Source of the DNA: Chloroflexota bacterium | Lineage (GTDB): Bacteria; Chloroflexota; Anaerolineae; JAAEKA01 | Direction of reading: 5' to 3' | Assembly (NCBI GenBank): GCA_034717495.1 | Contig: JAYELL010000016.1 | Location: 1 to 50,657, forward strand | DNA length: 50,657 nucleotides | In this document: piece after piece, positions 1 to 50,657 of the stretch | Numbering within the stretch: position 1 is the stretch's first letter | How the letters are laid out: each line of letters starts with the position of its first letter | The notes under the pieces: generated by a model | The model's database searches: none | Told to the model about the DNA's origin: nothing | The model's input: only the letters and a program-made list of their open reading frames with translations | Position numbers and translations under genes: made by a program

Positions 1-207
1 AGATGACCACGGACCGCCGACCACTGACCGCGGTCTGCCGGCAGATGACCACGGACCGCCGACCACTGACCGCGGTCTTCCGGCAGATGACCGCTGACCG
101 CCGACCACTGACCGCGGTCTTCCGGAAGATGACCGCTGACCGCCGACCACTGACCGCGGTCTTCTGGAAGCGGTCTGTCGTCCGTGGTCCGTGGTCTTCT
201 GAAAGCC
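1..207. repeat. 42-bp tandem repeat, four copies, with degenerate tail
   Basis: Copies begin at 1, 43, 85 and 127, each 42 bp, built from reshuffled GACCGC/GACCAC/GGTC words. A degenerate tail runs on to about 207 (CGTCCGTGGTCC, GTGGTCTTCTGAAAGCC). The reverse complement of the tail matches the element at 24117-24182, and a shorter relative lies at 17211-17250. The array may continue left of the window. It is probably a non-coding dispersed repeat family. Confidence 0.85.
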
Positions 208-271
208 GTCCAGCTTGCGACACTCGAATAATAGTCGCGACCCTGATAGTTGTCAATGCGAGGGGTTTGCT

Positions 272-409
272 TTTTACCCACCCCCCGCCCCCTCCCAATC
301 TGGGAGGGGGAGAGGCCCGTGAAGTAGCATCATCGCGACTCTTCTCCCCCGGTTCGGGGAGCCCTTGGCTGTCGCGCTGGGGGCTGCGCACGGGCTGGGG
401 GAGGGGTCA
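272..409. repeat. G/C-run dispersed repeat with a 10-bp hairpin
   Basis: A stretch of C and G runs contains a perfect hairpin, with arms CCCCCTCCCA (288-297) and TGGGAGGGGG (301-310) around a 3-nt loop. It is followed by a second G-rich part ending in GGGGGAGGGG. Such blocks are common dispersed intergenic repeats in environmental bacterial genomes. No gene is seen between 208 and 436. Confidence 0.5.
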
Positions 410-436
410 TGTCAGGAAGTGCGTCAGTGCCATTCC

Positions 437-464
437 TTGACGACAGTGAGTAAAAACGTATAAT
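437..464 (+). promoter_or_regulatory. Sigma-70 type promoter of the first methyltransferase
   Basis: TTGACG (437-442), a 16-bp spacer and a perfect TATAAT (459-464). Transcription should start near 471, only about 11 nt before the ATG at 482, and no Shine-Dalgarno is visible. The message is probably almost leaderless. Confidence 0.75.
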
Positions 465-481
465 CTGGCGCAATATCCATC

Positions 482-1333
482 ATGACCACAGCCGGTGAAA
501 CCTATCGCTTCTACAACCAGTCCGAGGGCTATCTCGAGCGCCTGGATGGCGCCGGATGGCGCCCGGAGTATGATGCTGTGCTCGCCGCCCTGAACAACTA
601 TCAAGCTCAACCCCATGGACGCGCCCTGGACTACGGATGTGGCGTTGGCGACCTGGCGGCCAGCCTGGCCCGCAGCGGCTACCAGGCCTACGGGGCCGAC
701 ATCTCTCTGCCCTTTTTGCAGGAAGCGCGGTCGCGTTACCCGGGCCTTTCTTTTGTGGCCCTCGACTCCGGGCCAACCCTGCCCTTTCCTGCCAACAATT
801 TCGCCGCGATTCTCTCCGTCAATACGCTGGAACATGTCGCCCGCCCTGCCCTGAGTCTCAAAGAGCTGGTTCGTGTCCTGGAGCCGGGTGGCCTGCTGGT
901 CATGACCTTTCCAAATCTGCTCTCCCCACTGCGGCCCTTGCGACGTTTTGTGGTGCGGCGTCGGCGAGCCAGATACGGGCCCGAGAGTGGTGAATCCGCT
1001 TGCGACTCCTTGCGGCTGGTGTTGAGAAACCTGCGTGTGTTGGCAGCCGTTACCCTGACCCACAGACCTCAGTTTCGGCCCCGCCAGGCCGATTTTGCCA
1101 ACGCGGAGCAATATCGTCGTCTGGGCTACGGCGCCGATTACGATGCCGTCTGGTTGACAAATCCATCGGATGTAGCCTGGCGATTGCGCCAGCTTGGCAT
1201 GGAGGTCCTGGCAGTCCGGGGCATTGCGGGAGCCTCCGAGCGCAGCCGGGTAATCAACCAGCTGCGCCGATCCCTGCCATCCCACCTCAGTTCTCCGATC
1301 CTGTTGGTCGCCCGCCACCGGAGGTCTGTGTAA
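482..1333 (+). CDS. Class I SAM-dependent methyltransferase
   Basis: A 283-residue protein with a class I methyltransferase fold. The SAM-binding glycine motif DYGCGVGDLA lies near residues 46-55, the acidic strand-2 end at 'GADIS', and a VNTLEHVA motif near 117. This arrangement is typical of the Methyltransf_11/ubiE-like group; the acceptor cannot be predicted. It stands alone behind its own consensus promoter and has an almost leaderless start. The extreme C-terminus and the stop codon lie inside copy A of a dispersed repeat (1313-1351), so the tail may have been rewritten by repeat insertion. Family is confident, substrate unknown. Confidence 0.85.
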   Translation: MTTAGETYRFYNQSEGYLERLDGAGWRPEYDAVLAALNNYQAQPHGRALDYGCGVGDLAASLARSGYQAYGADISLPFLQEARSRYPGLSFVALDSGPTLPFPANNFAAILSVNTLEHVARPALSLKELVRVLEPGGLLVMTFPNLLSPLRPLRRFVVRRRRARYGPESGESACDSLRLVLRNLRVLAAVTLTHRPQFRPRQADFANAEQYRRLGYGADYDAVWLTNPSDVAWRLRQLGMEVLAVRGIAGASERSRVINQLRRSLPSHLSSPILLVARHRRSV

Positions 1334-1465
1334 ATCAGCGGGGAAGCCAGATAAAAACATAACCGCAGATGACGCAGATTTACGCAGATTAGCGCAGATC
1401 AATCCAAAAAAGATCAGCGGCAATCTGCGCCGGAGGTCTGCGTAATCCGCCGTGAAATCAGAAAA
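1313..1465. repeat. Dispersed repeat, two related copies around GCAGATT words
   Basis: Two related segments contain CCGGAGGTCTGYGTAA: copy A at 1313-1351 and copy B at 1422-1465. They flank a run of GCAGAT-type words (1362-1400). A third copy lies at 5764-5808, about 4.3 kb away. Copy A overlaps the end of the upstream methyltransferase gene. Confidence 0.75.
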
Positions 1466-1487
1466 AAGTCGCTATTCGAAATGATCT

Positions 1488-1516
1488 TTGCCAATCCCAT
1501 CCAGTTATGCTATGAT
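1488..1516 (+). promoter_or_regulatory. Promoter of the secreted glycosidase-like gene
   Basis: TTGCCA (1488-1493), a 17-bp spacer and TATGAT (1511-1516). The predicted start near 1523 leaves a leader of about 270 nt before the ATG at 1794. Confidence 0.6.
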
Positions 1517-1522
1517 CGTTCC

Positions 1523-1793
1523 CGTTGCGCCGCAGCCGTTATTTGGTTGCGGCGGTAGGTTGCTGCGAACCTGCCAACCTGAAAGAACTGTCATAATTGA
1601 GGCAAGTGCTGTTAATAATGTATTCAGAATCATCTGCTAAACTTTCTAGTTGTCGATTGCGAATTACTGAATGGGCAATTGTCAACACTTGCACCTTCGT
1701 CCCTGCATAGGTGTGACAGCGGGCAATTAACGGGAGTGGCTCAAGGCAGTAGGAGGGAGCATATCTTGCAGCAAAGGAGTCTAGGTAAATAAT
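1523..1793 (+). other. Long, partly structured 5' leader without a gene
   Basis: About 270 nt lie between the promoter and the start codon. A hairpin forms near the 5' end (arms 1529-1537 and 1545-1553, one G-U pair), followed by AGGTT/AACCT pairing. A good ribosome site, AAAGGAG, lies 5' of the ATG. No known riboswitch consensus was recognised, and small open frames on the other strand look like chance. Confidence 0.4.
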
Positions 1794-4664
1794 ATGAAAC
1801 AGAAACACGTTTTAACGTCGATTGTCGTGCTGATACTTGTGGTGGTTTTAGGAGCTGCTTCAATAGCCAGTGCAGGCATTCAAGCCTTCGACGAAGGTAG
1901 ACAACCAGACGCAGCGCCGGTGCCCCAGGCGCCAGGCTTTTACCTGGTGGGCGGCAGCAAAAACCTCGATCCCGTCCTCTTCCACCAGGGCGGTGACATG
2001 CAGTTCTACTCCTGGGCAGACCTGAACCCGGCCGACGGAGCCTATGATTTCTCCAACCTCAACTATTTCATCGATTCCCACTACTGGCCGCCGGGTCCGG
2101 GCCAGCCTGGCAAAAAGGTGGGCATCGCGATCACTGCCTACGATGGTCGCAATGCAACCGGCGTTAACGCCATGCCCCAGTGGGTGCGCAATCTGCCCAA
2201 CACCACCATCCCCGGCCTCCTCACCGAGGAGATCAACAACGGTGATTTCGAGAAGTCGGGAAATCCCCTCTACGCCTGGGAACATACACCCGATGTGGCC
2301 GGCAGCACCGACAACCCCCGCGGCGGCAGCTACAGCGCCAAGATGAATGAAGCAGGGGCGATCAACCAGACTTCCGAATTGCGAAGCTGGACCTTCCGCA
2401 TCCCGGAGGTCCTCATCCAGGGTGAGCTCAACTTCTACTGGCGTTCAGAGTCAGGGGCCGAAGACCCGGGCGACAACCTGAAGGTAGAGCTGATGGAAGG
2501 TGACGACGTGGTCGCTACCATTATGAACGAGAGCAATCCCGGTGACCAGGATTGGCAGGAAAAAATCGCAAGCATTTTGCCCCACGAGGGGCACTGGTCG
2601 ACTCTGCGCTTCACACTGACCAACGACGGCGATGAACCCTGGACTGTCTTCATCGATGATGTCAGTCTGACCGTTCAGCCCACCTTGCCCAAGATCTGGG
2701 ATCCGGCCTACCTGGAGCAATATGAGCGTTTCGTGGATGCCCTGGGTCAAGCCTATAAAAACGACGACCGCGTCGATTTCATTGCCATGGGCACCGGCAT
2801 GTTCGGCGAGACCAGAGCCAGCGACAACATCGATGACCGTGCCACCATAGCGGGCGGCCTGACCGACTCCTGGGCCTGGATCACCACCGTCAATATCATT
2901 ACCAGCATGTATGTGGACGCCTTCAGCGATGGCAGCCAGTTGAAAAAAGTGCTGCTCCTGCAGAATGCACCTTTCCAGTATGAACGGTGGGAGCGTCCCC
3001 AGTTCTCTGATTTCGCGGCGTCCAACGATGTGGGCCTCTCCTACAACGGCCTCTGGCCCGACTACAACTCGGCCGAGACGCTGCAATGGCCCAATGCCGG
3101 CAGCGCCTATGGCCAGATGGCCTTTGATCCCATCCTGAAGCATGGCGACGACGTGGCCACCGGCTTCGAGACCTACAACTACATGATCGGCGATGGCAAA
3201 TGGCCGGGAACCTACCCGCGGCGCGAGGGCAGCGGGGTATCCGATAGCTTCTACTGGGCAACCCTGCAGGCCTTGAGCCTGCATGTCGACTACGTGCGTT
3301 TGAGCGGCTATGGCAGACCTCCCTCGACCCGTTGGTACGTCGATTACAACACCAACCAGCCGGTGCCCGCCTACACCGACATCATGGGCTGGGCGGCCCC
3401 CTACTTCGGAGCCACCCTGGACGAGAACGACGATCGCTACACGCCGTCGGTGTGGGTAGCCCTGCGCGAGCACATGCAGCCCCTTTGTTATGCCGACAGT
3501 TCTTGTCAGGACACCAGCGAGTGGCCCCCCCTGGGCAACTTCGATTTCTGGCTGGAGCAGGATGACTCCGTCGATGGTGGCCAGACGGTTCCGGCCACCT
3601 ATGTGGAACTGGTGACGTGGGCAAGCGGTGCACAGGGCGCCCCATGGATGGGTCACTGTCCCGACAACCCCGCCACCGGCCCGATCGGATATCCATGTTT
3701 CGGCAACGTGACCAATACCAGTCTTCCCGAGACCCGCGAGGCACAGTATATTCGCCGCACCGACCAGGGTTCCGGCAACCCCGCCATGTTCTTCCGTATC
3801 GCCGATGGTTACATGGACGACGAGGTATACACGGCTGAAATACAGGTCACCTACTGGGACCGCGGCACCGACCGCTGGCGACTGCAGTATGATTCCACCA
3901 CCGGCCCCAAATATGCCAGGCCCGTGGGCTCCAGCAATGCCTGGGTGCAGAAGCAGGGCAGCAACCAGTTCCGCACCGTGACCTTCGAGGTCACCGATGC
4001 CCGTTTCGGCAACCACCTGACAGATGGCACCGACTTCCTGATCGATTCCCGAAGCAACACCGGTGCCAACGATGGCAACGAGTGGATCCACTTTGTCGAT
4101 GTAGCCAAGGTCGATGCGACCCAGCCGACGGCCACCAATACACCGACGCGGACGCCGACCCGTACGCCGACTAACACGCCAACCAATACACCGACGCGGA
4201 CGCCGACGGCTACGCACACACCAACCAATACGCCGACTAACACGCCAACCAATACCCCAACGCGGACGCCGACGGCTACGCACACACCAACCAATACGCC
4301 GACGAGCACGCCGACCCATACGCCGGAGCCCACCACCGGCAACATCATGGGTAAGGCCTTCGTCGACGGCAACGGAAACGGCTCTTATGACCCGGGCGAA
4401 ATGCTGTTGGCCAACATCACCGTACAGCTGAAGAACAGCGGTGGCACCGTGATCAACACGGCGACCACGTCGGCCAGCGGCACCTACAGTTTCTGGAGCG
4501 TGCAACCCGGCTCCTATGTGGTGCTGCCGCTGCCTACCGGCACCTACTTCCCGCGGCCGTCGCAGCATGGCGCACAGGTGGTGGCGGGCCAGACGATAAC
4601 GGTGGACCTTCCCTTCTATACCTACCTGAAGATCTACCTGCCGCTGAGCCTTAAGGGCTCCTGA
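1794..4664 (+). CDS. Large secreted glycosidase-like protein with Thr-Pro linker
   Basis: A 956-residue exported protein. A signal peptide covers about residues 1-27. A TIM-barrel-like N-terminus follows, with '[13 protein letters not shown]', a pattern seen in GH42-like and other beta-glycosidase barrels. A jelly-roll-like segment near 145-295 begins NGDFEKSG and ends FIDDVSLTV, and appears inserted into the barrel. The barrel then resumes, and 'GTGMFGE' near 330 offers a candidate acid/base Glu. A Thr-Pro-Asn/Arg linker covers about 777-845, followed by an SdrD/Cna-B-like domain ('[12 protein letters not shown]', '[12 protein letters not shown]'). The protein ends in '[10 protein letters not shown]', resembling the C-termini of many Chloroflexota secreted proteins. 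Its role is probably extracellular polysaccharide binding or hydrolysis. No exact family is recognised and catalysis is inference. Confidence 0.75.
4176..4320 (+). repeat. 66-bp coding repeat of the Thr-Pro linker
   Basis: A unit of 66 bp (22 codons) begins at 4176 and again at 4242, with few differences, and is itself built from ACN-CCN-ACN codons. It encodes the flexible linker of the secreted protein and is a likely site of length variation between strains. Confidence 0.8.
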
Positions 4665-4679
4665 TCGTTGACCTTTTCG

Positions 4680-4723
4680 CTTTGCGACCGGTTGGTGGAA
4701 ACCATCACCGGCCGGTCGCAAAG
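4680..4723 (+). terminator. Stem-loop after the secreted-protein gene
   Basis: Perfect 12-bp arms, CTTTGCGACCGG (4680-4691) and CCGGTCGCAAAG (4712-4723), start 16 nt after the stop codon. No T-run follows, so it may be a weak terminator or an RNA 3'-end stabiliser. Confidence 0.5.
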
Positions 4724-4883
4724 TGTCTCCGTCCCATTCTGAAGAGCCAGTCCATGGCGGCGTGCATCCTCCCGTCCAGTCGCCTTAACAGATTGTCATC
4801 TCCAGAGGGAACGCTGTTCATAGAGAATTCATAAAGCCATGCTATCCTATGATCGTGAGAGCAAATCGACGGGAGGCAATCAG

Positions 4884-5606
4884 GTGTTAGAGACGCAAAC
4901 ACGCATGGCCACTTGGTACGAAGATAGCAGCAGCATCTACCCACAGGCGCTGCAGAAACTCCAGACACGCACGCTGGCCTATGAACGGCTCAAGCGCGCG
5001 TTGGATTTTCTGGCGGCTGCGTTCTTTTTGGTGGTCTTTTCCCCATTATTGCTGCTAATTGCAGTCGCCATCAAAATCGATGGTCCTGGGCCAGTCTTGT
5101 TTATCCAGCGTCGAACGGGAAGGTATGGACGGCCTTTCAACTTCTTCAAGTTTCGTTCGATGAGCTATAGCAAGAACCACGCGCAGATTCACCGCGAATT
5201 CGTGCGCCAATATGCCAACGGCGTGGATAAGGACCAGACCACGAATGGGCTGCACAAGCCTTTCCAGAACGGTCCAACGATCACCAGGGTTGGCAAGTTC
5301 CTGCGACAATCCAGCCTCGACGAACTGCCCCAGCTTTGGAACATCCTCCGCGGGGACATGAGCTTCGTCGGCCCCAGAGCCTGGGCAGACTACGAGCTGG
5401 AAAACTACAAGGACTGGCACTATCGCCGGCTGGAGGTAACGCCCGGCCTCACCGGCCTGGCCCAGATCAGTGGCCGCAGTGCCCTTTCCTTCGACAATAT
5501 CATCCGCCTGGACATCGACTATATCGAAAACCGGTCCCTGTGGATGGACTTCAAGATCCTGCTAAAGACCATTCCTGTGGTCCTTACCGGCGCCAACACG
5601 GGCTGA
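4884..5606 (+). CDS. Polyprenyl-phosphate sugar-1-phosphate transferase (bacterial sugar transferase)
   Basis: A 240-residue membrane enzyme of the bacterial sugar transferase family (WbaP/PglC/WcaJ C-terminal type). It moves a sugar phosphate from a nucleotide sugar to undecaprenyl phosphate and so starts a surface polysaccharide or glycan. A basic KRALDF start is followed by one hydrophobic re-entrant helix. Then come 'GPVLFIQRRTGRYG', 'FKFRSM', 'SLDELPQLWNILRGDMSFVGPR' spread over the core, and 'GLTGLAQISGRS' near the end. The GTG at 4884 is preferred because GGGAGG lies at 4871-4876, 7 nt upstream. An ATG at 4839 is in frame but has no ribosome site and lies before a TATGAT (4848-4853) that could be the -10 box. 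No glycosyltransferases are adjacent. Confidence 0.88.
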   Translation: MLETQTRMATWYEDSSSIYPQALQKLQTRTLAYERLKRALDFLAAAFFLVVFSPLLLLIAVAIKIDGPGPVLFIQRRTGRYGRPFNFFKFRSMSYSKNHAQIHREFVRQYANGVDKDQTTNGLHKPFQNGPTITRVGKFLRQSSLDELPQLWNILRGDMSFVGPRAWADYELENYKDWHYRRLEVTPGLTGLAQISGRSALSFDNIIRLDIDYIENRSLWMDFKILLKTIPVVLTGANTG

Positions 5607-5763
5607 TCTTCTGGCCCTGACGGTCGATATTGCCCGGCCGCCATTGCCATGTCCCGTTCCGCCGCCCTCCCTGTCTCTCACAAACACTAACAATACCATA
5701 CCCTGATGGAGCGTTTCAGTTACTGGCACTGTCTGGTGCTGGGGCAAGGAAATTATCAGCGAT

Positions 5764-5862
5764 GATCTGCGCCGGAGGTCTGTGTAGATCAGCGGTGAAA
5801 TCAGAAAAGATTACAACCGCAGCGCAGTCCTGAGCAGTGTCCCGAGGGGTGTAGTCGAAGGG
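5764..5862. repeat. Third copy of the CCGGAGGTCTG repeat plus a GAGGGGTGTAGTCGAAGGG segment
   Basis: 5764-5808 matches 1422-1465 closely. It runs into 'GAGCAGTGTCCCGAGG' and 'GTAGTCGAAGGG', another common type of short dispersed intergenic repeat. The gap 5607-5863 otherwise shows no gene. Confidence 0.7.
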
Positions 5863-6045
5863 ATGATGCTGATGATGAACTCGATGAACTGGAAACGCAC
5901 ATTGGTGGCGCTCATGGTCCTGGCCATGGTCGTCACACACGGATTGACCGGTCCGGACAGCCGCTCCTCCCGGAGGCCTCTGCAAATACCGGGCGACGCA
6001 CAGCCTGATTTTTACCTGCACCTGCCGATCTTGCTTCAGCCCTGA
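5863..6045 (+). CDS. Mini-exported peptide: signal sequence joined to a C-terminal YLHLPILL motif
   Basis: A 60-codon open frame. It begins with Met-rich, then basic residues (NWKR), followed by a hydrophobic stretch (TLVALMVLAMVVTHGL) like a signal peptide. After only about 20 further residues it ends 'FYLHLPILLQP', which resembles the '[10 protein letters not shown]' end of the 956-residue secreted protein. There is nothing of domain size between the two ends. A GAAGGG lies just upstream, partly inside a dispersed repeat, and several ATGs (5863, 5866, 5872, 5875) could start it. It may be a small exported peptide, or the remnant of a longer secreted gene that lost its middle. Coding is plausible but unproven. 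Confidence 0.4.
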   Translation: MMLMMNSMNWKRTLVALMVLAMVVTHGLTGPDSRSSRRPLQIPGDAQPDFYLHLPILLQP

Positions 6046-6106
6046 TCGGCTATCGGCGCACCTGCCGCTCCCCGGGCATGGATGGCGCCCAATCGGTTTG
6101 GGGGGA

Positions 6107-6191
6107 GACGCCCTGGCCTGCCTGGAGGGGATTCTACCGCACCCAGGGCGTCCCAACAGACCCGTCGCCGGCCGCTGGCGACGGGTCTGTT
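6107..6191. terminator. Two consecutive stem-loops
   Basis: Stem 1 pairs GACGCCCTGG (6107-6116) with CCAGGGCGTC (6143-6152). Stem 2 pairs AACAGACCCGTCGCC (6155-6169) with its perfect complement at 6177-6191 around a 7-nt loop. No T-run follows. They separate the upstream surface genes from the seven-gene run and may end transcription; 6046-6305 holds no gene. Confidence 0.5.
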
Positions 6192-6305
6192 CACGGTTGG
6201 AAAAATGGGCAGCACAACGCTTTGATGGTAAACTTACAAGTTGTACCTGACACGATCTGGTCCTGTCACTGATGAAGATTGCGGGATCAAGTTGTTTGGC
6301 CTGTG

Positions 6306-6926
6306 ATGACAAAGAACCTGATGACAAGAATCCACCCAACCGCAGAAGTGTCCGGAAGTGCGCAGATTGGCGATGGTACCCAGATATGGCACCATTCGCA
6401 GATTCGCGAAGGGGCGACGGTGGGCCGGGAATGCATCCTGGGCAAGGGTGTCTACGTTGACTTCGGCGTGCAGATCGGTGATCGCTGCAAGCTGCAGAAT
6501 GGCGTGTTTGCCTACCACGGCGCCACCATCGAGGATGGTGTGTTCATTGGACCCGGGGCGATCCTGACCAATGATCGTTGCCCCCGCGCCATCAATCCCA
6601 GGGGTAGTCTACAGACCGATGCAGATTGGCAGCTCGGAAAAATCACCGTCAAACGGGGCGCATCGCTGGGCGCCGGCACGATCGTGCTGCCCGATCTGAT
6701 CATCGGCCAATTTGCCATGACCGGGGCAGGAGCAGTGGTCACCCGCAGCGTGCCCGACCACGGACTGGTCATCGGCAACCCGGCCAGGTTGGTCGCTTAC
6801 GTTTGCAGGTGCGGTCGTCGCTTGAATCCCGTCGATTCCGGGCAAGACCAGGATCACTTTGTTTGCACGCATTGCCACGAAAACTTCAGGTTGAATCCGC
6901 TTCCCCAGCAAGGAGACATCGATTGA
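6306..6926 (+). CDS. Left-handed beta-helix N-acyltransferase with zinc ribbon (WbpD/WlbB-like)
   Basis: About 206 residues of hexapeptide repeats ('IHPTAEVSGSAQIGDGTQIW', 'GVQIGDRCKLQNGVF', 'GVFIGPGAILTND') of the kind seen in WbpD/WlbB. Those enzymes N-acetylate UDP-2-acetamido-3-amino-2,3-dideoxy-glucuronate in the route to diacetamido-uronic acids of surface polysaccharides. The C-terminus adds a Cys-x-Cys ... Cys-x2-Cys element (CRC and CTHC), which looks like a small zinc ribbon. The start is uncertain: ATGs at 6306 and 6321 and a TTG at 6279 are in frame and none has a clear ribosome site. The stop overlaps the next start, and pairing with a Gfo/Idh/MocA enzyme is the usual WbpD/WbpB arrangement, which supports the assignment. 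A partner aminotransferase is not in the window. Confidence 0.8.
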   Translation: MTKNLMTRIHPTAEVSGSAQIGDGTQIWHHSQIREGATVGRECILGKGVYVDFGVQIGDRCKLQNGVFAYHGATIEDGVFIGPGAILTNDRCPRAINPRGSLQTDADWQLGKITVKRGASLGAGTIVLPDLIIGQFAMTGAGAVVTRSVPDHGLVIGNPARLVAYVCRCGRRLNPVDSGQDQDHFVCTHCHENFRLNPLPQQGDID

Positions 6927-7921
6927 ACAGACAGATCCGCACAGGAGTCATCGGTGTTGGCAACATGGGCCAACACCATGCCCGAATCTATGCCTCGACG
7001 CCGGAAAGCCATCTGGTTGGCGTTGCCGACAGCAACGAAGACCGGGCAGCGCGGATAGCGGCTCGCTATGAAGTACCCGTGTATGCCGACTATCGAGACC
7101 TTCTGGATCAGGTTGACGCTGTGACCATCGCAGCGCCCACTACCCTTCATTACGACGTCGGCCTGGCCTGCATCGAACGTGGTGTGCACATCCTGATGGA
7201 AAAGCCGCTGACCGCGACCATCGACGAGGCGGTGGACCTGGCCGAACGGGCAAAGGAATCTGACCTGGTCCTGCAGGTAGGACATGTCGAGCGCTTCAAT
7301 CCCACCTTCGTTCAGCTGGCCAGGGTGCTGACCGAACACGAGATCCTGTCGATCGAGGCCAGACGCCTGAGTCCTTTCGCCACCCGGGCCGCTGACGTGA
7401 GCGTTGTCTACGATCTCATGGTCCACGACCTTGACCTGATTCTAACCGTGATCGACGCTCCTCTGGCAAACGTACAGGCAGTCGGTGGTCAGGTTCGCTC
7501 TCCCCAGCCCGATCACGCGATGGCATTGCTCAACTTCGCCTCAGGCCAGGTTGCCAGCGTTTCCGCCAGCAAAGTCACACAGCACAAGGTGAGACAGATG
7601 GAAGTTACCTGTGCCGAGGCCTTTATTGTGGCCGACTTTCTGACGCGAACCGTGATGATCCACCGCCAGTCTGCCGCCAACTACTTCGCCCATCAGGGTG
7701 AGGTGCTCTACAGACAGGAAGGACTGATCGAGCAGGTTTACGTGCCACAGATCGAGCCCCTTTATGCCGAGCTGAATCATTTCCTGGGCTGTATCGAGAA
7801 CAACAGCCAGCCGCTGGTTGGCAGCGATGAAGCCATCCGCGTCATGCGGGTCGCCGAACAGATCGAAAAACATATCATAAATGGCCTGGAGGCCATAGAA
7901 ATGAGCGCTACGGACCTATAG
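6923..7921 (+). CDS. Gfo/Idh/MocA-family dehydrogenase (WbpB/WlbA-like)
   Basis: A 332-residue NAD(P)-dependent oxidoreductase. Its Rossmann motif GVIGVGNMGQHHARIY lies at the N-terminus, the 'EKPL' catalytic lysine near residue 93, and 'YDLMVHDLDL' supplies the Asp/His pair further on. By partnership with the preceding acyltransferase it may oxidise C3 of a UDP-N-acetylhexosamine uronate. The long open frame reaches back to 6626, but the true start is the TTG at 6923: AGGAG (6911-6915) sits 7 nt upstream, and TTG overlaps the TGA of the upstream gene (TTGA), implying translational coupling. The family is certain; the exact substrate rests on context. Confidence 0.85.
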   Translation: MNRQIRTGVIGVGNMGQHHARIYASTPESHLVGVADSNEDRAARIAARYEVPVYADYRDLLDQVDAVTIAAPTTLHYDVGLACIERGVHILMEKPLTATIDEAVDLAERAKESDLVLQVGHVERFNPTFVQLARVLTEHEILSIEARRLSPFATRAADVSVVYDLMVHDLDLILTVIDAPLANVQAVGGQVRSPQPDHAMALLNFASGQVASVSASKVTQHKVRQMEVTCAEAFIVADFLTRTVMIHRQSAANYFAHQGEVLYRQEGLIEQVYVPQIEPLYAELNHFLGCIENNSQPLVGSDEAIRVMRVAEQIEKHIINGLEAIEMSATDL

Positions 7922-7941
7922 CGCCCACCATCTCCCCTACC

Positions 7942-10503
7942 ATGATTCCACTCAAGCTACGCCTTCACAACTTCATGTGCTACCGCGATCCGGACCCGCT
8001 GGACTTCAGCGGGCTCCACCTGGCATGCCTGTCGGGCAACAATGGGCACGGCAAGTCGGCTCTCCTGGATGCCATCACCTGGGTGTTATGGGGAAAAGCC
8101 CGCTCCAACCAGCCCGACGCTCTCATCCACCTGGGCCAGAAAGAGATGCAGGTAGACTATGAATTTGCCCTGGGAGACAACCGCTACCGCGTTGTGAGAA
8201 GCCGCGAACTGCGGGGGAAAACTGGCAAGAGCGACCTCCAGCTGCAGGTCTGGGTAGCCGACAAAGAAGAATACAGAGCTATCACAGAACCAACCATCCG
8301 CCAGACGGAACAGCGCATCGTCGATTTATTGCGCATGGATTACGATACCTTCATCAACTCAGCCTTTCTGGTCCAGGGCCGGGCAGATGAATTCACCGTC
8401 AAACCACCGGGACAACGCAAGCAGATCCTGGCAGATATACTTGGTCTGGACATCTATGATGACTACGAAAACCGGGCCAAAGATCGTGTTCGCCAGTACA
8501 AGGATGAAGCCTCGCGTCTGGACGCGCAGATTGCAGCCATCGATGAGGAGGGTGCTCACGAAGCGCAATACCAGAGTGAGTTGCAGCAGGCTCAGGGCGA
8601 GGCTCTGAATTTCAGCGAGATGTTGCGTGAGGCCGAAAAGAGACAAAAGGATCTGCATAACCGGCGCCAGGAACTACTGGCGGACCAGAAGACACTCGCC
8701 GATCTTCAGTCTCGTCTGCAACACGGCGAACGGGAACTGAACGAGATTGAAGACCAGCTTGAGGTTGCCAACAATCGTTTAGTGGCCGATCAGAACCTGA
8801 CTGCCAGGGCAGCCGAAATCGAAGCGGGCTACGAAACGCTGCAATCCCTCAGGAAGGCCGATCAGGGCTGGAACAAAAAACTGGGGCGCCAGGTTGACCT
8901 TCAGGGCCAACAGAGTCAGTTAGAGCGGGAGATTGACACGGTGCGCGGTCGATTGGAGGGAGACCAGCGAGTCCTTCGTGCCCGAGCAACACAACTGGAG
9001 GAACAGGCTGAACAAGAATCCACTCTCGAAGAACAACTCAAAGAAACCCGGGCCGAATTGACCAGGCTTACCGACCTGGATGCGCAAAAGACCCAGGTTC
9101 AAGCTGAAATCCAACAGCTCAGGGAAGAACTGGCAGGACGGCAGAACGAAAATAAACAACTACGTGTTGAGATGGACGATGTCAAGGAGAAGCTGGACAT
9201 CCTGGCCGAGGCGGGTGCGTCATGCCCCATCTGCAGCCAGCCTCTGGGAGCCGGGGAACGGGAGAAGGTACTCGCCGACTACCAGAGCCAGGGAGATACC
9301 CTCGGTGACCGGCATCGCAGTAATCAAGCTCGCATTCAAGAGATCAAGAACCAGGTCGAGGAGGGTAATAAACAGGTCGGGGAATTTGATCAGGCCCTGA
9401 AACTGAGAGAGCGCTGGCGGCGCCAGGAGGGTCAAATCGAGAATAATTTGGCCCAGGCGCAACAGGCTCGTGCAGATGTGGCAGATACCCGGCAAAAGCT
9501 GGAGGCAGTCACAACTCAGCTCGATTCGGGCCGCTATGCCGAAGAGTCCCAAATGGCGCTCGCCGCTGTGTTGGAGGAGTTGGCGCTTCTGGGATATGAT
9601 CCCGGCGCCCACGACCAGGTGCGCGCCGACCTGATAGAGTATGGAGCTTTCGAGGATCGTTACCAACAGCTCCGGGCAGCCCAGAAACGCCTTGATGATC
9701 TCACCGAACAGATTGGCCGATTGAGGGATCAGCACTCTCGCTGGAAAGGGGTACTTGGCGACGACAGGGCGAAACGCGGGCAGCTCCAGAAAGCGGTCGG
9801 CGATCTGCCCGAAGTGGACAAAAAGCTGCGTACATGCACCCGGGAGGTCGATCAGTTGGCAGCCAACGAGCGCAACGCCCGGCTAAGACTCGGGGCCGCT
9901 CAACAGCGACTCGATGCCTGCCGCAAGCTCGCCGGTCAGCGCAAAGAACTGGCAGGGCAACTGCAGCATATCCTCGACCAGCAAGTGCTCTACGAGGAAC
10001 TGCAGGCCGCTTTTGGAAAGAAGGGTCTGCAGGCCATGATCATCGAGGCCGCCATTCCTGAGATCGAGATGGAAGCCAATCGCCTGCTCAATCGCATGAC
10101 CGACGGGCGCATGGCAGTCCGCATGGAGACCCAACGCGAAACCAAAAGCACTCAGGAATTGCGCGAAACCCTGGATATTATCTTGAGCGATGAATTGGGC
10201 AGCAGGGACTACAGTCTCTACTCCGGCGGAGAGGCTTACCGGGCCAACTTCGCCATTCGCATCGCCCTTAGCAAGCTCCTGGCCCGGCGTGCCGGCGCCC
10301 GGTTGCAAACATTGATCATCGACGAGGGCTTCGGCACCCAGGATGCCCAGGGACGGGAACGGCTGGTCCAGGCCATCACATCGATTCAGGATGATTTCGA
10401 GCGGATCCTGGTCATCACCCACATCGACGAGTTGAAGGATCAGTTCCCCACTCGTATCGATGTCCAGAAAACAGAAGAAGGATCGCAGATTTTCCTTAAC
10501 TGA
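7942..10503 (+). CDS. sbcC: SbcC/Rad50-family ATPase
   Basis: An 853-residue SMC-like ATPase for DNA end processing, normally working with an SbcD/Mre11 nuclease. Walker A 'GNNGHGKS' lies at about residues 32-39, and the long coiled coil is interrupted by a zinc hook 'CPIC' at 428-431. The ABC signature 'SGGE' is at about 761-764 and Walker B 'LIIDEGFGTQD' near 793. It is rather short for SbcC because the coils are modest. It lies 20 nt after the dehydrogenase gene and 1 nt before a methyltransferase gene, in a run of polysaccharide genes. No sbcD neighbour is present, so the nuclease must be encoded elsewhere if the classical complex forms. All key motifs are intact. Confidence 0.92.
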   Translation: MIPLKLRLHNFMCYRDPDPLDFSGLHLACLSGNNGHGKSALLDAITWVLWGKARSNQPDALIHLGQKEMQVDYEFALGDNRYRVVRSRELRGKTGKSDLQLQVWVADKEEYRAITEPTIRQTEQRIVDLLRMDYDTFINSAFLVQGRADEFTVKPPGQRKQILADILGLDIYDDYENRAKDRVRQYKDEASRLDAQIAAIDEEGAHEAQYQSELQQAQGEALNFSEMLREAEKRQKDLHNRRQELLADQKTLADLQSRLQHGERELNEIEDQLEVANNRLVADQNLTARAAEIEAGYETLQSLRKADQGWNKKLGRQVDLQGQQSQLEREIDTVRGRLEGDQRVLRARATQLEEQAEQESTLEEQLKETRAELTRLTDLDAQKTQVQAEIQQLREELAGRQNENKQLRVEMDDVKEKLDILAEAGASCPICSQPLGAGEREKVLADYQSQGDTLGDRHRSNQARIQEIKNQVEEGNKQVGEFDQALKLRERWRRQEGQIENNLAQAQQARADVADTRQKLEAVTTQLDSGRYAEESQMALAAVLEELALLGYDPGAHDQVRADLIEYGAFEDRYQQLRAAQKRLDDLTEQIGRLRDQHSRWKGVLGDDRAKRGQLQKAVGDLPEVDKKLRTCTREVDQLAANERNARLRLGAAQQRLDACRKLAGQRKELAGQLQHILDQQVLYEELQAAFGKKGLQAMIIEAAIPEIEMEANRLLNRMTDGRMAVRMETQRETKSTQELRETLDIILSDELGSRDYSLYSGGEAYRANFAIRIALSKLLARRAGARLQTLIIDEGFGTQDAQGRERLVQAITSIQDDFERILVITHIDELKDQFPTRIDVQKTEEGSQIFLN

Positions 10504-10504
10504 C

Positions 10505-11149
10505 ATGAGTTCCCGCGACTATCACGTTAAAGAGCTTAACATCGCCCAAAACCCCGACGATCCGCGCCACGTCATGCCGATCATTGGTCCTGACCACTGG
10601 CGCATCCTGGATGTGGGCTGTGGGGCCGGCCAGACACTGATCGCCAGCAATCTCAATCCGGATGTTGTGGCTACCGGCATCGACATCGATTTCGAGGCCC
10701 TGGCGTTGGGCCGCGAACTGAGCGCTGCGGTGGCCTTCGTCGCGGGCGAGGCGGAGAAGTTGCCCTTCGCGGATGCCAGTTTCGATCTGGTGTTGGCCCG
10801 GGTCGTTCTGCCGTTGACCCACATTCCCCACACGATCGGGGAAATCTCGCGGGTTGTCGGACCGGGGGGCGACATCTGGTTGGTCCTGCATCCCATCTCT
10901 CGCACCCTGCAGAACCTGTGGGATAGCCTGCGCCAGCACCGACTCAAGAACGCTATCTATCGCCTCTACGTGCTGGCCAATGGACTGCTGTTCGAAGCGA
11001 CGGGGCAGCTTTTCCCCTTTCCGCTGAACGGCCACTACGAGTCGTTTCAGACCTGCTCATCGATTACCCGGCAGCTACAGCAGGCTGGCTTCGGCAATAT
11101 TGAAATCGATCAAACTGATCACTTTGTCGTCACAGCAACGAAATTGTAG
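10505..11149 (+). CDS. Class I SAM-dependent methyltransferase
   Basis: 214 residues. The SAM motif 'DVGCGAGQTLIAS' lies near 35, the acidic residue of strand 2 in 'GIDIDFEAL', and 'FDLVLARVVLPL' and 'VGPGGDIWLVLHP' follow in the usual order of a Methyltransf_11-type fold. The ATG at 10505 lies one base after the stop of the SbcC gene, so it is probably translated by re-initiation; an in-frame upstream ATG (10460) would overlap that gene. The acceptor is unknown. Its place beside a second methyltransferase, a membrane protein and a deacetylase suggests a glycan or lipid acceptor, which is inference. Confidence 0.85.
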   Translation: MSSRDYHVKELNIAQNPDDPRHVMPIIGPDHWRILDVGCGAGQTLIASNLNPDVVATGIDIDFEALALGRELSAAVAFVAGEAEKLPFADASFDLVLARVVLPLTHIPHTIGEISRVVGPGGDIWLVLHPISRTLQNLWDSLRQHRLKNAIYRLYVLANGLLFEATGQLFPFPLNGHYESFQTCSSITRQLQQAGFGNIEIDQTDHFVVTATKL

Positions 11150-11170
11150 CTGGATTCGAACGTACCCGCC

Positions 11171-12190
11171 ATGACCGAATCGGTTGCCCAAAGCGTCGAA
11201 ACTGCCCTCGCCAATGCCAGGATCCGGGCCTGTCCCCTCTGCGCTGATCAAGCGAGTTCGCCCGTCTGGTTTCGTGCCACCGGGTCCCCGGTAGCCGTCG
11301 ATTATTCAACTGCCGACCTCGACAGCGCCGGCTGGCGTATCGTCCGGTGTAACTCCTGTGGGCTGCTCAGGGTAGATCCGATGCCCCGAGAAAAGGATTT
11401 ACCTGCTCTATACGATGAAAGTTATTACAACGAAGGCACGCTGGCGGGCGGCATTCACAGCGGTGGCATGAGTGGTCACCTGGAAGTTTATAGCAGCCCC
11501 GGGCGCCGGCAGGCATCTCTGAGATGGCACGGGAAAACGGTAGGGCACCTGACCCGCCACGGTGACCTGGACCGCACTGCCGCGATCCGCCTGTTGGACG
11601 TGGGATGTGGCGCCGGCTATTTTTTGGATGCTGCCCGGCAGGCCGGGTGGGATGTCCAGGGCGTTGAACTAAGCGTCGCATCTGTCCAGGTTGGCCGGCA
11701 AGAGCTGGGGTTGAATATCATCCAGGGCACCCTTGAGCGGGCAGATCTGCCCAATGATTGTTTTGATGTGGTGACCATGTTCGAAGTCTTGGAGCATATG
11801 GTTGCGCCCGGCCGGGCCCTGGCCGAGGCTCACCGCATCCTCAAGCCTGAGGGCCTGCTCGCGATCCAGGTCCCCAATGATGTCGAGTCCTACCGCAACG
11901 GCCTTTTTGGAAAGGACAACCGCTGGTGGATCATTCCACCACTCCATCTGTATTTCTTTTCGGCAGGGACCCTCACCCGCTGGTTGAACGACACAGGCTT
12001 TCAGGTGGTTTATGTGGGTACCAATGGTGGAATAGGCACGGACGCCCTGACCTTGATGAAGTCGCACGGGCGTCGCCCAGGCCGGTTGTTGACTGCCGGA
12101 TTGCGACGGCTGCCCGCGCCGCTGGATTGGCTGATCGAACGGATGGGCCGTCACACAGAGCTCACAGTTTATGCCCGGAAGGTGCGCTGA
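11171..12190 (+). CDS. Zinc-ribbon class I methyltransferase
   Basis: 339 residues. An N-terminal zinc-binding element is visible, with 'CPLC' at 21-24 and 'CNSC' at 60-63. A methyltransferase core follows: 'LLDVGCGAGYFLDAA' near 142-156, 'VVTMFEVLEHM' near 205, and 'LLAIQVPN'. This two-part design (zinc ribbon plus Methyltransf_23) is common among enzymes encoded in O-antigen and sugar-modification clusters, where they C- or O-methylate nucleotide sugars or glycans. It lies 21 nt after the previous gene and 1 nt before the membrane protein gene, so it belongs to the same operon. No Shine-Dalgarno is obvious. The substrate is not predictable. Confidence 0.85.
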   Translation: MTESVAQSVETALANARIRACPLCADQASSPVWFRATGSPVAVDYSTADLDSAGWRIVRCNSCGLLRVDPMPREKDLPALYDESYYNEGTLAGGIHSGGMSGHLEVYSSPGRRQASLRWHGKTVGHLTRHGDLDRTAAIRLLDVGCGAGYFLDAARQAGWDVQGVELSVASVQVGRQELGLNIIQGTLERADLPNDCFDVVTMFEVLEHMVAPGRALAEAHRILKPEGLLAIQVPNDVESYRNGLFGKDNRWWIIPPLHLYFFSAGTLTRWLNDTGFQVVYVGTNGGIGTDALTLMKSHGRRPGRLLTAGLRRLPAPLDWLIERMGRHTELTVYARKVR

Positions 12191-12191
12191 G

Positions 12192-13388
12192 ATGGGGATC
12201 GACAGACCGGTGAGCCGGCAAGAAAACCTGCAGGGTCTGCTGAGAAAACATGGCAAATACCTGGCCGTCGTGCTGATCGTCACTGCCATCATGTTGTTCC
12301 TCTGGGGTCAGGTGGACTGGCATACACCTCCCTGGGACACCTCCGACGGCTTCAACTACCGCAGGGTAGCACAGGCAGCGCCCGGTTTCTCGGACCAGGT
12401 GCCGGCGCCCTTCCGTTTTCGCCTGCTGGGAACCTACACCCTGGGCCTGCTACCGGTCGATACGATCAGCGGATTCTACCTGCTCAACTATGGGCTCTTC
12501 TTCTTGCTTGTGGTTTTGCTCTATGCCTTTCTGTGTTATGTCGGCATCATCCCACCGGTAGCAGCCTTTGCCACTATCCTCTTCACCTTTAACAAGCACC
12601 TGTTTGGCGTCACTACCTGGCTGGTCTTCCACACCAATGACACGATTGCATTGATCTCGCTGCTCATCATCTTCTGGGCAATGTTTGAACGTCGCTGGAT
12701 TCTTTTCGGCGTGGTTCTCTTTTTGAGTGCTGTAGCCCGGGAGACCTGGATTATCGTGCCACCTACGGCCTTGCTCTACCTGTGGGAAAGAAATGACCTG
12801 CGCAGCGACGGATGGAAAGTAATCGCCGCCACGATTCCCGCCCTGTTGATCACCGCAGCAATCCGGGCCGGGTTGACAGCAGATGTTCCTGGCAGCATCG
12901 GGTTGATTGGCGCCATCGAGCGCTACGCACCGAAGGTGTTCGAGCCAGCCTTCTGGGTTCGCCAGTGGGGCAATACCTTGATTCCCCTGACCTTGCTGCC
13001 CGTTGTTTTCCTGCGTACTACCGTGGCCTTCTTCAAGCGCAACACCTACATGATCGGCTACCTGTTGATCGTTTTTCTAACCAGCCTGCTGGGCTCCTCC
13101 AACGAACGCCTGATGGCGCCAGCCTTTCTCTCCTTCTACTGGCTGTTGGCTCTGATCATTCAGGACAACATCTACCCCAGTAAGTTGATGTTGCTGATCA
13201 TCGGAGCCGCCTCCTTCGCGACCAGTCTGCACTACCGCCAGGCTCGTTTCCCCATTCTCAGCCGCGAGGATACCATCGTCGTTTCATTGATAGCGCTGGC
13301 TGCCGTCACCATTGCTGCCATCATCTTCAAGTTTGCATCGCCGAAGAAGGGGCAGCCAACAGCCAGCCCATCGAGCGTTTCTCCCTGA
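12192..13388 (+). CDS. Polytopic membrane protein, glycosyltransferase-like
   Basis: 398 residues with about ten hydrophobic segments, beginning near residue 28 ('LAVVLIVTAIMLFLW'). The first large loop has 'PPWDTSDGFNYRRVAQAAP' and 'FRFRLLGTY', with acidic and arginine residues in the position where GT-C-type mannosyl/arabinosyl transferases carry their catalytic loop. A short polar, Pro/Ser-rich tail ends the protein. The context of methyltransferases and a deacetylase fits a lipid-linked glycan enzyme, but no family is firmly recognised; it could also be an EpsG-like polymerase or an unknown membrane protein. The ATG at 12192 is 1 nt after the upstream stop; an earlier in-frame GTG/ATG-like start (12171) would overlap that gene. 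Confidence 0.7.
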   Translation: MGIDRPVSRQENLQGLLRKHGKYLAVVLIVTAIMLFLWGQVDWHTPPWDTSDGFNYRRVAQAAPGFSDQVPAPFRFRLLGTYTLGLLPVDTISGFYLLNYGLFFLLVVLLYAFLCYVGIIPPVAAFATILFTFNKHLFGVTTWLVFHTNDTIALISLLIIFWAMFERRWILFGVVLFLSAVARETWIIVPPTALLYLWERNDLRSDGWKVIAATIPALLITAAIRAGLTADVPGSIGLIGAIERYAPKVFEPAFWVRQWGNTLIPLTLLPVVFLRTTVAFFKRNTYMIGYLLIVFLTSLLGSSNERLMAPAFLSFYWLLALIIQDNIYPSKLMLLIIGAASFATSLHYRQARFPILSREDTIVVSLIALAAVTIAAIIFKFASPKKGQPTASPSSVSP

Positions 13389-13427
13389 TCGACGCGCGGG
13401 AGGTCATTTATCCATCTGTTTAGCCCC

Positions 13428-14375
13428 TTGGCAGCAAAAAACGCCGTGGTGACCTTTCACCAGGTGCCATCGGCGACATGGTTCCGTAACACCCTCCAGA
13501 CCATCGGCCGCCTGTTTCGTTTTGCCAACGTGGACGAAGTGGACGCCTTTCTTCATGGCGATCATCCATTGCGAAGCAGTTGCCTCGTAAGTTTCGACGA
13601 TGGGGACCGAAGCTTCCGCGATGTTGCCCTGCCGGTGCTGCAGGAACTGAGCATCCCTGCTCTCCTTTTTGTTTCGCCTGCAATCCTGGCGGCCAACTCA
13701 GGTTATTGGTTCCAGGAGCTTGGCGAGTTGCGCCGCCGGCTGGACGCTGCAACCATCCGAAGGACCATGGCTGAGCAGCTTGACATCCGCTACGACGCAG
13801 TGACTGGCTTCGCGATCAATTCCCTGGCCAAGCAAATGCCTCTGGCCGACCTGAGGCAGGTCATCGAGGCGCTTCAGGGTCAATCGACCGTGACGGGATC
13901 GACAACAGACAACTTATCCCTGGACGAGGTACGGGACCTGAGTCAGTTGGACCTGATCACCATCGGCGCGCATACGATGCATCATGCGATTCTGCGCAAT
14001 GAATCAAGGGAGATAGCCACACGAGAGATCGACGACTCGATTGATACCCTGGCGGAACTGACGGGTCAACCTATCAGAACCTTCGCATATCCCAACGGTG
14101 TTCCCGGAGTGGATTTCAGCGATCGGGAACAGCGGGCGCTACGCGAAAAGGGAGTCACCCTGGCTTTTGCTACACACAGCGGGTTTTTGGGACCAAAAAC
14201 GGACCCATTGGCTATCCCCCGGATAGCCATGTCGGCAACTCCGGCCGACACTGGCTCGAAAGTCATGGGGAAACTGCTGTTAGCGCCATTCTGGGACAAG
14301 CTGAGGAATCAGCGGGAACTGGAGCAGCGCCGGAGAATCGCGGTGTTACTTGCGGAGCAAGGGCAACCTCAATAG
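13428..14375 (+). CDS. Polysaccharide deacetylase (NodB/CE4 family)
   Basis: About 315 residues with the NodB-homology fold. 'VSFDDGDRSF' (Asp57-Asp58) gives the catalytic base and metal Asp. 'GAHTMHHAIL' near 183-192 gives the His-x3-His metal pair, and 'RTFAYPNGVPG' the third motif. It would remove N- or O-acetyl groups from an envelope or exported polysaccharide and is the last gene of the seven-gene run. The start is unclear. The TTG at 13428 has no adjacent ribosome site, while GGGAGG at 13398-13403 is 24 nt away; the frame stays open back to it, but only non-canonical codons such as ATC (13410) lie at a normal distance. Confidence 0.85.
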   Translation: MAAKNAVVTFHQVPSATWFRNTLQTIGRLFRFANVDEVDAFLHGDHPLRSSCLVSFDDGDRSFRDVALPVLQELSIPALLFVSPAILAANSGYWFQELGELRRRLDAATIRRTMAEQLDIRYDAVTGFAINSLAKQMPLADLRQVIEALQGQSTVTGSTTDNLSLDEVRDLSQLDLITIGAHTMHHAILRNESREIATREIDDSIDTLAELTGQPIRTFAYPNGVPGVDFSDREQRALREKGVTLAFATHSGFLGPKTDPLAIPRIAMSATPADTGSKVMGKLLLAPFWDKLRNQRELEQRRRIAVLLAEQGQPQ

Positions 14376-14380
14376 GAGCA

Positions 14381-14452
14381 TGTCATCCCCGCGGAAGCGG
14401 GGATCCAGGAGCCAATGACCGTTCCTGGACTCCCGCGTTCGCGAGGATGACA
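14381..14452. repeat. REP-like imperfect palindrome between convergent genes
   Basis: Two 30-nt arms (14381-14410 and 14423-14452) are near-perfect inverse complements. They begin TGTCATCC and contain CCCGCGGAAGCGGGG on the left and CCCGCGTTCGCGAGG on the right, separated by 12 nt. Elements of this sequence type (GTCATCCCCGCGNNNGCGGG with CCAGGA) are widespread dispersed repeats. Its place between converging stop codons suggests it also ends transcription on both strands. Confidence 0.85.
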
Positions 14453-14464
14453 GCGGGAGTGGCG

Positions 14465-15187
14465 TCACCGGGCAGTGGTAGATCTTTCATCCTCTAATTC
14501 GGTCTTTTCCAGAAGCAGCGGCAACTCAGAAAGGTTGGAGATTTCGTAGTCGATCGGCAGCCCGGCGGGCGCTGGCTTGCCACTGGCGTTGAACCAACAG
14601 GTGTCGATTCCGTAGCCGACAGCGCCTGCCATATCAGAGGTGGTGCTGTCGCCGATCATCAACACCTCTGCCCGGTCTGGATTTCCCATTAACTGAAAGG
14701 CTATGTCGAAGATGCGGCCATCGGGTTTGCTCACACCTACCTCGTCGGAGATAACAATCCCTTCAAAGTAGTCCTTCAAAGTCGAGCGAGCCAACCGCTC
14801 CCGTTGAACTTCTTTGAGACCGTTCGTCAACAGAAACAGCCGATACCGGTCATGCAGACGCCTGATGGTTTCTTCTGCGCCATCGATGAGCGTGGCCTGT
14901 TGAGCCAGGCACCACAGGTAGGTTGTGCCAAAAGCGAGCGGATCAAACGAAACGCCTATTGCATCGAAAAAACGGGCAAAGCGCTGCGACTTGATGGCCT
15001 GCGAGGTGATTTCCCCCCGTTCGAATTCCTGCCAGATCTCTCCGTTGATGGTTCGGTAGGCATTCAGATAAACTGGCTCGAAGGGCATACCACTTTCGTC
15101 GAAGGCCAGGCGAAGCGCCGTCGACTCGGCGCGATCGTAGTCAAACAGGGTACCGTCGATGTCAAAAAGAAGCCAGGTGTAGGTCAT
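14465..15187 (-). CDS. HAD-superfamily hydrolase, YjjG-like nucleotidase
   Basis: A 240-residue HAD phosphatase. Motif I 'FDIDGTLFDYD' is at the N-terminus, motif II is 'LLTNG', motif III is the Lys in 'GVSKPDGRIFDIA', and motif IV is 'MIGDSTTSDMAGA'. The long helical cap and the 'GTLFDYDRAE' pattern match the YjjG group, which removes phosphate from pyrimidine nucleoside monophosphates, including unusual ones. The start at 15187 is chosen because the family begins just before motif I; the open frame extends 53 codons further with composition unlike a protein. It lies 58 nt downstream of acs on the same strand, probably in one transcript, with no obvious functional link. Confidence 0.85.
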   Translation of the reverse strand: MTYTWLLFDIDGTLFDYDRAESTALRLAFDESGMPFEPVYLNAYRTINGEIWQEFERGEITSQAIKSQRFARFFDAIGVSFDPLAFGTTYLWCLAQQATLIDGAEETIRRLHDRYRLFLLTNGLKEVQRERLARSTLKDYFEGIVISDEVGVSKPDGRIFDIAFQLMGNPDRAEVLMIGDSTTSDMAGAVGYGIDTCWFNASGKPAPAGLPIDYEISNLSELPLLLEKTELEDERSTTAR

Positions 15188-15245
15188 AGTGAAATGAGAA
15201 AACCGGGACCGGATCAACTCCTGACCCCGACAGAGCGGCCAACAA

Positions 15246-17156
15246 TCACGCCGCCAGGGTGGAGATATCGCCCTCGTCCTTACCCAACGCCCTTGCTTTG
15301 AGAACGCGGCGCATAATCTTTCCGGAACGGGTCTTGGGCAGCTCATCCACGAACTCGATTTTGGCCGGTACGGTGATCGGGCCAGTCTCGTGGCGCACGT
15401 GTTGCTTCAACTCGTCAACCAGCCGATCGCTTCCCTCGTAACCCTGCCGCAAGATACAATAGGCCCAGATCACATTGCCCCGCAGTTCATCGGGCATGCC
15501 GATGCAGGCCGCTTCAGCCACTGCTTCATGGCTGACCAGCGCGCTCTCGATCTCGGCCGTGCCCAGGCGATAGCCACTGACCTTGATGACATCGTCGATG
15601 CGGCCAATTATCCAGATATAGCCATCTTCATCCTTGCGGGCCGAGTCGCCAGTCAGATAGTAACCCTTGTCCTTGAATCGCTCCCAGTACTGCGAAACAT
15701 AACGCTCGGGATCACGATAGACCGTGCGCGCCATGCCAGGCCAGGGTTGTTTGACCACCAGGTAGCCATCCTCGTTGGCTTTTACCGGTTCTCCCTCCTC
15801 GTCCACCACATCCACCTCGATTCCTGGAAAAGGCCGGGTAGCCGATCCAGGCTTCAGTGCCACCGAGGGCAAGGGGGTGATCATGAAACCGCCCGTCTCG
15901 GTCTGCCACCAGGTGTCCATGATGGGACAATCCTCATCGCCGATAACCCGGTGATACCAGCGCCAGGCCTCGGGGTTGATCGGTTCGCCTACACTTCCCA
16001 GTAACCTCAAGCTGCTGAGGTCATGGCGTTTGGGCCAGGCATCGCCAAAACGCATCAGGCCCCGAATGGCGGTGGGCGCCGTATAGAGTAGGGTAATGCC
16101 ATAGTTTTCGATCATCTTCCACCAGCGATTGGGGTAAGGGAAGGTGGGTGCACCCTCGTACATGAAGCTGGTAGCGCCCAGAATCAACGGCCCGTAGACG
16201 ATATAGCTGTGGCCAGTAATCCAACCTGGATCAGCCGCACACCACCAGCGATCCTCCTCCTTGATATCAAAGACCCATTCGAGTGTGGTGCTGGTAAATA
16301 CCTGATAGCCACCGTGGGTGTGCACCAGGCCCTTGGGCTTGCCTGTGGTACCCGAAGTGTAGAGGATAAACAAAGGGTCCTCCGCATCCATGACCTCCGT
16401 CTCGGCCCTGGAAGAAGCTATGGGCAGTGCGGAAAGATCGTGATACCAGTAATCGCGGCCAGCTTCCATGTACACATCCTGCCCGGTTCGCTTGACCACG
16501 ATCACGTGTTCTACCACGGGAGAGCGACGGATGGCTTCGTCGGCAATCTCTTTCAGTTCAACGATCTTGCCCCGCAACCAGGCACCATCTGTTGTAATCA
16601 ACACGCGACTCTGGGCGTCCTCGATGCGGTCCGCCAGGGCTTGCTCGCTGAACCCACCATATACCACCGAATGCACGGCGCCGATCTTGGCACATGCCAA
16701 CATGGCCATAGGCAGCTCTGGCACACGGCCCATGTAGATCGTAACCCGATCACCTTTTTGTACACCCATGCTGCGCAGTATGTTAGCAAAACGATTGACT
16801 TCCTGCCAGAGACGGTAGTAACTGAACGATTGCTGGTCGCCAGGCTCCCCTTCCCAGATCAGGGCGATCTTATTTTTGCGCCAGGTCTCGACGTGACGAT
16901 CGAGCGCATTAAAGACGATATTGGTCTGGGCGCCGGGAAACCACTGGAAAAAAGGGGCGTTGGAGCTATCCAGAATTCGATCCGGTGGCTCGTACCAGTC
17001 CAGCGTCTGGGCCCGTTCCTGCCAAAAGGCCTCGGGATCTGCCACCGCCCGGGCGTATACCTCCTCATAATCCTTCACATGAGCCTGCGCCACAACGTCT
17101 GGTGGGGGCTCGTAGACTTCGTGCTCGGCAGCCAGGATGTCAGCTTTGCGATCCAT
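15246..17156 (-). CDS. acs: Acetate-CoA ligase (acetyl-CoA synthetase)
   Basis: A 636-residue AMP-forming acyl-CoA synthetase that makes acetyl-CoA from acetate, ATP and CoA. The P-loop 'YTSGTTGKPKG' lies near 259-269, 'WWQTETGG' further on, the hinge region 'TGDSARKDEDGY' and 'GRIDDVIKVSGYRLG' near 500-530, and the acetylatable lysine in 'SGKIMRR' near 614. The length is normal. The family usually has GHRLG where this protein has GYRLG. AAGGAG precedes the ATG at 17156 by 7 nt. A consensus promoter on the - strand (17385-17414) gives a leader of about 220 nt that contains a dispersed repeat. Propionate use cannot be excluded from sequence alone. Confidence 0.93.
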   Translation of the reverse strand: MDRKADILAAEHEVYEPPPDVVAQAHVKDYEEVYARAVADPEAFWQERAQTLDWYEPPDRILDSSNAPFFQWFPGAQTNIVFNALDRHVETWRKNKIALIWEGEPGDQQSFSYYRLWQEVNRFANILRSMGVQKGDRVTIYMGRVPELPMAMLACAKIGAVHSVVYGGFSEQALADRIEDAQSRVLITTDGAWLRGKIVELKEIADEAIRRSPVVEHVIVVKRTGQDVYMEAGRDYWYHDLSALPIASSRAETEVMDAEDPLFILYTSGTTGKPKGLVHTHGGYQVFTSTTLEWVFDIKEEDRWWCAADPGWITGHSYIVYGPLILGATSFMYEGAPTFPYPNRWWKMIENYGITLLYTAPTAIRGLMRFGDAWPKRHDLSSLRLLGSVGEPINPEAWRWYHRVIGDEDCPIMDTWWQTETGGFMITPLPSVALKPGSATRPFPGIEVDVVDEEGEPVKANEDGYLVVKQPWPGMARTVYRDPERYVSQYWERFKDKGYYLTGDSARKDEDGYIWIIGRIDDVIKVSGYRLGTAEIESALVSHEAVAEAACIGMPDELRGNVIWAYCILRQGYEGSDRLVDELKQHVRHETGPITVPAKIEFVDELPKTRSGKIMRRVLKARALGKDEGDISTLAA

Positions 17157-17210
17157 GCAGGTTCTCCTTTAATGAGTAACTGGAGTTAGGCAGGTAACAA
17201 TATGTTTAGA

Positions 17211-17285
17211 GGACGGCGGACGACAGACCGCAGACCGCGGACGGCGGATGGTGATCGGTATTCGGTATTCGGATTACGGGTTACC
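17211..17285. repeat. Dispersed GACCGCGGAC-type and TATTCGG repeat in the acs leader
   Basis: 17211-17250 is built from GGACGGCGGAC/AGACCGC words like those at 1-207 and 24117-24182. It is followed by TATTCGG direct repeats (17258-17271). The element lies inside the predicted 5' leader of acs. Confidence 0.65.
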
Positions 17286-17384
17286 GCTGTTGCGTAACAT
17301 CAGTGAGTAAACTGTGATTCCTCTGAAAAAGGTCGATACAAAAACAATAGATTATTCGTGCAGGTGGGGATCAAAGCAAGCGCA

Positions 17385-17414
17385 ATTGTAGCACCATCGG
17401 GCGAGGACTGTCAA
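17385..17414 (-). promoter_or_regulatory. Promoter of acs
   Basis: Read on the - strand: TTGACA (17414-17409), an 18-bp spacer and TACAAT (17390-17385). Transcription would begin near 17378. It begins immediately past the end of the upstream small gene (stop at 17428). Confidence 0.65.
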
Positions 17415-17427
17415 ACCAAAAGGAATT

Positions 17428-17634
17428 TTACGAGCTTGACGGCAGCATTCTGTCCGGATCGTCCAGGCAATCGGTCAGAAACTGTCGCATTTCCTCCAAG
17501 CTGCCAAAGGTCCACCTTTGTCCAGACTGGATATGTTCGATTTCACCGCACCAGGCGTCGGAATCGTTGCTTTTGGCCTCATCCTCGCTCCAGAAGCGCA
17601 CCAGGAGGGAAGCGTAGCGGTTGATTGGGGACAT
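17428..17634 (-). CDS. Small hypothetical protein (68 residues)
   Basis: A 68-residue acidic cytoplasmic protein ('RFWSEDEAKSNDSDAW', 'HIQSGQRWTFGSLEEMRQFL'). The text suggests one small alpha/beta unit, and the WTFGSLEEM..FL pattern resembles small uncharacterised proteins of environmental bacteria; no function is recognised. AGAGGA lies 4 nt before the ATG. The upstream promoter (17681-17715) is strikingly like that of the other small - strand gene at 22505-22828, which supports a real, regulated gene. Confidence 0.65.
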   Translation of the reverse strand: MSPINRYASLLVRFWSEDEAKSNDSDAWCGEIEHIQSGQRWTFGSLEEMRQFLTDCLDDPDRMLPSSS

Positions 17635-17680
17635 GGTATCCTCTGTTGGGGTGGCATTCGTCCCACGCGAACTCTGCCCC

Positions 17681-17715
17681 AGTGTACCACAGCCATGTCC
17701 ACAAAGTGTCTACAA
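17681..17715 (-). promoter_or_regulatory. Promoter with repeated TTGTRG boxes (copy 1)
   Basis: On the - strand it reads TTGTAGACAC, TTTGTGGACATG, then TGTGG followed by TACACT (-10 like). About 29 of 35 positions match the element at 22976-23010. It lies upstream of the 68-residue protein gene. An additional 10-bp inverted repeat (17705-17714 and 17739-17748) overlaps its upstream end. Confidence 0.6.
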
Positions 17716-17799
17716 CGAAAAAATCGGCCAGGCTGGCGTGTAGACACTGCGATCTAATGATCAGTGAATAATTGTCAACGATCAATGGCCAACGTTTCT

Positions 17800-20700
17800 T
17801 CACCCAGGCTTCGGCTGGTTCAGGCGGTCAAAAAGGTCTCGCACTGTTGAGTGGGAAACCCAGGCTTGATGGGCGTCCGGCAAAAGCGCCATGGCTTTGT
17901 TCACCTGCACAAGCGCTTCCTCCCGCTCTCCCAGGTCAAGATGGGTCAATCCGGCCTCGATGCGGGCCCACATTGCCTCGCTTGGCAACGCAAATTGTTC
18001 CGCAACCTCGATCCCTTCATACGCGTGCTCCCGGGCATTTTCCAGATCACCACCGAGTCGATTAGCCGCCGAAAGCGCTGTCAGTAACAGGGCAATGTTC
18101 TCGGGACACCGGCAGGCCTCAGCCACGGCGAGACCGCGACAAAGCAGGTCAACGGCATCTTCCAGAGCCCCCTGTGCCGTCGAAACGAGCCCCAATCCAG
18201 CCAGCGCGCGCGATATCCCCCGGTCATGCCGAACGGCCTGGGCAGTCTCAAGAGCAGCGTTCATCGACCCTTTCGCCTTAGCCAGGCTTCCCTGACGGTA
18301 AAATGCGAAGCCCAGGCCTAACAGTGCTGCACTAACCTCGTGTCTGCTGGGCAGGGAACGGTGAATTGCCAGAGAGTGTTCAAAAGATCGAACGGCTTCC
18401 CTGAACTCTGCCCGGTACAATAACCCAAATCCCTGGATGCATAATCCGTGAGCCTCGACGGGCCGCGCACCGATTCGGCGAGCCAGCGCCATGCCATCGG
18501 CAACGTGGCGATCGAACTCCCGAAACCTGTTGAGTTTGAGAAGGCCGAGGCCCAGATCCAACTGCGCCAGGGCGATCCGATCGGCAGCTCCCTGTTCCCG
18601 CTGAATGTGCAGCGCCTCTTCATGGCATTCAACCGCCATTTCGAAACTGGAGAGGTGGAAGTAAACATGACCCCGGACGCGCAGGATACGTCCCCGAGCG
18701 GCCTGGTCCGGACTGTCGCCAAGGGCTGCCAGTGCAGTCTCCGCAGTCTCCAGGGAAGCCAGGGCTTGTTCAGGTTGCCCGAGAAGCAGGTGAGCAAAGC
18801 CCATCTGGGCATGCAGACGGGAACTGGCCTTGGAGTCCTCCAGCGAGACTGCGACTGCCAATCCTTCCTGCGCTGCAGCAATCGCATCCACGTACCGCCC
18901 GTCCAGGTTCAAATAACGCACCTGATCAACAGACGATTGCAGAAGCAATGGATCGTTACCGGCTCTCCTTGCCAGTTGAACCAGGGCCAACAGATCGGCG
19001 TCACGCTGCGATCGTTTCCCCCTCAGGTAGCGCAGATTGGCTCGACGACTGAAGACATCCCCGCGGAGAGAACAGTAATGGACATCTGAGCAGTCGGGAT
19101 CCAGAATATCCAAAGCAGATAACATCTGGCCGAGGTGGCCCTCAGCTTTCTCCCAGGCGAACAGTCCCGATGCCGCCGTGGCAGCCAGGTCGTGATATTG
19201 CAATGCTTTCTTTGGTCTGCCGCCAATCGCAAAGTGGTGGGCCAGCGATCCAGGCGTTCCCAGATCCAGACGCTCCAGTGCCCTGCCGGCTCGACGATGC
19301 AACAACTGGCGTCGCATGGGACTCAGATTGGCTTCCACAGCCCGTCGAACGAGGTCGTGCTGAAAACGATAGTGAGTATCCTGCTCAATGAACAGTTGGC
19401 GAGCGACCAGCTCGTCGAGCCCATCCATGGTCTCCATCTCTCTTCGGCCGGCCGTCGCACGCAAGATATCGAATCCGAAGGCGGCACCCAGAACTGCGCC
19501 CGCCTCGATGATCTGACGGGCGATGGGACGCAAGCGACTCAACCGGGCAGCCACGGCCCGTTGCACTGTCTGATTGAGAGGCAACAGCAACTGCTTCTCA
19601 GGCTCCTGATCCAGATCAGAAGACTCGAGCATCGAACGCAAAGTTTCAAGCAAAAAGAAGGGGTTGCCACCGGTCGCATCATGCAGTCTTTCGGCCAGCC
19701 CGGGCCTTGCCGAAAGATGCCTGCCGCAAGCATGTAGAAGCTCCTGAATCGACGCCGCGTCGATTCCTTCGAGATGGAGTTCCAGCAGATCTGTCTGGCG
19801 CGCAAGGCTCCGTCGAAATTCGGCAAGGCGGCTGGACTCCTCGCTGCGATAGGCGCCCACCAGCAGAACTGGCTTGGAGCGGGCACAATCTGCTACATAG
19901 GTCAGCCACGCCAGAGTTGCGCCATCGGACCATTGCAGGTTGTCCATACATAGAATCAACACGCCGTCATCGGAGATCATGCCCAGCGCAAGGTGGCAGA
20001 GAGCTTCGAACAGCCGGGTGCGAGCTTCCTCGGGCTGGACAGGCAGCGGCGGCGGCAGGTCTGGCCTTGCAGTACCTAAATCGGGCAGCAGCCTGGCCGC
20101 CTCCGCGAGCCAGATAACGGGGACACGGTGCAAGACATCAGACAGATCGCCGGCGGATCGCAACGCCTGGACCACAGGATGATAGGGCAAGTCAAGATTG
20201 CCTTTCTGAGAGACTGCCATCAGAACAAGCGCGGGATCAGGCAGGCTGGACGCAAATTCCTGCATCAGTCGTGTCTTGCCAATGCCAGCCTGTCCAGAGA
20301 TCAATACCAGTCCCCCATCCCCCTGGCGGGCTCGCGTAAAAGCCTCCCGCATCTCTTCAAGGACACCGTTGCGACCGACCATGGGCAACTGAAGGCCGGG
20401 CGGAGTCACCCATGCCCTGTCGGATGGCACTTCCCGGTCGACGATGGTTTCGCGTCCCAGCACGGTTAGATAAACCGAGCGTGTTTCCGGCAGTGGCCGG
20501 ACGCCCAACTCCCGCTCCAGAGTCGCGACACAGGCTTCATATTGGCGCATCGCAGCCTGCCGATCCCCACGCGCTGCATACAGAGTCATCAGATTCCGGT
20601 GCATTTGCTCGGACATCGCATCCATTACCAGATAACGCTGGGCAAGATCGATGGCCCTATCCAGTTGCTGTCGTTGGGTGCATTGCTCGACCAGCGCTGA

Positions 20701-21177
20701 AAGGGCAGTGAGGTAGCGCTGCTCCCAGTAGCGCTGTTCGCCAAGCATCCACGCTTCGTATTCGGGGCTTTCGGGAAGCGCAAATCCGGACAAAAAACTG
20801 CCGCGATAGAGCAGAATAGCTTGGTCGAGAGAGGAAACCTCTCCTGCCACATTGCCCTCTCGATAGCAGCGTTCAAAGGCGATCGTATCGGACCAGATGC
20901 GGCGACGGTCAAGGCTGATATCTTCGCCGTCAGAAATGAGCATATCCGGGTGGGGAAGCGCAGTGCGAAGCAGGGAGAGGACACGGCTAAGATTGCGCCG
21001 GGCATTGTGTTCAGGGATGTCGGACCAAAAGAGAAAACAGATGGTTTCCCTGGGAGCCAGCTCCATGCGGGTGGCGAGGCGATACAGCAGCGCGCGTGCC
21101 TGCCGCCGTGGAATGTTGAAACGCCTGTCATCCCAATGGATTTGAGGGGGCCCCAGCAAATATAGTCGTAAGGGCAT
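17800..21177 (-). CDS. SARP/BTAD-type transcriptional regulator with AAA ATPase and TPR domains
   Basis: A 1125-residue signal-transduction regulator. An N-terminal winged-helix-like DNA-binding part ('LYLLGPPQIHWDDRRFNIPR', then RRQARALLYRLA) leads into a BTAD helical domain to about residue 250. Next comes a STAND/AAA ATPase with P-loop 'GQAGIGKTRLMQEF' near 290 and an aspartate-rich Walker B ('VLILCMDNLQWSDG'). TPR-like helices fill the second half. This is the AfsR/SARP plan, common in Chloroflexota; the ligand and targets are unknown. The ATG at 21177 is preferred over 21222 because AGGA lies 6 nt upstream. A TACAAT at 21242-21237 could be its -10 box, with a weak -35. It stands alone. 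Confidence 0.85.
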   Translation of the reverse strand: MPLRLYLLGPPQIHWDDRRFNIPRRQARALLYRLATRMELAPRETICFLFWSDIPEHNARRNLSRVLSLLRTALPHPDMLISDGEDISLDRRRIWSDTIAFERCYREGNVAGEVSSLDQAILLYRGSFLSGFALPESPEYEAWMLGEQRYWEQRYLTALSALVEQCTQRQQLDRAIDLAQRYLVMDAMSEQMHRNLMTLYAARGDRQAAMRQYEACVATLERELGVRPLPETRSVYLTVLGRETIVDREVPSDRAWVTPPGLQLPMVGRNGVLEEMREAFTRARQGDGGLVLISGQAGIGKTRLMQEFASSLPDPALVLMAVSQKGNLDLPYHPVVQALRSAGDLSDVLHRVPVIWLAEAARLLPDLGTARPDLPPPLPVQPEEARTRLFEALCHLALGMISDDGVLILCMDNLQWSDGATLAWLTYVADCARSKPVLLVGAYRSEESSRLAEFRRSLARQTDLLELHLEGIDAASIQELLHACGRHLSARPGLAERLHDATGGNPFFLLETLRSMLESSDLDQEPEKQLLLPLNQTVQRAVAARLSRLRPIARQIIEAGAVLGAAFGFDILRATAGRREMETMDGLDELVARQLFIEQDTHYRFQHDLVRRAVEANLSPMRRQLLHRRAGRALERLDLGTPGSLAHHFAIGGRPKKALQYHDLAATAASGLFAWEKAEGHLGQMLSALDILDPDCSDVHYCSLRGDVFSRRANLRYLRGKRSQRDADLLALVQLARRAGNDPLLLQSSVDQVRYLNLDGRYVDAIAAAQEGLAVAVSLEDSKASSRLHAQMGFAHLLLGQPEQALASLETAETALAALGDSPDQAARGRILRVRGHVYFHLSSFEMAVECHEEALHIQREQGAADRIALAQLDLGLGLLKLNRFREFDRHVADGMALARRIGARPVEAHGLCIQGFGLLYRAEFREAVRSFEHSLAIHRSLPSRHEVSAALLGLGFAFYRQGSLAKAKGSMNAALETAQAVRHDRGISRALAGLGLVSTAQGALEDAVDLLCRGLAVAEACRCPENIALLLTALSAANRLGGDLENAREHAYEGIEVAEQFALPSEAMWARIEAGLTHLDLGEREEALVQVNKAMALLPDAHQAWVSHSTVRDLFDRLNQPKPG

Positions 21178-21300
21178 GATCGTCCTGGCGGTTGCCCTGA
21201 ACCTGAAACGATGAGCTGCCATCCTTCGATAGTCTCATTGTATCACATCTTGTGCCAGATTTCTACAGGTTGTTCGAATCCTTCAGATGTACACTCCCCG

Positions 21301-21322
21301 CTGGCGGGGGATGCCCCGCCAG
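21301..21322 (-). terminator. GC-rich hairpin after the MBL-fold hydrolase gene
   Basis: Perfect 9-bp arms, CTGGCGGGG (21301-21309) and CCCCGCCAG (21314-21322), with a 4-nt loop lie 19 nt past the stop codon. No T-run follows, so termination is only likely. Confidence 0.45.
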
Positions 21323-21340
21323 GTAGCTGGCCGCGATCAC

Positions 21341-22246
21341 CTAAACCGTCTGCTCAAATTTGCGCAGATATCGAATCAGGCCCGGCACCTCCATGAAGGA
21401 AGGCACGGCGACCTCATAGCGGGCGATCGCGTCAGCATCCGCGCCATCGGCCGCCGCCTGTTCAGCAACCCAGTGGGCGAAGCTCTCGCCGATCGCCTCG
21501 ACAGAAAAGCCTTCCTGCAGGCCCTGGCGGACGAAGTCCACGTAGATATCCAGCAGTTGTCCAACGGCATCGAGGTGTTCGATGGGGTCACTGGTCTGCG
21601 CCACGGGGCCGAAATGGGTTGGCAACAATCGATCGGGCTGAAGTTCCTGCAGGCGAAAAAGACTGCCCTTCCAGGCTGGGATATCGATCTCCGGAGGTGG
21701 GGTCGGCAAACGCAGGTGGGTCTGGCCCGGAAGGCGCACACCGGCAACATCACCGGTGAAACAGAGCCCGTCCAGCAGGTAGGACATATGGTGGTAGGCA
21801 TGACCCGGGGTATCGACGGCCGCCAGCCGCAGGCCGGCTGCCTCGATGACATCGCCGTCCTGCAGGGCATGAACCTGGCCGGCCGGTACGGCGATGGTCT
21901 CACCCCACAGGGGATCCATCAGGTCGCCGTAGATGCGGCTGGCGGAAGCAAGCAGCCGGCTGGGGTCGGCCAGATGCCGCGCGCCAACATGATGCACGTG
22001 GACCGTCGCGCCCGACTCTCGAGCGACCCAGCCGGCGGCACCCGCGTGATCCAGGTGGATATGGGTGACCAGCACGTGGCTAATCTGGGCCAACTCGATG
22101 CCAAGAAGGTTGAGTTTCACCTTGAGATTCTGGAAGGTGGAGGCAGGACCGGTTTCGATCAAAACGAAACCAGCAGGCCCACGTACAAGATAACTGGCGA
22201 TAACCTCTGAGGTATCCTGAAAATCGAGATCAAGAACATCAAGCAT
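21341..22246 (-). CDS. Metallo-beta-lactamase-fold hydrolase
   Basis: 301 residues with the zinc site 'THIHLDHAG' (His62, His64, Asp66, His67), further ligands in 'DTPGHAYHHMSY', 'FTGDVAG', and 'LLPTHFGP' near 195. The C-terminal helical part ('DPIEHLDAVGQLLDIYVDFV') resembles the glyoxalase II-like/RNase Z-independent MBL group often annotated simply as MBL-fold hydrolase; the substrate is unknown. The start at 22246 is preferred: GGGAG lies upstream and the fold begins at once, whereas the earlier ATG (22300) has no ribosome site and overlaps the predicted promoter. It is the only gene between its promoter (22289-22317) and a downstream hairpin. Confidence 0.85.
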   Translation of the reverse strand: MLDVLDLDFQDTSEVIASYLVRGPAGFVLIETGPASTFQNLKVKLNLLGIELAQISHVLVTHIHLDHAGAAGWVARESGATVHVHHVGARHLADPSRLLASASRIYGDLMDPLWGETIAVPAGQVHALQDGDVIEAAGLRLAAVDTPGHAYHHMSYLLDGLCFTGDVAGVRLPGQTHLRLPTPPPEIDIPAWKGSLFRLQELQPDRLLPTHFGPVAQTSDPIEHLDAVGQLLDIYVDFVRQGLQEGFSVEAIGESFAHWVAEQAAADGADADAIARYEVAVPSFMEVPGLIRYLRKFEQTV

Positions 22247-22288
22247 AGTGTAGAAGACTCCCTGGTTTAGGATCGGAACAGCCAGAAC

Positions 22289-22317
22289 ATTCTGCCCCAT
22301 GAAGAGGGAAAAGTCAA
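22289..22317 (-). promoter_or_regulatory. Promoter of the MBL-fold hydrolase gene
   Basis: On the - strand: TTGACT (22317-22312), a 17-bp spacer and CAGAAT (22294-22289). It lies just past a terminator for the previous gene. Confidence 0.5.
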
Positions 22318-22352
22318 TGCCATCGAAGACCTTGCAGGGGAAACGAAAAAAT

Positions 22353-22391
22353 GAAAAAGGGACCTGCCGGCAAATATTCCACCAGGTCCCT
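22353..22391 (-). terminator. Rho-independent terminator of the 107-residue protein gene
   Basis: On the - strand: AGGGACCTG (22391-22383), a 16-nt loop, CAGGTCCCT (22366-22358), and then TTTTT followed by further T-rich sequence. This is the clearest intrinsic terminator on this strand. The gap 22301-22504 holds nothing else. Confidence 0.8.
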
Positions 22392-22504
22392 GCAGTTGGC
22401 GCTATCAGTAACCAGATTGGCGCTAAGGTACCGCCGAACAGTCTGCGGCAGACAATGATGCCATTGCCTGCTTTTCCAGCGTAGTTCCGACGCTGTTGCA
22501 GCGC

Positions 22505-22828
22505 CTAGCTTTCGCCGTCACCTACCGGCTCGGTCTGGGTCGCTACGTAGCCCACCTTGGTCGACTCGATGAAACCAAAGTAGAGCGGTTTCTCGTTGCG
22601 CATGATGTCCAGGACGCTGTCGAACCTGGACATGGGGTAGCGCAGCTCTACCCGAGGTCCCTTGGCATTGATGGGCACGTTGTTTTCGTCGTTGTAGAAG
22701 ACACAGCTCATGACGTTTTGACCGCCATGGTAGCAGTGAATGAAAGCGCCAATCGTATCGCTGGTGGCGCTGCGTCCATAAAACACAGCTTTGTAGCTGG
22801 TAATGGGGGAAGAGGAGAAGTCGGCCAT
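22505..22828 (-). CDS. Hypothetical protein (107 residues)
   Basis: A 107-residue protein with no signal peptide or membrane segment ('FYGRSATSDTIGAFIHCYHG', 'MSCVFYNDENNVPIN', 'RVELRYPMSRFDSVLDIMRN'). It looks like one small beta-rich domain; no family is recognised. The ATG at 22828 is chosen because AAAGGAG lies 6 nt upstream; an in-frame ATG at 22864 lacks this. The gene is framed by a clear terminator and by a promoter that closely resembles the one upstream of the 68-residue protein at 17428-17634, suggesting common control. Confidence 0.75.
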   Translation of the reverse strand: MADFSSSPITSYKAVFYGRSATSDTIGAFIHCYHGGQNVMSCVFYNDENNVPINAKGPRVELRYPMSRFDSVLDIMRNEKPLYFGFIESTKVGYVATQTEPVGDGES

Positions 22829-22975
22829 TTTGTGCTCCTTTCGGCCAGGTTTTTCGAGCTTCAAGTTCTTTGCCGGTCAGATCATCAGTTCATTTTTCAC
22901 TCCTTTCATTCTCACTTCTGCCAACGGCAGCATGGATCAGAATTCGTCGTGGCCGCCTGACGCGGCATTGACTCC

Positions 22976-23010
22976 ATTATACCACACCAATGCCTACAAA
23001 ATGCCTACAA
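22976..23010 (-). promoter_or_regulatory. Promoter with tandem TTGTAGGCATT boxes (copy 2)
   Basis: On the - strand two identical, abutting 11-mers TTGTAGGCATT (23010-23000 and 22999-22989) are followed by GGTGTGG and TATAAT (22981-22976), which has an extended TGG-TATAAT form. It drives the 107-residue protein gene. The 11-bp period is one helical turn, as expected for a protein binding side by side. It resembles 17681-17715. Confidence 0.65.
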
Positions 23011-23036
23011 GAGTGGCGGACTCTCCTTGTTTCCGC

Positions 23037-23042
23037 TATAAT
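23037..23042 (+). promoter_or_regulatory. -10 box for the HypE-like gene
   Basis: A perfect TATAAT lies 43 nt before the ATG at 23086. No convincing -35 box is visible at 16-18 bp, so it is either activator-dependent or fortuitous. It is divergent from the - strand promoter at 22976-23010. Confidence 0.35.
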
Positions 23043-23085
23043 GCCCAGCAGTTCACCAAATAGCTCTCGGAGTGAGTGGAATATC

Positions 23086-24108
23086 ATGGATCAGAACATG
23101 AACCTGCCGGCGGGTAAGCTACCCCCCGCGCTGCTGGATGGCCTGCTCAGGCGCTTCGCGCCCAGTGACCCGCGCCTGATCGTTGGACCGCAGATGGGCG
23201 AGGACGCCGCCGTGATCGACTTCGGCGATCGCTATCTGGTCGCCAAGACCGATCCGATCACCTTCGCCACCGACGAGATCGGCTGGTATGCCGTCAATGT
23301 CAACGCCAACGACATTGCCGTCATGGGTGCCAAGCCCCGCTGGTTCCTTGCTACGGTGTTGTTACCTGAGGGCAAGGCCACGGTCGGACAGGCCGAGTCG
23401 ATCTACGGGCAGATTGCGGGTGCCTGCCAACAATTGGGGGTTGCACTGGCCGGGGGACACACGGAGATCACCGTGGGATTGGACCGTCCCATCATCTCCG
23501 GCTGCATGCTGGGGGAAGTGTCGCCGGAAAACCTGGTCCGCTCCTCGGGCATGCGCCCGAACGACTTGATTATTCTGGCGCGGGGTATTCCCATCGAGGG
23601 TACAGCAATCATCGCCCGGGAAAAGCAAGGGGATTTATTGGCTCGGGGTTACGGGGCCAGGCTGCTGCAGCGGGCGCAGGCCTTTCTTCACGATCCTGGT
23701 ATCAGCGTGGTCGAGGCGGCCCACCTGGCAGTGGAGGCAGTGCCGGTCCATGCCATGCACGATCCCACCGAGGGTGGTTTGGCAACGGGTCTCTGGGAGA
23801 TGGCAATGGCATCGGAAGTGGGGATCGATATCGACTTTGATGCGGTGCCGGTGGCGCCTGAGAGTGAAGCCCTCTGTGCGGTCTACGGGCTGGACCCGCT
23901 GGGCACCATCGCCTCAGGGGCTCTGGTGATAGTCCTGGCGCCCGAAAACGTGGATCAGTTGCTACTGACTTTTGACCGGGCGGGGATTCCCGCCCGAATC
24001 ATTGGGCGCGTCACCGGCACGCCTGGAGAAATGAAAGCAAAACGGGGCGGCCAGGCCATCGCCTATCCCCGTTTTTCGGTGGACGAAATCGCCCGGCTCT
24101 TCAGTTGA
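23086..24108 (+). CDS. AIR synthase-related protein (HypE/PurM-like ATPase)
   Basis: 340 residues of the PurM/HypE/ThiL/SelD superfamily. The N-terminal ATP site has 'GEDAAVIDFGDRYLVAKTDPITF' spread over about residues 40-63, then 'VNANDIAVMGAKPRW', and 'GGHTEIT' near 125; the C-terminal domain has 'HDPTEGGLATGLWEM'. It resembles HypE, but the C-terminal Pro-Arg-Ile-Cys tail needed for NiFe-hydrogenase cyanide chemistry is absent (it ends in ARLFS) and no hyp genes are nearby, so it is probably an uncharacterised paralogue. The ATG at 23086 is preferred (GAGTGG upstream); the frame stays open to 22990. Confidence 0.8.
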   Translation: MDQNMNLPAGKLPPALLDGLLRRFAPSDPRLIVGPQMGEDAAVIDFGDRYLVAKTDPITFATDEIGWYAVNVNANDIAVMGAKPRWFLATVLLPEGKATVGQAESIYGQIAGACQQLGVALAGGHTEITVGLDRPIISGCMLGEVSPENLVRSSGMRPNDLIILARGIPIEGTAIIAREKQGDLLARGYGARLLQRAQAFLHDPGISVVEAAHLAVEAVPVHAMHDPTEGGLATGLWEMAMASEVGIDIDFDAVPVAPESEALCAVYGLDPLGTIASGALVIVLAPENVDQLLLTFDRAGIPARIIGRVTGTPGEMKAKRGGQAIAYPRFSVDEIARLFS

Positions 24109-24116
24109 GCGCCGGA

Positions 24117-24182
24117 CGGCTTTCAGAAGACCGCGGACGGCAGACGGCGGACCGCTTCCAGAAGACAGCGGTCGGTGGTCAT
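24117..24182. repeat. Dispersed CTTTCAGAAGACCGCGGAC repeat
   Basis: GGCTTTCAGAAGACCGCGGA followed by reshuffled GGACGGCAGACGG and GCTTCCAGAAGAC words. Its start matches the reverse complement of about 175-207. It fills the space between convergent stop codons at 24108 and 24186. Confidence 0.7.
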
Positions 24183-24185
24183 CTG

Positions 24186-25211
24186 TCAGCGATCTTCGAT
24201 CACTTCAACTGTCAACGCGTACTGCCGGCTTTCTCCCGGCTCCAGATGGGGCAGAGAGCCTCGCTCCCGGGCCGTCCCCCTGCCCTCAAGAACCCCGCAA
24301 TTGACAGGTTCGACGCCCAGCACGTACATGCCCTCTCCCATCATCTTCCATTGAACCAGGTAGGGCAAGTTGGCGTTGGCATAGGTCAAACGCAAGCCCA
24401 AACCTAGGTTGGTGTTACTCACCTCCACAGCCACCCGGCCATCTTCATCCGCAAGCGGCTTGTGCCGGAACACCTGCTCCTGATACCCGGCCGTCGGTGG
24501 CTGGAAGTTCATCCAGTTTTCCAGATCACTTTCAGCCTCGGCATCCCGCGGGATAGTCTCTTGCGAATCGACATGCAAGTGGGTATCCGGGCTGAGCAGC
24601 GGGAATCCCAGATTGAAGTGGTAGAGGATCATATGTGGCTGCGACTCAAAGCCCTCGTTGGTGACCACATCGTCAATCTGTATCATGTTGGAACCCAGGC
24701 GGGTGGAAATGCGTCGTCGCAGGACCAGATTTTCGCCGAACACGGCCGCTTGCCGGACTTCGCCAGTGATTTCAAGCTCGTACTGCTCCCCCATCCAGCC
24801 GGCGCGGTAGCTCACATAGCGAGCAGGCAAGTTGCTCACACGTCCGTGCAAACCGAATTCTTCGCCCAGATCGCTGGTGGGAGGTCCCCAGTGATCCAGC
24901 CCGCAAGTGGCCAACAATCCCCCGGGGAAAGAACGCAGCCAGCCCAGCCCCCGGGAGTCATAATAGGCGGGATGGACCTCTCCCACCGAGGAAACCCAGG
25001 CCAGAGGAATCCCCTTGTAACGGCATGCGGAAATATCCAAAGCCCGGTCAGCCAGCAGGTCAAAGGTGAGACCAGAGCCAGTCCACACCTGCAACAATCT
25101 GCTGTCCCGTGCCAGTCCATCGGCGGCTTCCAGCAGTTTGACACCCGCCAATTGATCCATATGCCCGACATGTTTCAGTAGTTCCTGCCGGCTCAAACCA
25201 TCGTAATTCAT
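24186..25211 (-). CDS. DUF4432 aldose-1-epimerase-like protein
   Basis: 341 residues of the DUF4432 group, a galactose-mutarotase-like beta-sandwich. 'LTFDLLADRALDIS' gives the conserved start of the sandwich, with 'PGGLLATCGLDHWGPPTSD' and 'GLHGRVSNLPA' (catalytic His region). 'HMILYHFNLGFPLL' and 'YVLGVEPVNCG' (Glu) follow. It presumably interconverts anomers or epimers of the sugar used by this cluster. It is the third gene of a - strand unit after a cupin and an isomerase-family gene (59-nt gap). The ATG at 25211 has GGAG upstream; an extension to 25307 would overlap the isomerase gene. Confidence 0.82.
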   Translation of the reverse strand: MNYDGLSRQELLKHVGHMDQLAGVKLLEAADGLARDSRLLQVWTGSGLTFDLLADRALDISACRYKGIPLAWVSSVGEVHPAYYDSRGLGWLRSFPGGLLATCGLDHWGPPTSDLGEEFGLHGRVSNLPARYVSYRAGWMGEQYELEITGEVRQAAVFGENLVLRRRISTRLGSNMIQIDDVVTNEGFESQPHMILYHFNLGFPLLSPDTHLHVDSQETIPRDAEAESDLENWMNFQPPTAGYQEQVFRHKPLADEDGRVAVEVSNTNLGLGLRLTYANANLPYLVQWKMMGEGMYVLGVEPVNCGVLEGRGTARERGSLPHLEPGESRQYALTVEVIEDR

Positions 25212-25270
25212 CAGAATTCGCTCCAATTCGAGACCCTGTCTCCATGTCATTCCGGCCAAAATTCGATGGG

Positions 25271-26653
25271 CTACAGCGCGACAGCCTTGATGCCTGTCAA
25301 TTCGCAAAAAGCTATCAAATCATCATAGAGATGTTCGCCGTAACCCAACACTGCGTATTCATTGCCCCAGGCAGCGACAAGCTGGTCGATGTCGCAATGA
25401 GCGGTTACAAAGGCGTGAGGCCAGAAGGGAACGCCACATTCCCGTTGACGTTCTTCCAGCTCCTCGACGGGCGGTTCGAAAACTGAACAGCGGGCGACAA
25501 CCATCTCGAATTGGCCGTTGTTACGTCCCAGATGGGCCAGCACGCCCTCGCCGGCCTTGCAGACCAGCTTGACCGACAGGCCGCCGGCCTCCCCCTCCGT
25601 GGGAATCCCGTGTTCGGCGAAGCCTGCCGGCCCAACCTTGCTTGCCAGGGAAGGGGGACAGGTACCGTCGCCAATGATCTTGATCTCGTTGTTTGACTTG
25701 TCGATGTGCTGCAGGTCGCCGTAATAGACCCGCTCAACACTCAGATCGGTGATCAGCTTGACCGTCAGGGCTGTGTTGAAATCGCTCAGGGTGGACGTGC
25801 CAATGCCATGCTGCAACATCATGCTCTGGGCGAGGCAGGTAGCGCTGTAATCATCTCCCAGGCCAGGGAAGGATTGAATCGTATAAAATTCCCAATCCTC
25901 CTTCTCGACGATTGACTTGACGGCCAGGTACAATCTGATGGAACGCTCGGCCATATCGTCGTCGGGAATGGGGTCCGAGAAGAAGGGCTGGATCTCGTGC
26001 CGGGCTTGCTCGACATCCTCCATCGAGAATCGTTTCGCTGTTTCGATCAGCGCCGTGGTATCGCGCCTGTCGATGTCCACGCCGAAGAGCTTCATCCATT
26101 GAGAAGGATCGGCCACGCCGCACGTCTGGCCCATGCCCCGGCCGCCAAACGCGCCCAGCGTGCTCATGTTGAGTCTGTTTTTCTCATGGCTGGCCCGGCA
26201 ATAGGAGACGATGCCATCGATCGCATCAGGATCATTGGAGGCGCCATACACAAAACGATGCTGGATACCCACCTCTTTCAGCGCTCCGTGCATCACCAAA
26301 CCACCGACTGGCCTCCAACCTTGCGAGCCGGGATGAGTCCAGAGCACGATGCCATTGCCCGTGAACGAGAAATCACGAAGCGCAGCGACGAGATGCGCCG
26401 CCCATACCCAGGTTCCGGAAAACAATACCAGGGCGTCGATGTCATCCTGTTTCTTGAAGCGAGCAAAACACTCTCTGGCTTCCTGCTTGCTGGCGATGAT
26501 GACATCGTATTCGATCAATTCCATGCCGGCGCCGCGCAGGGTCTCTTTGGCGTCAGCAATCACTTGTTCATCGATGAAGGGTGCGCCCAGGGGATCTAAA
26601 AGGCCGTCCTTGTGCACGCCATAAACGATGAATCCGACTTTGGGTCTGATCAT
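25271..26653 (-). CDS. L-fucose/L-arabinose isomerase-family protein
   Basis: 460 residues with the FucI/AraA-like fold: an N-terminal Rossmann-like domain ('KVGFIVYGVHKDGLLDP', 'DALVLFSGTWVWAAHLVAAL'), a middle domain ('GAFGGRGMGQTCGVADPSQW'), and a C-terminal domain ('HIDKSNNEIKIIGDGTCPPSL', 'EHGIPTEGEAGGLSVKLV'). These enzymes convert aldoses to ketoses with a divalent metal. The protein is shorter than classical FucI and falls in the broad L-fucose/L-arabinose isomerase family, whose members include many of unknown substrate. AGAGGA lies 8 nt before the ATG. The neighbouring cupin, mutarotase-like protein, polyol dehydrogenase and FGGY kinase imply a complete aldose or polyol route. Confidence 0.85.
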   Translation of the reverse strand: MIRPKVGFIVYGVHKDGLLDPLGAPFIDEQVIADAKETLRGAGMELIEYDVIIASKQEARECFARFKKQDDIDALVLFSGTWVWAAHLVAALRDFSFTGNGIVLWTHPGSQGWRPVGGLVMHGALKEVGIQHRFVYGASNDPDAIDGIVSYCRASHEKNRLNMSTLGAFGGRGMGQTCGVADPSQWMKLFGVDIDRRDTTALIETAKRFSMEDVEQARHEIQPFFSDPIPDDDMAERSIRLYLAVKSIVEKEDWEFYTIQSFPGLGDDYSATCLAQSMMLQHGIGTSTLSDFNTALTVKLITDLSVERVYYGDLQHIDKSNNEIKIIGDGTCPPSLASKVGPAGFAEHGIPTEGEAGGLSVKLVCKAGEGVLAHLGRNNGQFEMVVARCSVFEPPVEELEERQRECGVPFWPHAFVTAHCDIDQLVAAWGNEYAVLGYGEHLYDDLIAFCELTGIKAVAL

Positions 26654-26778
26654 TGTAAAATCCTCTCTACTGGCAAACCAGGTTTGGATTGAACACCGGA
26701 TAAGTCGTCGGTTGAGGTGTCGAAGTTAGAGTACACAGCCGGAGTTGAGGATCGATAGTTGCGATATGCGCCGCCGGA

Positions 26779-27216
26779 TCACGGAAGGGGTTCACCGGTT
26801 ACATCGTCGAACATAGCCAGCGTTTGCTGCCCATGCACAGGTATCCGCAATTCCTTATCCAGAACGGTGCACATAATACCAAGCAGCTCATCCTCAGCCG
26901 CCCGGAATTGATGGATCTCGTCCGATTCGACAAAGATAGCATCGCCAAACTGGATGGGAAAGACCTCTTCTCCAAAACGGACTGTTCCCCGCCCGCGCAG
27001 GACCAGAACGGCGTGCTCGTAATTATGCTGTTCATAATTGCTGCATGCGCCCGGCTCTATTTCAAAATAGCGCAACTCCAGGTTATTGGAATCGTCCTGC
27101 CGGCTGATAAAGCGCCGCACCGAAATGCCAGGTCTGAGCGGGCCATAGTCCTCGACAGGAACACCTTGCCAGTCCCAACCTCCATTTTTGCCTTGAAAGT
27201 GATGGATAGTGCCCAT
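26779..27216 (-). CDS. Cupin-domain protein
   Basis: A 145-residue single-domain cupin. Motif 1 'HNYEHAVLVLRGRGTVRFG' and motif 2 'IQFGDAIFVESDEIHQF' form a metal-binding beta-barrel; the first motif lacks the usual His-x-His spacing but keeps His/Glu/His. It could be a sugar isomerase-type cupin or a small sensor-like protein; the substrate is not readable. The start at 27216 is set by GGAGG 9 nt upstream. First gene of the - strand unit (then a 125-nt gap to the isomerase-family gene), transcribed from the promoter at 27393-27421. Confidence 0.82.
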   Translation of the reverse strand: MGTIHHFQGKNGGWDWQGVPVEDYGPLRPGISVRRFISRQDDSNNLELRYFEIEPGACSNYEQHNYEHAVLVLRGRGTVRFGEEVFPIQFGDAIFVESDEIHQFRAAEDELLGIMCTVLDKELRIPVHGQQTLAMFDDVTGEPLP

Positions 27217-27392
27217 GGTTCTTAACCTCCATGATTCTGTGATTGAAGTTGTTCGTCTCTGATTATTGGTGCGGTAATCTGCCTCTATTGTAAGAGGCAA
27301 CGGGGTGTGGGCCAAATCCGTGCTGCCAATACCTACGCGGGTCTGAGTCTCCACTTGAACTGCACCCGGGGTCAGGGTACGGATGATTGCCC

Positions 27393-27421
27393 ATGGTAGC
27401 ACATCTCGCAATAACTGTCAA
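27393..27421 (-). promoter_or_regulatory. Promoter of the cupin-isomerase-epimerase unit
   Basis: On the - strand: TTGACA (27421-27416), a 17-bp spacer and TACCAT (27398-27393). The start near 27386 gives a leader of about 170 nt. It is divergent from the + promoter at 27447, with only 25 bp between the two -35 boxes. Confidence 0.7.
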
Positions 27422-27440
27422 TTGCTATCGAATTTTCTTG

Positions 27441-27475
27441 TTTCATTTGACAACTACTTTCATTTGTTGTAGAAT
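27441..27475 (+). promoter_or_regulatory. Promoter of the polyol dehydrogenase unit with TTTCATTT repeats
   Basis: TTGACA (27447-27452), a 17-bp spacer and TAGAAT (27470-27475). TTTCATTT occurs at 27441-27448 and again at 27458-27465, overlapping the -35 box and the spacer. TTTCRTTT repeats are typical DeoR-family operators (for example AgaR), and a DeoR gene lies at the end of this unit. Confidence 0.7.
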
Positions 27476-27507
27476 GCTAGCACTTTATTGTAATGGAGCA
27501 ACTGTCC

Positions 27508-27891
27508 ATGCCAAATACACCTTTTGTAGAAAACCAACAGATCGGCTCTGCATTGCCCGCTACCCAGTGGGTCTGGCGATTGTACGGTGCGGGCCTATCC
27601 AAACTGAGTATGTCGGAGCAACCCCTGCCGGCTCCCGAACGCTCGATGGTTGCTCTAGCCGGCCTGAAGCAATTGCCTCATGCTCTGCAAACGATGATTG
27701 ATGCCGTTTACCCTGGCAAAATCATAATCTTTCCGGCGCTCCTCGATTTCCCCTTAACTGCCCTCACCGATTTGCAATATGTCTTGCCGCAGGTGTACGT
27801 TAAGCTGGGTGACGGGCGAACCTGGACGGCTGAAGCCGAAGAAGCTTTTCTGGAAACGATGCAAACCGGGGGGGAGGAAGCGAGTGATTGA
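27508..27891 (+). pseudogene. Internally deleted zinc-type alcohol dehydrogenase relic
   Basis: 127 residues from ATG 27508 (GGAG 9 nt upstream). The N-terminal part, 'TQWVWRLYGAGLSKLSMSEQ', looks like the start of a medium-chain dehydrogenase. The C-terminal part, 'GKIIIFPALLDFPLTAL' and 'LGDGRTWTAEAEEAFLETM', looks like its end. The zinc ligands and nucleotide-binding domain (some 200 residues) that should lie between are missing at about residue 40. Its frame is intact and its end overlaps the next gene by 8 nt, so it could still serve translational coupling or be a small protein. The family assignment is from recalled sequence patterns. Confidence 0.5.
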
Positions 27892-29062
27892 CAAAAATGT
27901 GGTGATCTGGGGCGCCGGGCGAATCGGGCGCGGCTTTGTCGCCGACCTGTTCAACACGGCCAACTATCAACTGACTCTGGTCGACCAGTCGGCAGAATTG
28001 ATCGCTCAACTTCGCCGGGCCGGCCAGTTTACCGTGGTCCGGGCCGCCAACGTCGAGGAACGCCACGATCAGATTATCAGCGGCTACACCGCCCTGCAGA
28101 CCACACAAACCGCTGAGATCGCCGCCGCCGTTTCAGCCGCCGACTCGTTGGCGGTGGCCCTGTTTCCTCAGGATTTTCCCAGCGCGGTCCAACAGCTGCT
28201 TCCAGGGCTGACCCGTCGCCAGGCGGAACGACCCGACGCAGCGCTGGACATCATTCTGTTCACCAACCTGTCTCATGCGGCGCTTCTCTTCCAGGAGCAA
28301 TTGCAAAAGGCGTTGCCGCCGGACATGCAAGCCTACGCAGCCAGTCGCATCGGTGTGGTCGAGAGTCTGGTCATTCGCATGGTGGCCGAACCACCCGCCG
28401 AACTCAAAGAGCGTGAGCCGTTGCTGGTGTGGACCAACGGTTACAGCGAACTGCCGGTCGATCGGCGTGCTTTCAAAGGGAAAGTTCCCCAACTTCCCGG
28501 CTTGCGCCTGGTCGCTGACATGCGGGCCGAGGAGATACGCAAGATGTATACCTATAATATGTGCCACGCGGTGCTGGCCTATCACGGCGCCCGCCGGGGG
28601 CACACCCTGGCCGTGCAATGTCTTCACGACCCCCAGGTGCGGGCTGAAGCAGAGGGCGCGTTGGCTGAAGTCAGCCGGGCCCTGCAGCTTGAATACGGAT
28701 TTAGCGCCGACGGGATGGCTCGCTGGAATGAAAATGTTCTGCGCCAGACCGATAATCCAACCCTGGGCGATACCGTGGCCCGCCACGGTGCCGACCCGCG
28801 ACGCAAACTCAAGCGCAGTGACAGATTAGTCGGCCCGCTTTTGCTGGTCCACAAGCATGATCTGCCAGCTCCCTATCACGTTCGAGCCATTGCTGCAGCT
28901 CTCTGTTTTCAAGACCCCCGCGATGCCGGCGCTGTTTACGTACAAAAACAGGTGGCTGATCTCGGCGTGGAATCCGCCGTTCGTGAGTTGTGCGGATTGA
29001 CCGAAGCCGAGGACGACCTGGTCGAGTCGATTGTTGGCGCATACGGGCAACTCGCAGCTTAA
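27884..29062 (+). CDS. Mannitol dehydrogenase-family polyol/sugar-phosphate dehydrogenase
   Basis: A 392-residue NAD-dependent enzyme of the long-chain polyol dehydrogenase family. 'VVIWGAGRIGRGFVADLFN' is the Rossmann motif at the N-terminus, and 'KMYTYNMCHAVLAYHG' near 220 carries the catalytic Lys/Asn/His region seen in mannitol-1-phosphate 5-dehydrogenases and fructuronate reductases. It would oxidise a polyol, or a polyol phosphate, to a ketose. The start is GTG 27884, with GGGGAGG (27871-27877) 6 nt upstream; it overlaps the previous frame by 8 nt. It is followed 44 nt later by an FGGY kinase, which fits polyol to ketose to ketose phosphate. Confidence 0.85.
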   Translation: MIDKNVVIWGAGRIGRGFVADLFNTANYQLTLVDQSAELIAQLRRAGQFTVVRAANVEERHDQIISGYTALQTTQTAEIAAAVSAADSLAVALFPQDFPSAVQQLLPGLTRRQAERPDAALDIILFTNLSHAALLFQEQLQKALPPDMQAYAASRIGVVESLVIRMVAEPPAELKEREPLLVWTNGYSELPVDRRAFKGKVPQLPGLRLVADMRAEEIRKMYTYNMCHAVLAYHGARRGHTLAVQCLHDPQVRAEAEGALAEVSRALQLEYGFSADGMARWNENVLRQTDNPTLGDTVARHGADPRRKLKRSDRLVGPLLLVHKHDLPAPYHVRAIAAALCFQDPRDAGAVYVQKQVADLGVESAVRELCGLTEAEDDLVESIVGAYGQLAA

Positions 29063-29106
29063 ATCACGCTTTTGATTATCCACTCTTTCGGCAGGAGACA
29101 TTGACA

Positions 29107-30615
29107 ATGAGTCTCGCGGGTCTTGATATTGGTACCACTGGCTGTAAGGCCGTGGTCATCACCACCGAAGGAGCGGTATTGGGCAAAGCCGGGCGCGAGT
29201 ATAAGCTCAGCGTGCCGCAACCGGGCTGGGCGGAACTTGATTCTGAAGAGGTGTGGGCAGCTGTCCAGGACGTGCTGCGGGATGTGGCGGCCGCAACCCA
29301 TGCCGACCCGGTAGAAGCGATCAGCGTGTCGGCTATGGCGGATACCGTCACTCCATTTGACCAGGATATTAATCCACTCGCCGCCAGTATCGTGTCGTTT
29401 GATGCCCGGTCTGCTGCTGAAACCCAGGAGATATGCAACCTGGTGGGACGGGAATGGCTTTTTCAGACGACCGGCATGCCGCCCCACTCGACCCACTCAG
29501 CCACCAAGATACTCTGGCTGAAGAACCACCGTCCTGGCCTCTTCAGGCAAACCCGTTGGTTTCTGTGTTACGAAGACTTTGTTCTGGCAAAACTGGGCGC
29601 TGAACCAGCCATCAGCACCTCCAACGCGGCCCGGATGATGATGCTCGACCTGGGCCGGTTGACCTGGCAACCTCAGCTCCTGGAAATCTGCAGCATCTCG
29701 CCAGAGCAATTGGCCGCACCGACTCAGTCAGGCGTCATGGTCGGTGAGATCGACCGGCAGTTGGCAGCAGAATTAGGCTTAAGGCCGGAAGTCAAACTGG
29801 TTAGCGGGGGCCACGATCAGCCATGCGCTGCGCTGGGGAGTGGGATTGTGTCCGAAGGCATGGCTCTGGATACCACCGGCACAGTTGAAGTGTTATTGGT
29901 GACATTCCAGGAGCCCCTGCTGGATCAGGCCATGCTGGATGGGTATCTTTGCTGCTATCCACACGCTTACCCCGATCGTTACTGCAGCTTTGCCCAACTC
30001 CAGGGAGCTGGCGCCGCTTTTCGCTGGTTCAGAGACCGTTTGGGGCATGAAGAAGTTGTTGAAGCTCTCCCGGCCCGGGCCGATCCCTATGACCTGATTG
30101 TCTCCAAACTGCCTCGACAGCCAACCGGTCTTTTTGTTCTGCCTTATCTTGCCGGCAGCGGCACCCCCACGATGAACCCAGCGGCAAAAGGTTCCATCTA
30201 CGGACTGACCCTGAATACTGATAAATACGATCTGGCGCGAGCTATCCTGGAAGGCGTCACATACGAGTTGAAAACCAATATCGACCTGTTCGAGTCGACC
30301 GGAACAAAGATTGAAGCCATCAAAGCGGCAGGCGGTGGAGCCAGGTCTGATTTTTGGCTGCAACTCAAAGCCGACATCACCGGTCGGGTCATCGAGGCCA
30401 ACCAGCAGACCGAGGCAAGCGCCCTGGGCGCAGCGATCCTGGCTGGCTACGGGCTGGGGTGTTATTCCACCCTGGAGGAAGGGATTAAAGCCGTTGAATC
30501 TCCAACACGGGCCTTCCACCCTGACGCCGAAACCCATGCTCGTTATCAGGAAGACTTCGCCAAATATGTGGTATACAGGGAAGCAATGAGCGATCTTTAC
30601 AGCTCACTATCCTGA
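29107..30615 (+). CDS. FGGY-family carbohydrate kinase (xylulokinase-like)
   Basis: A 502-residue sugar kinase. The N-terminal ATPase motif 'GLDIGTTGCKAVVI' is followed by 'SGGHDQPCAALGSGI' near 230 and 'DTTGTVEVLL', with the C-terminal 'AAGGGARSDFWLQLKADITG' (adenine/ATP site). The overall pattern is closest to xylulokinase-like members, which phosphorylate ketoses (xylulose, ribulose, fuculose and others). AGGAG precedes the ATG by about 10 nt. It follows the polyol dehydrogenase gene and precedes a DeoR regulator, so it most likely phosphorylates the ketose made by the dehydrogenase or by the isomerase of the divergent unit. Specificity is not readable. Confidence 0.88.
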   Translation: MSLAGLDIGTTGCKAVVITTEGAVLGKAGREYKLSVPQPGWAELDSEEVWAAVQDVLRDVAAATHADPVEAISVSAMADTVTPFDQDINPLAASIVSFDARSAAETQEICNLVGREWLFQTTGMPPHSTHSATKILWLKNHRPGLFRQTRWFLCYEDFVLAKLGAEPAISTSNAARMMMLDLGRLTWQPQLLEICSISPEQLAAPTQSGVMVGEIDRQLAAELGLRPEVKLVSGGHDQPCAALGSGIVSEGMALDTTGTVEVLLVTFQEPLLDQAMLDGYLCCYPHAYPDRYCSFAQLQGAGAAFRWFRDRLGHEEVVEALPARADPYDLIVSKLPRQPTGLFVLPYLAGSGTPTMNPAAKGSIYGLTLNTDKYDLARAILEGVTYELKTNIDLFESTGTKIEAIKAAGGGARSDFWLQLKADITGRVIEANQQTEASALGAAILAGYGLGCYSTLEEGIKAVESPTRAFHPDAETHARYQEDFAKYVVYREAMSDLYSSLS

Positions 30616-30623
30616 TCGCCGTT

Positions 30624-30746
30624 GTGTTCGATCAAGTTGTACTTAACCAGGTGGCCACGCCGGCGCGCTGCAACGCCTGGTTCGAGGCGGTCAAAGAGCG
30701 CTGCAAAGAATTCTTGCGCGTATTCAACTACGCTGATTATGCCTGA
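30624..30746 (+). pseudogene. Unidentified 3'-end gene remnant
   Basis: A 41-codon frame without a start signal encodes 'NQVATPARCNAWFEAVKERC' followed by 'KEFLRVFNYADYA' and a stop at 30744-30746. It has protein-like composition. It lies between the kinase stop and the DeoR start and slightly overlaps the latter. It may be the tail of a lost gene. The parent family is not recognised. Confidence 0.3.
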
Positions 30747-31560
30747 AATGAATCAAAAGCTATTCCGCGAAGAGCGGCTGCAATTAATCACTGAATTGGT
30801 AAAGACGCGCCGAAAGGTGCATGTCGGTGAATTGGCCGTGCAGTTCAATGTCAGCCCGTCCAGCATCCGCATAGACCTGGCCGAGCTGGAATCGCTGGGG
30901 TTACTGAAACGCACGCACGGCGGCGCGATCGCAACTACCGAGGTTCAGGGGCGCCTGGTTACTCAGAAATCATCTCTTGAACTGCGGCAGATGGCACATC
31001 AGACCGAGAAAATGGCGATTGCCCAGGCTGCGGTCGATCTCATCGAAGATGGCGAAACCTTGATGATCGATGGGGGCAGCACGACGATTCATGTAGCCAG
31101 TCAACTGCGTGATAAGCGCGGGCTTACCATTATCACCACGGCCATCAGCCTTTTACCACATCTAATGGCTATTCCTGATGCACGGGTTTACGTCGTGGGG
31201 GGGCTACTCGATACCAGATTCGAGACGCTGGTTGGGGATATAACCATCGATACATTGGAACGATTCCGAACTTCCAAAGCGATTTTGGGGATAGACGGAG
31301 TCTCCGCGAGTGCCGGCCTGAGCGTGACAGACCCGGCGGTGGCCATGACCAAAAAAAGCATGATGCGCCACAGCGATCAGGTCATCATCGTTGCCGACCA
31401 CACCAAGCTCGTTCGGGTTTGCCTTTTCCCTATCGCCTCCCTCGAAGAATCTGACTATCTGGTTACAGACAGTCGCGCATCTGCTGAAATCATAGAAGCA
31501 CTTGAGGTTGCTGGACCGCAAGTGATTGTTGCGCCAGTAGAAACAACTGAGGACGCATAG
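30739..31560 (+). CDS. DeoR-family transcriptional regulator
   Basis: 273 residues. The N-terminal winged helix ('VHVGELAVQFNVSPSSIRID', then LAELESLGLLKRTHGGA) is followed by the DeoR sugar-phosphate sensor domain ('DGGSTTIHVASQL' near 110, 'VYVVGGLLDTRFETLVG', 'KSMMRHSDQVIIVADHTK'). These repressors release DNA when a phosphorylated sugar binds. It is the last gene after the polyol dehydrogenase and FGGY kinase, so it probably controls the divergent 27.4-kb promoters through the TTTCATTT sites. Start choice is uncertain: ATGs at 30739 and 30748 both lack a good ribosome site. Confidence 0.87.
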   Translation: MPEMNQKLFREERLQLITELVKTRRKVHVGELAVQFNVSPSSIRIDLAELESLGLLKRTHGGAIATTEVQGRLVTQKSSLELRQMAHQTEKMAIAQAAVDLIEDGETLMIDGGSTTIHVASQLRDKRGLTIITTAISLLPHLMAIPDARVYVVGGLLDTRFETLVGDITIDTLERFRTSKAILGIDGVSASAGLSVTDPAVAMTKKSMMRHSDQVIIVADHTKLVRVCLFPIASLEESDYLVTDSRASAEIIEALEVAGPQVIVAPVETTEDA

Positions 31561-31800
31561 ACAGGAATCACCGCGCAAAATCTGCTTCGTAAACGGCCCC
31601 CGCGCCCGCAGCTCCTTGATGATGGCGTAGGCGAAAGCGGGTGACCGGGCCACCAGGATGGTCGCTACCACCTTGCTGGTCGAACAACCCCAACACATAG
31701 GGCCCAACGAGCACGCCAACAAATTAAGGAAGCAGCTGATCAGGGGTAAGCCTGCACACCGGAATCGTTTGCCTATGTCTTTTGCCGCCAAGGTGATGGG
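31561..31800. other. Non-coding gap with possible decayed gene on the - strand
   Basis: No complete gene. The - strand has an open stretch 'KVVATILVARSPAFAYAIIK', 'ELRARGPFTKQILRGD' with protein-like composition but no start, running into the antisense of the DeoR gene. It may be a remnant; the parent is not recognised. Confidence 0.3.
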
Positions 31801-31812
31801 TTCATTAGGGTA

Positions 31813-31856
31813 TTGACATATCCACACAACTGATATATACTAATATATATCAGTTG
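31813..31856 (+). promoter_or_regulatory. Consensus promoter overlapped by a perfect palindromic operator
   Basis: TTGACA (31813-31818), a 17-bp spacer and TATACT (31836-31841). A perfect inverted repeat with arms CAACTGATATATA (31827-31839) and TATATATCAGTTG (31844-31856) and a 4-nt centre covers the -10 box and start point. The GntR gene begins 10 nt later, so the regulator probably represses itself here. Confidence 0.85.
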
Positions 31857-31866
31857 AAAAACCACC

Positions 31867-32625
31867 ATGATCCAATATCTGCCACTTTATGCTCAAATAA
31901 AAGAAATCATCAGCGACCAGATTGAAAAGGGTGAACTGGTCCCTGGTGACCGGATTCCCTCGCAGAGGGAACTGTGTAAACAGTACGATGTAAGCCACAT
32001 GACCGTACGCCGGGCCATTAGCGAACTAATTCACGAGGGCGTTATTTTTGCCATCCCCGGCAAAGGTCTGTACGTAGCCGAAAAAGCGCAGTTTGTTGAT
32101 AGCGATTCACTGACAGGCTTTGAGGAGCAGATGACCCGCCTGGGAGTTGGCACTACTACCAAAATGTTGGACTCAGGTGTCACTGATGCCTCAGTCTCAT
32201 TGGCCCGCATGATGGGTGTAGTGGTTGGCGCACCACTGATTTACATGTCCCGTCTGCGTCTGGCAAACAACGAACCACACTCCATCACCCATGTCTATTT
32301 GCCCCGCACGCTTTGCCCCAGCCTGCTAGACTACGATCTGGCCGCCAATTCGTTGTTTGAGACACTACGCACTCAATATGGGCTTAATCTGGCTAGCAGC
32401 ATCTCAACCATTGGCTCCTTGCTGGCCAATGAAGAACAGGCCGCCTTGTTGAATCTTTCGCAACCGGCCGCCTTGCTATTTAGAAGGCAATTGACATTTT
32501 TAGATACCGGACAGGTCATTGAGCTGAGCCGTTCCTACATGCGCGGTGACATTCACTGCATTCAGATGGCCGAAGGTGATCCGTCGGTTAAACGACTTAG
32601 GACAGAGAATTCAGTAACTTTCTAG
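31867..32625 (+). CDS. GntR-family (HutC/UTRA) transcriptional regulator
   Basis: 252 residues. The N-terminal winged helix has 'LVPGDRIPSQRELCKQYDVS' and 'HMTVRRAISELIHEGVI', with 'GKGLYVA' closing the wing, and a UTRA sensor domain follows ('LTGFEEQMTRLG', 'RLRLANNEPHSITHVYLP', 'LELSRSYMRGD'-like end 'VIELSRSYMRGDIHC'). HutC-type regulators sense sugars or amino acids. The gene starts 10 nt after a perfect palindrome that covers its own -10 box. It heads the GH4-PfkB-ABC-sulfatase-GH4 locus, so an intermediate of that glycan is the likely effector. The short leader has no clear Shine-Dalgarno. Confidence 0.9.
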   Translation: MIQYLPLYAQIKEIISDQIEKGELVPGDRIPSQRELCKQYDVSHMTVRRAISELIHEGVIFAIPGKGLYVAEKAQFVDSDSLTGFEEQMTRLGVGTTTKMLDSGVTDASVSLARMMGVVVGAPLIYMSRLRLANNEPHSITHVYLPRTLCPSLLDYDLAANSLFETLRTQYGLNLASSISTIGSLLANEEQAALLNLSQPAALLFRRQLTFLDTGQVIELSRSYMRGDIHCIQMAEGDPSVKRLRTENSVTF

Positions 32626-32752
32626 AGGCTACCGTCGTTTCAGGAAACAATTCAGTAAGTTATTGTACCCTAAGTCCTTTAGCGGTACGTTGGAGATTGT
32701 CAATCAAACTGTGGTTTAGAATGAGACTATCGTCAGGATTGGAGATCTTCTT

Positions 32753-34138
32753 GTGAAACTCACCATTGTCGGCGGGGGTGGCGTGCGCGTGCCTATGTTT
32801 TTAGTCTCGACGCTGCGCCGGGTTGATTTGATAGGCCTCGATGAAGTCTGCTTGCTGGATATCGATCCGGACAAGTTGCAGGTGATGGGCAGCATCTGCC
32901 GGTATGTGGTTGAAACCAAGGGCAAAAGCGTTCGCATCACCACCACGACCGACCCCCACGCCGCCTTTGATGGGGCGCGTTACGTGGTTACTACCATCCG
33001 TGTGGGCGGCGACGAAGGCCGCATTCTTGATGAAAAAATCGCCTTACAGCACGGCGTTCTGGGTCAGGAAACCACTGGTCCGGGCGGCTTTGCCATGTCA
33101 ATGCGCAGCATCCCGGCCATTCTACAGTACGCCGACCTGTTGCAAAAGATTAGCCCCGACGCCTGGCTGTTGAACTTCACCAACCCCGCCGGGCTGGTGG
33201 CCCAGGCCCTGCATAATCAAGGTTTCAACCGGGCCATTGGTATATGCGATGGTGCCAATCTGGCCCAGCACGGTTTGGCCCGCTGGTTGGGCGTCGAGCC
33301 AAGAGAATTACGAGCCGAGGTTTTTGGTCTGAACCACCTCTCATGGACGCGTCGGGTGTGGCTGGACGACAAGGATGTGCTGCCCGATTTCCTGGCTGAC
33401 CCGCAGGCGATTGCCCAAACCAATATGAGTATTTTCGACCCCGCGCTCATTAAGTACTTTGGCATGTGGTTGAATGAATACCTCTATTACTACTACTACG
33501 CTGACCAGGCTGTGACCGATATTCAGGCTGACGACAAAACACGCGGCGAAGAGGTGCTGGAGCTCAATCGCGCCTTGCTGAAAACGATACAGCAAATTGA
33601 CGTAGAGGAAAACCCACAGGCCGCGCTCAGTGCTCTTCAGTCGGTGAACCAACGCCGGAACGCCACCTATATGCACTATGCCCGCCCCGACGCTCTCACC
33701 ATGGACGAAGCCGACCAAAGTGACTCAGGTCCAGAGGACCGGAGTGACGACGATGAGGGCGAAGGCTACGCCGGTGTGGCTCTGGACATCATCGAAGCGC
33801 TAGAAACCGGCAGGCCGATCTACATCGGCCTGAATGTGCCCAACAACGGCGCCATTGACTGTATGCGTGATGATGATGTGGTAGAGGTAAGCTGTGTGGT
33901 GGATAGCAGTGGCGTCCGACCCCTACCTGGCGGCGCGGTACCGGAAACCCAGGAACTCTTGATGCGCACGGTCAAACAGTATGAGCGGCTGGCCGTCGAC
34001 GCCATTCTCAGTCGCTCCCGCGATACGGCAGTGATGGCACTTATGGGACACCCGCTGGTGCTTTCTTTCTCACTGGCAGGTACATTGGTTGACGAATACC
34101 TGGCTGCACACCTTGAATACATCGGGGAATGGTGGTAA
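32753..34138 (+). CDS. GH4-family NAD-dependent glycosidase (CDGA variant)
   Basis: 461 residues of glycoside hydrolase family 4, which cleaves by NAD-mediated oxidation and elimination with a Mn2+. The N-terminal 'TIVGGGGVRVPMF' binds NAD, 'NFTNPAGLVAQAL' lies near 141-153, the metal-ligand region is 'CDGA' (Cys165-Ala168), and 'GLNHLSW' has His195. The overall sequence is nearest the 6-phospho-beta-glucosidase side of the family. However, the subfamily motif there is CNVP (or CDMP for phospho-alpha-glucosidases), and CDGA is neither. An unusual acidic insert 'DQSDSGPEDRSDDDEGE' lies near 320. GTG start with GGAG 8 nt upstream. It overlaps the PfkB gene by one base. Confidence 0.85.
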   Translation: MKLTIVGGGGVRVPMFLVSTLRRVDLIGLDEVCLLDIDPDKLQVMGSICRYVVETKGKSVRITTTTDPHAAFDGARYVVTTIRVGGDEGRILDEKIALQHGVLGQETTGPGGFAMSMRSIPAILQYADLLQKISPDAWLLNFTNPAGLVAQALHNQGFNRAIGICDGANLAQHGLARWLGVEPRELRAEVFGLNHLSWTRRVWLDDKDVLPDFLADPQAIAQTNMSIFDPALIKYFGMWLNEYLYYYYYADQAVTDIQADDKTRGEEVLELNRALLKTIQQIDVEENPQAALSALQSVNQRRNATYMHYARPDALTMDEADQSDSGPEDRSDDDEGEGYAGVALDIIEALETGRPIYIGLNVPNNGAIDCMRDDDVVEVSCVVDSSGVRPLPGGAVPETQELLMRTVKQYERLAVDAILSRSRDTAVMALMGHPLVLSFSLAGTLVDEYLAAHLEYIGEWW

Positions 34139-35067
34139 TGGCAAAAACACCGCCAGTCTCTACCTATGATGTTTTCTTTTGCGACGGTTACGTCTGGGAC
34201 CTGACATTTACCGGCCTGCCCGAGATGCCCCGATTAGGCACTGAGATATTTGGGTCCGGTTTTCAGATGACGCCGGGGGCCAGTTTTTATTCAGCCGTGG
34301 CGTTCCATCGTCTGGGGTTACGAGCTGGCTGGAGCGTCGATATCGGCAATGATCCGTTGAGCCGGTTTTTCCTGGAAACGGCGCAGCAGGAAGGGCTGGA
34401 TTGCAGCCTGATTCGGATACGCGATTTTCCCATTTTCAGCGTCACCACTTCACTTTCGTTCCCACACAATCGAGCGTTTGTTACCTATGCAAATGAGCCG
34501 CCCAGCACACCGCTGATGCCTCTGATAGAGCAATACCACCCGAGACTGTTGCTGCTTTCCAGCTTAGGTAGTGGACTTCGCTCCATCGAGTGGCTCGCGG
34601 CCATCCGTAAGGCAGGCACAAAGATTTTCCTGGAATGCCAAGTGCATCAGACTTCGCTCGACAACCCGGATGTTATTTACGCCTTGCAGTCTGTAGACAT
34701 TTTTGCTCCCAACGAGCAAGAAGCCCTGGAGTTGACCGGAGCAGCCGACGTAGAAGCAGCACTGGCCAAATTGGCCGAGTTGACCCCGCTGGTAGTCATC
34801 AAACTGGGTCCGCTCGGAGCAATCGCTAAAGTCAACGGGAAAGTTGTTCATGTGCCAGTGTTAAGGGTCAAAGTTCTCGACACCACCGGCGCGGGCGATA
34901 TTTTCAACACCGGCTTTATCTATGGGTACCTTGGAGGCGAACCTATAGAGAAATGCTTGATGTATGGCAACATCTGCGGTGGCCTGTCAACCACAGGGTA
35001 TGGCGTCCGTAATGCCCCGACCATCGCTCAGGTCAAAGGAGAAATGTCCCATTATGCCATGAAATAA
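34138..35067 (+). CDS. PfkB-family carbohydrate kinase
   Basis: 309 residues of the ribokinase/PfkB family. The C-terminal signature 'DTTGAGDIFNTGFIYGYL' near 247-264 contains the catalytic Asp, and the anion hole 'GAGD' is intact; 'VVIKLGPLGAIAKVNGKVV' is the ATP-side strand. The N-terminal di-glycine region is 'MTPGASFYSAVAFHRLG'. The ATG at 34138 overlaps the TAA of the GH4 gene (TAATG), so translation is coupled; an ATG at 34129 is also in frame. It probably phosphorylates the sugar freed by the GH4 enzymes, since no PTS genes are present. The exact sugar cannot be told. Confidence 0.87.
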   Translation: MAKTPPVSTYDVFFCDGYVWDLTFTGLPEMPRLGTEIFGSGFQMTPGASFYSAVAFHRLGLRAGWSVDIGNDPLSRFFLETAQQEGLDCSLIRIRDFPIFSVTTSLSFPHNRAFVTYANEPPSTPLMPLIEQYHPRLLLLSSLGSGLRSIEWLAAIRKAGTKIFLECQVHQTSLDNPDVIYALQSVDIFAPNEQEALELTGAADVEAALAKLAELTPLVVIKLGPLGAIAKVNGKVVHVPVLRVKVLDTTGAGDIFNTGFIYGYLGGEPIEKCLMYGNICGGLSTTGYGVRNAPTIAQVKGEMSHYAMK

Positions 35068-35311
35068 TACTGTCAATACTACCCGCGAAGGCCCGCTATT
35101 GGTGGGAGCGGCCAGAGTCAGGACTTAGAAGATGGGGTTTTGCCTGGCCCAAACACCGGGTGCTTTCACTTTGACCGTTGCTTGAAATCGTTTGGTCCCG
35201 CTTTTACCGATAGCCCATTTTCAGAAAGGAGGTGGATATTGCTTCAACGATGGTAGATTGGCTACAAGAGTGTATGTTTTTCAATCGCGTAATTCCAATA
35301 AGGAGGCTACC
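35068..35311 (+). other. Leader of the first ABC importer, with a spare perfect ribosome site
   Basis: No large gene. A near-ideal anti-16S match, GAAAGGAGGTG (35224-35234), is followed by a short frame that could start at ATT 35238 or ATG 35250 and ends at 35357, 46 nt inside the binding-protein gene. It may be a leader peptide for translational control. No convincing promoter was found. Confidence 0.3.
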
Positions 35312-36769
35312 ATGCGACGCCAACAGTGTTTCAGTCATCACAGACTCTTGTTGGTAAGTATTTTGATCATCGTAGGAGTTGTTGTTGCCGCCTGCGCTAC
35401 GATTACTCCCCCAGCCCCGGCTCAGGAGGAGCCCAGCCAGCCTTCAAGCGTTGCCACTGAGCAGCCTGCAGCAGAAGCTGAGTCTCCTGCCGAAGAAATC
35501 GTGTTGGATATTCGGGCTTCACAGCCGGAATACCTGAACGCTGAACGGCAAATCTGGGACATCTACGAAGCCCAGAACCCGGGGGTCAAAGTCAACTTAT
35601 TTGCTGTCAATGAAGACCAGGTTGCAGCGTTTGAAGCCAAAATGGCGGGTGGCTACGTGCCGGCGATGGACTTGCATGGCGCTGCCGTTGATGCCGGCAA
35701 CTACCAAAACTATGTCAACCTGCTGGACGTAGATTTTGAGTGGTTTGACCGCTGGCAGTATGATGTACGAACTGCGGCTGAAGAGTTAACGGGTGTGCCG
35801 GGTGTGTACGCGTTGGATCCCTTCCTGGGCCGTTTCTTTACCTGGCAGTATCACGCCGATCTGATGGAAGAATTGGGCCTAGACCCGCGTGAAATTCAAA
35901 CACAGGCCGATTTAAAACAGTTTCTGGCCGACTGTACAGCTGCTGTTGCGGAACGGGATGATATCGATTTCTGCTGGGACCAGGGCTGGCACAACTGGGT
36001 CTGGGGGGGTAATTATTTCGGAATGTGGCCCCTGTCACACGCTGATGGTCAGCGCGACCGCCAGCGAGATTCGTTCTTAGGCCAAATTGAGGATCCGGCC
36101 GAGGATCCCTTCCGCCACAGCTTTGAGTGGATCAAGGAAGCCTATCAGTCAGGTTGGATGCCTGAAGAGTTCTGGCTGCGTGAGTGGGAAACCGATATGG
36201 AAACCAGCTTTATTGCCAGGAAATCGCTGATGATGTTACACGGTCCCTGGACCTGGGACAAAATGCTGGCCGCCGACCCCAGCGCCCAACAGTTAGGCAT
36301 TCCGTCCACTCCACCGGAAAAAGAGGGCGATCCCTGGGTCCAATCTATGGGGCCCGTGAACCTGAATCGCGGTTATCGAATCCCTATTGGCAACATGGAC
36401 AAACCGGAATGGTCGCAAGTGCTTGACGCCTTTAACTGGTGGTACAGCCCCGAGGTAGTTAAAATGCAAGCGGAAATAAAAGGCGTCGGTGTGTTGTACG
36501 ATCTGGATGAACCGCTTGAGTTGGAAGGCCCACAATGGCTGGGGATTATCAAAGAATTCCAGCCGGGTGGCTTGTATGAAGATGTTATCATCGAAACCAG
36601 CCCCACCGGAGATACTGCCGTTACCAAATACAAAGTAGAAGGGAGCGGCAACTTCTGGGATTGGCAGTGGAATGATGTTTGGGCCAAGGTGGTGCAAGAT
36701 GAAATGACTGTAGACGAAGCATTGGCATGGTTCCACGAGCAGATGGCTAACGATTACGATCTACCGTAA
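35312..36769 (+). CDS. Sugar ABC transporter substrate-binding lipoprotein (system 1)
   Basis: A 485-residue family 1 extracellular solute-binding protein. The signal peptide has lipobox 'VVAAC' (Cys at about 28) followed by a Pro/Glu/Ala-rich tether. The mature part has 'QIWDIYEAQNPGVKVNLF', 'PGVYALDPFLGRFFTWQYHA', and 'WSQVLDAFNWWYSPEVV' in the usual order. AAGGAGG sits 5 nt before the ATG, a strong site. It captures oligosaccharides outside the membrane and hands them to the permeases at 36974 and 37945. A 17-bp perfect stem-loop lies just downstream. The ligand is unknown; the adjacent sulfatase and GH4 genes suggest a sulfated oligosaccharide. Confidence 0.9.
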   Translation: MRRQQCFSHHRLLLVSILIIVGVVVAACATITPPAPAQEEPSQPSSVATEQPAAEAESPAEEIVLDIRASQPEYLNAERQIWDIYEAQNPGVKVNLFAVNEDQVAAFEAKMAGGYVPAMDLHGAAVDAGNYQNYVNLLDVDFEWFDRWQYDVRTAAEELTGVPGVYALDPFLGRFFTWQYHADLMEELGLDPREIQTQADLKQFLADCTAAVAERDDIDFCWDQGWHNWVWGGNYFGMWPLSHADGQRDRQRDSFLGQIEDPAEDPFRHSFEWIKEAYQSGWMPEEFWLREWETDMETSFIARKSLMMLHGPWTWDKMLAADPSAQQLGIPSTPPEKEGDPWVQSMGPVNLNRGYRIPIGNMDKPEWSQVLDAFNWWYSPEVVKMQAEIKGVGVLYDLDEPLELEGPQWLGIIKEFQPGGLYEDVIIETSPTGDTAVTKYKVEGSGNFWDWQWNDVWAKVVQDEMTVDEALAWFHEQMANDYDLP

Positions 36770-36788
36770 GCCATCCCGTTTTTCTGCC

Positions 36789-36826
36789 GTAACTTTCCGG
36801 AAGTTTCAAAACTTCCGGAAAGTTAC
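36789..36826 (+). terminator. 17-bp perfect stem-loop between binding protein and permease
   Basis: Arms GTAACTTTCCGGAAGTT (36789-36805) and its exact complement (36810-36826) with loop TCAA. No T-run follows. Its position suggests partial termination or protection of the upstream message. Confidence 0.7.
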
Positions 36827-36973
36827 TATCTGTCATAGAATCAACTCTCGCCCCCAAAGATGATAGCTTTAATAGGCACTGGCTTCAGGAGGTTTATGGT
36901 TTCAGGGATGACATGAAGTGAAAAAGCGTGCTTGTTCATTCCAACACCGCTAAAGGTCAGGAGGTTTCCCAGT

Positions 36974-37921
36974 ATGGAACAGACCGTCAATGCGCCGGAG
37001 GCTATGGCTGACAAAAAGAAGATGTCGCCCCGGCAGCGTAAGCGCCATATTCAGAACTTAATTCTGCTGACGCCGCAATTTATTATCTTTCTTACACTGG
37101 TTATTATCCCACTTTTCGTGGCCATACCCTTTTTGTTTTCCGATATGTCGAATTTTCTGGACCCCCGGGTAAACTTCATTGGTTTTGATAATTTTACCCG
37201 TCTCTTTACCGACTCCAATATTGCAGCCGACTACTGGCCTGGACTGGTCAAGACTATTCGCTTCACCATTTTAAATTACGCTATGGTGTATGTGTTTGGC
37301 CTGACCCTGGCTCTGTTGATGTATGAAGTAGGTTTTCGGGGGGGGCTGTTTACCATGATTTACTTGCCTTGGATGGTTTCCGGTCTGGCTCTGGGTTTTA
37401 TAGCCCTGATGCTTTTTTCAGAGTCCACCGGCACCGTAAATCTGCTGCTGGAAAAATGGGGCATAATCAAAGAACCCTTCAATATCAAAAGTGAGGAAGG
37501 CACGACCATCGTGCTGCCGGTACTGGTGGGCTGGAAGGCTGCCGGATTTAATATGGCAATTTTCCTCACTGGCTTGCTGAGTATTCCCAAAGATACCATT
37601 GAAGCCGCCATTGTTGACGGAGCCTCGTATATGCAGCGCCTTCGGTGGATCTATTTTCCGCAGATGATCCCCTCCTTTGTCATCGCTACAATTTTTGCGC
37701 TGATGGGTTCGTTCAAGGTGTTCGATGAGTTAGTAGCCATGGGTGGTCTCTATCAAAATGACGCGGCTGAATTTCTATCGATTATCTTTTTCCGATATGG
37801 CTTTACCCAAAATAAACTATCCCTGGCCATGACCCTGGCGGTGCAAACCTTTTTGCCGCTCATGATTATTGCCATTTTCTTACAGTTCTTACAGCGGCGT
37901 GCAACCGTTTATCAGGATTAG
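36974..37921 (+). CDS. Sugar ABC transporter permease (system 1, MalF/UgpA type)
   Basis: 315 residues with six hydrophobic segments after a basic N-terminus ('KKKMSPRQRKRHIQN'). The EAA loop 'EAAIVDGASYMQRLRWIYFP' binds the ATPase. It is the first permease of a CUT1 importer. The ATG at 36974 has AGGAGG 9 nt upstream; a longer frame to 36932 is not supported. Codon and base use here are visibly more A+T rich than in the importers at 42.8-50.7 kb, which suggests a different origin. No ATP-binding subunit is encoded beside it; a shared MsmK/UgpC-type ATPase elsewhere is expected. Confidence 0.9.
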   Translation: MEQTVNAPEAMADKKKMSPRQRKRHIQNLILLTPQFIIFLTLVIIPLFVAIPFLFSDMSNFLDPRVNFIGFDNFTRLFTDSNIAADYWPGLVKTIRFTILNYAMVYVFGLTLALLMYEVGFRGGLFTMIYLPWMVSGLALGFIALMLFSESTGTVNLLLEKWGIIKEPFNIKSEEGTTIVLPVLVGWKAAGFNMAIFLTGLLSIPKDTIEAAIVDGASYMQRLRWIYFPQMIPSFVIATIFALMGSFKVFDELVAMGGLYQNDAAEFLSIIFFRYGFTQNKLSLAMTLAVQTFLPLMIIAIFLQFLQRRATVYQD

Positions 37922-37944
37922 GGTTACAGGGAGCTGAAAGAATT

Positions 37945-39090
37945 TTGGAAAACGAAAACATCAGCCCTTCCTCTACCGCTACTACCCATAACAGTAGTAA
38001 TAAACGATCTCTGGGCAACTTCCTGGGGGGCGACTTCTCATTGAGTAAGCGCAGGCGGGTTTTACGTAGCGCTATTTTGGCGTTTTTTGTTATTTATGCC
38101 CTGCTCACCATAGCGCCCTTTTACTTTCTGTTTGTGCGCACGTTCATTGACACCAAAGATTCCACCGATCTGCATCTCTGGCCTCCTCCCATCGGGGAAA
38201 TCAGTATGGACGCCGGTATCGGCAATCTCTCCATTTTTTATAATCTTGATCTGCAGAAAGTTAAGGATGACTGGGGCATTCCGAACACGGAATACCTTAA
38301 TCCCAAATGGAAACTAAGTCGCATAGCCGAAGAGTACAGCATTTCTCAAGATACCATTCGGGAATATCTAAGACCATTTGGCCGTTACAATGGCTGGATT
38401 GTATTGTTTAGCAATGAAGATTTCTGGCCCTCTATCTTGCGAACCATGACGGTTACGGTTTTGGGGGTGGTTGGACTTAGCATGTTGGGAATATTCACTG
38501 GCACGGGACTGGCCGGCTTACGATATGGATACCAGCGTTTTTTTTACGCCCTCTATCTGCTGGAAGTGGTTATACCACCATTCCTGATTTTGCTGCCTCA
38601 GTTTTATATGGTCAACAAGATACAGGCCCTCATTCCTGGTTCCGGCGAACCTGGTACGATCCGTAACATCAGTCAACTGGCCGTTATCGTCGCGCTTTAC
38701 ATTAAAGGTGGAGCGCTTTCAACGATGATTTACACCTCGGCCATTGGCGCTATTCCCCGCGATCTGGAAGAGTCGGCAGAGATCGATGGAGCCAGTCGCT
38801 GGCAATACATCTGGTACATTCTGCTGCCACTTATGAAGGTGCCCATTGCCAGCTTAACCGTTATCGTGCTGCCCTTCTTTTGGAATGACTTTCTGCAACC
38901 TTTTGTGTACCTTGATCCCAAAAATTCGACCTTGCTGCCGCTCATTCAATCGTTCACCGGGCAATATACCACCAACTTCCAAATTGTCTTTACCGGCGTG
39001 TTTATTTCAATAATCCCTCTGGTGCTGATTTACATCCTATTCCGCAAATGGTTTGTCGCCGGCGTAATGGAGGGAGCCATCAAGGGGTAA
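37945..39090 (+). CDS. Sugar ABC transporter permease (system 1, MalG type, with long outer loop)
   Basis: 381 residues, about 100 longer than most MalG-type permeases. A Ser/Asn-rich N-terminus precedes TM1 near 50-72. A loop of roughly 80-90 residues separates TM1 from the next TM segment and includes 'WKLSRIAEEYSISQDTIREY', which looks like a helix-turn-helix. Five more TM segments follow, with the EAA loop 'EESAEIDGASRWQYIWYILLP'. The start is TTG 37945, with GGGAG about 11 nt upstream. It pairs with the permease at 36974. The extra loop presumably lies outside the membrane and may contact the binding protein, as the MalF P2 loop does. Confidence 0.88.
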   Translation: MENENISPSSTATTHNSSNKRSLGNFLGGDFSLSKRRRVLRSAILAFFVIYALLTIAPFYFLFVRTFIDTKDSTDLHLWPPPIGEISMDAGIGNLSIFYNLDLQKVKDDWGIPNTEYLNPKWKLSRIAEEYSISQDTIREYLRPFGRYNGWIVLFSNEDFWPSILRTMTVTVLGVVGLSMLGIFTGTGLAGLRYGYQRFFYALYLLEVVIPPFLILLPQFYMVNKIQALIPGSGEPGTIRNISQLAVIVALYIKGGALSTMIYTSAIGAIPRDLEESAEIDGASRWQYIWYILLPLMKVPIASLTVIVLPFFWNDFLQPFVYLDPKNSTLLPLIQSFTGQYTTNFQIVFTGVFISIIPLVLIYILFRKWFVAGVMEGAIKG

Positions 39091-39128
39091 TATTTCTGCA
39101 CCGCTGACCGCCAAGGAGCTTACGCCTA

Positions 39129-40595
39129 ATGTCACAAGATCAACCCAATATCCTGTTAATAACAACTGACCAACAGCGGTTCGACACGGTTGGAGAACGC
39201 GCGCCGGGCTTCATGCGTACGCCCCACTTCGATATGTTGGCCCGTGAAGGAATCACGTTCTCTCGGGCTTATGCGGATTGCCCAATCTGCGTGCCCTCTC
39301 GAGTCTCCATCATGACCGGTAAAACCATCTTCAACCACGGCATGACCTACTTCGGCGACACGGCCACCGTTATCGATCGCAACACCTCCTTGCCGGGCAG
39401 CTTTCGGCAATTGGGTTATCAAACCGCTGCTGTGGGCAAAATGCACTTTGGGCCGCCTGAACGCGTGCGCCACGGTTTTGACGAGATGATTCTTCCAGCT
39501 GACTATTACCTTTGGATGACACGCTCCGGTATCCCCTACCAACCGATGCGCCACGGTCTGGGGCAAAACGAACTCTATCCCGGCATGGCCACGGTACCGG
39601 AGAATCTCACACTGACCGCGTGGACTGCCGAACAGTGTGTGGAGTACATCCGCGCGCGGCGCGACCCTTCGATCCCATTTTTCCTGTGGTGCAGCTTTAC
39701 CAAACCACACCCTCCCCTCGACCCGCCAGAACCCTATTACTCAATGTATCGGAATTCGCCTATCCCCGAACCAGTTTTCGGTGATTGGTCAGATGACGAA
39801 CATTGTCCCGAAGTCCTCAAACGTTTTCGCCAGCAGTGGAGCAACGACCTCATTCCACCGGAGATTATCCGCGAAGCGCGCGCTGCTTACTACGGTTTGA
39901 TCACTCAAATCGACTACAATATGGGCCGGGTTTTTGCCGCCCTGCAGGATATGAAATTACTGAAACACACTCTTATTCTCTACACCTCCGATCACGGCGA
40001 GATGCTGGGCGACCACCATTGCGGCGGGAAGATGTACTTCCACGAAGGTTCTGCGCATGTTCCCTTTGTGTTACGCTTGCCCAAGCGCTGGGAAAACCGG
40101 GAACATGGCACGATATGCGATACGCCTGTTACCATGGCTGACATCCTGCCGACGCTGGTTACGGCGGCCGGCGGCGAACCGCCGGATGATGTGGATGGGG
40201 TTGATGTTTTATCCCTCGCCCGCAATGATGCTTCTTCATCAGAAAGACACCTCATCGCCACCGGCAGGATTTATCCCGATGGAGACCCGGAATATCTGGC
40301 TATCACCGACGGGCGCTGGAAATACATCTGGTATCCTGAAGGTGGCACGGAGCAGTTATTTGACCTTGACACCGACCCTTGCGAATTAACCGAACTGGCC
40401 GGACTTGCCGCGCATCGGGCCAAAAGTGACGAACTCAAACAAATTCTCACCCGTCGTCTGGAACACCGACCGGAATTTGTAGAAGATGGACAGTTGATAG
40501 TCCGTGAGCTTCAAGGCGACAGCGAACGAGACCGTCGCAACAGGCCCTGGCCCGGCTACCATACTGAATACCATCTCGCCGATGTGCGGCATTGA
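39129..40595 (+). CDS. Cysteine-type sulfatase (S1 family)
   Basis: 488 residues of the formylglycine-dependent sulfatase family. The N-terminal metal site is 'LLITTDQQR' (Asp14), and the modification motif 'CVPSRVSIMTG' (Cys54, C-x-P-S-R-x4-T-G) is perfect. 'HGEMLGDHH' supplies the distal metal ligands near 290-298, and 'GKMHF' the usual Lys/His pair near 103. There is no signal peptide, so it should act in the cytoplasm on imported sulfated sugars. Activation needs a formylglycine-generating or anSME enzyme, not present here. It lies directly after the permease genes, so desulfation is probably coupled to import and to the GH4 enzymes. Confidence 0.92.
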   Translation: MSQDQPNILLITTDQQRFDTVGERAPGFMRTPHFDMLAREGITFSRAYADCPICVPSRVSIMTGKTIFNHGMTYFGDTATVIDRNTSLPGSFRQLGYQTAAVGKMHFGPPERVRHGFDEMILPADYYLWMTRSGIPYQPMRHGLGQNELYPGMATVPENLTLTAWTAEQCVEYIRARRDPSIPFFLWCSFTKPHPPLDPPEPYYSMYRNSPIPEPVFGDWSDDEHCPEVLKRFRQQWSNDLIPPEIIREARAAYYGLITQIDYNMGRVFAALQDMKLLKHTLILYTSDHGEMLGDHHCGGKMYFHEGSAHVPFVLRLPKRWENREHGTICDTPVTMADILPTLVTAAGGEPPDDVDGVDVLSLARNDASSSERHLIATGRIYPDGDPEYLAITDGRWKYIWYPEGGTEQLFDLDTDPCELTELAGLAAHRAKSDELKQILTRRLEHRPEFVEDGQLIVRELQGDSERDRRNRPWPGYHTEYHLADVRH

Positions 40596-40610
40596 CATTG
40601 ATTGCATTCG

Positions 40611-40641
40611 GATGTGTCGCAATTGGCAATTGCGACACATC
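40611..40641 (+). terminator. 14-bp perfect stem-loop after the sulfatase gene
   Basis: GATGTGTCGCAATT (40611-40624) and its exact complement (40628-40641) with a 3-nt loop. No T-run follows, so its role may be message stabilisation or partial termination before the second GH4 gene. Confidence 0.55.
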
Positions 40642-40695
40642 TGTCTAAAGAGGGCGAAAGTCAACAGGTCCTGGCCAAATCAAGCCTGGAATTCC

Positions 40696-40714
40696 GTACC
40701 GGACAGACCGGTAC
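40696..40714. promoter_or_regulatory. Perfect palindrome GTACCGG-N5-CCGGTAC
   Basis: A 7-bp inverted repeat with a 5-bp centre, in the 278-bp gap before the second GH4 gene. The rest of the gap shows no gene and no clear promoter. A looser GTACC...GGTAC pair lies at 32666-32689, before the first GH4 gene. It could be an operator. Confidence 0.4.
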
Positions 40715-40873
40715 CTCTTTGCTCTCCTGCCAGGGTCTCTCTGACAACTGGTCGTGATTATCACCGTGCCTCTTTCGCCTCCTTAATAATGTAATGCGTG
40801 TTGGCTTCGAAAACTCGCTCAGAAGGACAGTTGAACGAAGTGTCTGGTAGAGAAGCCGTTAAAGGAAAGCCGA

Positions 40874-42274
40874 ATGTCCACATCTATCAAAATCAGCATC
40901 ATTGGGGCGGGCAGCGCCCAGTTCTCACTGGGGTTGGTCAAAGATCTCTGCTTGACCGAAGGCTTGGCCGGCAGTCAGGTTTGCTTTATGGATTTGGATC
41001 GAGAACGGCTGGAAACAGTACACAAACTGGCCGCACGTTACGCCGCCGAAATGGGTGCGGATTTAATTTTTGAAAACACCACGGAGCAAAGCGTGGCCCT
41101 GCAACACGCAGATTTCGTTATCAACACTGCCTATGTCAAAGGGCATAGCCACGAATGGGCCATGCGCGATATCGCCGAAAAGCACGGCTACTACTACGAC
41201 GGGGTGCAATTGGGCGACTACTACCAGTTGCGCCTGGCCCTGGACATTGCCAGGGAAATGGAGCAGGTTTGCCCGCAGGCCTGGCTCATCCAGGTAGCTA
41301 ATCCGCTCTTTAATTGCACCACCCTGATAGCCCGGGAGAGTGATATTAAAGTGTGCGGTTTGTGTCACGGTTATCACGGCTTTGAAGTCATCGCCCGCAC
41401 ACTCGGCCTCGACCCCGATCAAATTACGTGGCAAGCGCCCGGCTTCAATCACAACATCTGGCTGACCCATTTTATCTATCAGGGCCAGGATGCCTATCCC
41501 CTGCTGGATGAGTGGATTGCCACGAAAGCCGAGGATTACTGGCAAACCCACATCCAAACCCACACCCACGATTGCGATTTGTCGCGGGCGGCGGTGCATC
41601 AATACCAGTTGTATGGACTATTCCCCGTCGGCGATACGCTGCGCCGGGTGGGCGGGGGTTCCACGGTGGGCTGCACCGTCTACCAGGGAGAGTGGTGGCT
41701 GCACACGGATTTTGAAGCCAAGAAACACTGGTTTGGTGAACCGTGGGGCGGTCCGGACACGGTGATGGGGCGTCGCTGGTTTGGGCAATTGTTGCAAGAG
41801 AGCATCGCAGCGATGATAGAAGCAGCCAATAACCCCCAGGCAAACCTGATCGAAACCTTTGGCGACACCAAAACCAAAGAGGAAATTGTCCCAATCATCG
41901 ATGCTCTGGTGAATAACAATGAAGGGCAGTTCCAGGTAAATGTTCTCAACAGGGGCGCAATCGAAGGCATTCCCGACAACGTAGCGGTGGAGGTGCCGGC
42001 CGTTGTCAATCAAAAAGGTATTCAGGCCCTCCATGTCGGAGCGCTGCCGCCAAAGCTGATGCTGGAGGCGATTTTACCCCACTGGCTGGATATGGAACGT
42101 AACCTGCTGGCCTTCAAAACTGGAGACCGTTCGATCTTGCTGTGGAACGCGCTCAGCAGCCACCAGAATCGCTCCTACCAGCAGGCTGTTGCGGTAATGG
42201 AAGACCTGCTGGCTATGCCGGGACATGAAGAGATGGACGAGTTTTTCAACTATCCTGCTAAACTGAAGTCATAA
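40874..42274 (+). CDS. GH4-family NAD-dependent glycosidase, CHGx subgroup (alpha-glucuronidase/galacturonidase-like)
   Basis: 466 residues of GH4. 'ISIIGAGSAQFSLGLVKDL' binds NAD, 'VANPLFN' lies near 141-147, the metal-ligand motif is 'CHGY' (Cys164-His165-Gly166), and 'FNHNIWL' has His193. CHGx is the motif linked to alpha-glucuronidase and alpha-galacturonidase members, whereas CHSV marks alpha-galactosidases. This points to a uronic-acid glycoside, or a near relative, as substrate. An AAAGGAA site precedes the ATG. It closes the GntR-GH4-PfkB-ABC-sulfatase locus. It is distant in sequence from the GH4 at 32753, so the two probably cut different linkages. Confidence 0.87.
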   Translation: MSTSIKISIIGAGSAQFSLGLVKDLCLTEGLAGSQVCFMDLDRERLETVHKLAARYAAEMGADLIFENTTEQSVALQHADFVINTAYVKGHSHEWAMRDIAEKHGYYYDGVQLGDYYQLRLALDIAREMEQVCPQAWLIQVANPLFNCTTLIARESDIKVCGLCHGYHGFEVIARTLGLDPDQITWQAPGFNHNIWLTHFIYQGQDAYPLLDEWIATKAEDYWQTHIQTHTHDCDLSRAAVHQYQLYGLFPVGDTLRRVGGGSTVGCTVYQGEWWLHTDFEAKKHWFGEPWGGPDTVMGRRWFGQLLQESIAAMIEAANNPQANLIETFGDTKTKEEIVPIIDALVNNNEGQFQVNVLNRGAIEGIPDNVAVEVPAVVNQKGIQALHVGALPPKLMLEAILPHWLDMERNLLAFKTGDRSILLWNALSSHQNRSYQQAVAVMEDLLAMPGHEEMDEFFNYPAKLKS

Positions 42275-42506
42275 TGGGAACGTGAGTTTTTTTCGGGAGA
42301 CATGCTAAACTTCATGAAATTACTGAAGCAGCTATGATGTTCCCTCAAGGCTTCGCGGATCTGCCTGACCTCGTCCCAGGAATTCCAGAGAGCGGGCGGA
42401 GGAGGTGGGTGGTAGTTCTCAGGGGTGGTCGACGTAGATGTCACCCGATCAGCTGAAGCCGGATATTGCAGGAGCCATTTCTGTCTATCCCTCGGCTCTA
42501 ACCTTT
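42275..42506. other. Gap with possible decayed gene end on the - strand
   Basis: No intact gene. A - strand frame (to 42444) encodes 'YHPPPPPALWNSWDEVRQIR', 'EALREHHSCF', which looks protein-like, then loses that character. It may be a mobile-gene or other remnant; nothing firm is recognised. Confidence 0.3.
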
Positions 42507-42535
42507 TTGGAAAGATACACCAGATGTGATAAAAT
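42507..42535 (+). promoter_or_regulatory. Promoter of ABC importer 2
   Basis: TTGGAA (42507-42512), a 17-bp spacer and TAAAAT (42530-42535). The start near 42542 leaves a leader of about 240 nt before the ATG at 42785; no gene or recognisable riboswitch is seen in it. Confidence 0.5.
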
Positions 42536-42784
42536 CAACTATGGCGTCTGTCGTAGACAATGCACGCTGGTAAGTGAAGCGATGTCTGTTGATCTGATTC
42601 ACTATCCCTCTCTCAACGCCAACAGCCAAAGTCATGTCAACTGCGCGTTACCAACCCATTGCTATTCAGGCGACTTCGGATAGATTGCCACCCCGTGATT
42701 TGTCCGTGGATCCCTTGATAGGTACCACTGTTTCTGCTGTTTGCGATCAACTATCCACACCTACAGAATTAAGGAGACAACCCT

Positions 42785-44131
42785 ATGCGTAACAATCGAG
42801 TTTGGTATCTCATGTTCGCGCTCGCCCTGTTGAGCGTGCTGGTACTTTCGGCCTGCGCCGCGCCCGCGGCCGCGCCGGTGGCTCCCGCCGAAGAAGAGGC
42901 CGCGCCGGCAGCCCCTGCCGAAGAAGAGGCCGCGCCCGCTGAAGGCGGCGGCGAGTTGGAAATCTTCAGTTGGTGGACTGCCGGTGGCGAGGCCGAGGGC
43001 CTGAACGCCATGTACGAGGTTCTGTCAGCGCAGGACCCGGGCCTTGAGATCATCAACGCGACCGTCGCCGGCGGCGCCGGTTCCAATGCCAAGGCCGTTC
43101 TGGCCACCCGCATGCAGAGCGGCGATCCGCCAGACTCCTTCCAGGTCCACGCCGGTCACGAATTGATCGACACCTGGGTGGTGGCCGATGCCATGGAATC
43201 TGTCACCTTCATCTTCGAGGAGAACGGCTGGATGGACGCCTATCCTCCGGGTGTGATCGACATCATCTCTTCCGATGGCGAAATCTGGAGCGTACCGGTC
43301 AACATCCATCGTTCCAATGTGCTCTGGTACAACAAGGGTGTCTTCGCTGACAATGGCCTGGAGCCACCGGTCACCTTCGACGATTTCTTTGCCGCGGCCG
43401 ATGTCCTTCAGGAGGCCGGCATTGTCCCCATGGCCCAGGGCGACGACGGCGTCTGGGCGGCTGTTCATCTCTTTGAGGATGTGCTGCTTGGCGTTATGGG
43501 TCCCGAACTCTACTCTGGCCTATGGACTGGCGAAACCGATTGGAACGGACCGGAGGTTACCGCAGCGCTGGAAACCTACGCCAGGATGATGGATTACGTG
43601 AATGAAGACCACGCCGCCATCGACTGGACTCAGGCAGCTCAGATGGTCGTGGACGGCGACGCTGCCACGCTCATCATGGGCGACTGGGTGGCTGGCTACT
43701 TCACATCCCTCGGGCTGGTCCCGGATGAGGACTACGGCTATATGCCGTCGCCCGGTACCGATGGCAGCTTCATGATGCTCTCCGATTCCTTTGGCCTGCC
43801 CAAGGGCGCGCCCAACCGCGACAACGCCATCCACTGGCTGACCGTGGCCGGCTCCCTGGAAGGCCAGGATGCCTTCAACCCGCTGAAGGGCTCCATCCCG
43901 GCCCGCACCGATGGCGACCGCTCTCTCTACGACACCTACCTGCTGTCGGCCATGGACGACTTCGCCAGCAATGAGATCACCGCCAGCCTGGCCCATGGCG
44001 CTGCCGCGTCCGAGGGCTGGGTCACCGCGTTCAGCGATGCCATGACGCTCTTTGTGGCGGACCTGGATGTAGCGACTGCTCAGGCCAATATGGCCCAGGC
44101 ATGTGTCGACGTCGGCGTCTGCGCCGAATGA
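42785..44131 (+). CDS. Sugar ABC transporter substrate-binding lipoprotein (system 2)
   Basis: 448 residues. The signal peptide has lipobox 'LSAC' (Cys near 24), then a tether in which 'APAEEEAAPA' is repeated by a recent 30-bp duplication. The mature part starts 'LEIFSWWTAGGEAEGLNAMY' and carries 'MQSGDPPDSFQVHAGHELID' and 'FGLPKGAPNRDNAIHWL', a pattern typical of CUT1 glucose/mannose-type binding proteins. AAGGAG precedes the ATG. Strong G+C-rich codon use differs from system 1. A clear terminator-like hairpin follows, ahead of the permease genes at 44407 and 45336. The ligand is probably a mono- or disaccharide (inference). Confidence 0.9.
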   Translation: MRNNRVWYLMFALALLSVLVLSACAAPAAAPVAPAEEEAAPAAPAEEEAAPAEGGGELEIFSWWTAGGEAEGLNAMYEVLSAQDPGLEIINATVAGGAGSNAKAVLATRMQSGDPPDSFQVHAGHELIDTWVVADAMESVTFIFEENGWMDAYPPGVIDIISSDGEIWSVPVNIHRSNVLWYNKGVFADNGLEPPVTFDDFFAAADVLQEAGIVPMAQGDDGVWAAVHLFEDVLLGVMGPELYSGLWTGETDWNGPEVTAALETYARMMDYVNEDHAAIDWTQAAQMVVDGDAATLIMGDWVAGYFTSLGLVPDEDYGYMPSPGTDGSFMMLSDSFGLPKGAPNRDNAIHWLTVAGSLEGQDAFNPLKGSIPARTDGDRSLYDTYLLSAMDDFASNEITASLAHGAAASEGWVTAFSDAMTLFVADLDVATAQANMAQACVDVGVCAE

Positions 44132-44164
44132 CATTCGTGATGTTGCGATAAGTTTGGAATAACG

Positions 44165-44208
44165 AGCGCCGTCAGCCGGCATTGCAAAGCTGGCGGCGCT
44201 TGGTTTTT
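44165..44208 (+). terminator. Intrinsic terminator/attenuator between binding protein and permease (system 2)
   Basis: AGCGCCGTCAGC (44165-44176) pairs with GCTGGCGGCGCT (44189-44200), with one G-U pair, followed by TTTTT (44204-44208). It should stop most transcripts after the binding-protein gene. Confidence 0.8.
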
Positions 44209-44406
44209 CTAGCAGTCTTACGTTTTGTAACCATTCACCCTCCGGGATGATATCTCCAGGTTGAGCGGTTTGTGTTGAGAACCTCCCAGCGGATGGCTGA
44301 ATGTCCACCATTATTCTTTGCGGCTTCGAGCCTTCGTGATTACTCCCCGAACAAGTTCTCACATGACGCACGCTGCACGCATGCTCAAGCTGTATGGAGG
44401 TGCGGT

Positions 44407-45339
44407 ATGAGCCAAGCTCGAAAGGAACGCTGGACCGCTTTCCTTATCCTCCTGCCATCCATCATTTTACTGGCAATATTTGTCTATGGGTTTATTGCCT
44501 GGACGGCGCGGGTCTCAATGTCAGCCTGGGATGGTATCGTCCCCGACTACACCTGGGTTGGTTTTGAAAACTACAATCGACTCTTTACCAAAGCCGGCGG
44601 GGTTTCGGCCATCCGTTTTCGGATCGATCTCTGGAACACCTTTTTCTTCACCATCCTGTTCCTGCTGGGCTGTGTCGTCGTCGGCATGTTCCTGGCTATT
44701 CTGCTGGATCAACATGTGCGCGGCGAAGGCATCTTCCGTACTGCCTATCTCTTCCCCATGTCCCTCTCCTTCGTGGTAACGGGCGTGGTCTGGCAATGGA
44801 TTTTTGCGCCGGGCGCGCCCGGCCGGCCGCGAGGCATCAACGCCCTGCTGGGCACGCTGGGACTGGAGCAGCTCCAGTGGCCCTGGTTCATCTCCACCGA
44901 ATCCATTGGCCCCTTTCACCTGGCCTTGATCCCGTTGATCATCGCCGCGGCCTGGCAAATGACCGGCTATACCATGGCCATGTACCTGGCCGGTCTGCGC
45001 GGCATCCCCGAAGAATTGCGTGAAGCTGCGCGGGTGGATGGCGCCACCGAGGTCCACATCTACCGCAGCATCATCATGCCCATGCTGCGTCCCATCACAT
45101 TGAGCGCGCTGATCGTGCTCGGTCACATTTCGCTCAAGATCTTCGATCTCATCTACACCATGACCGGCAAGGGACCCGGCTTTGTGACCGACGTGCCGAG
45201 TATCTTCATGTTTGAGACCACATTCCAGGGCAACCACTATGCACAGGGCGCGGCCATCTCCATTATCATGTTGTTCATGGTGGCGTTTGTAGTTGTTCCC
45301 TACCTGGTCACATCACTGCGCGGGGAGGTGGAGCGATGA
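44407..45339 (+). CDS. Sugar ABC transporter permease (system 2, MalF/UgpA type)
   Basis: 310 residues with six hydrophobic segments, starting '[20 protein letters not shown]'. The EAA loop is '[20 protein letters not shown]', with 'MTGKGPGF' near the end as in UgpA/LacF-type permeases. The ATG at 44407 has GGAGG 6 nt upstream; the open frame extends to 44272 without support. Its stop overlaps the next start (ATGA), so the two permeases are made together. The upstream terminator means it is probably transcribed by read-through at lower level than the binding protein. Confidence 0.9.
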
Positions 45340-46193
45340 GCGCCCGTGGTTTCAATCCCATGCGTTTCGGTATCTATCTGTTGCTCTTTCTCTTCCTCAT
45401 GCTCTTCCTTGTACCGGTCTACGTGATGCTGATCAGCTCCTTCAAGTCCTTTGCAGAGGTGCAGGATCTGTCGCGCATGTGGTTGCCTCCCAAGGAGCCG
45501 ACGCTGGAAAGCTTCCGGGTGGCCTGGTTTGGCATCCCGGAGAAGGGCTTGCGCGGGCTTTCGCTCAACATCCTCAACAGTTTCAAGCTGACCATCCCGG
45601 CCACCATCATCTCCTCTCTGCTCGGCTCGATGAATGGCTACATCCTCTCGAAATGGAAGTTCCGGGGCGCGAACCTGATCTTCACCCTTATGCTCTTTGG
45701 CATGTTCATTCCCTACCAATCCATTCTCATTCCTCTGACGCGCGTAATTGCTGCCATTGGTCTGGGGGGCACGATCTGGGGCTTGATTCTGATTCACGTG
45801 GTCTATGGCATCCCGATCACCACGCTCATCTTCCGCAATTACTACGCCGAAGTGCCCGACGAGATCATCGAAGCCGCCCGCATCGACGGCGCCGGCATTT
45901 TTGGCACCTACTGGCATGTGCTCTTCCCGCTGTCACTGCCTGGCTTCGTGGTCGTGATCATCTGGCAGTTCACCAGTATCTGGAACGAGTTCCTCTTCGC
46001 TGTCACCATCTTGCAACGTCCGGACCAGCAACCCATCACGGTGGCGCTTAATAACCTCTCTGGCAGCCAGATCAAAGAGTGGAATGTCGTCATGGCCGGC
46101 GCGCTCATCGCAGCCCTGCCAACGCTGTTGCTCTACATCATCCTTGGCCGCTTTTTCATTCGCGGTCTGTTGGCCGGGTCGGTGAAGGGCTAA
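45336..46193 (+). CDS. Sugar ABC transporter permease (system 2, MalG/UgpE type)
   Basis: 285 residues, six hydrophobic segments, EAA loop '[20 protein letters not shown]'. The ATG at 45336 overlaps the stop of the preceding permease (ATGA). Length and pattern are typical of the second CUT1 permease; '[20 protein letters not shown]' follows the EAA loop as in related glucose/mannose importers. No ATPase gene follows; instead a long imperfect hairpin and a DeoR gene come next. Confidence 0.92.
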
Positions 46194-46220
46194 GGTTCGG
46201 CAGATAGTCGATGAGATGGC

Positions 46221-46288
46221 GACCGCGCAAAGAGCCTGGCTGCCGGAGTTCTTCTGTGAATCCCGGAGAAATCCGCCAGGCTGCGGTC
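46221..46288 (+). terminator. Long imperfect stem-loop after importer 2
   Basis: GACCGC (46221-46226) and AGCCTGGC (46233-46240) pair with GCCAGGCT (46275-46282) and GCGGTC (46283-46288), leaving a 6-nt bulge. No T-run follows. It separates importer 2 from the next promoter at 46297. Confidence 0.4.
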
Positions 46289-46296
46289 AAAAACCC

Positions 46297-46325
46297 TTGA
46301 CAATCGCTCACATTCGATATATAGT
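46297..46325 (+). promoter_or_regulatory. Consensus promoter of the second DeoR gene
   Basis: TTGACA (46297-46302), a 17-bp spacer and TATAGT (46320-46325). An inverted repeat CATTCG (46311-46316)/CGAATG (46337-46342) surrounds the -10 box, a possible autoregulatory site. Confidence 0.75.
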
Positions 46326-46416
46326 ATGATTGAAGACGAATGATATCGCCGATATTGCGGTGTCGATCCAGTAAACCTGCTTGTTTTTGAGCGTTTTTGA
46401 TTGCTATAGAGGTATC

Positions 46417-47196
46417 ATGGAATCTGGTGTCAGCCTCTCCAGCATGGAAAGACAGGAGCAACTGCTCCTGTTTTTGGAACAGCACGAACGAGCGACGGTC
46501 GATGAGCTGTCACAGCGTTTCGACGTCAGTGTGGCGACGGTGAGACGGGATCTGGAATCCCTGCAGGCCCAGGGTCTCATCCAGCGGTTTCACGGTGGCG
46601 CCAAGATAGCCAGACAAGCACCGCCAGAGTTGCCCGCCTTGAACCGCAGGGAAGAGCATGCCGATGAAAAGCAGCGAATTGGACGGGCGGCTGCCGGGCT
46701 GATCGAGGATGGCGACACGGTTTTCCTGGGCAGTGGCACTACGGTGCTGGATGTGGCAAGGCATCTACACGGGCATCGAGGGCTCTCCGTCATAAGCAAT
46801 TCGCTGCTTGTGCAAAATGAGCTGTCAAAAACAGCCGCAATCACCGTGATCGGGCTTGGGGGAATCCTGCGGCACAGCGAGATGTCGATGATCGGTCACA
46901 TCACCGAGCAGGCCTTGGCCGAAGTGAGAGCACAGAAGACCATCATTGGCATTCGCGCCATCGATGTTGAACATGGCCTTACTAACGACTATGTGCCCGA
47001 AACCATGACCGACCGGGCGATTCTTGCACAACCGGGCCAGACCATCATCGTGGCTGATCACAGCAAGTGTGCTCGGGTATCCACAGTTTGGCTGGCGCCC
47101 ATCTCCTCCGTAGACACCCTGGTCACCGATGACAAGGCGCCCCCTGAATTCGTGGATGCCCTCGCAGCGCACAACATCAAGGTGCTCACCGTCTGA
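46417..47196 (+). CDS. DeoR-family transcriptional regulator
   Basis: 259 residues. The winged helix has 'TVDELSQRFDVSVATVRRDL' and 'QAQGLIQRFHGGAK', and the sensor domain has 'LGSGTTVLDVARHL' near 100, 'ITVIGLGGILRHSEMSMIG', and 'QTIIVADHSKCARVSTVWLA'. It probably responds to a phosphorylated sugar and controls importer 2, importer 3 or both, since it lies between them. It has its own consensus promoter. The ATG at 46417 has GAGG 6 nt upstream; an ATG at 46444 is also possible. Unlike the DeoR at 30739, its helix is the classical VRRDL form. Confidence 0.88.
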   Translation: MESGVSLSSMERQEQLLLFLEQHERATVDELSQRFDVSVATVRRDLESLQAQGLIQRFHGGAKIARQAPPELPALNRREEHADEKQRIGRAAAGLIEDGDTVFLGSGTTVLDVARHLHGHRGLSVISNSLLVQNELSKTAAITVIGLGGILRHSEMSMIGHITEQALAEVRAQKTIIGIRAIDVEHGLTNDYVPETMTDRAILAQPGQTIIVADHSKCARVSTVWLAPISSVDTLVTDDKAPPEFVDALAAHNIKVLTV

Positions 47197-47363
47197 GTCG
47201 TCCATTCCCCAAGGAGGCCCTATCGAACCAACTGTGACAGCAGAGCGCGGCGATCAGTCCATCGACCGGGAACAGGGATCAGGGAAATGAGTGCATTATC
47301 CTCAATCTCCTCCCACTGGCAGAAATGTTTAGCAGACAACACCCCTTTAAGGAGGATTCTACC

Positions 47364-48719
47364 ATGAAAAGCAAGAATATCCTGATCTTGGTGCTCAACC
47401 TGACACTGGTGACTGCCCTGCTGCTGGCTGGGTGCGTCGCGGCACCGCCGGCGCCACCGGCTGTGGAGCCACCGGCGGAAGATGCAGCAGCAACTGCTCC
47501 AGAACCGGAAGCCGAGGAAGTGGCTGAAGGTGAGACCATCACCGTCATCTTTCCGCAGCATGAGGCCGACCTGAGCGGAGCCTTCGAAGCCCGTGTCCGT
47601 GAATTCGAAAATGAAACTGGCATCGAGGTCGATCTCATTCAGATCGGCTGGTCCCAGGTGGCCGACAAGGTTGTGCCTGAATTGGCCACCGGCGGCAGCG
47701 CCTACGACGTCGTCGAATTCGATAACGGCTGGGTGGCGCAATGGTGCGGCGCCGGCTGGACGACGCCGCTTACTGATTTCATGCCGGAGGGATACACAGA
47801 CGGGATGATACCGGGCCTGGTCGATCTGTTCTCTTGTCCGGACGGCACCGTGCATGGTCTTGTCTGGAACAACGATACCCGCTTTTTCTTCTACAATGCC
47901 GACAAACTGGCCGAAGCCGGTTTCGACGCTCCTCCGGCGACGGTGGAGGAGTTGGTGACACAGAGTCTGGCAGCCCAGGAGGCCGGGGTGGTTGAGTACG
48001 GCATGGCCCCTTTCTGGGACCAGGACTGGGCGCTGGGCAATGAGTTCCATTTCTGGAGCTACGCCTTCGGCGGTGAGATCGTCGACGCTGATGGTTGCTT
48101 CCAGTTCAACAAGGATCCCAAGACCCTGGCCGCTTTGGAATTCATGATCGACTCCCTCAAAAACGGCGTATCGAACCCGGCCGGGTTGACCTACGATCAG
48201 GCTACCTCGCAGGACATCCTTCTGAAGGGGAACTCGATGTTCATGCCCCAGGGCATCGCCGGCCTGATGACGTATGCTGACGATGAGTCGATTTCCAACG
48301 TTGCCGGGCAGATGCAGGTCGCCCTGGTTCCGGGCGCGGAGTCCGGCCAGAGCGCCACGCTCACCCTGCCGGAGGCCTACGCCATCCCGGCCAACTCGGA
48401 GCACAAGGAAGCGGCCTGGAAATTCATCGAGTACATGACCAGCCTTGAATCCAACAGAAAGCTCGCCCGGGAGATTGGTCTGTTGCCGATCTGGGTTGAA
48501 CTCTACACCGATCCGGAGCTGACCGAGCTCTATCCTTTCTGGGCTGACTTCTCCGCTCAGTTGGAAACGGCCCGTGGTTTGTCAACCATCACCTGGTACG
48601 GCGATTTCATGGATGTCCTCATGCTCGAGATCCACAAGGCGCTGCTTGGCGATCAAAGCGCCCAGGAAGCGCTGGACGCCATGGCCGAGGGACTCTCTGA
48701 GTTCGAGTGCGTGCGCTAA
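47364..48719 (+). CDS. Sugar ABC transporter substrate-binding lipoprotein (system 3)
   Basis: 451 residues. The lipobox is 'LLLAGC' (Cys at about 24), followed by a Pro/Ala/Glu tether. The mature part has 'ITVIFPQHEADLSGAFEARV', 'GSAYDVVEFDNGWVAQW', 'VHGLVWNNDTRFFFYNADKL' and 'WSYAFGGEIVD', typical of MalE-like binding proteins. AAGGAGG lies 8 nt before the ATG. It is followed by a perfect 15-bp stem-loop and two permeases at 48823 and 49792. The ligand is unknown; the degradative genes probably lie to the right of the window. Confidence 0.92.
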   Translation: MKSKNILILVLNLTLVTALLLAGCVAAPPAPPAVEPPAEDAAATAPEPEAEEVAEGETITVIFPQHEADLSGAFEARVREFENETGIEVDLIQIGWSQVADKVVPELATGGSAYDVVEFDNGWVAQWCGAGWTTPLTDFMPEGYTDGMIPGLVDLFSCPDGTVHGLVWNNDTRFFFYNADKLAEAGFDAPPATVEELVTQSLAAQEAGVVEYGMAPFWDQDWALGNEFHFWSYAFGGEIVDADGCFQFNKDPKTLAALEFMIDSLKNGVSNPAGLTYDQATSQDILLKGNSMFMPQGIAGLMTYADDESISNVAGQMQVALVPGAESGQSATLTLPEAYAIPANSEHKEAAWKFIEYMTSLESNRKLAREIGLLPIWVELYTDPELTELYPFWADFSAQLETARGLSTITWYGDFMDVLMLEIHKALLGDQSAQEALDAMAEGLSEFECVR

Positions 48720-48737
48720 CCAGATAGATCACCGATC

Positions 48738-48775
48738 GAGATTCGTTGCGCGGTGATCATCGCGCAACGAATCTC
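48738..48775 (+). terminator. 15-bp perfect stem-loop between binding protein and permease (system 3)
   Basis: GAGATTCGTTGCGCG (48738-48752) and its exact complement (48761-48775) around an 8-nt loop, 18 nt past the stop codon. It is followed by TT only. Confidence 0.7.
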
Positions 48776-48822
48776 TTCACCGGTGTCCCAGACAGATCAG
48801 GAATCTGAGAACGACCGACCTG

Positions 48823-49788
48823 ATGGATAGCGACTCCTACGTGAGATCAGAAGCCCCCACCTCATCGCAACCTCCTCGTCGCGGCAGTGGCCTGCTTGAG
48901 CGCCTCAATCCGAAAAGCCAGAGTGCCCTGGGCCTGCTTCTGACGGTCCCGACCCTGATTGCCATCTTTGGCGTTGTCCTGATTCCGTTCGTCAGTTCTC
49001 TGTTGTTGAGCCTCCAGCGTCGCGATATCGGCCGGCCCCAATTGGATGGATTCGTCGGCCTGGGAAATTACCTCAAGCTGCTTCAGGATGACCGATTCAT
49101 CAATTCCTTCTTCATTACCATCGGGTTCAGTCTGATTTCGGTCGTGTTGGAATTGATTCTCGGCATCGCCATCGCCATGGTCCTCAACCAGCGTTTCAGG
49201 GGACGGAGCCTCGTCCGAGGCCTGATCATTCTTCCCTGGGCGATACCCGCGATCGTTGCAGCGGCTATGTGGCAGTGGATTTTCAACGCCGATTATGGCG
49301 CGCTCAACGCCCTGTTGACCCAATTGGGTCTCATGGAGTCCTACAAGGTCTGGCTGGCCGACCCAACGGCGGCCAGAGCCCTGATCATCCTGGCCAACGT
49401 GTGGAAGGAGACTCCCTTTACTGTCCTGCTGGTGCTGGCGGCGCTGCAGGGCATTCCACAAGATCTTTATGAGGCCGCTGAAGTCGATGGCGCCACCGCC
49501 TGGCAACGCTTCAGTGCAATCACGTTGCGTTTGCTGCTGCCTGTCATCATGGTGATCGGATTCCTGCAATTGCTGTGGGGATTGCAAACCTTCGAGCTGG
49601 TTCAAATCATCACCAATGGTGGCCCGGCCAGTTCCACCGAGTTGCTCTCCTTGCGTATCTATGCCCAGACCTTTCGCTCGCTGCGCTTCGGCTATGGTGC
49701 TGCGATTGCCTATCTCACCGGTCTGATCGTGTTGATACCGGCCATTTTTTACATTCGCGCCGCCTATCGCAGTATTGTGGAGTATTAA
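48823..49788 (+). CDS. Sugar ABC transporter permease (system 3, MalF/UgpA type)
   Basis: 321 residues. A Ser/Pro/Arg-rich cytoplasmic N-terminus of about 35 residues leads to six hydrophobic segments, beginning 'LGLLLTVPTLIAIFGVVLIP'. The EAA loop is 'QDLYEAAEVDGATAWQRFSA'. The start ATG 48823 has no strong ribosome site, which would keep its level below that of the binding protein. The gene ends 3 nt before the GTG of the next permease. Confidence 0.9.
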   Translation: MDSDSYVRSEAPTSSQPPRRGSGLLERLNPKSQSALGLLLTVPTLIAIFGVVLIPFVSSLLLSLQRRDIGRPQLDGFVGLGNYLKLLQDDRFINSFFITIGFSLISVVLELILGIAIAMVLNQRFRGRSLVRGLIILPWAIPAIVAAAMWQWIFNADYGALNALLTQLGLMESYKVWLADPTAARALIILANVWKETPFTVLLVLAALQGIPQDLYEAAEVDGATAWQRFSAITLRLLLPVIMVIGFLQLLWGLQTFELVQIITNGGPASSTELLSLRIYAQTFRSLRFGYGAAIAYLTGLIVLIPAIFYIRAAYRSIVEY

Positions 49789-49791
49789 CCA

Positions 49792-50655
49792 GTGGTCAAT
49801 CTCTCCAACTATCGGCATTTCTTCAAGAGCGCCCTGTTGTACCTGGCGGTGCTGCTTATCGTTATCTGGACAGTTGCACCCTATCTGTGGCTGATCATCT
49901 CCTCCTTCTCCTATCGAATCGACCTGCTACAGGTGCCGCTGCAATGGATTCCTCAACGAGTCACCCTGGAAAACTTCCAGGGACTCTTCTTCAGTGACGG
50001 AGGCACCAACGAAAATGCGGCCTTGTTCCTCCATTCACTGAGGAATTCAAGCATCATCGCCTTTTCGGCGACATTTCTGGCCCTGACGCTGGGGGTGTTC
50101 TCAGCATATGCGCTGGCCCGCCTCAGGTTTCCTGGAAGTAACGCTTCTGTAGCCATGATGATGGGCGCCCAGATGCTGCCGCCCATCGCCATGGTTATTC
50201 CCATGTATGTGTTGTTGCGCCGCTTCAATCTGCTCGACACGCATTACGGCCTGGTGCTGGTCTACCTCAGCTTCATCCTGCCTCTTGTGGTCTGGTTGAT
50301 GCGCAGTTACTTCGCCTCGATTCCCTCTGAGCTGGAGGATGCAGCCCAAATCGACGGCTGCTCGCGCCTGGGCGCATTGTTCCGGATCATCCTGCCCCTA
50401 TCGGGACCGGGGCTGGTCAGCGTGGCCGTCTTCGCCTTCATTGCCGCCTGGAATGAATACCTCTATGCCTTCATTCTGACGACCGCCGATGCCAAAACTT
50501 TGCCTGTGCTGATCGGCGAATTCAGCACCAAGCTTGGCCTGGAATACCTGCGCATCGCTGCGGCCGGGGTGCTGGCCAGCCTGCCGCCGGTGATCCTGGC
50601 CCTGGTGTTCCAGCGTTTTATCATGCAAGGCCTGACCGCAGGGGCTGTAAAGTGA
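49792..50655 (+). CDS. Sugar ABC transporter permease (system 3, MalG/UgpE type)
   Basis: 287 residues, six hydrophobic segments, EAA loop 'SELEDAAQIDGCSRLGALFR', and 'WNEYLYAFILTTADAKTLPV' after it, a standard second CUT1 permease. The start is GTG 49792, with GGAG about 9 nt upstream inside the previous gene. The stop (50653-50655) is two bases before the end of the window, so the gene is complete and any following gene lies outside. Confidence 0.92.
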   Translation: MVNLSNYRHFFKSALLYLAVLLIVIWTVAPYLWLIISSFSYRIDLLQVPLQWIPQRVTLENFQGLFFSDGGTNENAALFLHSLRNSSIIAFSATFLALTLGVFSAYALARLRFPGSNASVAMMMGAQMLPPIAMVIPMYVLLRRFNLLDTHYGLVLVYLSFILPLVVWLMRSYFASIPSELEDAAQIDGCSRLGALFRIILPLSGPGLVSVAVFAFIAAWNEYLYAFILTTADAKTLPVLIGEFSTKLGLEYLRIAAAGVLASLPPVILALVFQRFIMQGLTAGAVK

Positions 50656-50657
50656 TC

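Follow-up and report, generated by a model that had tools for sequence, protein, structure and literature searches.

Two similar promoter elements on either side of a SARP-family gene

The window, by which we mean the whole 50,657-nucleotide stretch analysed, is contig 16 in the draft genome of a Chloroflexota bacterium, which totals 5.0 Mb in 120 contigs. A first-pass annotation of its minus strand had aligned two 35-bp promoter elements without gaps, each upstream of a single small gene, and had described the second copy as perfect abutting 11-mers. We recovered the same sequences at the same coordinates, with 27 of 35 positions identical, and found both the gene arrangement and the perfect repeat as described (Table 1). 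In both copies a pair of 11-bp direct repeats overlaps the -35 position and a -10 hexamer follows; in copy 1 the -10 lies 17 bp past the start of the second repeat, with that repeat counted as TGTGGACATGG. Copy 1 is the weaker repeat, which counts against reading it as a SARP operator.

Table 1. Coordinates of the paired elements, the intervening regulator gene and the candidate target genes
Feature	Position	Strand	Description
Copy 1, whole 35 bp	17715-17681	-	TTGTAGACACTTTGTGGACATGGCTGTGGTACACT
Copy 1, layout	17715-17681	-	TTGTAGACACT TTGTGGACATG GCTGTGG TACACT
SARP-type box 1	17694..17715	-	11-bp direct repeats TTGTAGACACT (17715-17705) and TTGTGGACATG (17704-17694); own-genome scan with reversed-pattern control
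Box 1 -10	17681..17686	-	TACACT; TGTGG upstream, extended -10
Copy 2, whole 35 bp	23010-22976	-	TTGTAGGCATTTTGTAGGCATTGGTGTGGTATAAT
Copy 2, layout	23010-22976	-	TTGTAGGCATT TTGTAGGCATT GGTGTGG TATAAT
SARP-type box 2	22989..23010	-	two perfect abutting 11-mers, TTGTAGGCATT
Box 2 -10	22976..22981	-	TATAAT; TGTGG upstream
Large SARP gene	17800-21222	-	OmpR-type wHTH, BTAD (PF03704), AAA_16 with Walker A GQAGIGKT, TPRs; Pfam and profile matches
68-aa gene	17428-17634	-	unnamed beta-beta-beta-alpha small-protein family (..RFW.E...W.GEIEHIQSG...F..L..FL); SARP-adjacent candidate target
107-aa gene	22505..22828 (ATG 22828)	-	function not assigned; second candidate target
Intrinsic-terminator-like hairpin with T-run	22346..22390	-	after 107-aa gene, GGGACCTGGTGG..CCGGCAGGTCCCTTTTTCATTTTTT; by inspection

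The large gene between the two copies encodes a SARP. The earlier annotation had overlooked this neighbour as a regulator, and with it the 11-bp repeat and -10 geometry as a SARP signature. The protein carries an OmpR-type DNA-binding domain followed by a BTAD domain (70.9 bits against a cut-off of 22.1), then an NTPase domain at residues 281-455 and TPR matches at about residues 800-1115; Pfam reported neither NB-ARC itself nor a receiver domain. A profile built from 27 related SARP domains matches AfsR over the whole SARP domain (E 1.2e-26; 8hvr/8k60/8jke) and EmbR over its full length (2fez), and weakly matches the response regulators 1p2f and 1kgs. This domain profile was needed to reach AfsR, as a PDB search with the whole SARP as a single sequence returned TPR proteins only. 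An extended -10 (TGTGATACAAT) at 21232-21242 (minus strand) lies only about 10 bp ahead of the annotated start, and we therefore propose that the true start is perhaps Met16 at 21177 (MPLRLYLLGPP). We rejected autoregulation by the SARP, since the region upstream of its gene has this extended -10 but no paired box in register.

The 68-aa gene lies just 3' of the SARP gene, with box 1 in its promoter in the interval between them (17634-17800). On its far side, a near-consensus sigma-70 promoter (TTGACA-18-TACAAT, 17385-17414, minus strand) ahead of an acetyl-CoA synthetase gene (15246-17156) sets that gene apart from the 68-aa gene. Box 2 lies within a divergent intergenic region (22976-23086), so the SARP could act in both directions; the plus-strand gene there, of the AIRS family, has a TATAAT at about 23037 and probably starts at ATG 23086. 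The 107-aa gene is probably transcribed alone, because a terminator-like hairpin and T-run follow it.

Box promoters recur in the genome and across the class

The match between the two copies by itself proves nothing, since about 0.56 pairs matching at 27 of 35 positions are expected by chance in a window of 50.7 kb. A tool-derived expectation of 0.01 for the pair was dismissed as circular, the pattern having been written from the same two copies. The evidence that the elements are real comes instead from genome scans and from the fixed position of the -10. We scanned the source genome and 150 genomes of the class with IUPAC patterns allowing mismatches, in place of a true position matrix. In the source genome the repeat pattern gave 7 sites, 6 with a good -10, and the reversed control none; across the class it gave 26 sites in 19 of the 150 genomes, and the reversed control 2. 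These counts bear out the suggestion of a wider regulon, and the sites recur upstream of small and secreted-protein genes rather than being scattered or inside genes: in the source genome, ORFs overlapping a box amount to short mechanical frames and a 5' extension of the divergent AIRS ORF.

The scan pattern excluded the -10, and a -10 nevertheless stands at one fixed offset in 23 of the 26 class-wide sites (88%), whereas the mean for other offsets is 8%. It is of the ordinary extended sigma-70 type, TG-N-TATAMT, with TG-N preceding the hexamer in most sites. No -35 was found in the class-wide box promoters, where the best match averages 1.2 of 6 positions versus 2.3 in random sequence; with an extended -10 and no -35, these promoters look activator-dependent. 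In 19 of 21 tabulated Chloroflexota promoters, 17 bp separate the start of the second repeat from the -10; the tabulation permitted 17-19 bp and assigned ties to 17. The candidate target promoters share 11-bp direct repeats over the -35 position at a fixed distance from the -10.

Genes behind boxes in the source genome comprise the two window genes, a 109-aa ABM-like gene (contig 31), a secreted lipoprotein gene (contig 64) and a metallopeptidase gene whose product has an FTP propeptide (contig 108), with one or two further, less clear sites. Class-wide, they encode small proteins (beta3-alpha, ABM-like, DUF3303, SCO4226-like and polyketide-cyclase-like) and also secreted proteins with CBM96 or a peptidase propeptide; around the two window copies we saw no biosynthetic cluster. 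DUF3303-like and ABM-like small genes recur after a TTTGTAG box in several genomes (loci L125, L127, L135, L139 and L140); together with the SARP they may make up a conserved gene neighbourhood. Relatives of the 107-aa gene occur in only 4 of 60 genomes. Two of these (L035, L036) have no such box and a third (L037) has, by inspection, an ordinary TTGACG-17-TATAAT promoter, and a general link between the 107-aa family and SARPs was rejected on these grounds.

Boxes accompany one SARP clade, and box sequence varies with the SARP DNA-binding domain

The TTTGTRG box is present in 13 of 18 genomes with a close SARP relative (above 185 bits) versus 6 of 132 others (Fisher p 1e-10). Among these six, three lack a proper -10 (G024, G069, G099) and three have fragmentary or next-closest relatives (G054, G065, G107); in five genomes that do have a close relative, no box was found with up to one mismatch allowed. 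By coordinates, the box sits just 3' of the SARP gene in G006, G011, G018, G044, G053, G065, G075 and G092.

Across 21 promoters, box similarity tracks identity of the DNA-binding domain (r 0.35, Mantel p=0.0005, a value that is optimistic because the compared loci share ancestry). It does not track BTAD identity (r 0.11, p=0.15); the partial r is 0.43. Recognition-helix type and box class go together: (S/T)(R/H)LL-type helices accompany TGTRG, STALWH with TTTTGATA or TTTGAGAC, RRHLHQ with TTGGACGC and RQALAQ with TTTCACG. For a held-out test we looked for two further box classes using patterns only, and then inspected the flanks for SARPs. All five box-adjoining SARPs found in this way carry the expected recognition helix (STALWH/STSLWH or RRHLH). 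The test is limited to these five cases because the other 11 sites have no SARP in the stretch examined; several of the 11 also lack a -10 and may be chance matches.

The 68-residue protein belongs to a widespread small-protein family

Relatives of the 68-aa protein occur in 96 of the 150 class genomes. Its predicted fold is beta-beta-beta-alpha (pLDDT 82). Pfam searches with 61 family members gave no match beyond one chance hit, Foldseek returned nothing below E 0.68, and the best VIA-align match was E. coli YaiA (Z 4.5). A SARP lies within 1 kb at 27 of the 45 loci with enough flanking sequence, in 26 cases directly upstream on the same strand and usually 100-300 bp away; the remaining 18 relatives have none within 1 kb. 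Upstream of the small-gene relatives, 11-bp repeats with a -10 are found in 45%, versus 1.3% for shuffles, and periods of 8-10 and 12-15 give 0-5%. The repeat sequence differs by locus (TTTGTAG, TTTTGATA, TTTGGACGC, GATTCACG, GAGACGC).

Two further family members in the source genome (L075, contig 38; L120, contig 34) are among those with no adjoining SARP, and L120 has a partial AGACGC repeat ahead of TACCCT. At L071, L067 and L095, the small gene is preceded by a run of three or four GAGACGC-type repeats at intervals of about 11 bp. In L082, L089, L093 and L115 the SARP and small genes are oppositely oriented, and repeats of the TTTCACG, TTTACGA or GGGACGC type lie between the two or close by. 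A weak relative outside Chloroflexota, in Thermosyntropha lipolytica (L053), has a possible BTAD-type ORF about 5.6 kb upstream.

Discussion

Our best reading is a SARP regulon that appears to be wired like afsR-afsS, around a small protein apparently unrelated to AfsS. We put the probability at roughly 86% that the two elements are operators of the SARP encoded between them, which would activate a small regulon from sigma-A promoters that lack a -35. We propose that two SARP domains, lying side by side, bind the 11-bp repeats, replace the missing -35 contact and keep sigma-A RNA polymerase on the extended -10 (TGTGN-TATAMT). The SARP would in this way switch on the genes for the 68-aa and 107-aa proteins, along with at least four or five more elsewhere in the genome. 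Its AAA and TPR parts presumably gate it upon a signal. The common activator that the first-pass annotation had invoked thus gains a candidate, and the alternative sigma factor it had offered in its place becomes unneeded: the -10 is ordinary, and only the -35 is missing, at the position where the SARP pair would sit.

The element is a conserved bipartite promoter with fixed spacing, which favours an alternative, ECF-type sigma factor. We nonetheless regard such a factor as very improbable, given the standard extended sigma-70 -10 and the variation in repeat sequence across loci at constant period and spacing, which is the behaviour of an activator and not of a sigma factor. PhoB and SARPs have the winged-helix fold in common, and PHO boxes are likewise 11-bp direct repeats. 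The boxes might accordingly be bound by an OmpR/PhoB-type response regulator in a PHO-box-like system; Streptomyces PhoP and AfsR do bind overlapping repeats at afsS (PMC6988585), and our SARP profile weakly reaches response regulators. This is unlikely in our judgement: we saw no response-regulator gene between the two copies, the repeat-bearing promoter lies directly 3' of SARP genes, and both the presence of the box and its sequence follow the SARPs, the former tracking one clade and the latter the recognition helix.

The SARP might also bind the boxes and repress, with the small protein closing a feedback loop by limiting the SARP. A dedicated small gene beside the regulator would suit a feedback partner, and the boxes overlap the -35 and spacer region. 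We think repression quite unlikely, however, as there is no -35 to block, the promoters look activator-dependent, and AfsR activates from the equivalent position (PMC10936776). That the similarity is due to chance or to a dispersed DNA repeat is hardly credible despite the poor significance of the bare match: the reversed-pattern controls and the fixed -10 offset led us to reject such an origin, and the fixed -10, the promoter position and the divergent flanks together exclude a copied repeat.

Beyond this locus, a cassette of regulator, box and small gene recurs across Chloroflexota, with matching variants of regulator and box, as judged from comparison of the genomes. A broader proposal, which we advance tentatively and at somewhat less than even odds, is that Chloroflexota possess a lineage-wide and much-diversified set of afsR-afsS-like cassettes, each pairing a large SARP with its own operator class 3' of the gene and a beta3-alpha protein as dedicated effector or feedback partner, and that the operator class can be read from six central recognition-helix residues. 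SARPs are known almost wholly from the control of antibiotics in Streptomyces. A 2024 review calls them genus-specific (PMC10972967), and the open-licence literature we searched held no study of SARPs in Chloroflexota, which is weak as a sign of absence. Here, in a phylum that is mostly uncultured, the sequence lets one identify regulator, operator and target, and the many natural regulator-operator pairs make SARP DNA specificity directly testable. The cassettes also offer a way into a family of small proteins, as yet unnamed, that about two thirds of the sampled class genomes contain.

The closest known counterpart is AfsR-afsS of Streptomyces. AfsR is likewise a large SARP with the same domain order (wHTH-BTAD-NTPase-TPR), although the ATPase here scores as AAA_16, and it directly activates an adjoining small gene from a pair of 11-bp direct repeats that overlap the -35 (PMC10936776, PMC10972967). 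An AfsR dimer occupies these repeats, at -40 to -30 and -29 to -19, with its subunits side by side, and also holds sigma region 4 (PMC10936776). If the -10 hexamer is placed at -12 to -7, the afs box has the same spacing as the Chloroflexota promoters, 17 bp from the start of the second repeat to the hexamer. The box sequences differ (CGTT(T/C)ATCGNN in Streptomyces versus TTGTAGRCATT here), and where the recognition helix of AfsR has T88 and R92, our SARP has R and L. The small proteins differ as well: AfsS, a sigma-like protein of 63 residues, contains three 12-aa repeats (PMC2267785), whereas by inspection the 68-aa protein has no 12-aa internal repeats and its predicted fold is beta-beta-beta-alpha. 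The GAGACGC repeat arrays at three of the small-gene loci resemble three-repeat SARP sites of Streptomyces. Pathway-specific SARPs such as ActII-ORF4 and DnrI also activate through direct repeats near the -35, in their case heptamers often one helix turn apart (PMC10972967), but act in antibiotic clusters, while the candidate targets here encode small ABM, DUF3303, SRPBCC-like and secreted proteins. EmbR of Mycobacterium tuberculosis shares the SARP domain, as its full-length profile match indicates, and has an FHA domain where the Chloroflexota SARP has its AAA and TPR parts.

Follow-up and report, generated by a model that had tools for sequence, protein, structure and literature searches.

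The zinc-type medium-chain dehydrogenases/reductases include a branch of about 570 residues, and two full-length members of it are encoded in the Chloroflexota genome described here: a 576-aa protein on contig 39 (L002 1498–3225, reverse strand) and a 571-aa protein on contig 103 (L003 1495–3207, reverse strand). Both carry PF08240 (ADH_N) by Pfam, and PF00107 (ADH_zinc_N) is present in both, just under Pfam's cut-off in the contig 103 protein; no NCBIfam model reaches its cut-off for either. The AlphaFold2 model of a full-length family protein (mean pLDDT 94.8) has structural counterparts in the PDB among zinc-type dehydrogenases of 345 aa, which Foldseek finds with a best E of 5e-19 and aligns over 520–540 columns at about 15% identity. 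The family is some 220 aa longer than these PDB proteins (about 345 aa), which suggests that a large insertion is present; this may be a second Rossmann-like unit.

Here, we describe a 127-codon frame, located at the head of a sugar-alcohol operon, that has the N-terminal ~40 and the C-terminal ~78 residues in common with this branch, including the nine invariant positions of its C-terminal end. Unlike the ~570-aa proteins, it is without about 454 residues, i.e., the GroES-like zinc domain and the Rossmann core. The other systems to compare it with are bacterial pseudogenes and deletion remnants. Like these, the frame appears to be non-catalytic, stands at the original place in its operon, and has a counterpart in a relative that carries a different deletion. 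Unlike these, it is still in frame with a promoter and a ribosome site, which is what one would expect of a deletion that happened fairly recently. We consider it highly probable that the frame is a decay product, a deletion relic of the first gene of the operon and not a new protein, and we read the deletion as fairly recent.

The short frame and its origin

The frame occupies positions 27,508–27,891 (forward strand) of the stretch of 50,657 nucleotides that was analysed (the window), from an ATG start to a TGA stop, and encodes 127 aa. It is preceded by a strong sigma-70-like promoter, TTGACA-17-TAGAAT (11/12; 27,447–27,475, forward strand). The next gene, which belongs to the mannitol-1-phosphate 5-dehydrogenase (MtlD) family (27,884–29,062, forward strand), has its own GGAGG site and starts with GTG at 27,884, giving an overlap of 8 nt with the end of the short frame. 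The preliminary description of this frame, its promoter and the overlap is borne out in all three respects. An FGGY carbohydrate kinase gene (xylulokinase-like; 29,107–30,615, forward strand) is the next gene of the operon, and upstream lies a divergent cupin gene (26,779–27,216, reverse strand), a neighbour that is conserved in genomes G230 and G179. Beside the operon, 25,271–26,653 (reverse strand) is weakly L-fucose isomerase-like, with two Pfam domains below their cut-offs. The codon adaptation index of the short frame, 0.622, is coding-like but low: among in-frame stretches of the window genes it ranks at the 6th percentile, and it exceeds the value of 0.606 that marks the 99th percentile for off-frame stretches.

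The short frame is without a match in Pfam and NCBIfam, and neither the GroES-like catalytic domain with its zinc ligands (PF08240) nor the Rossmann cofactor domain (PF00107) is found in it by Pfam. Its ends are therefore recognisable only against the ~570-aa dehydrogenase family. The C-terminal part matches the two full-length paralogues of the same genome at E 2e-20 and 2e-19, and a search of the class with the short frame gives matches at E up to 0.001 in 127 of 396 genomes (best 3.5e-23). Both parts can be traced to one and the same full-length gene in genome G194, where residues 3–49 match one end (44% identity, E 1.6e-6) and residues 33–118 the opposite end (42%, E 8e-21).

We aligned the frame to 60 full-length members, i.e., 60 of the 61 distinct frames of at least 540 aa, leaving out the one frame of over 600 aa (L031, 850 aa). 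Residues 1–40 of the short frame (27,508–27,627, forward strand), the family N-terminus that precedes the GroES-like zinc domain, pair with residues 1–39 of the 571-aa contig 103 paralogue, while residues 43–120 (27,634–27,867, forward strand), the last ~78 residues of the family, pair with its residues 494–571. The junction falls at residues 41–43 (27,628–27,636, forward strand), where 454 residues are missing, the zinc and cofactor regions among them. Thus, both ends of the full-length gene are present and its middle is gone. This agrees with the preliminary description, which had read the ends as the termini of a dehydrogenase without the zinc and Rossmann core and had placed the junction at about residue 40. 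In annotation, the frame should not carry the name alcohol dehydrogenase.

In a leave-out profile test with the 60 relatives, the C-terminal part scores lower than 56 of them and the N-terminal part lower than all 60, and a direct parent is not found. The departures from the family are concentrated beside the junction, where 7 of 11 conserved positions are changed, more than in any of the 60 relatives, against 5 of 28 further away (23 of 28 kept; Fisher p 0.017). These changes fit a loss of constraint where the missing core would have packed, and a divergent parent could contribute.

The same gene in related operons

The closest MtlD-like protein is found in genome G230 (75% identity over 390 residues), and its neighbours correspond to those of the window as well, with 77% identity for the cupin and 68% for the kinase. 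The dehydrogenase gene is absent there, and about 270 nt separate the cupin and MtlD-like starts. The promoter regions of the two operons align with a local score of 76 (best of 2000 shuffles, 38), the G230 promoter lying at L089 around 6197–6225. Identical promoter hexamers with identical spacing occur in the cupin/operon intergenic region in two different families of the class, which hints that the operon has moved between lineages.

The leader of the MtlD-like gene in G230 retains a trace of the dehydrogenase. It reads AEAKIIFL followed by a stop, in register with AEAEEAFLE of the window, and the dehydrogenase family ends in a conserved motif of the AEAEEAFL type. The window codons AEAEEAFLETM (27,829–27,861, forward strand) correspond to L089 6250–6282. 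Over these 33 nt of dehydrogenase-homologous codons in fixed register, 21 positions match G230, which none of 100,000 shuffles reaches, for a stretch that was picked after the alignment was seen and shuffles that preserve base content only. The same spot is also the best ungapped match of the 33 nt on the entire 10.4-kb G230 contig, both strands included. Extended to all 63 nt that precede the MtlD-like start, the comparison gives 33 matches (0 of 100,000 shuffles). By themselves, the last 22 nt before the start are unremarkable (10/22; 3426 of 100,000 shuffles). A free local alignment of the entire short frame to the G230 leader gives a score of 22, which is not significant (reached by 105 of 2000 shuffles), so the argument for a relic depends on the register being fixed. 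In view of this in-register family-end motif, it is very probable that the dehydrogenase gene was once present in G230 and that nearly all of it was lost.

Full-length genes at the same place in relatives had been named in the preliminary description as a finding that would speak against it. We looked for them beside all eight MtlD-like relatives of at least 54% identity, G230 included, and there are none in the stretches fetched. In one of the relatives, on contig C519 of G179 (65% identity), an empty stretch of about 90 nt separates the cupin gene from the MtlD-like gene. Further away in the class, MtlD-like genes occur in 62 other genomes, and 18 of these have a family member, either full-length or cut by a contig end, at most 1 kb upstream of such a gene and on its strand, as counted by hand from match positions; the MtlD-like proteins of these 18 genomes are only 30–36% identical to that of the window. 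The dehydrogenase and MtlD-like matches are 20–70 nt apart in four of the 18, the gap is a few to a few dozen bases in G164 and G035, and on contig C489 of G179 the stop of the full-length gene and the MtlD-like start overlap by 4 nt as ATGA. Since full-length relatives adjoin or overlap MtlD-like genes in this way, the 8-nt overlap of the window is likely an inherited operon layout. With an inherited overlap and a ribosome site of the MtlD-like gene's own, coupling requires no special retention of the short frame.

MtlD-like relatives at E up to 1e-90 were found only in the source genome itself in a sample of 400 genomes of the phylum. The class holds a separate MtlD-like clade, 54–76% identical to the window protein, and this protein scores 213 in the best NCBIfam MtlD model, where the cut-off is 368. 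Because of the low score and the separate clade, its substrate may be other than mannitol-1-phosphate.

Distribution and age of the short form

The preliminary description had asked whether relatives keep the same short form. Among the matches listed from the 396 genomes of the class there is no other short form; all 14 listed frames of fewer than 500 codons run into contig ends. The short protein matches 8 of the 12 genomes in the family of G230, with short forms only as contig-end cuts. A pattern scan of the genome collection gave one relative (40% identity), located in a 592-codon frame, and the viral contigs gave none. A search of the literature, covering titles and the beginnings of abstracts, gave nothing on this case. 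Thus, the short form is not conserved in relatives, and the relic in G230 ends in a stop.

At fourfold sites of the MtlD-like gene, the window and G230 are identical at 100 of 157 positions, which corresponds to ~0.25 substitutions per neutral site per lineage since their split if equal rates are assumed. In simulated neutral decay, a frame without stops remains in 9% of runs with 0.2 and in 4.5% of runs with 0.3 substitutions per site, and at ~0.25 a neutral frame of this length would survive in only about 5–9% of cases. As such survival is unlikely, either the deletion probably occurred later than the split from G230 or the frame was kept.

Alternative explanations and the probable loss of the first gene

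Several observations do not sit easily with decay. There is no orthologue with a full-length gene at exactly this place, the genomes that show the adjacency have only distant MtlD-like proteins, and the frame is still open and coding-like despite the low neutral survival. In addition, AlphaFold2 predicts most of the C-terminal part (residues 45–120) with a pLDDT above 90. This confidence, together with the open frame and the conserved positions that are mostly kept away from the junction, would speak for a new functional small protein made from the joined ends of the dehydrogenase. However, AlphaFold2 was run with 41 and with 40 sequences selected from the aligned family, and the pLDDT of the short product derives from the alignment of the parent family. 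Residues 1–40 are mostly poor (average 50–64), and an independent fold of the short product was rejected after a Foldseek search of the PDB with the short model yielded nothing below an E of 1. With the many changes beside the junction, and neither a second example among the matches listed for the class nor a relative in the viral contigs, while the one relative from the pattern scan sits in a much longer frame, we regard a new protein as very improbable.

The remnant could instead act as a translated leader. Ribosomes that reach the end of the short frame would then unfold the structure covering the ribosome site of the MtlD-like gene and reinitiate at the overlapping GTG, which would make operon translation dependent on the remnant. 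The overlap itself agrees with this, the G-rich ribosome site is paired with CUUUUCUGG in the predicted fold, and the same close or overlapping arrangement with MtlD-like genes is seen in full-length relatives. But the predicted mRNA fold over the site is no stronger than in shuffles (z 0.03), and in G230 it is weaker than in most shuffles. The G230 operon presumably works without such a gene in front, no relative among the matches listed keeps the short form, and any coupling would be inherited and not evolved for the remnant. We find the leader unlikely, and that a dead enzyme gene was reused as a regulatory upstream frame, coupling MtlD-like translation to the promoter, would be less likely again, though a residual role of the remnant in translational coupling is possible. 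An assembly that skipped the middle of a gene intact in the organism is conceivable for a draft of 120 contigs with 3.4% contamination. This was rejected, as a genome search for an orphan middle piece found none; elsewhere in the source assembly, the only other hits are the full-length paralogues on contigs 39 and 103 and short matches that fall in ordinary dehydrogenases. Divergence from the family is also seen next to the junction, and G230 too is without almost the entire gene, so we give an assembly error hardly any credence.

The reading as gene decay, therefore, upholds one half of the preliminary description, namely that a zinc-type dehydrogenase gene heading an operon has undergone an internal deletion that preserved the frame. 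The other half, that the product is retained for a purpose, is not supported: no relative keeps the short form, the G230 operon deleted the gene almost completely, and next to the junction the short frame has diverged from the family.

From sequence comparison, we suggest the following order of events. The ancestral operon would have run from the promoter through a ~570-aa zinc-type dehydrogenase and an MtlD-like dehydrogenase to an FGGY kinase, and its two dehydrogenase genes would have adjoined each other directly or overlapped. In the window lineage, about 1.36 kb would then have been lost in frame from the middle of the dehydrogenase gene, leaving the promoter, the ribosome site, the start, ~40 N-terminal and ~78 C-terminal codons. 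A larger deletion in the G230 lineage would have begun at the ribosome site and spared only the last ten codons or so. Either deletion would join the promoter to the MtlD-like gene, and the downstream enzymes would stay expressed. The short product is probably still translated but would be made without zinc, cofactor and substrate sites, and presumably has no enzyme function. The wider interest of the case is small; it would be a snapshot of one first operon gene lost through two different deletions in two lineages, with the promoter and the downstream genes spared.
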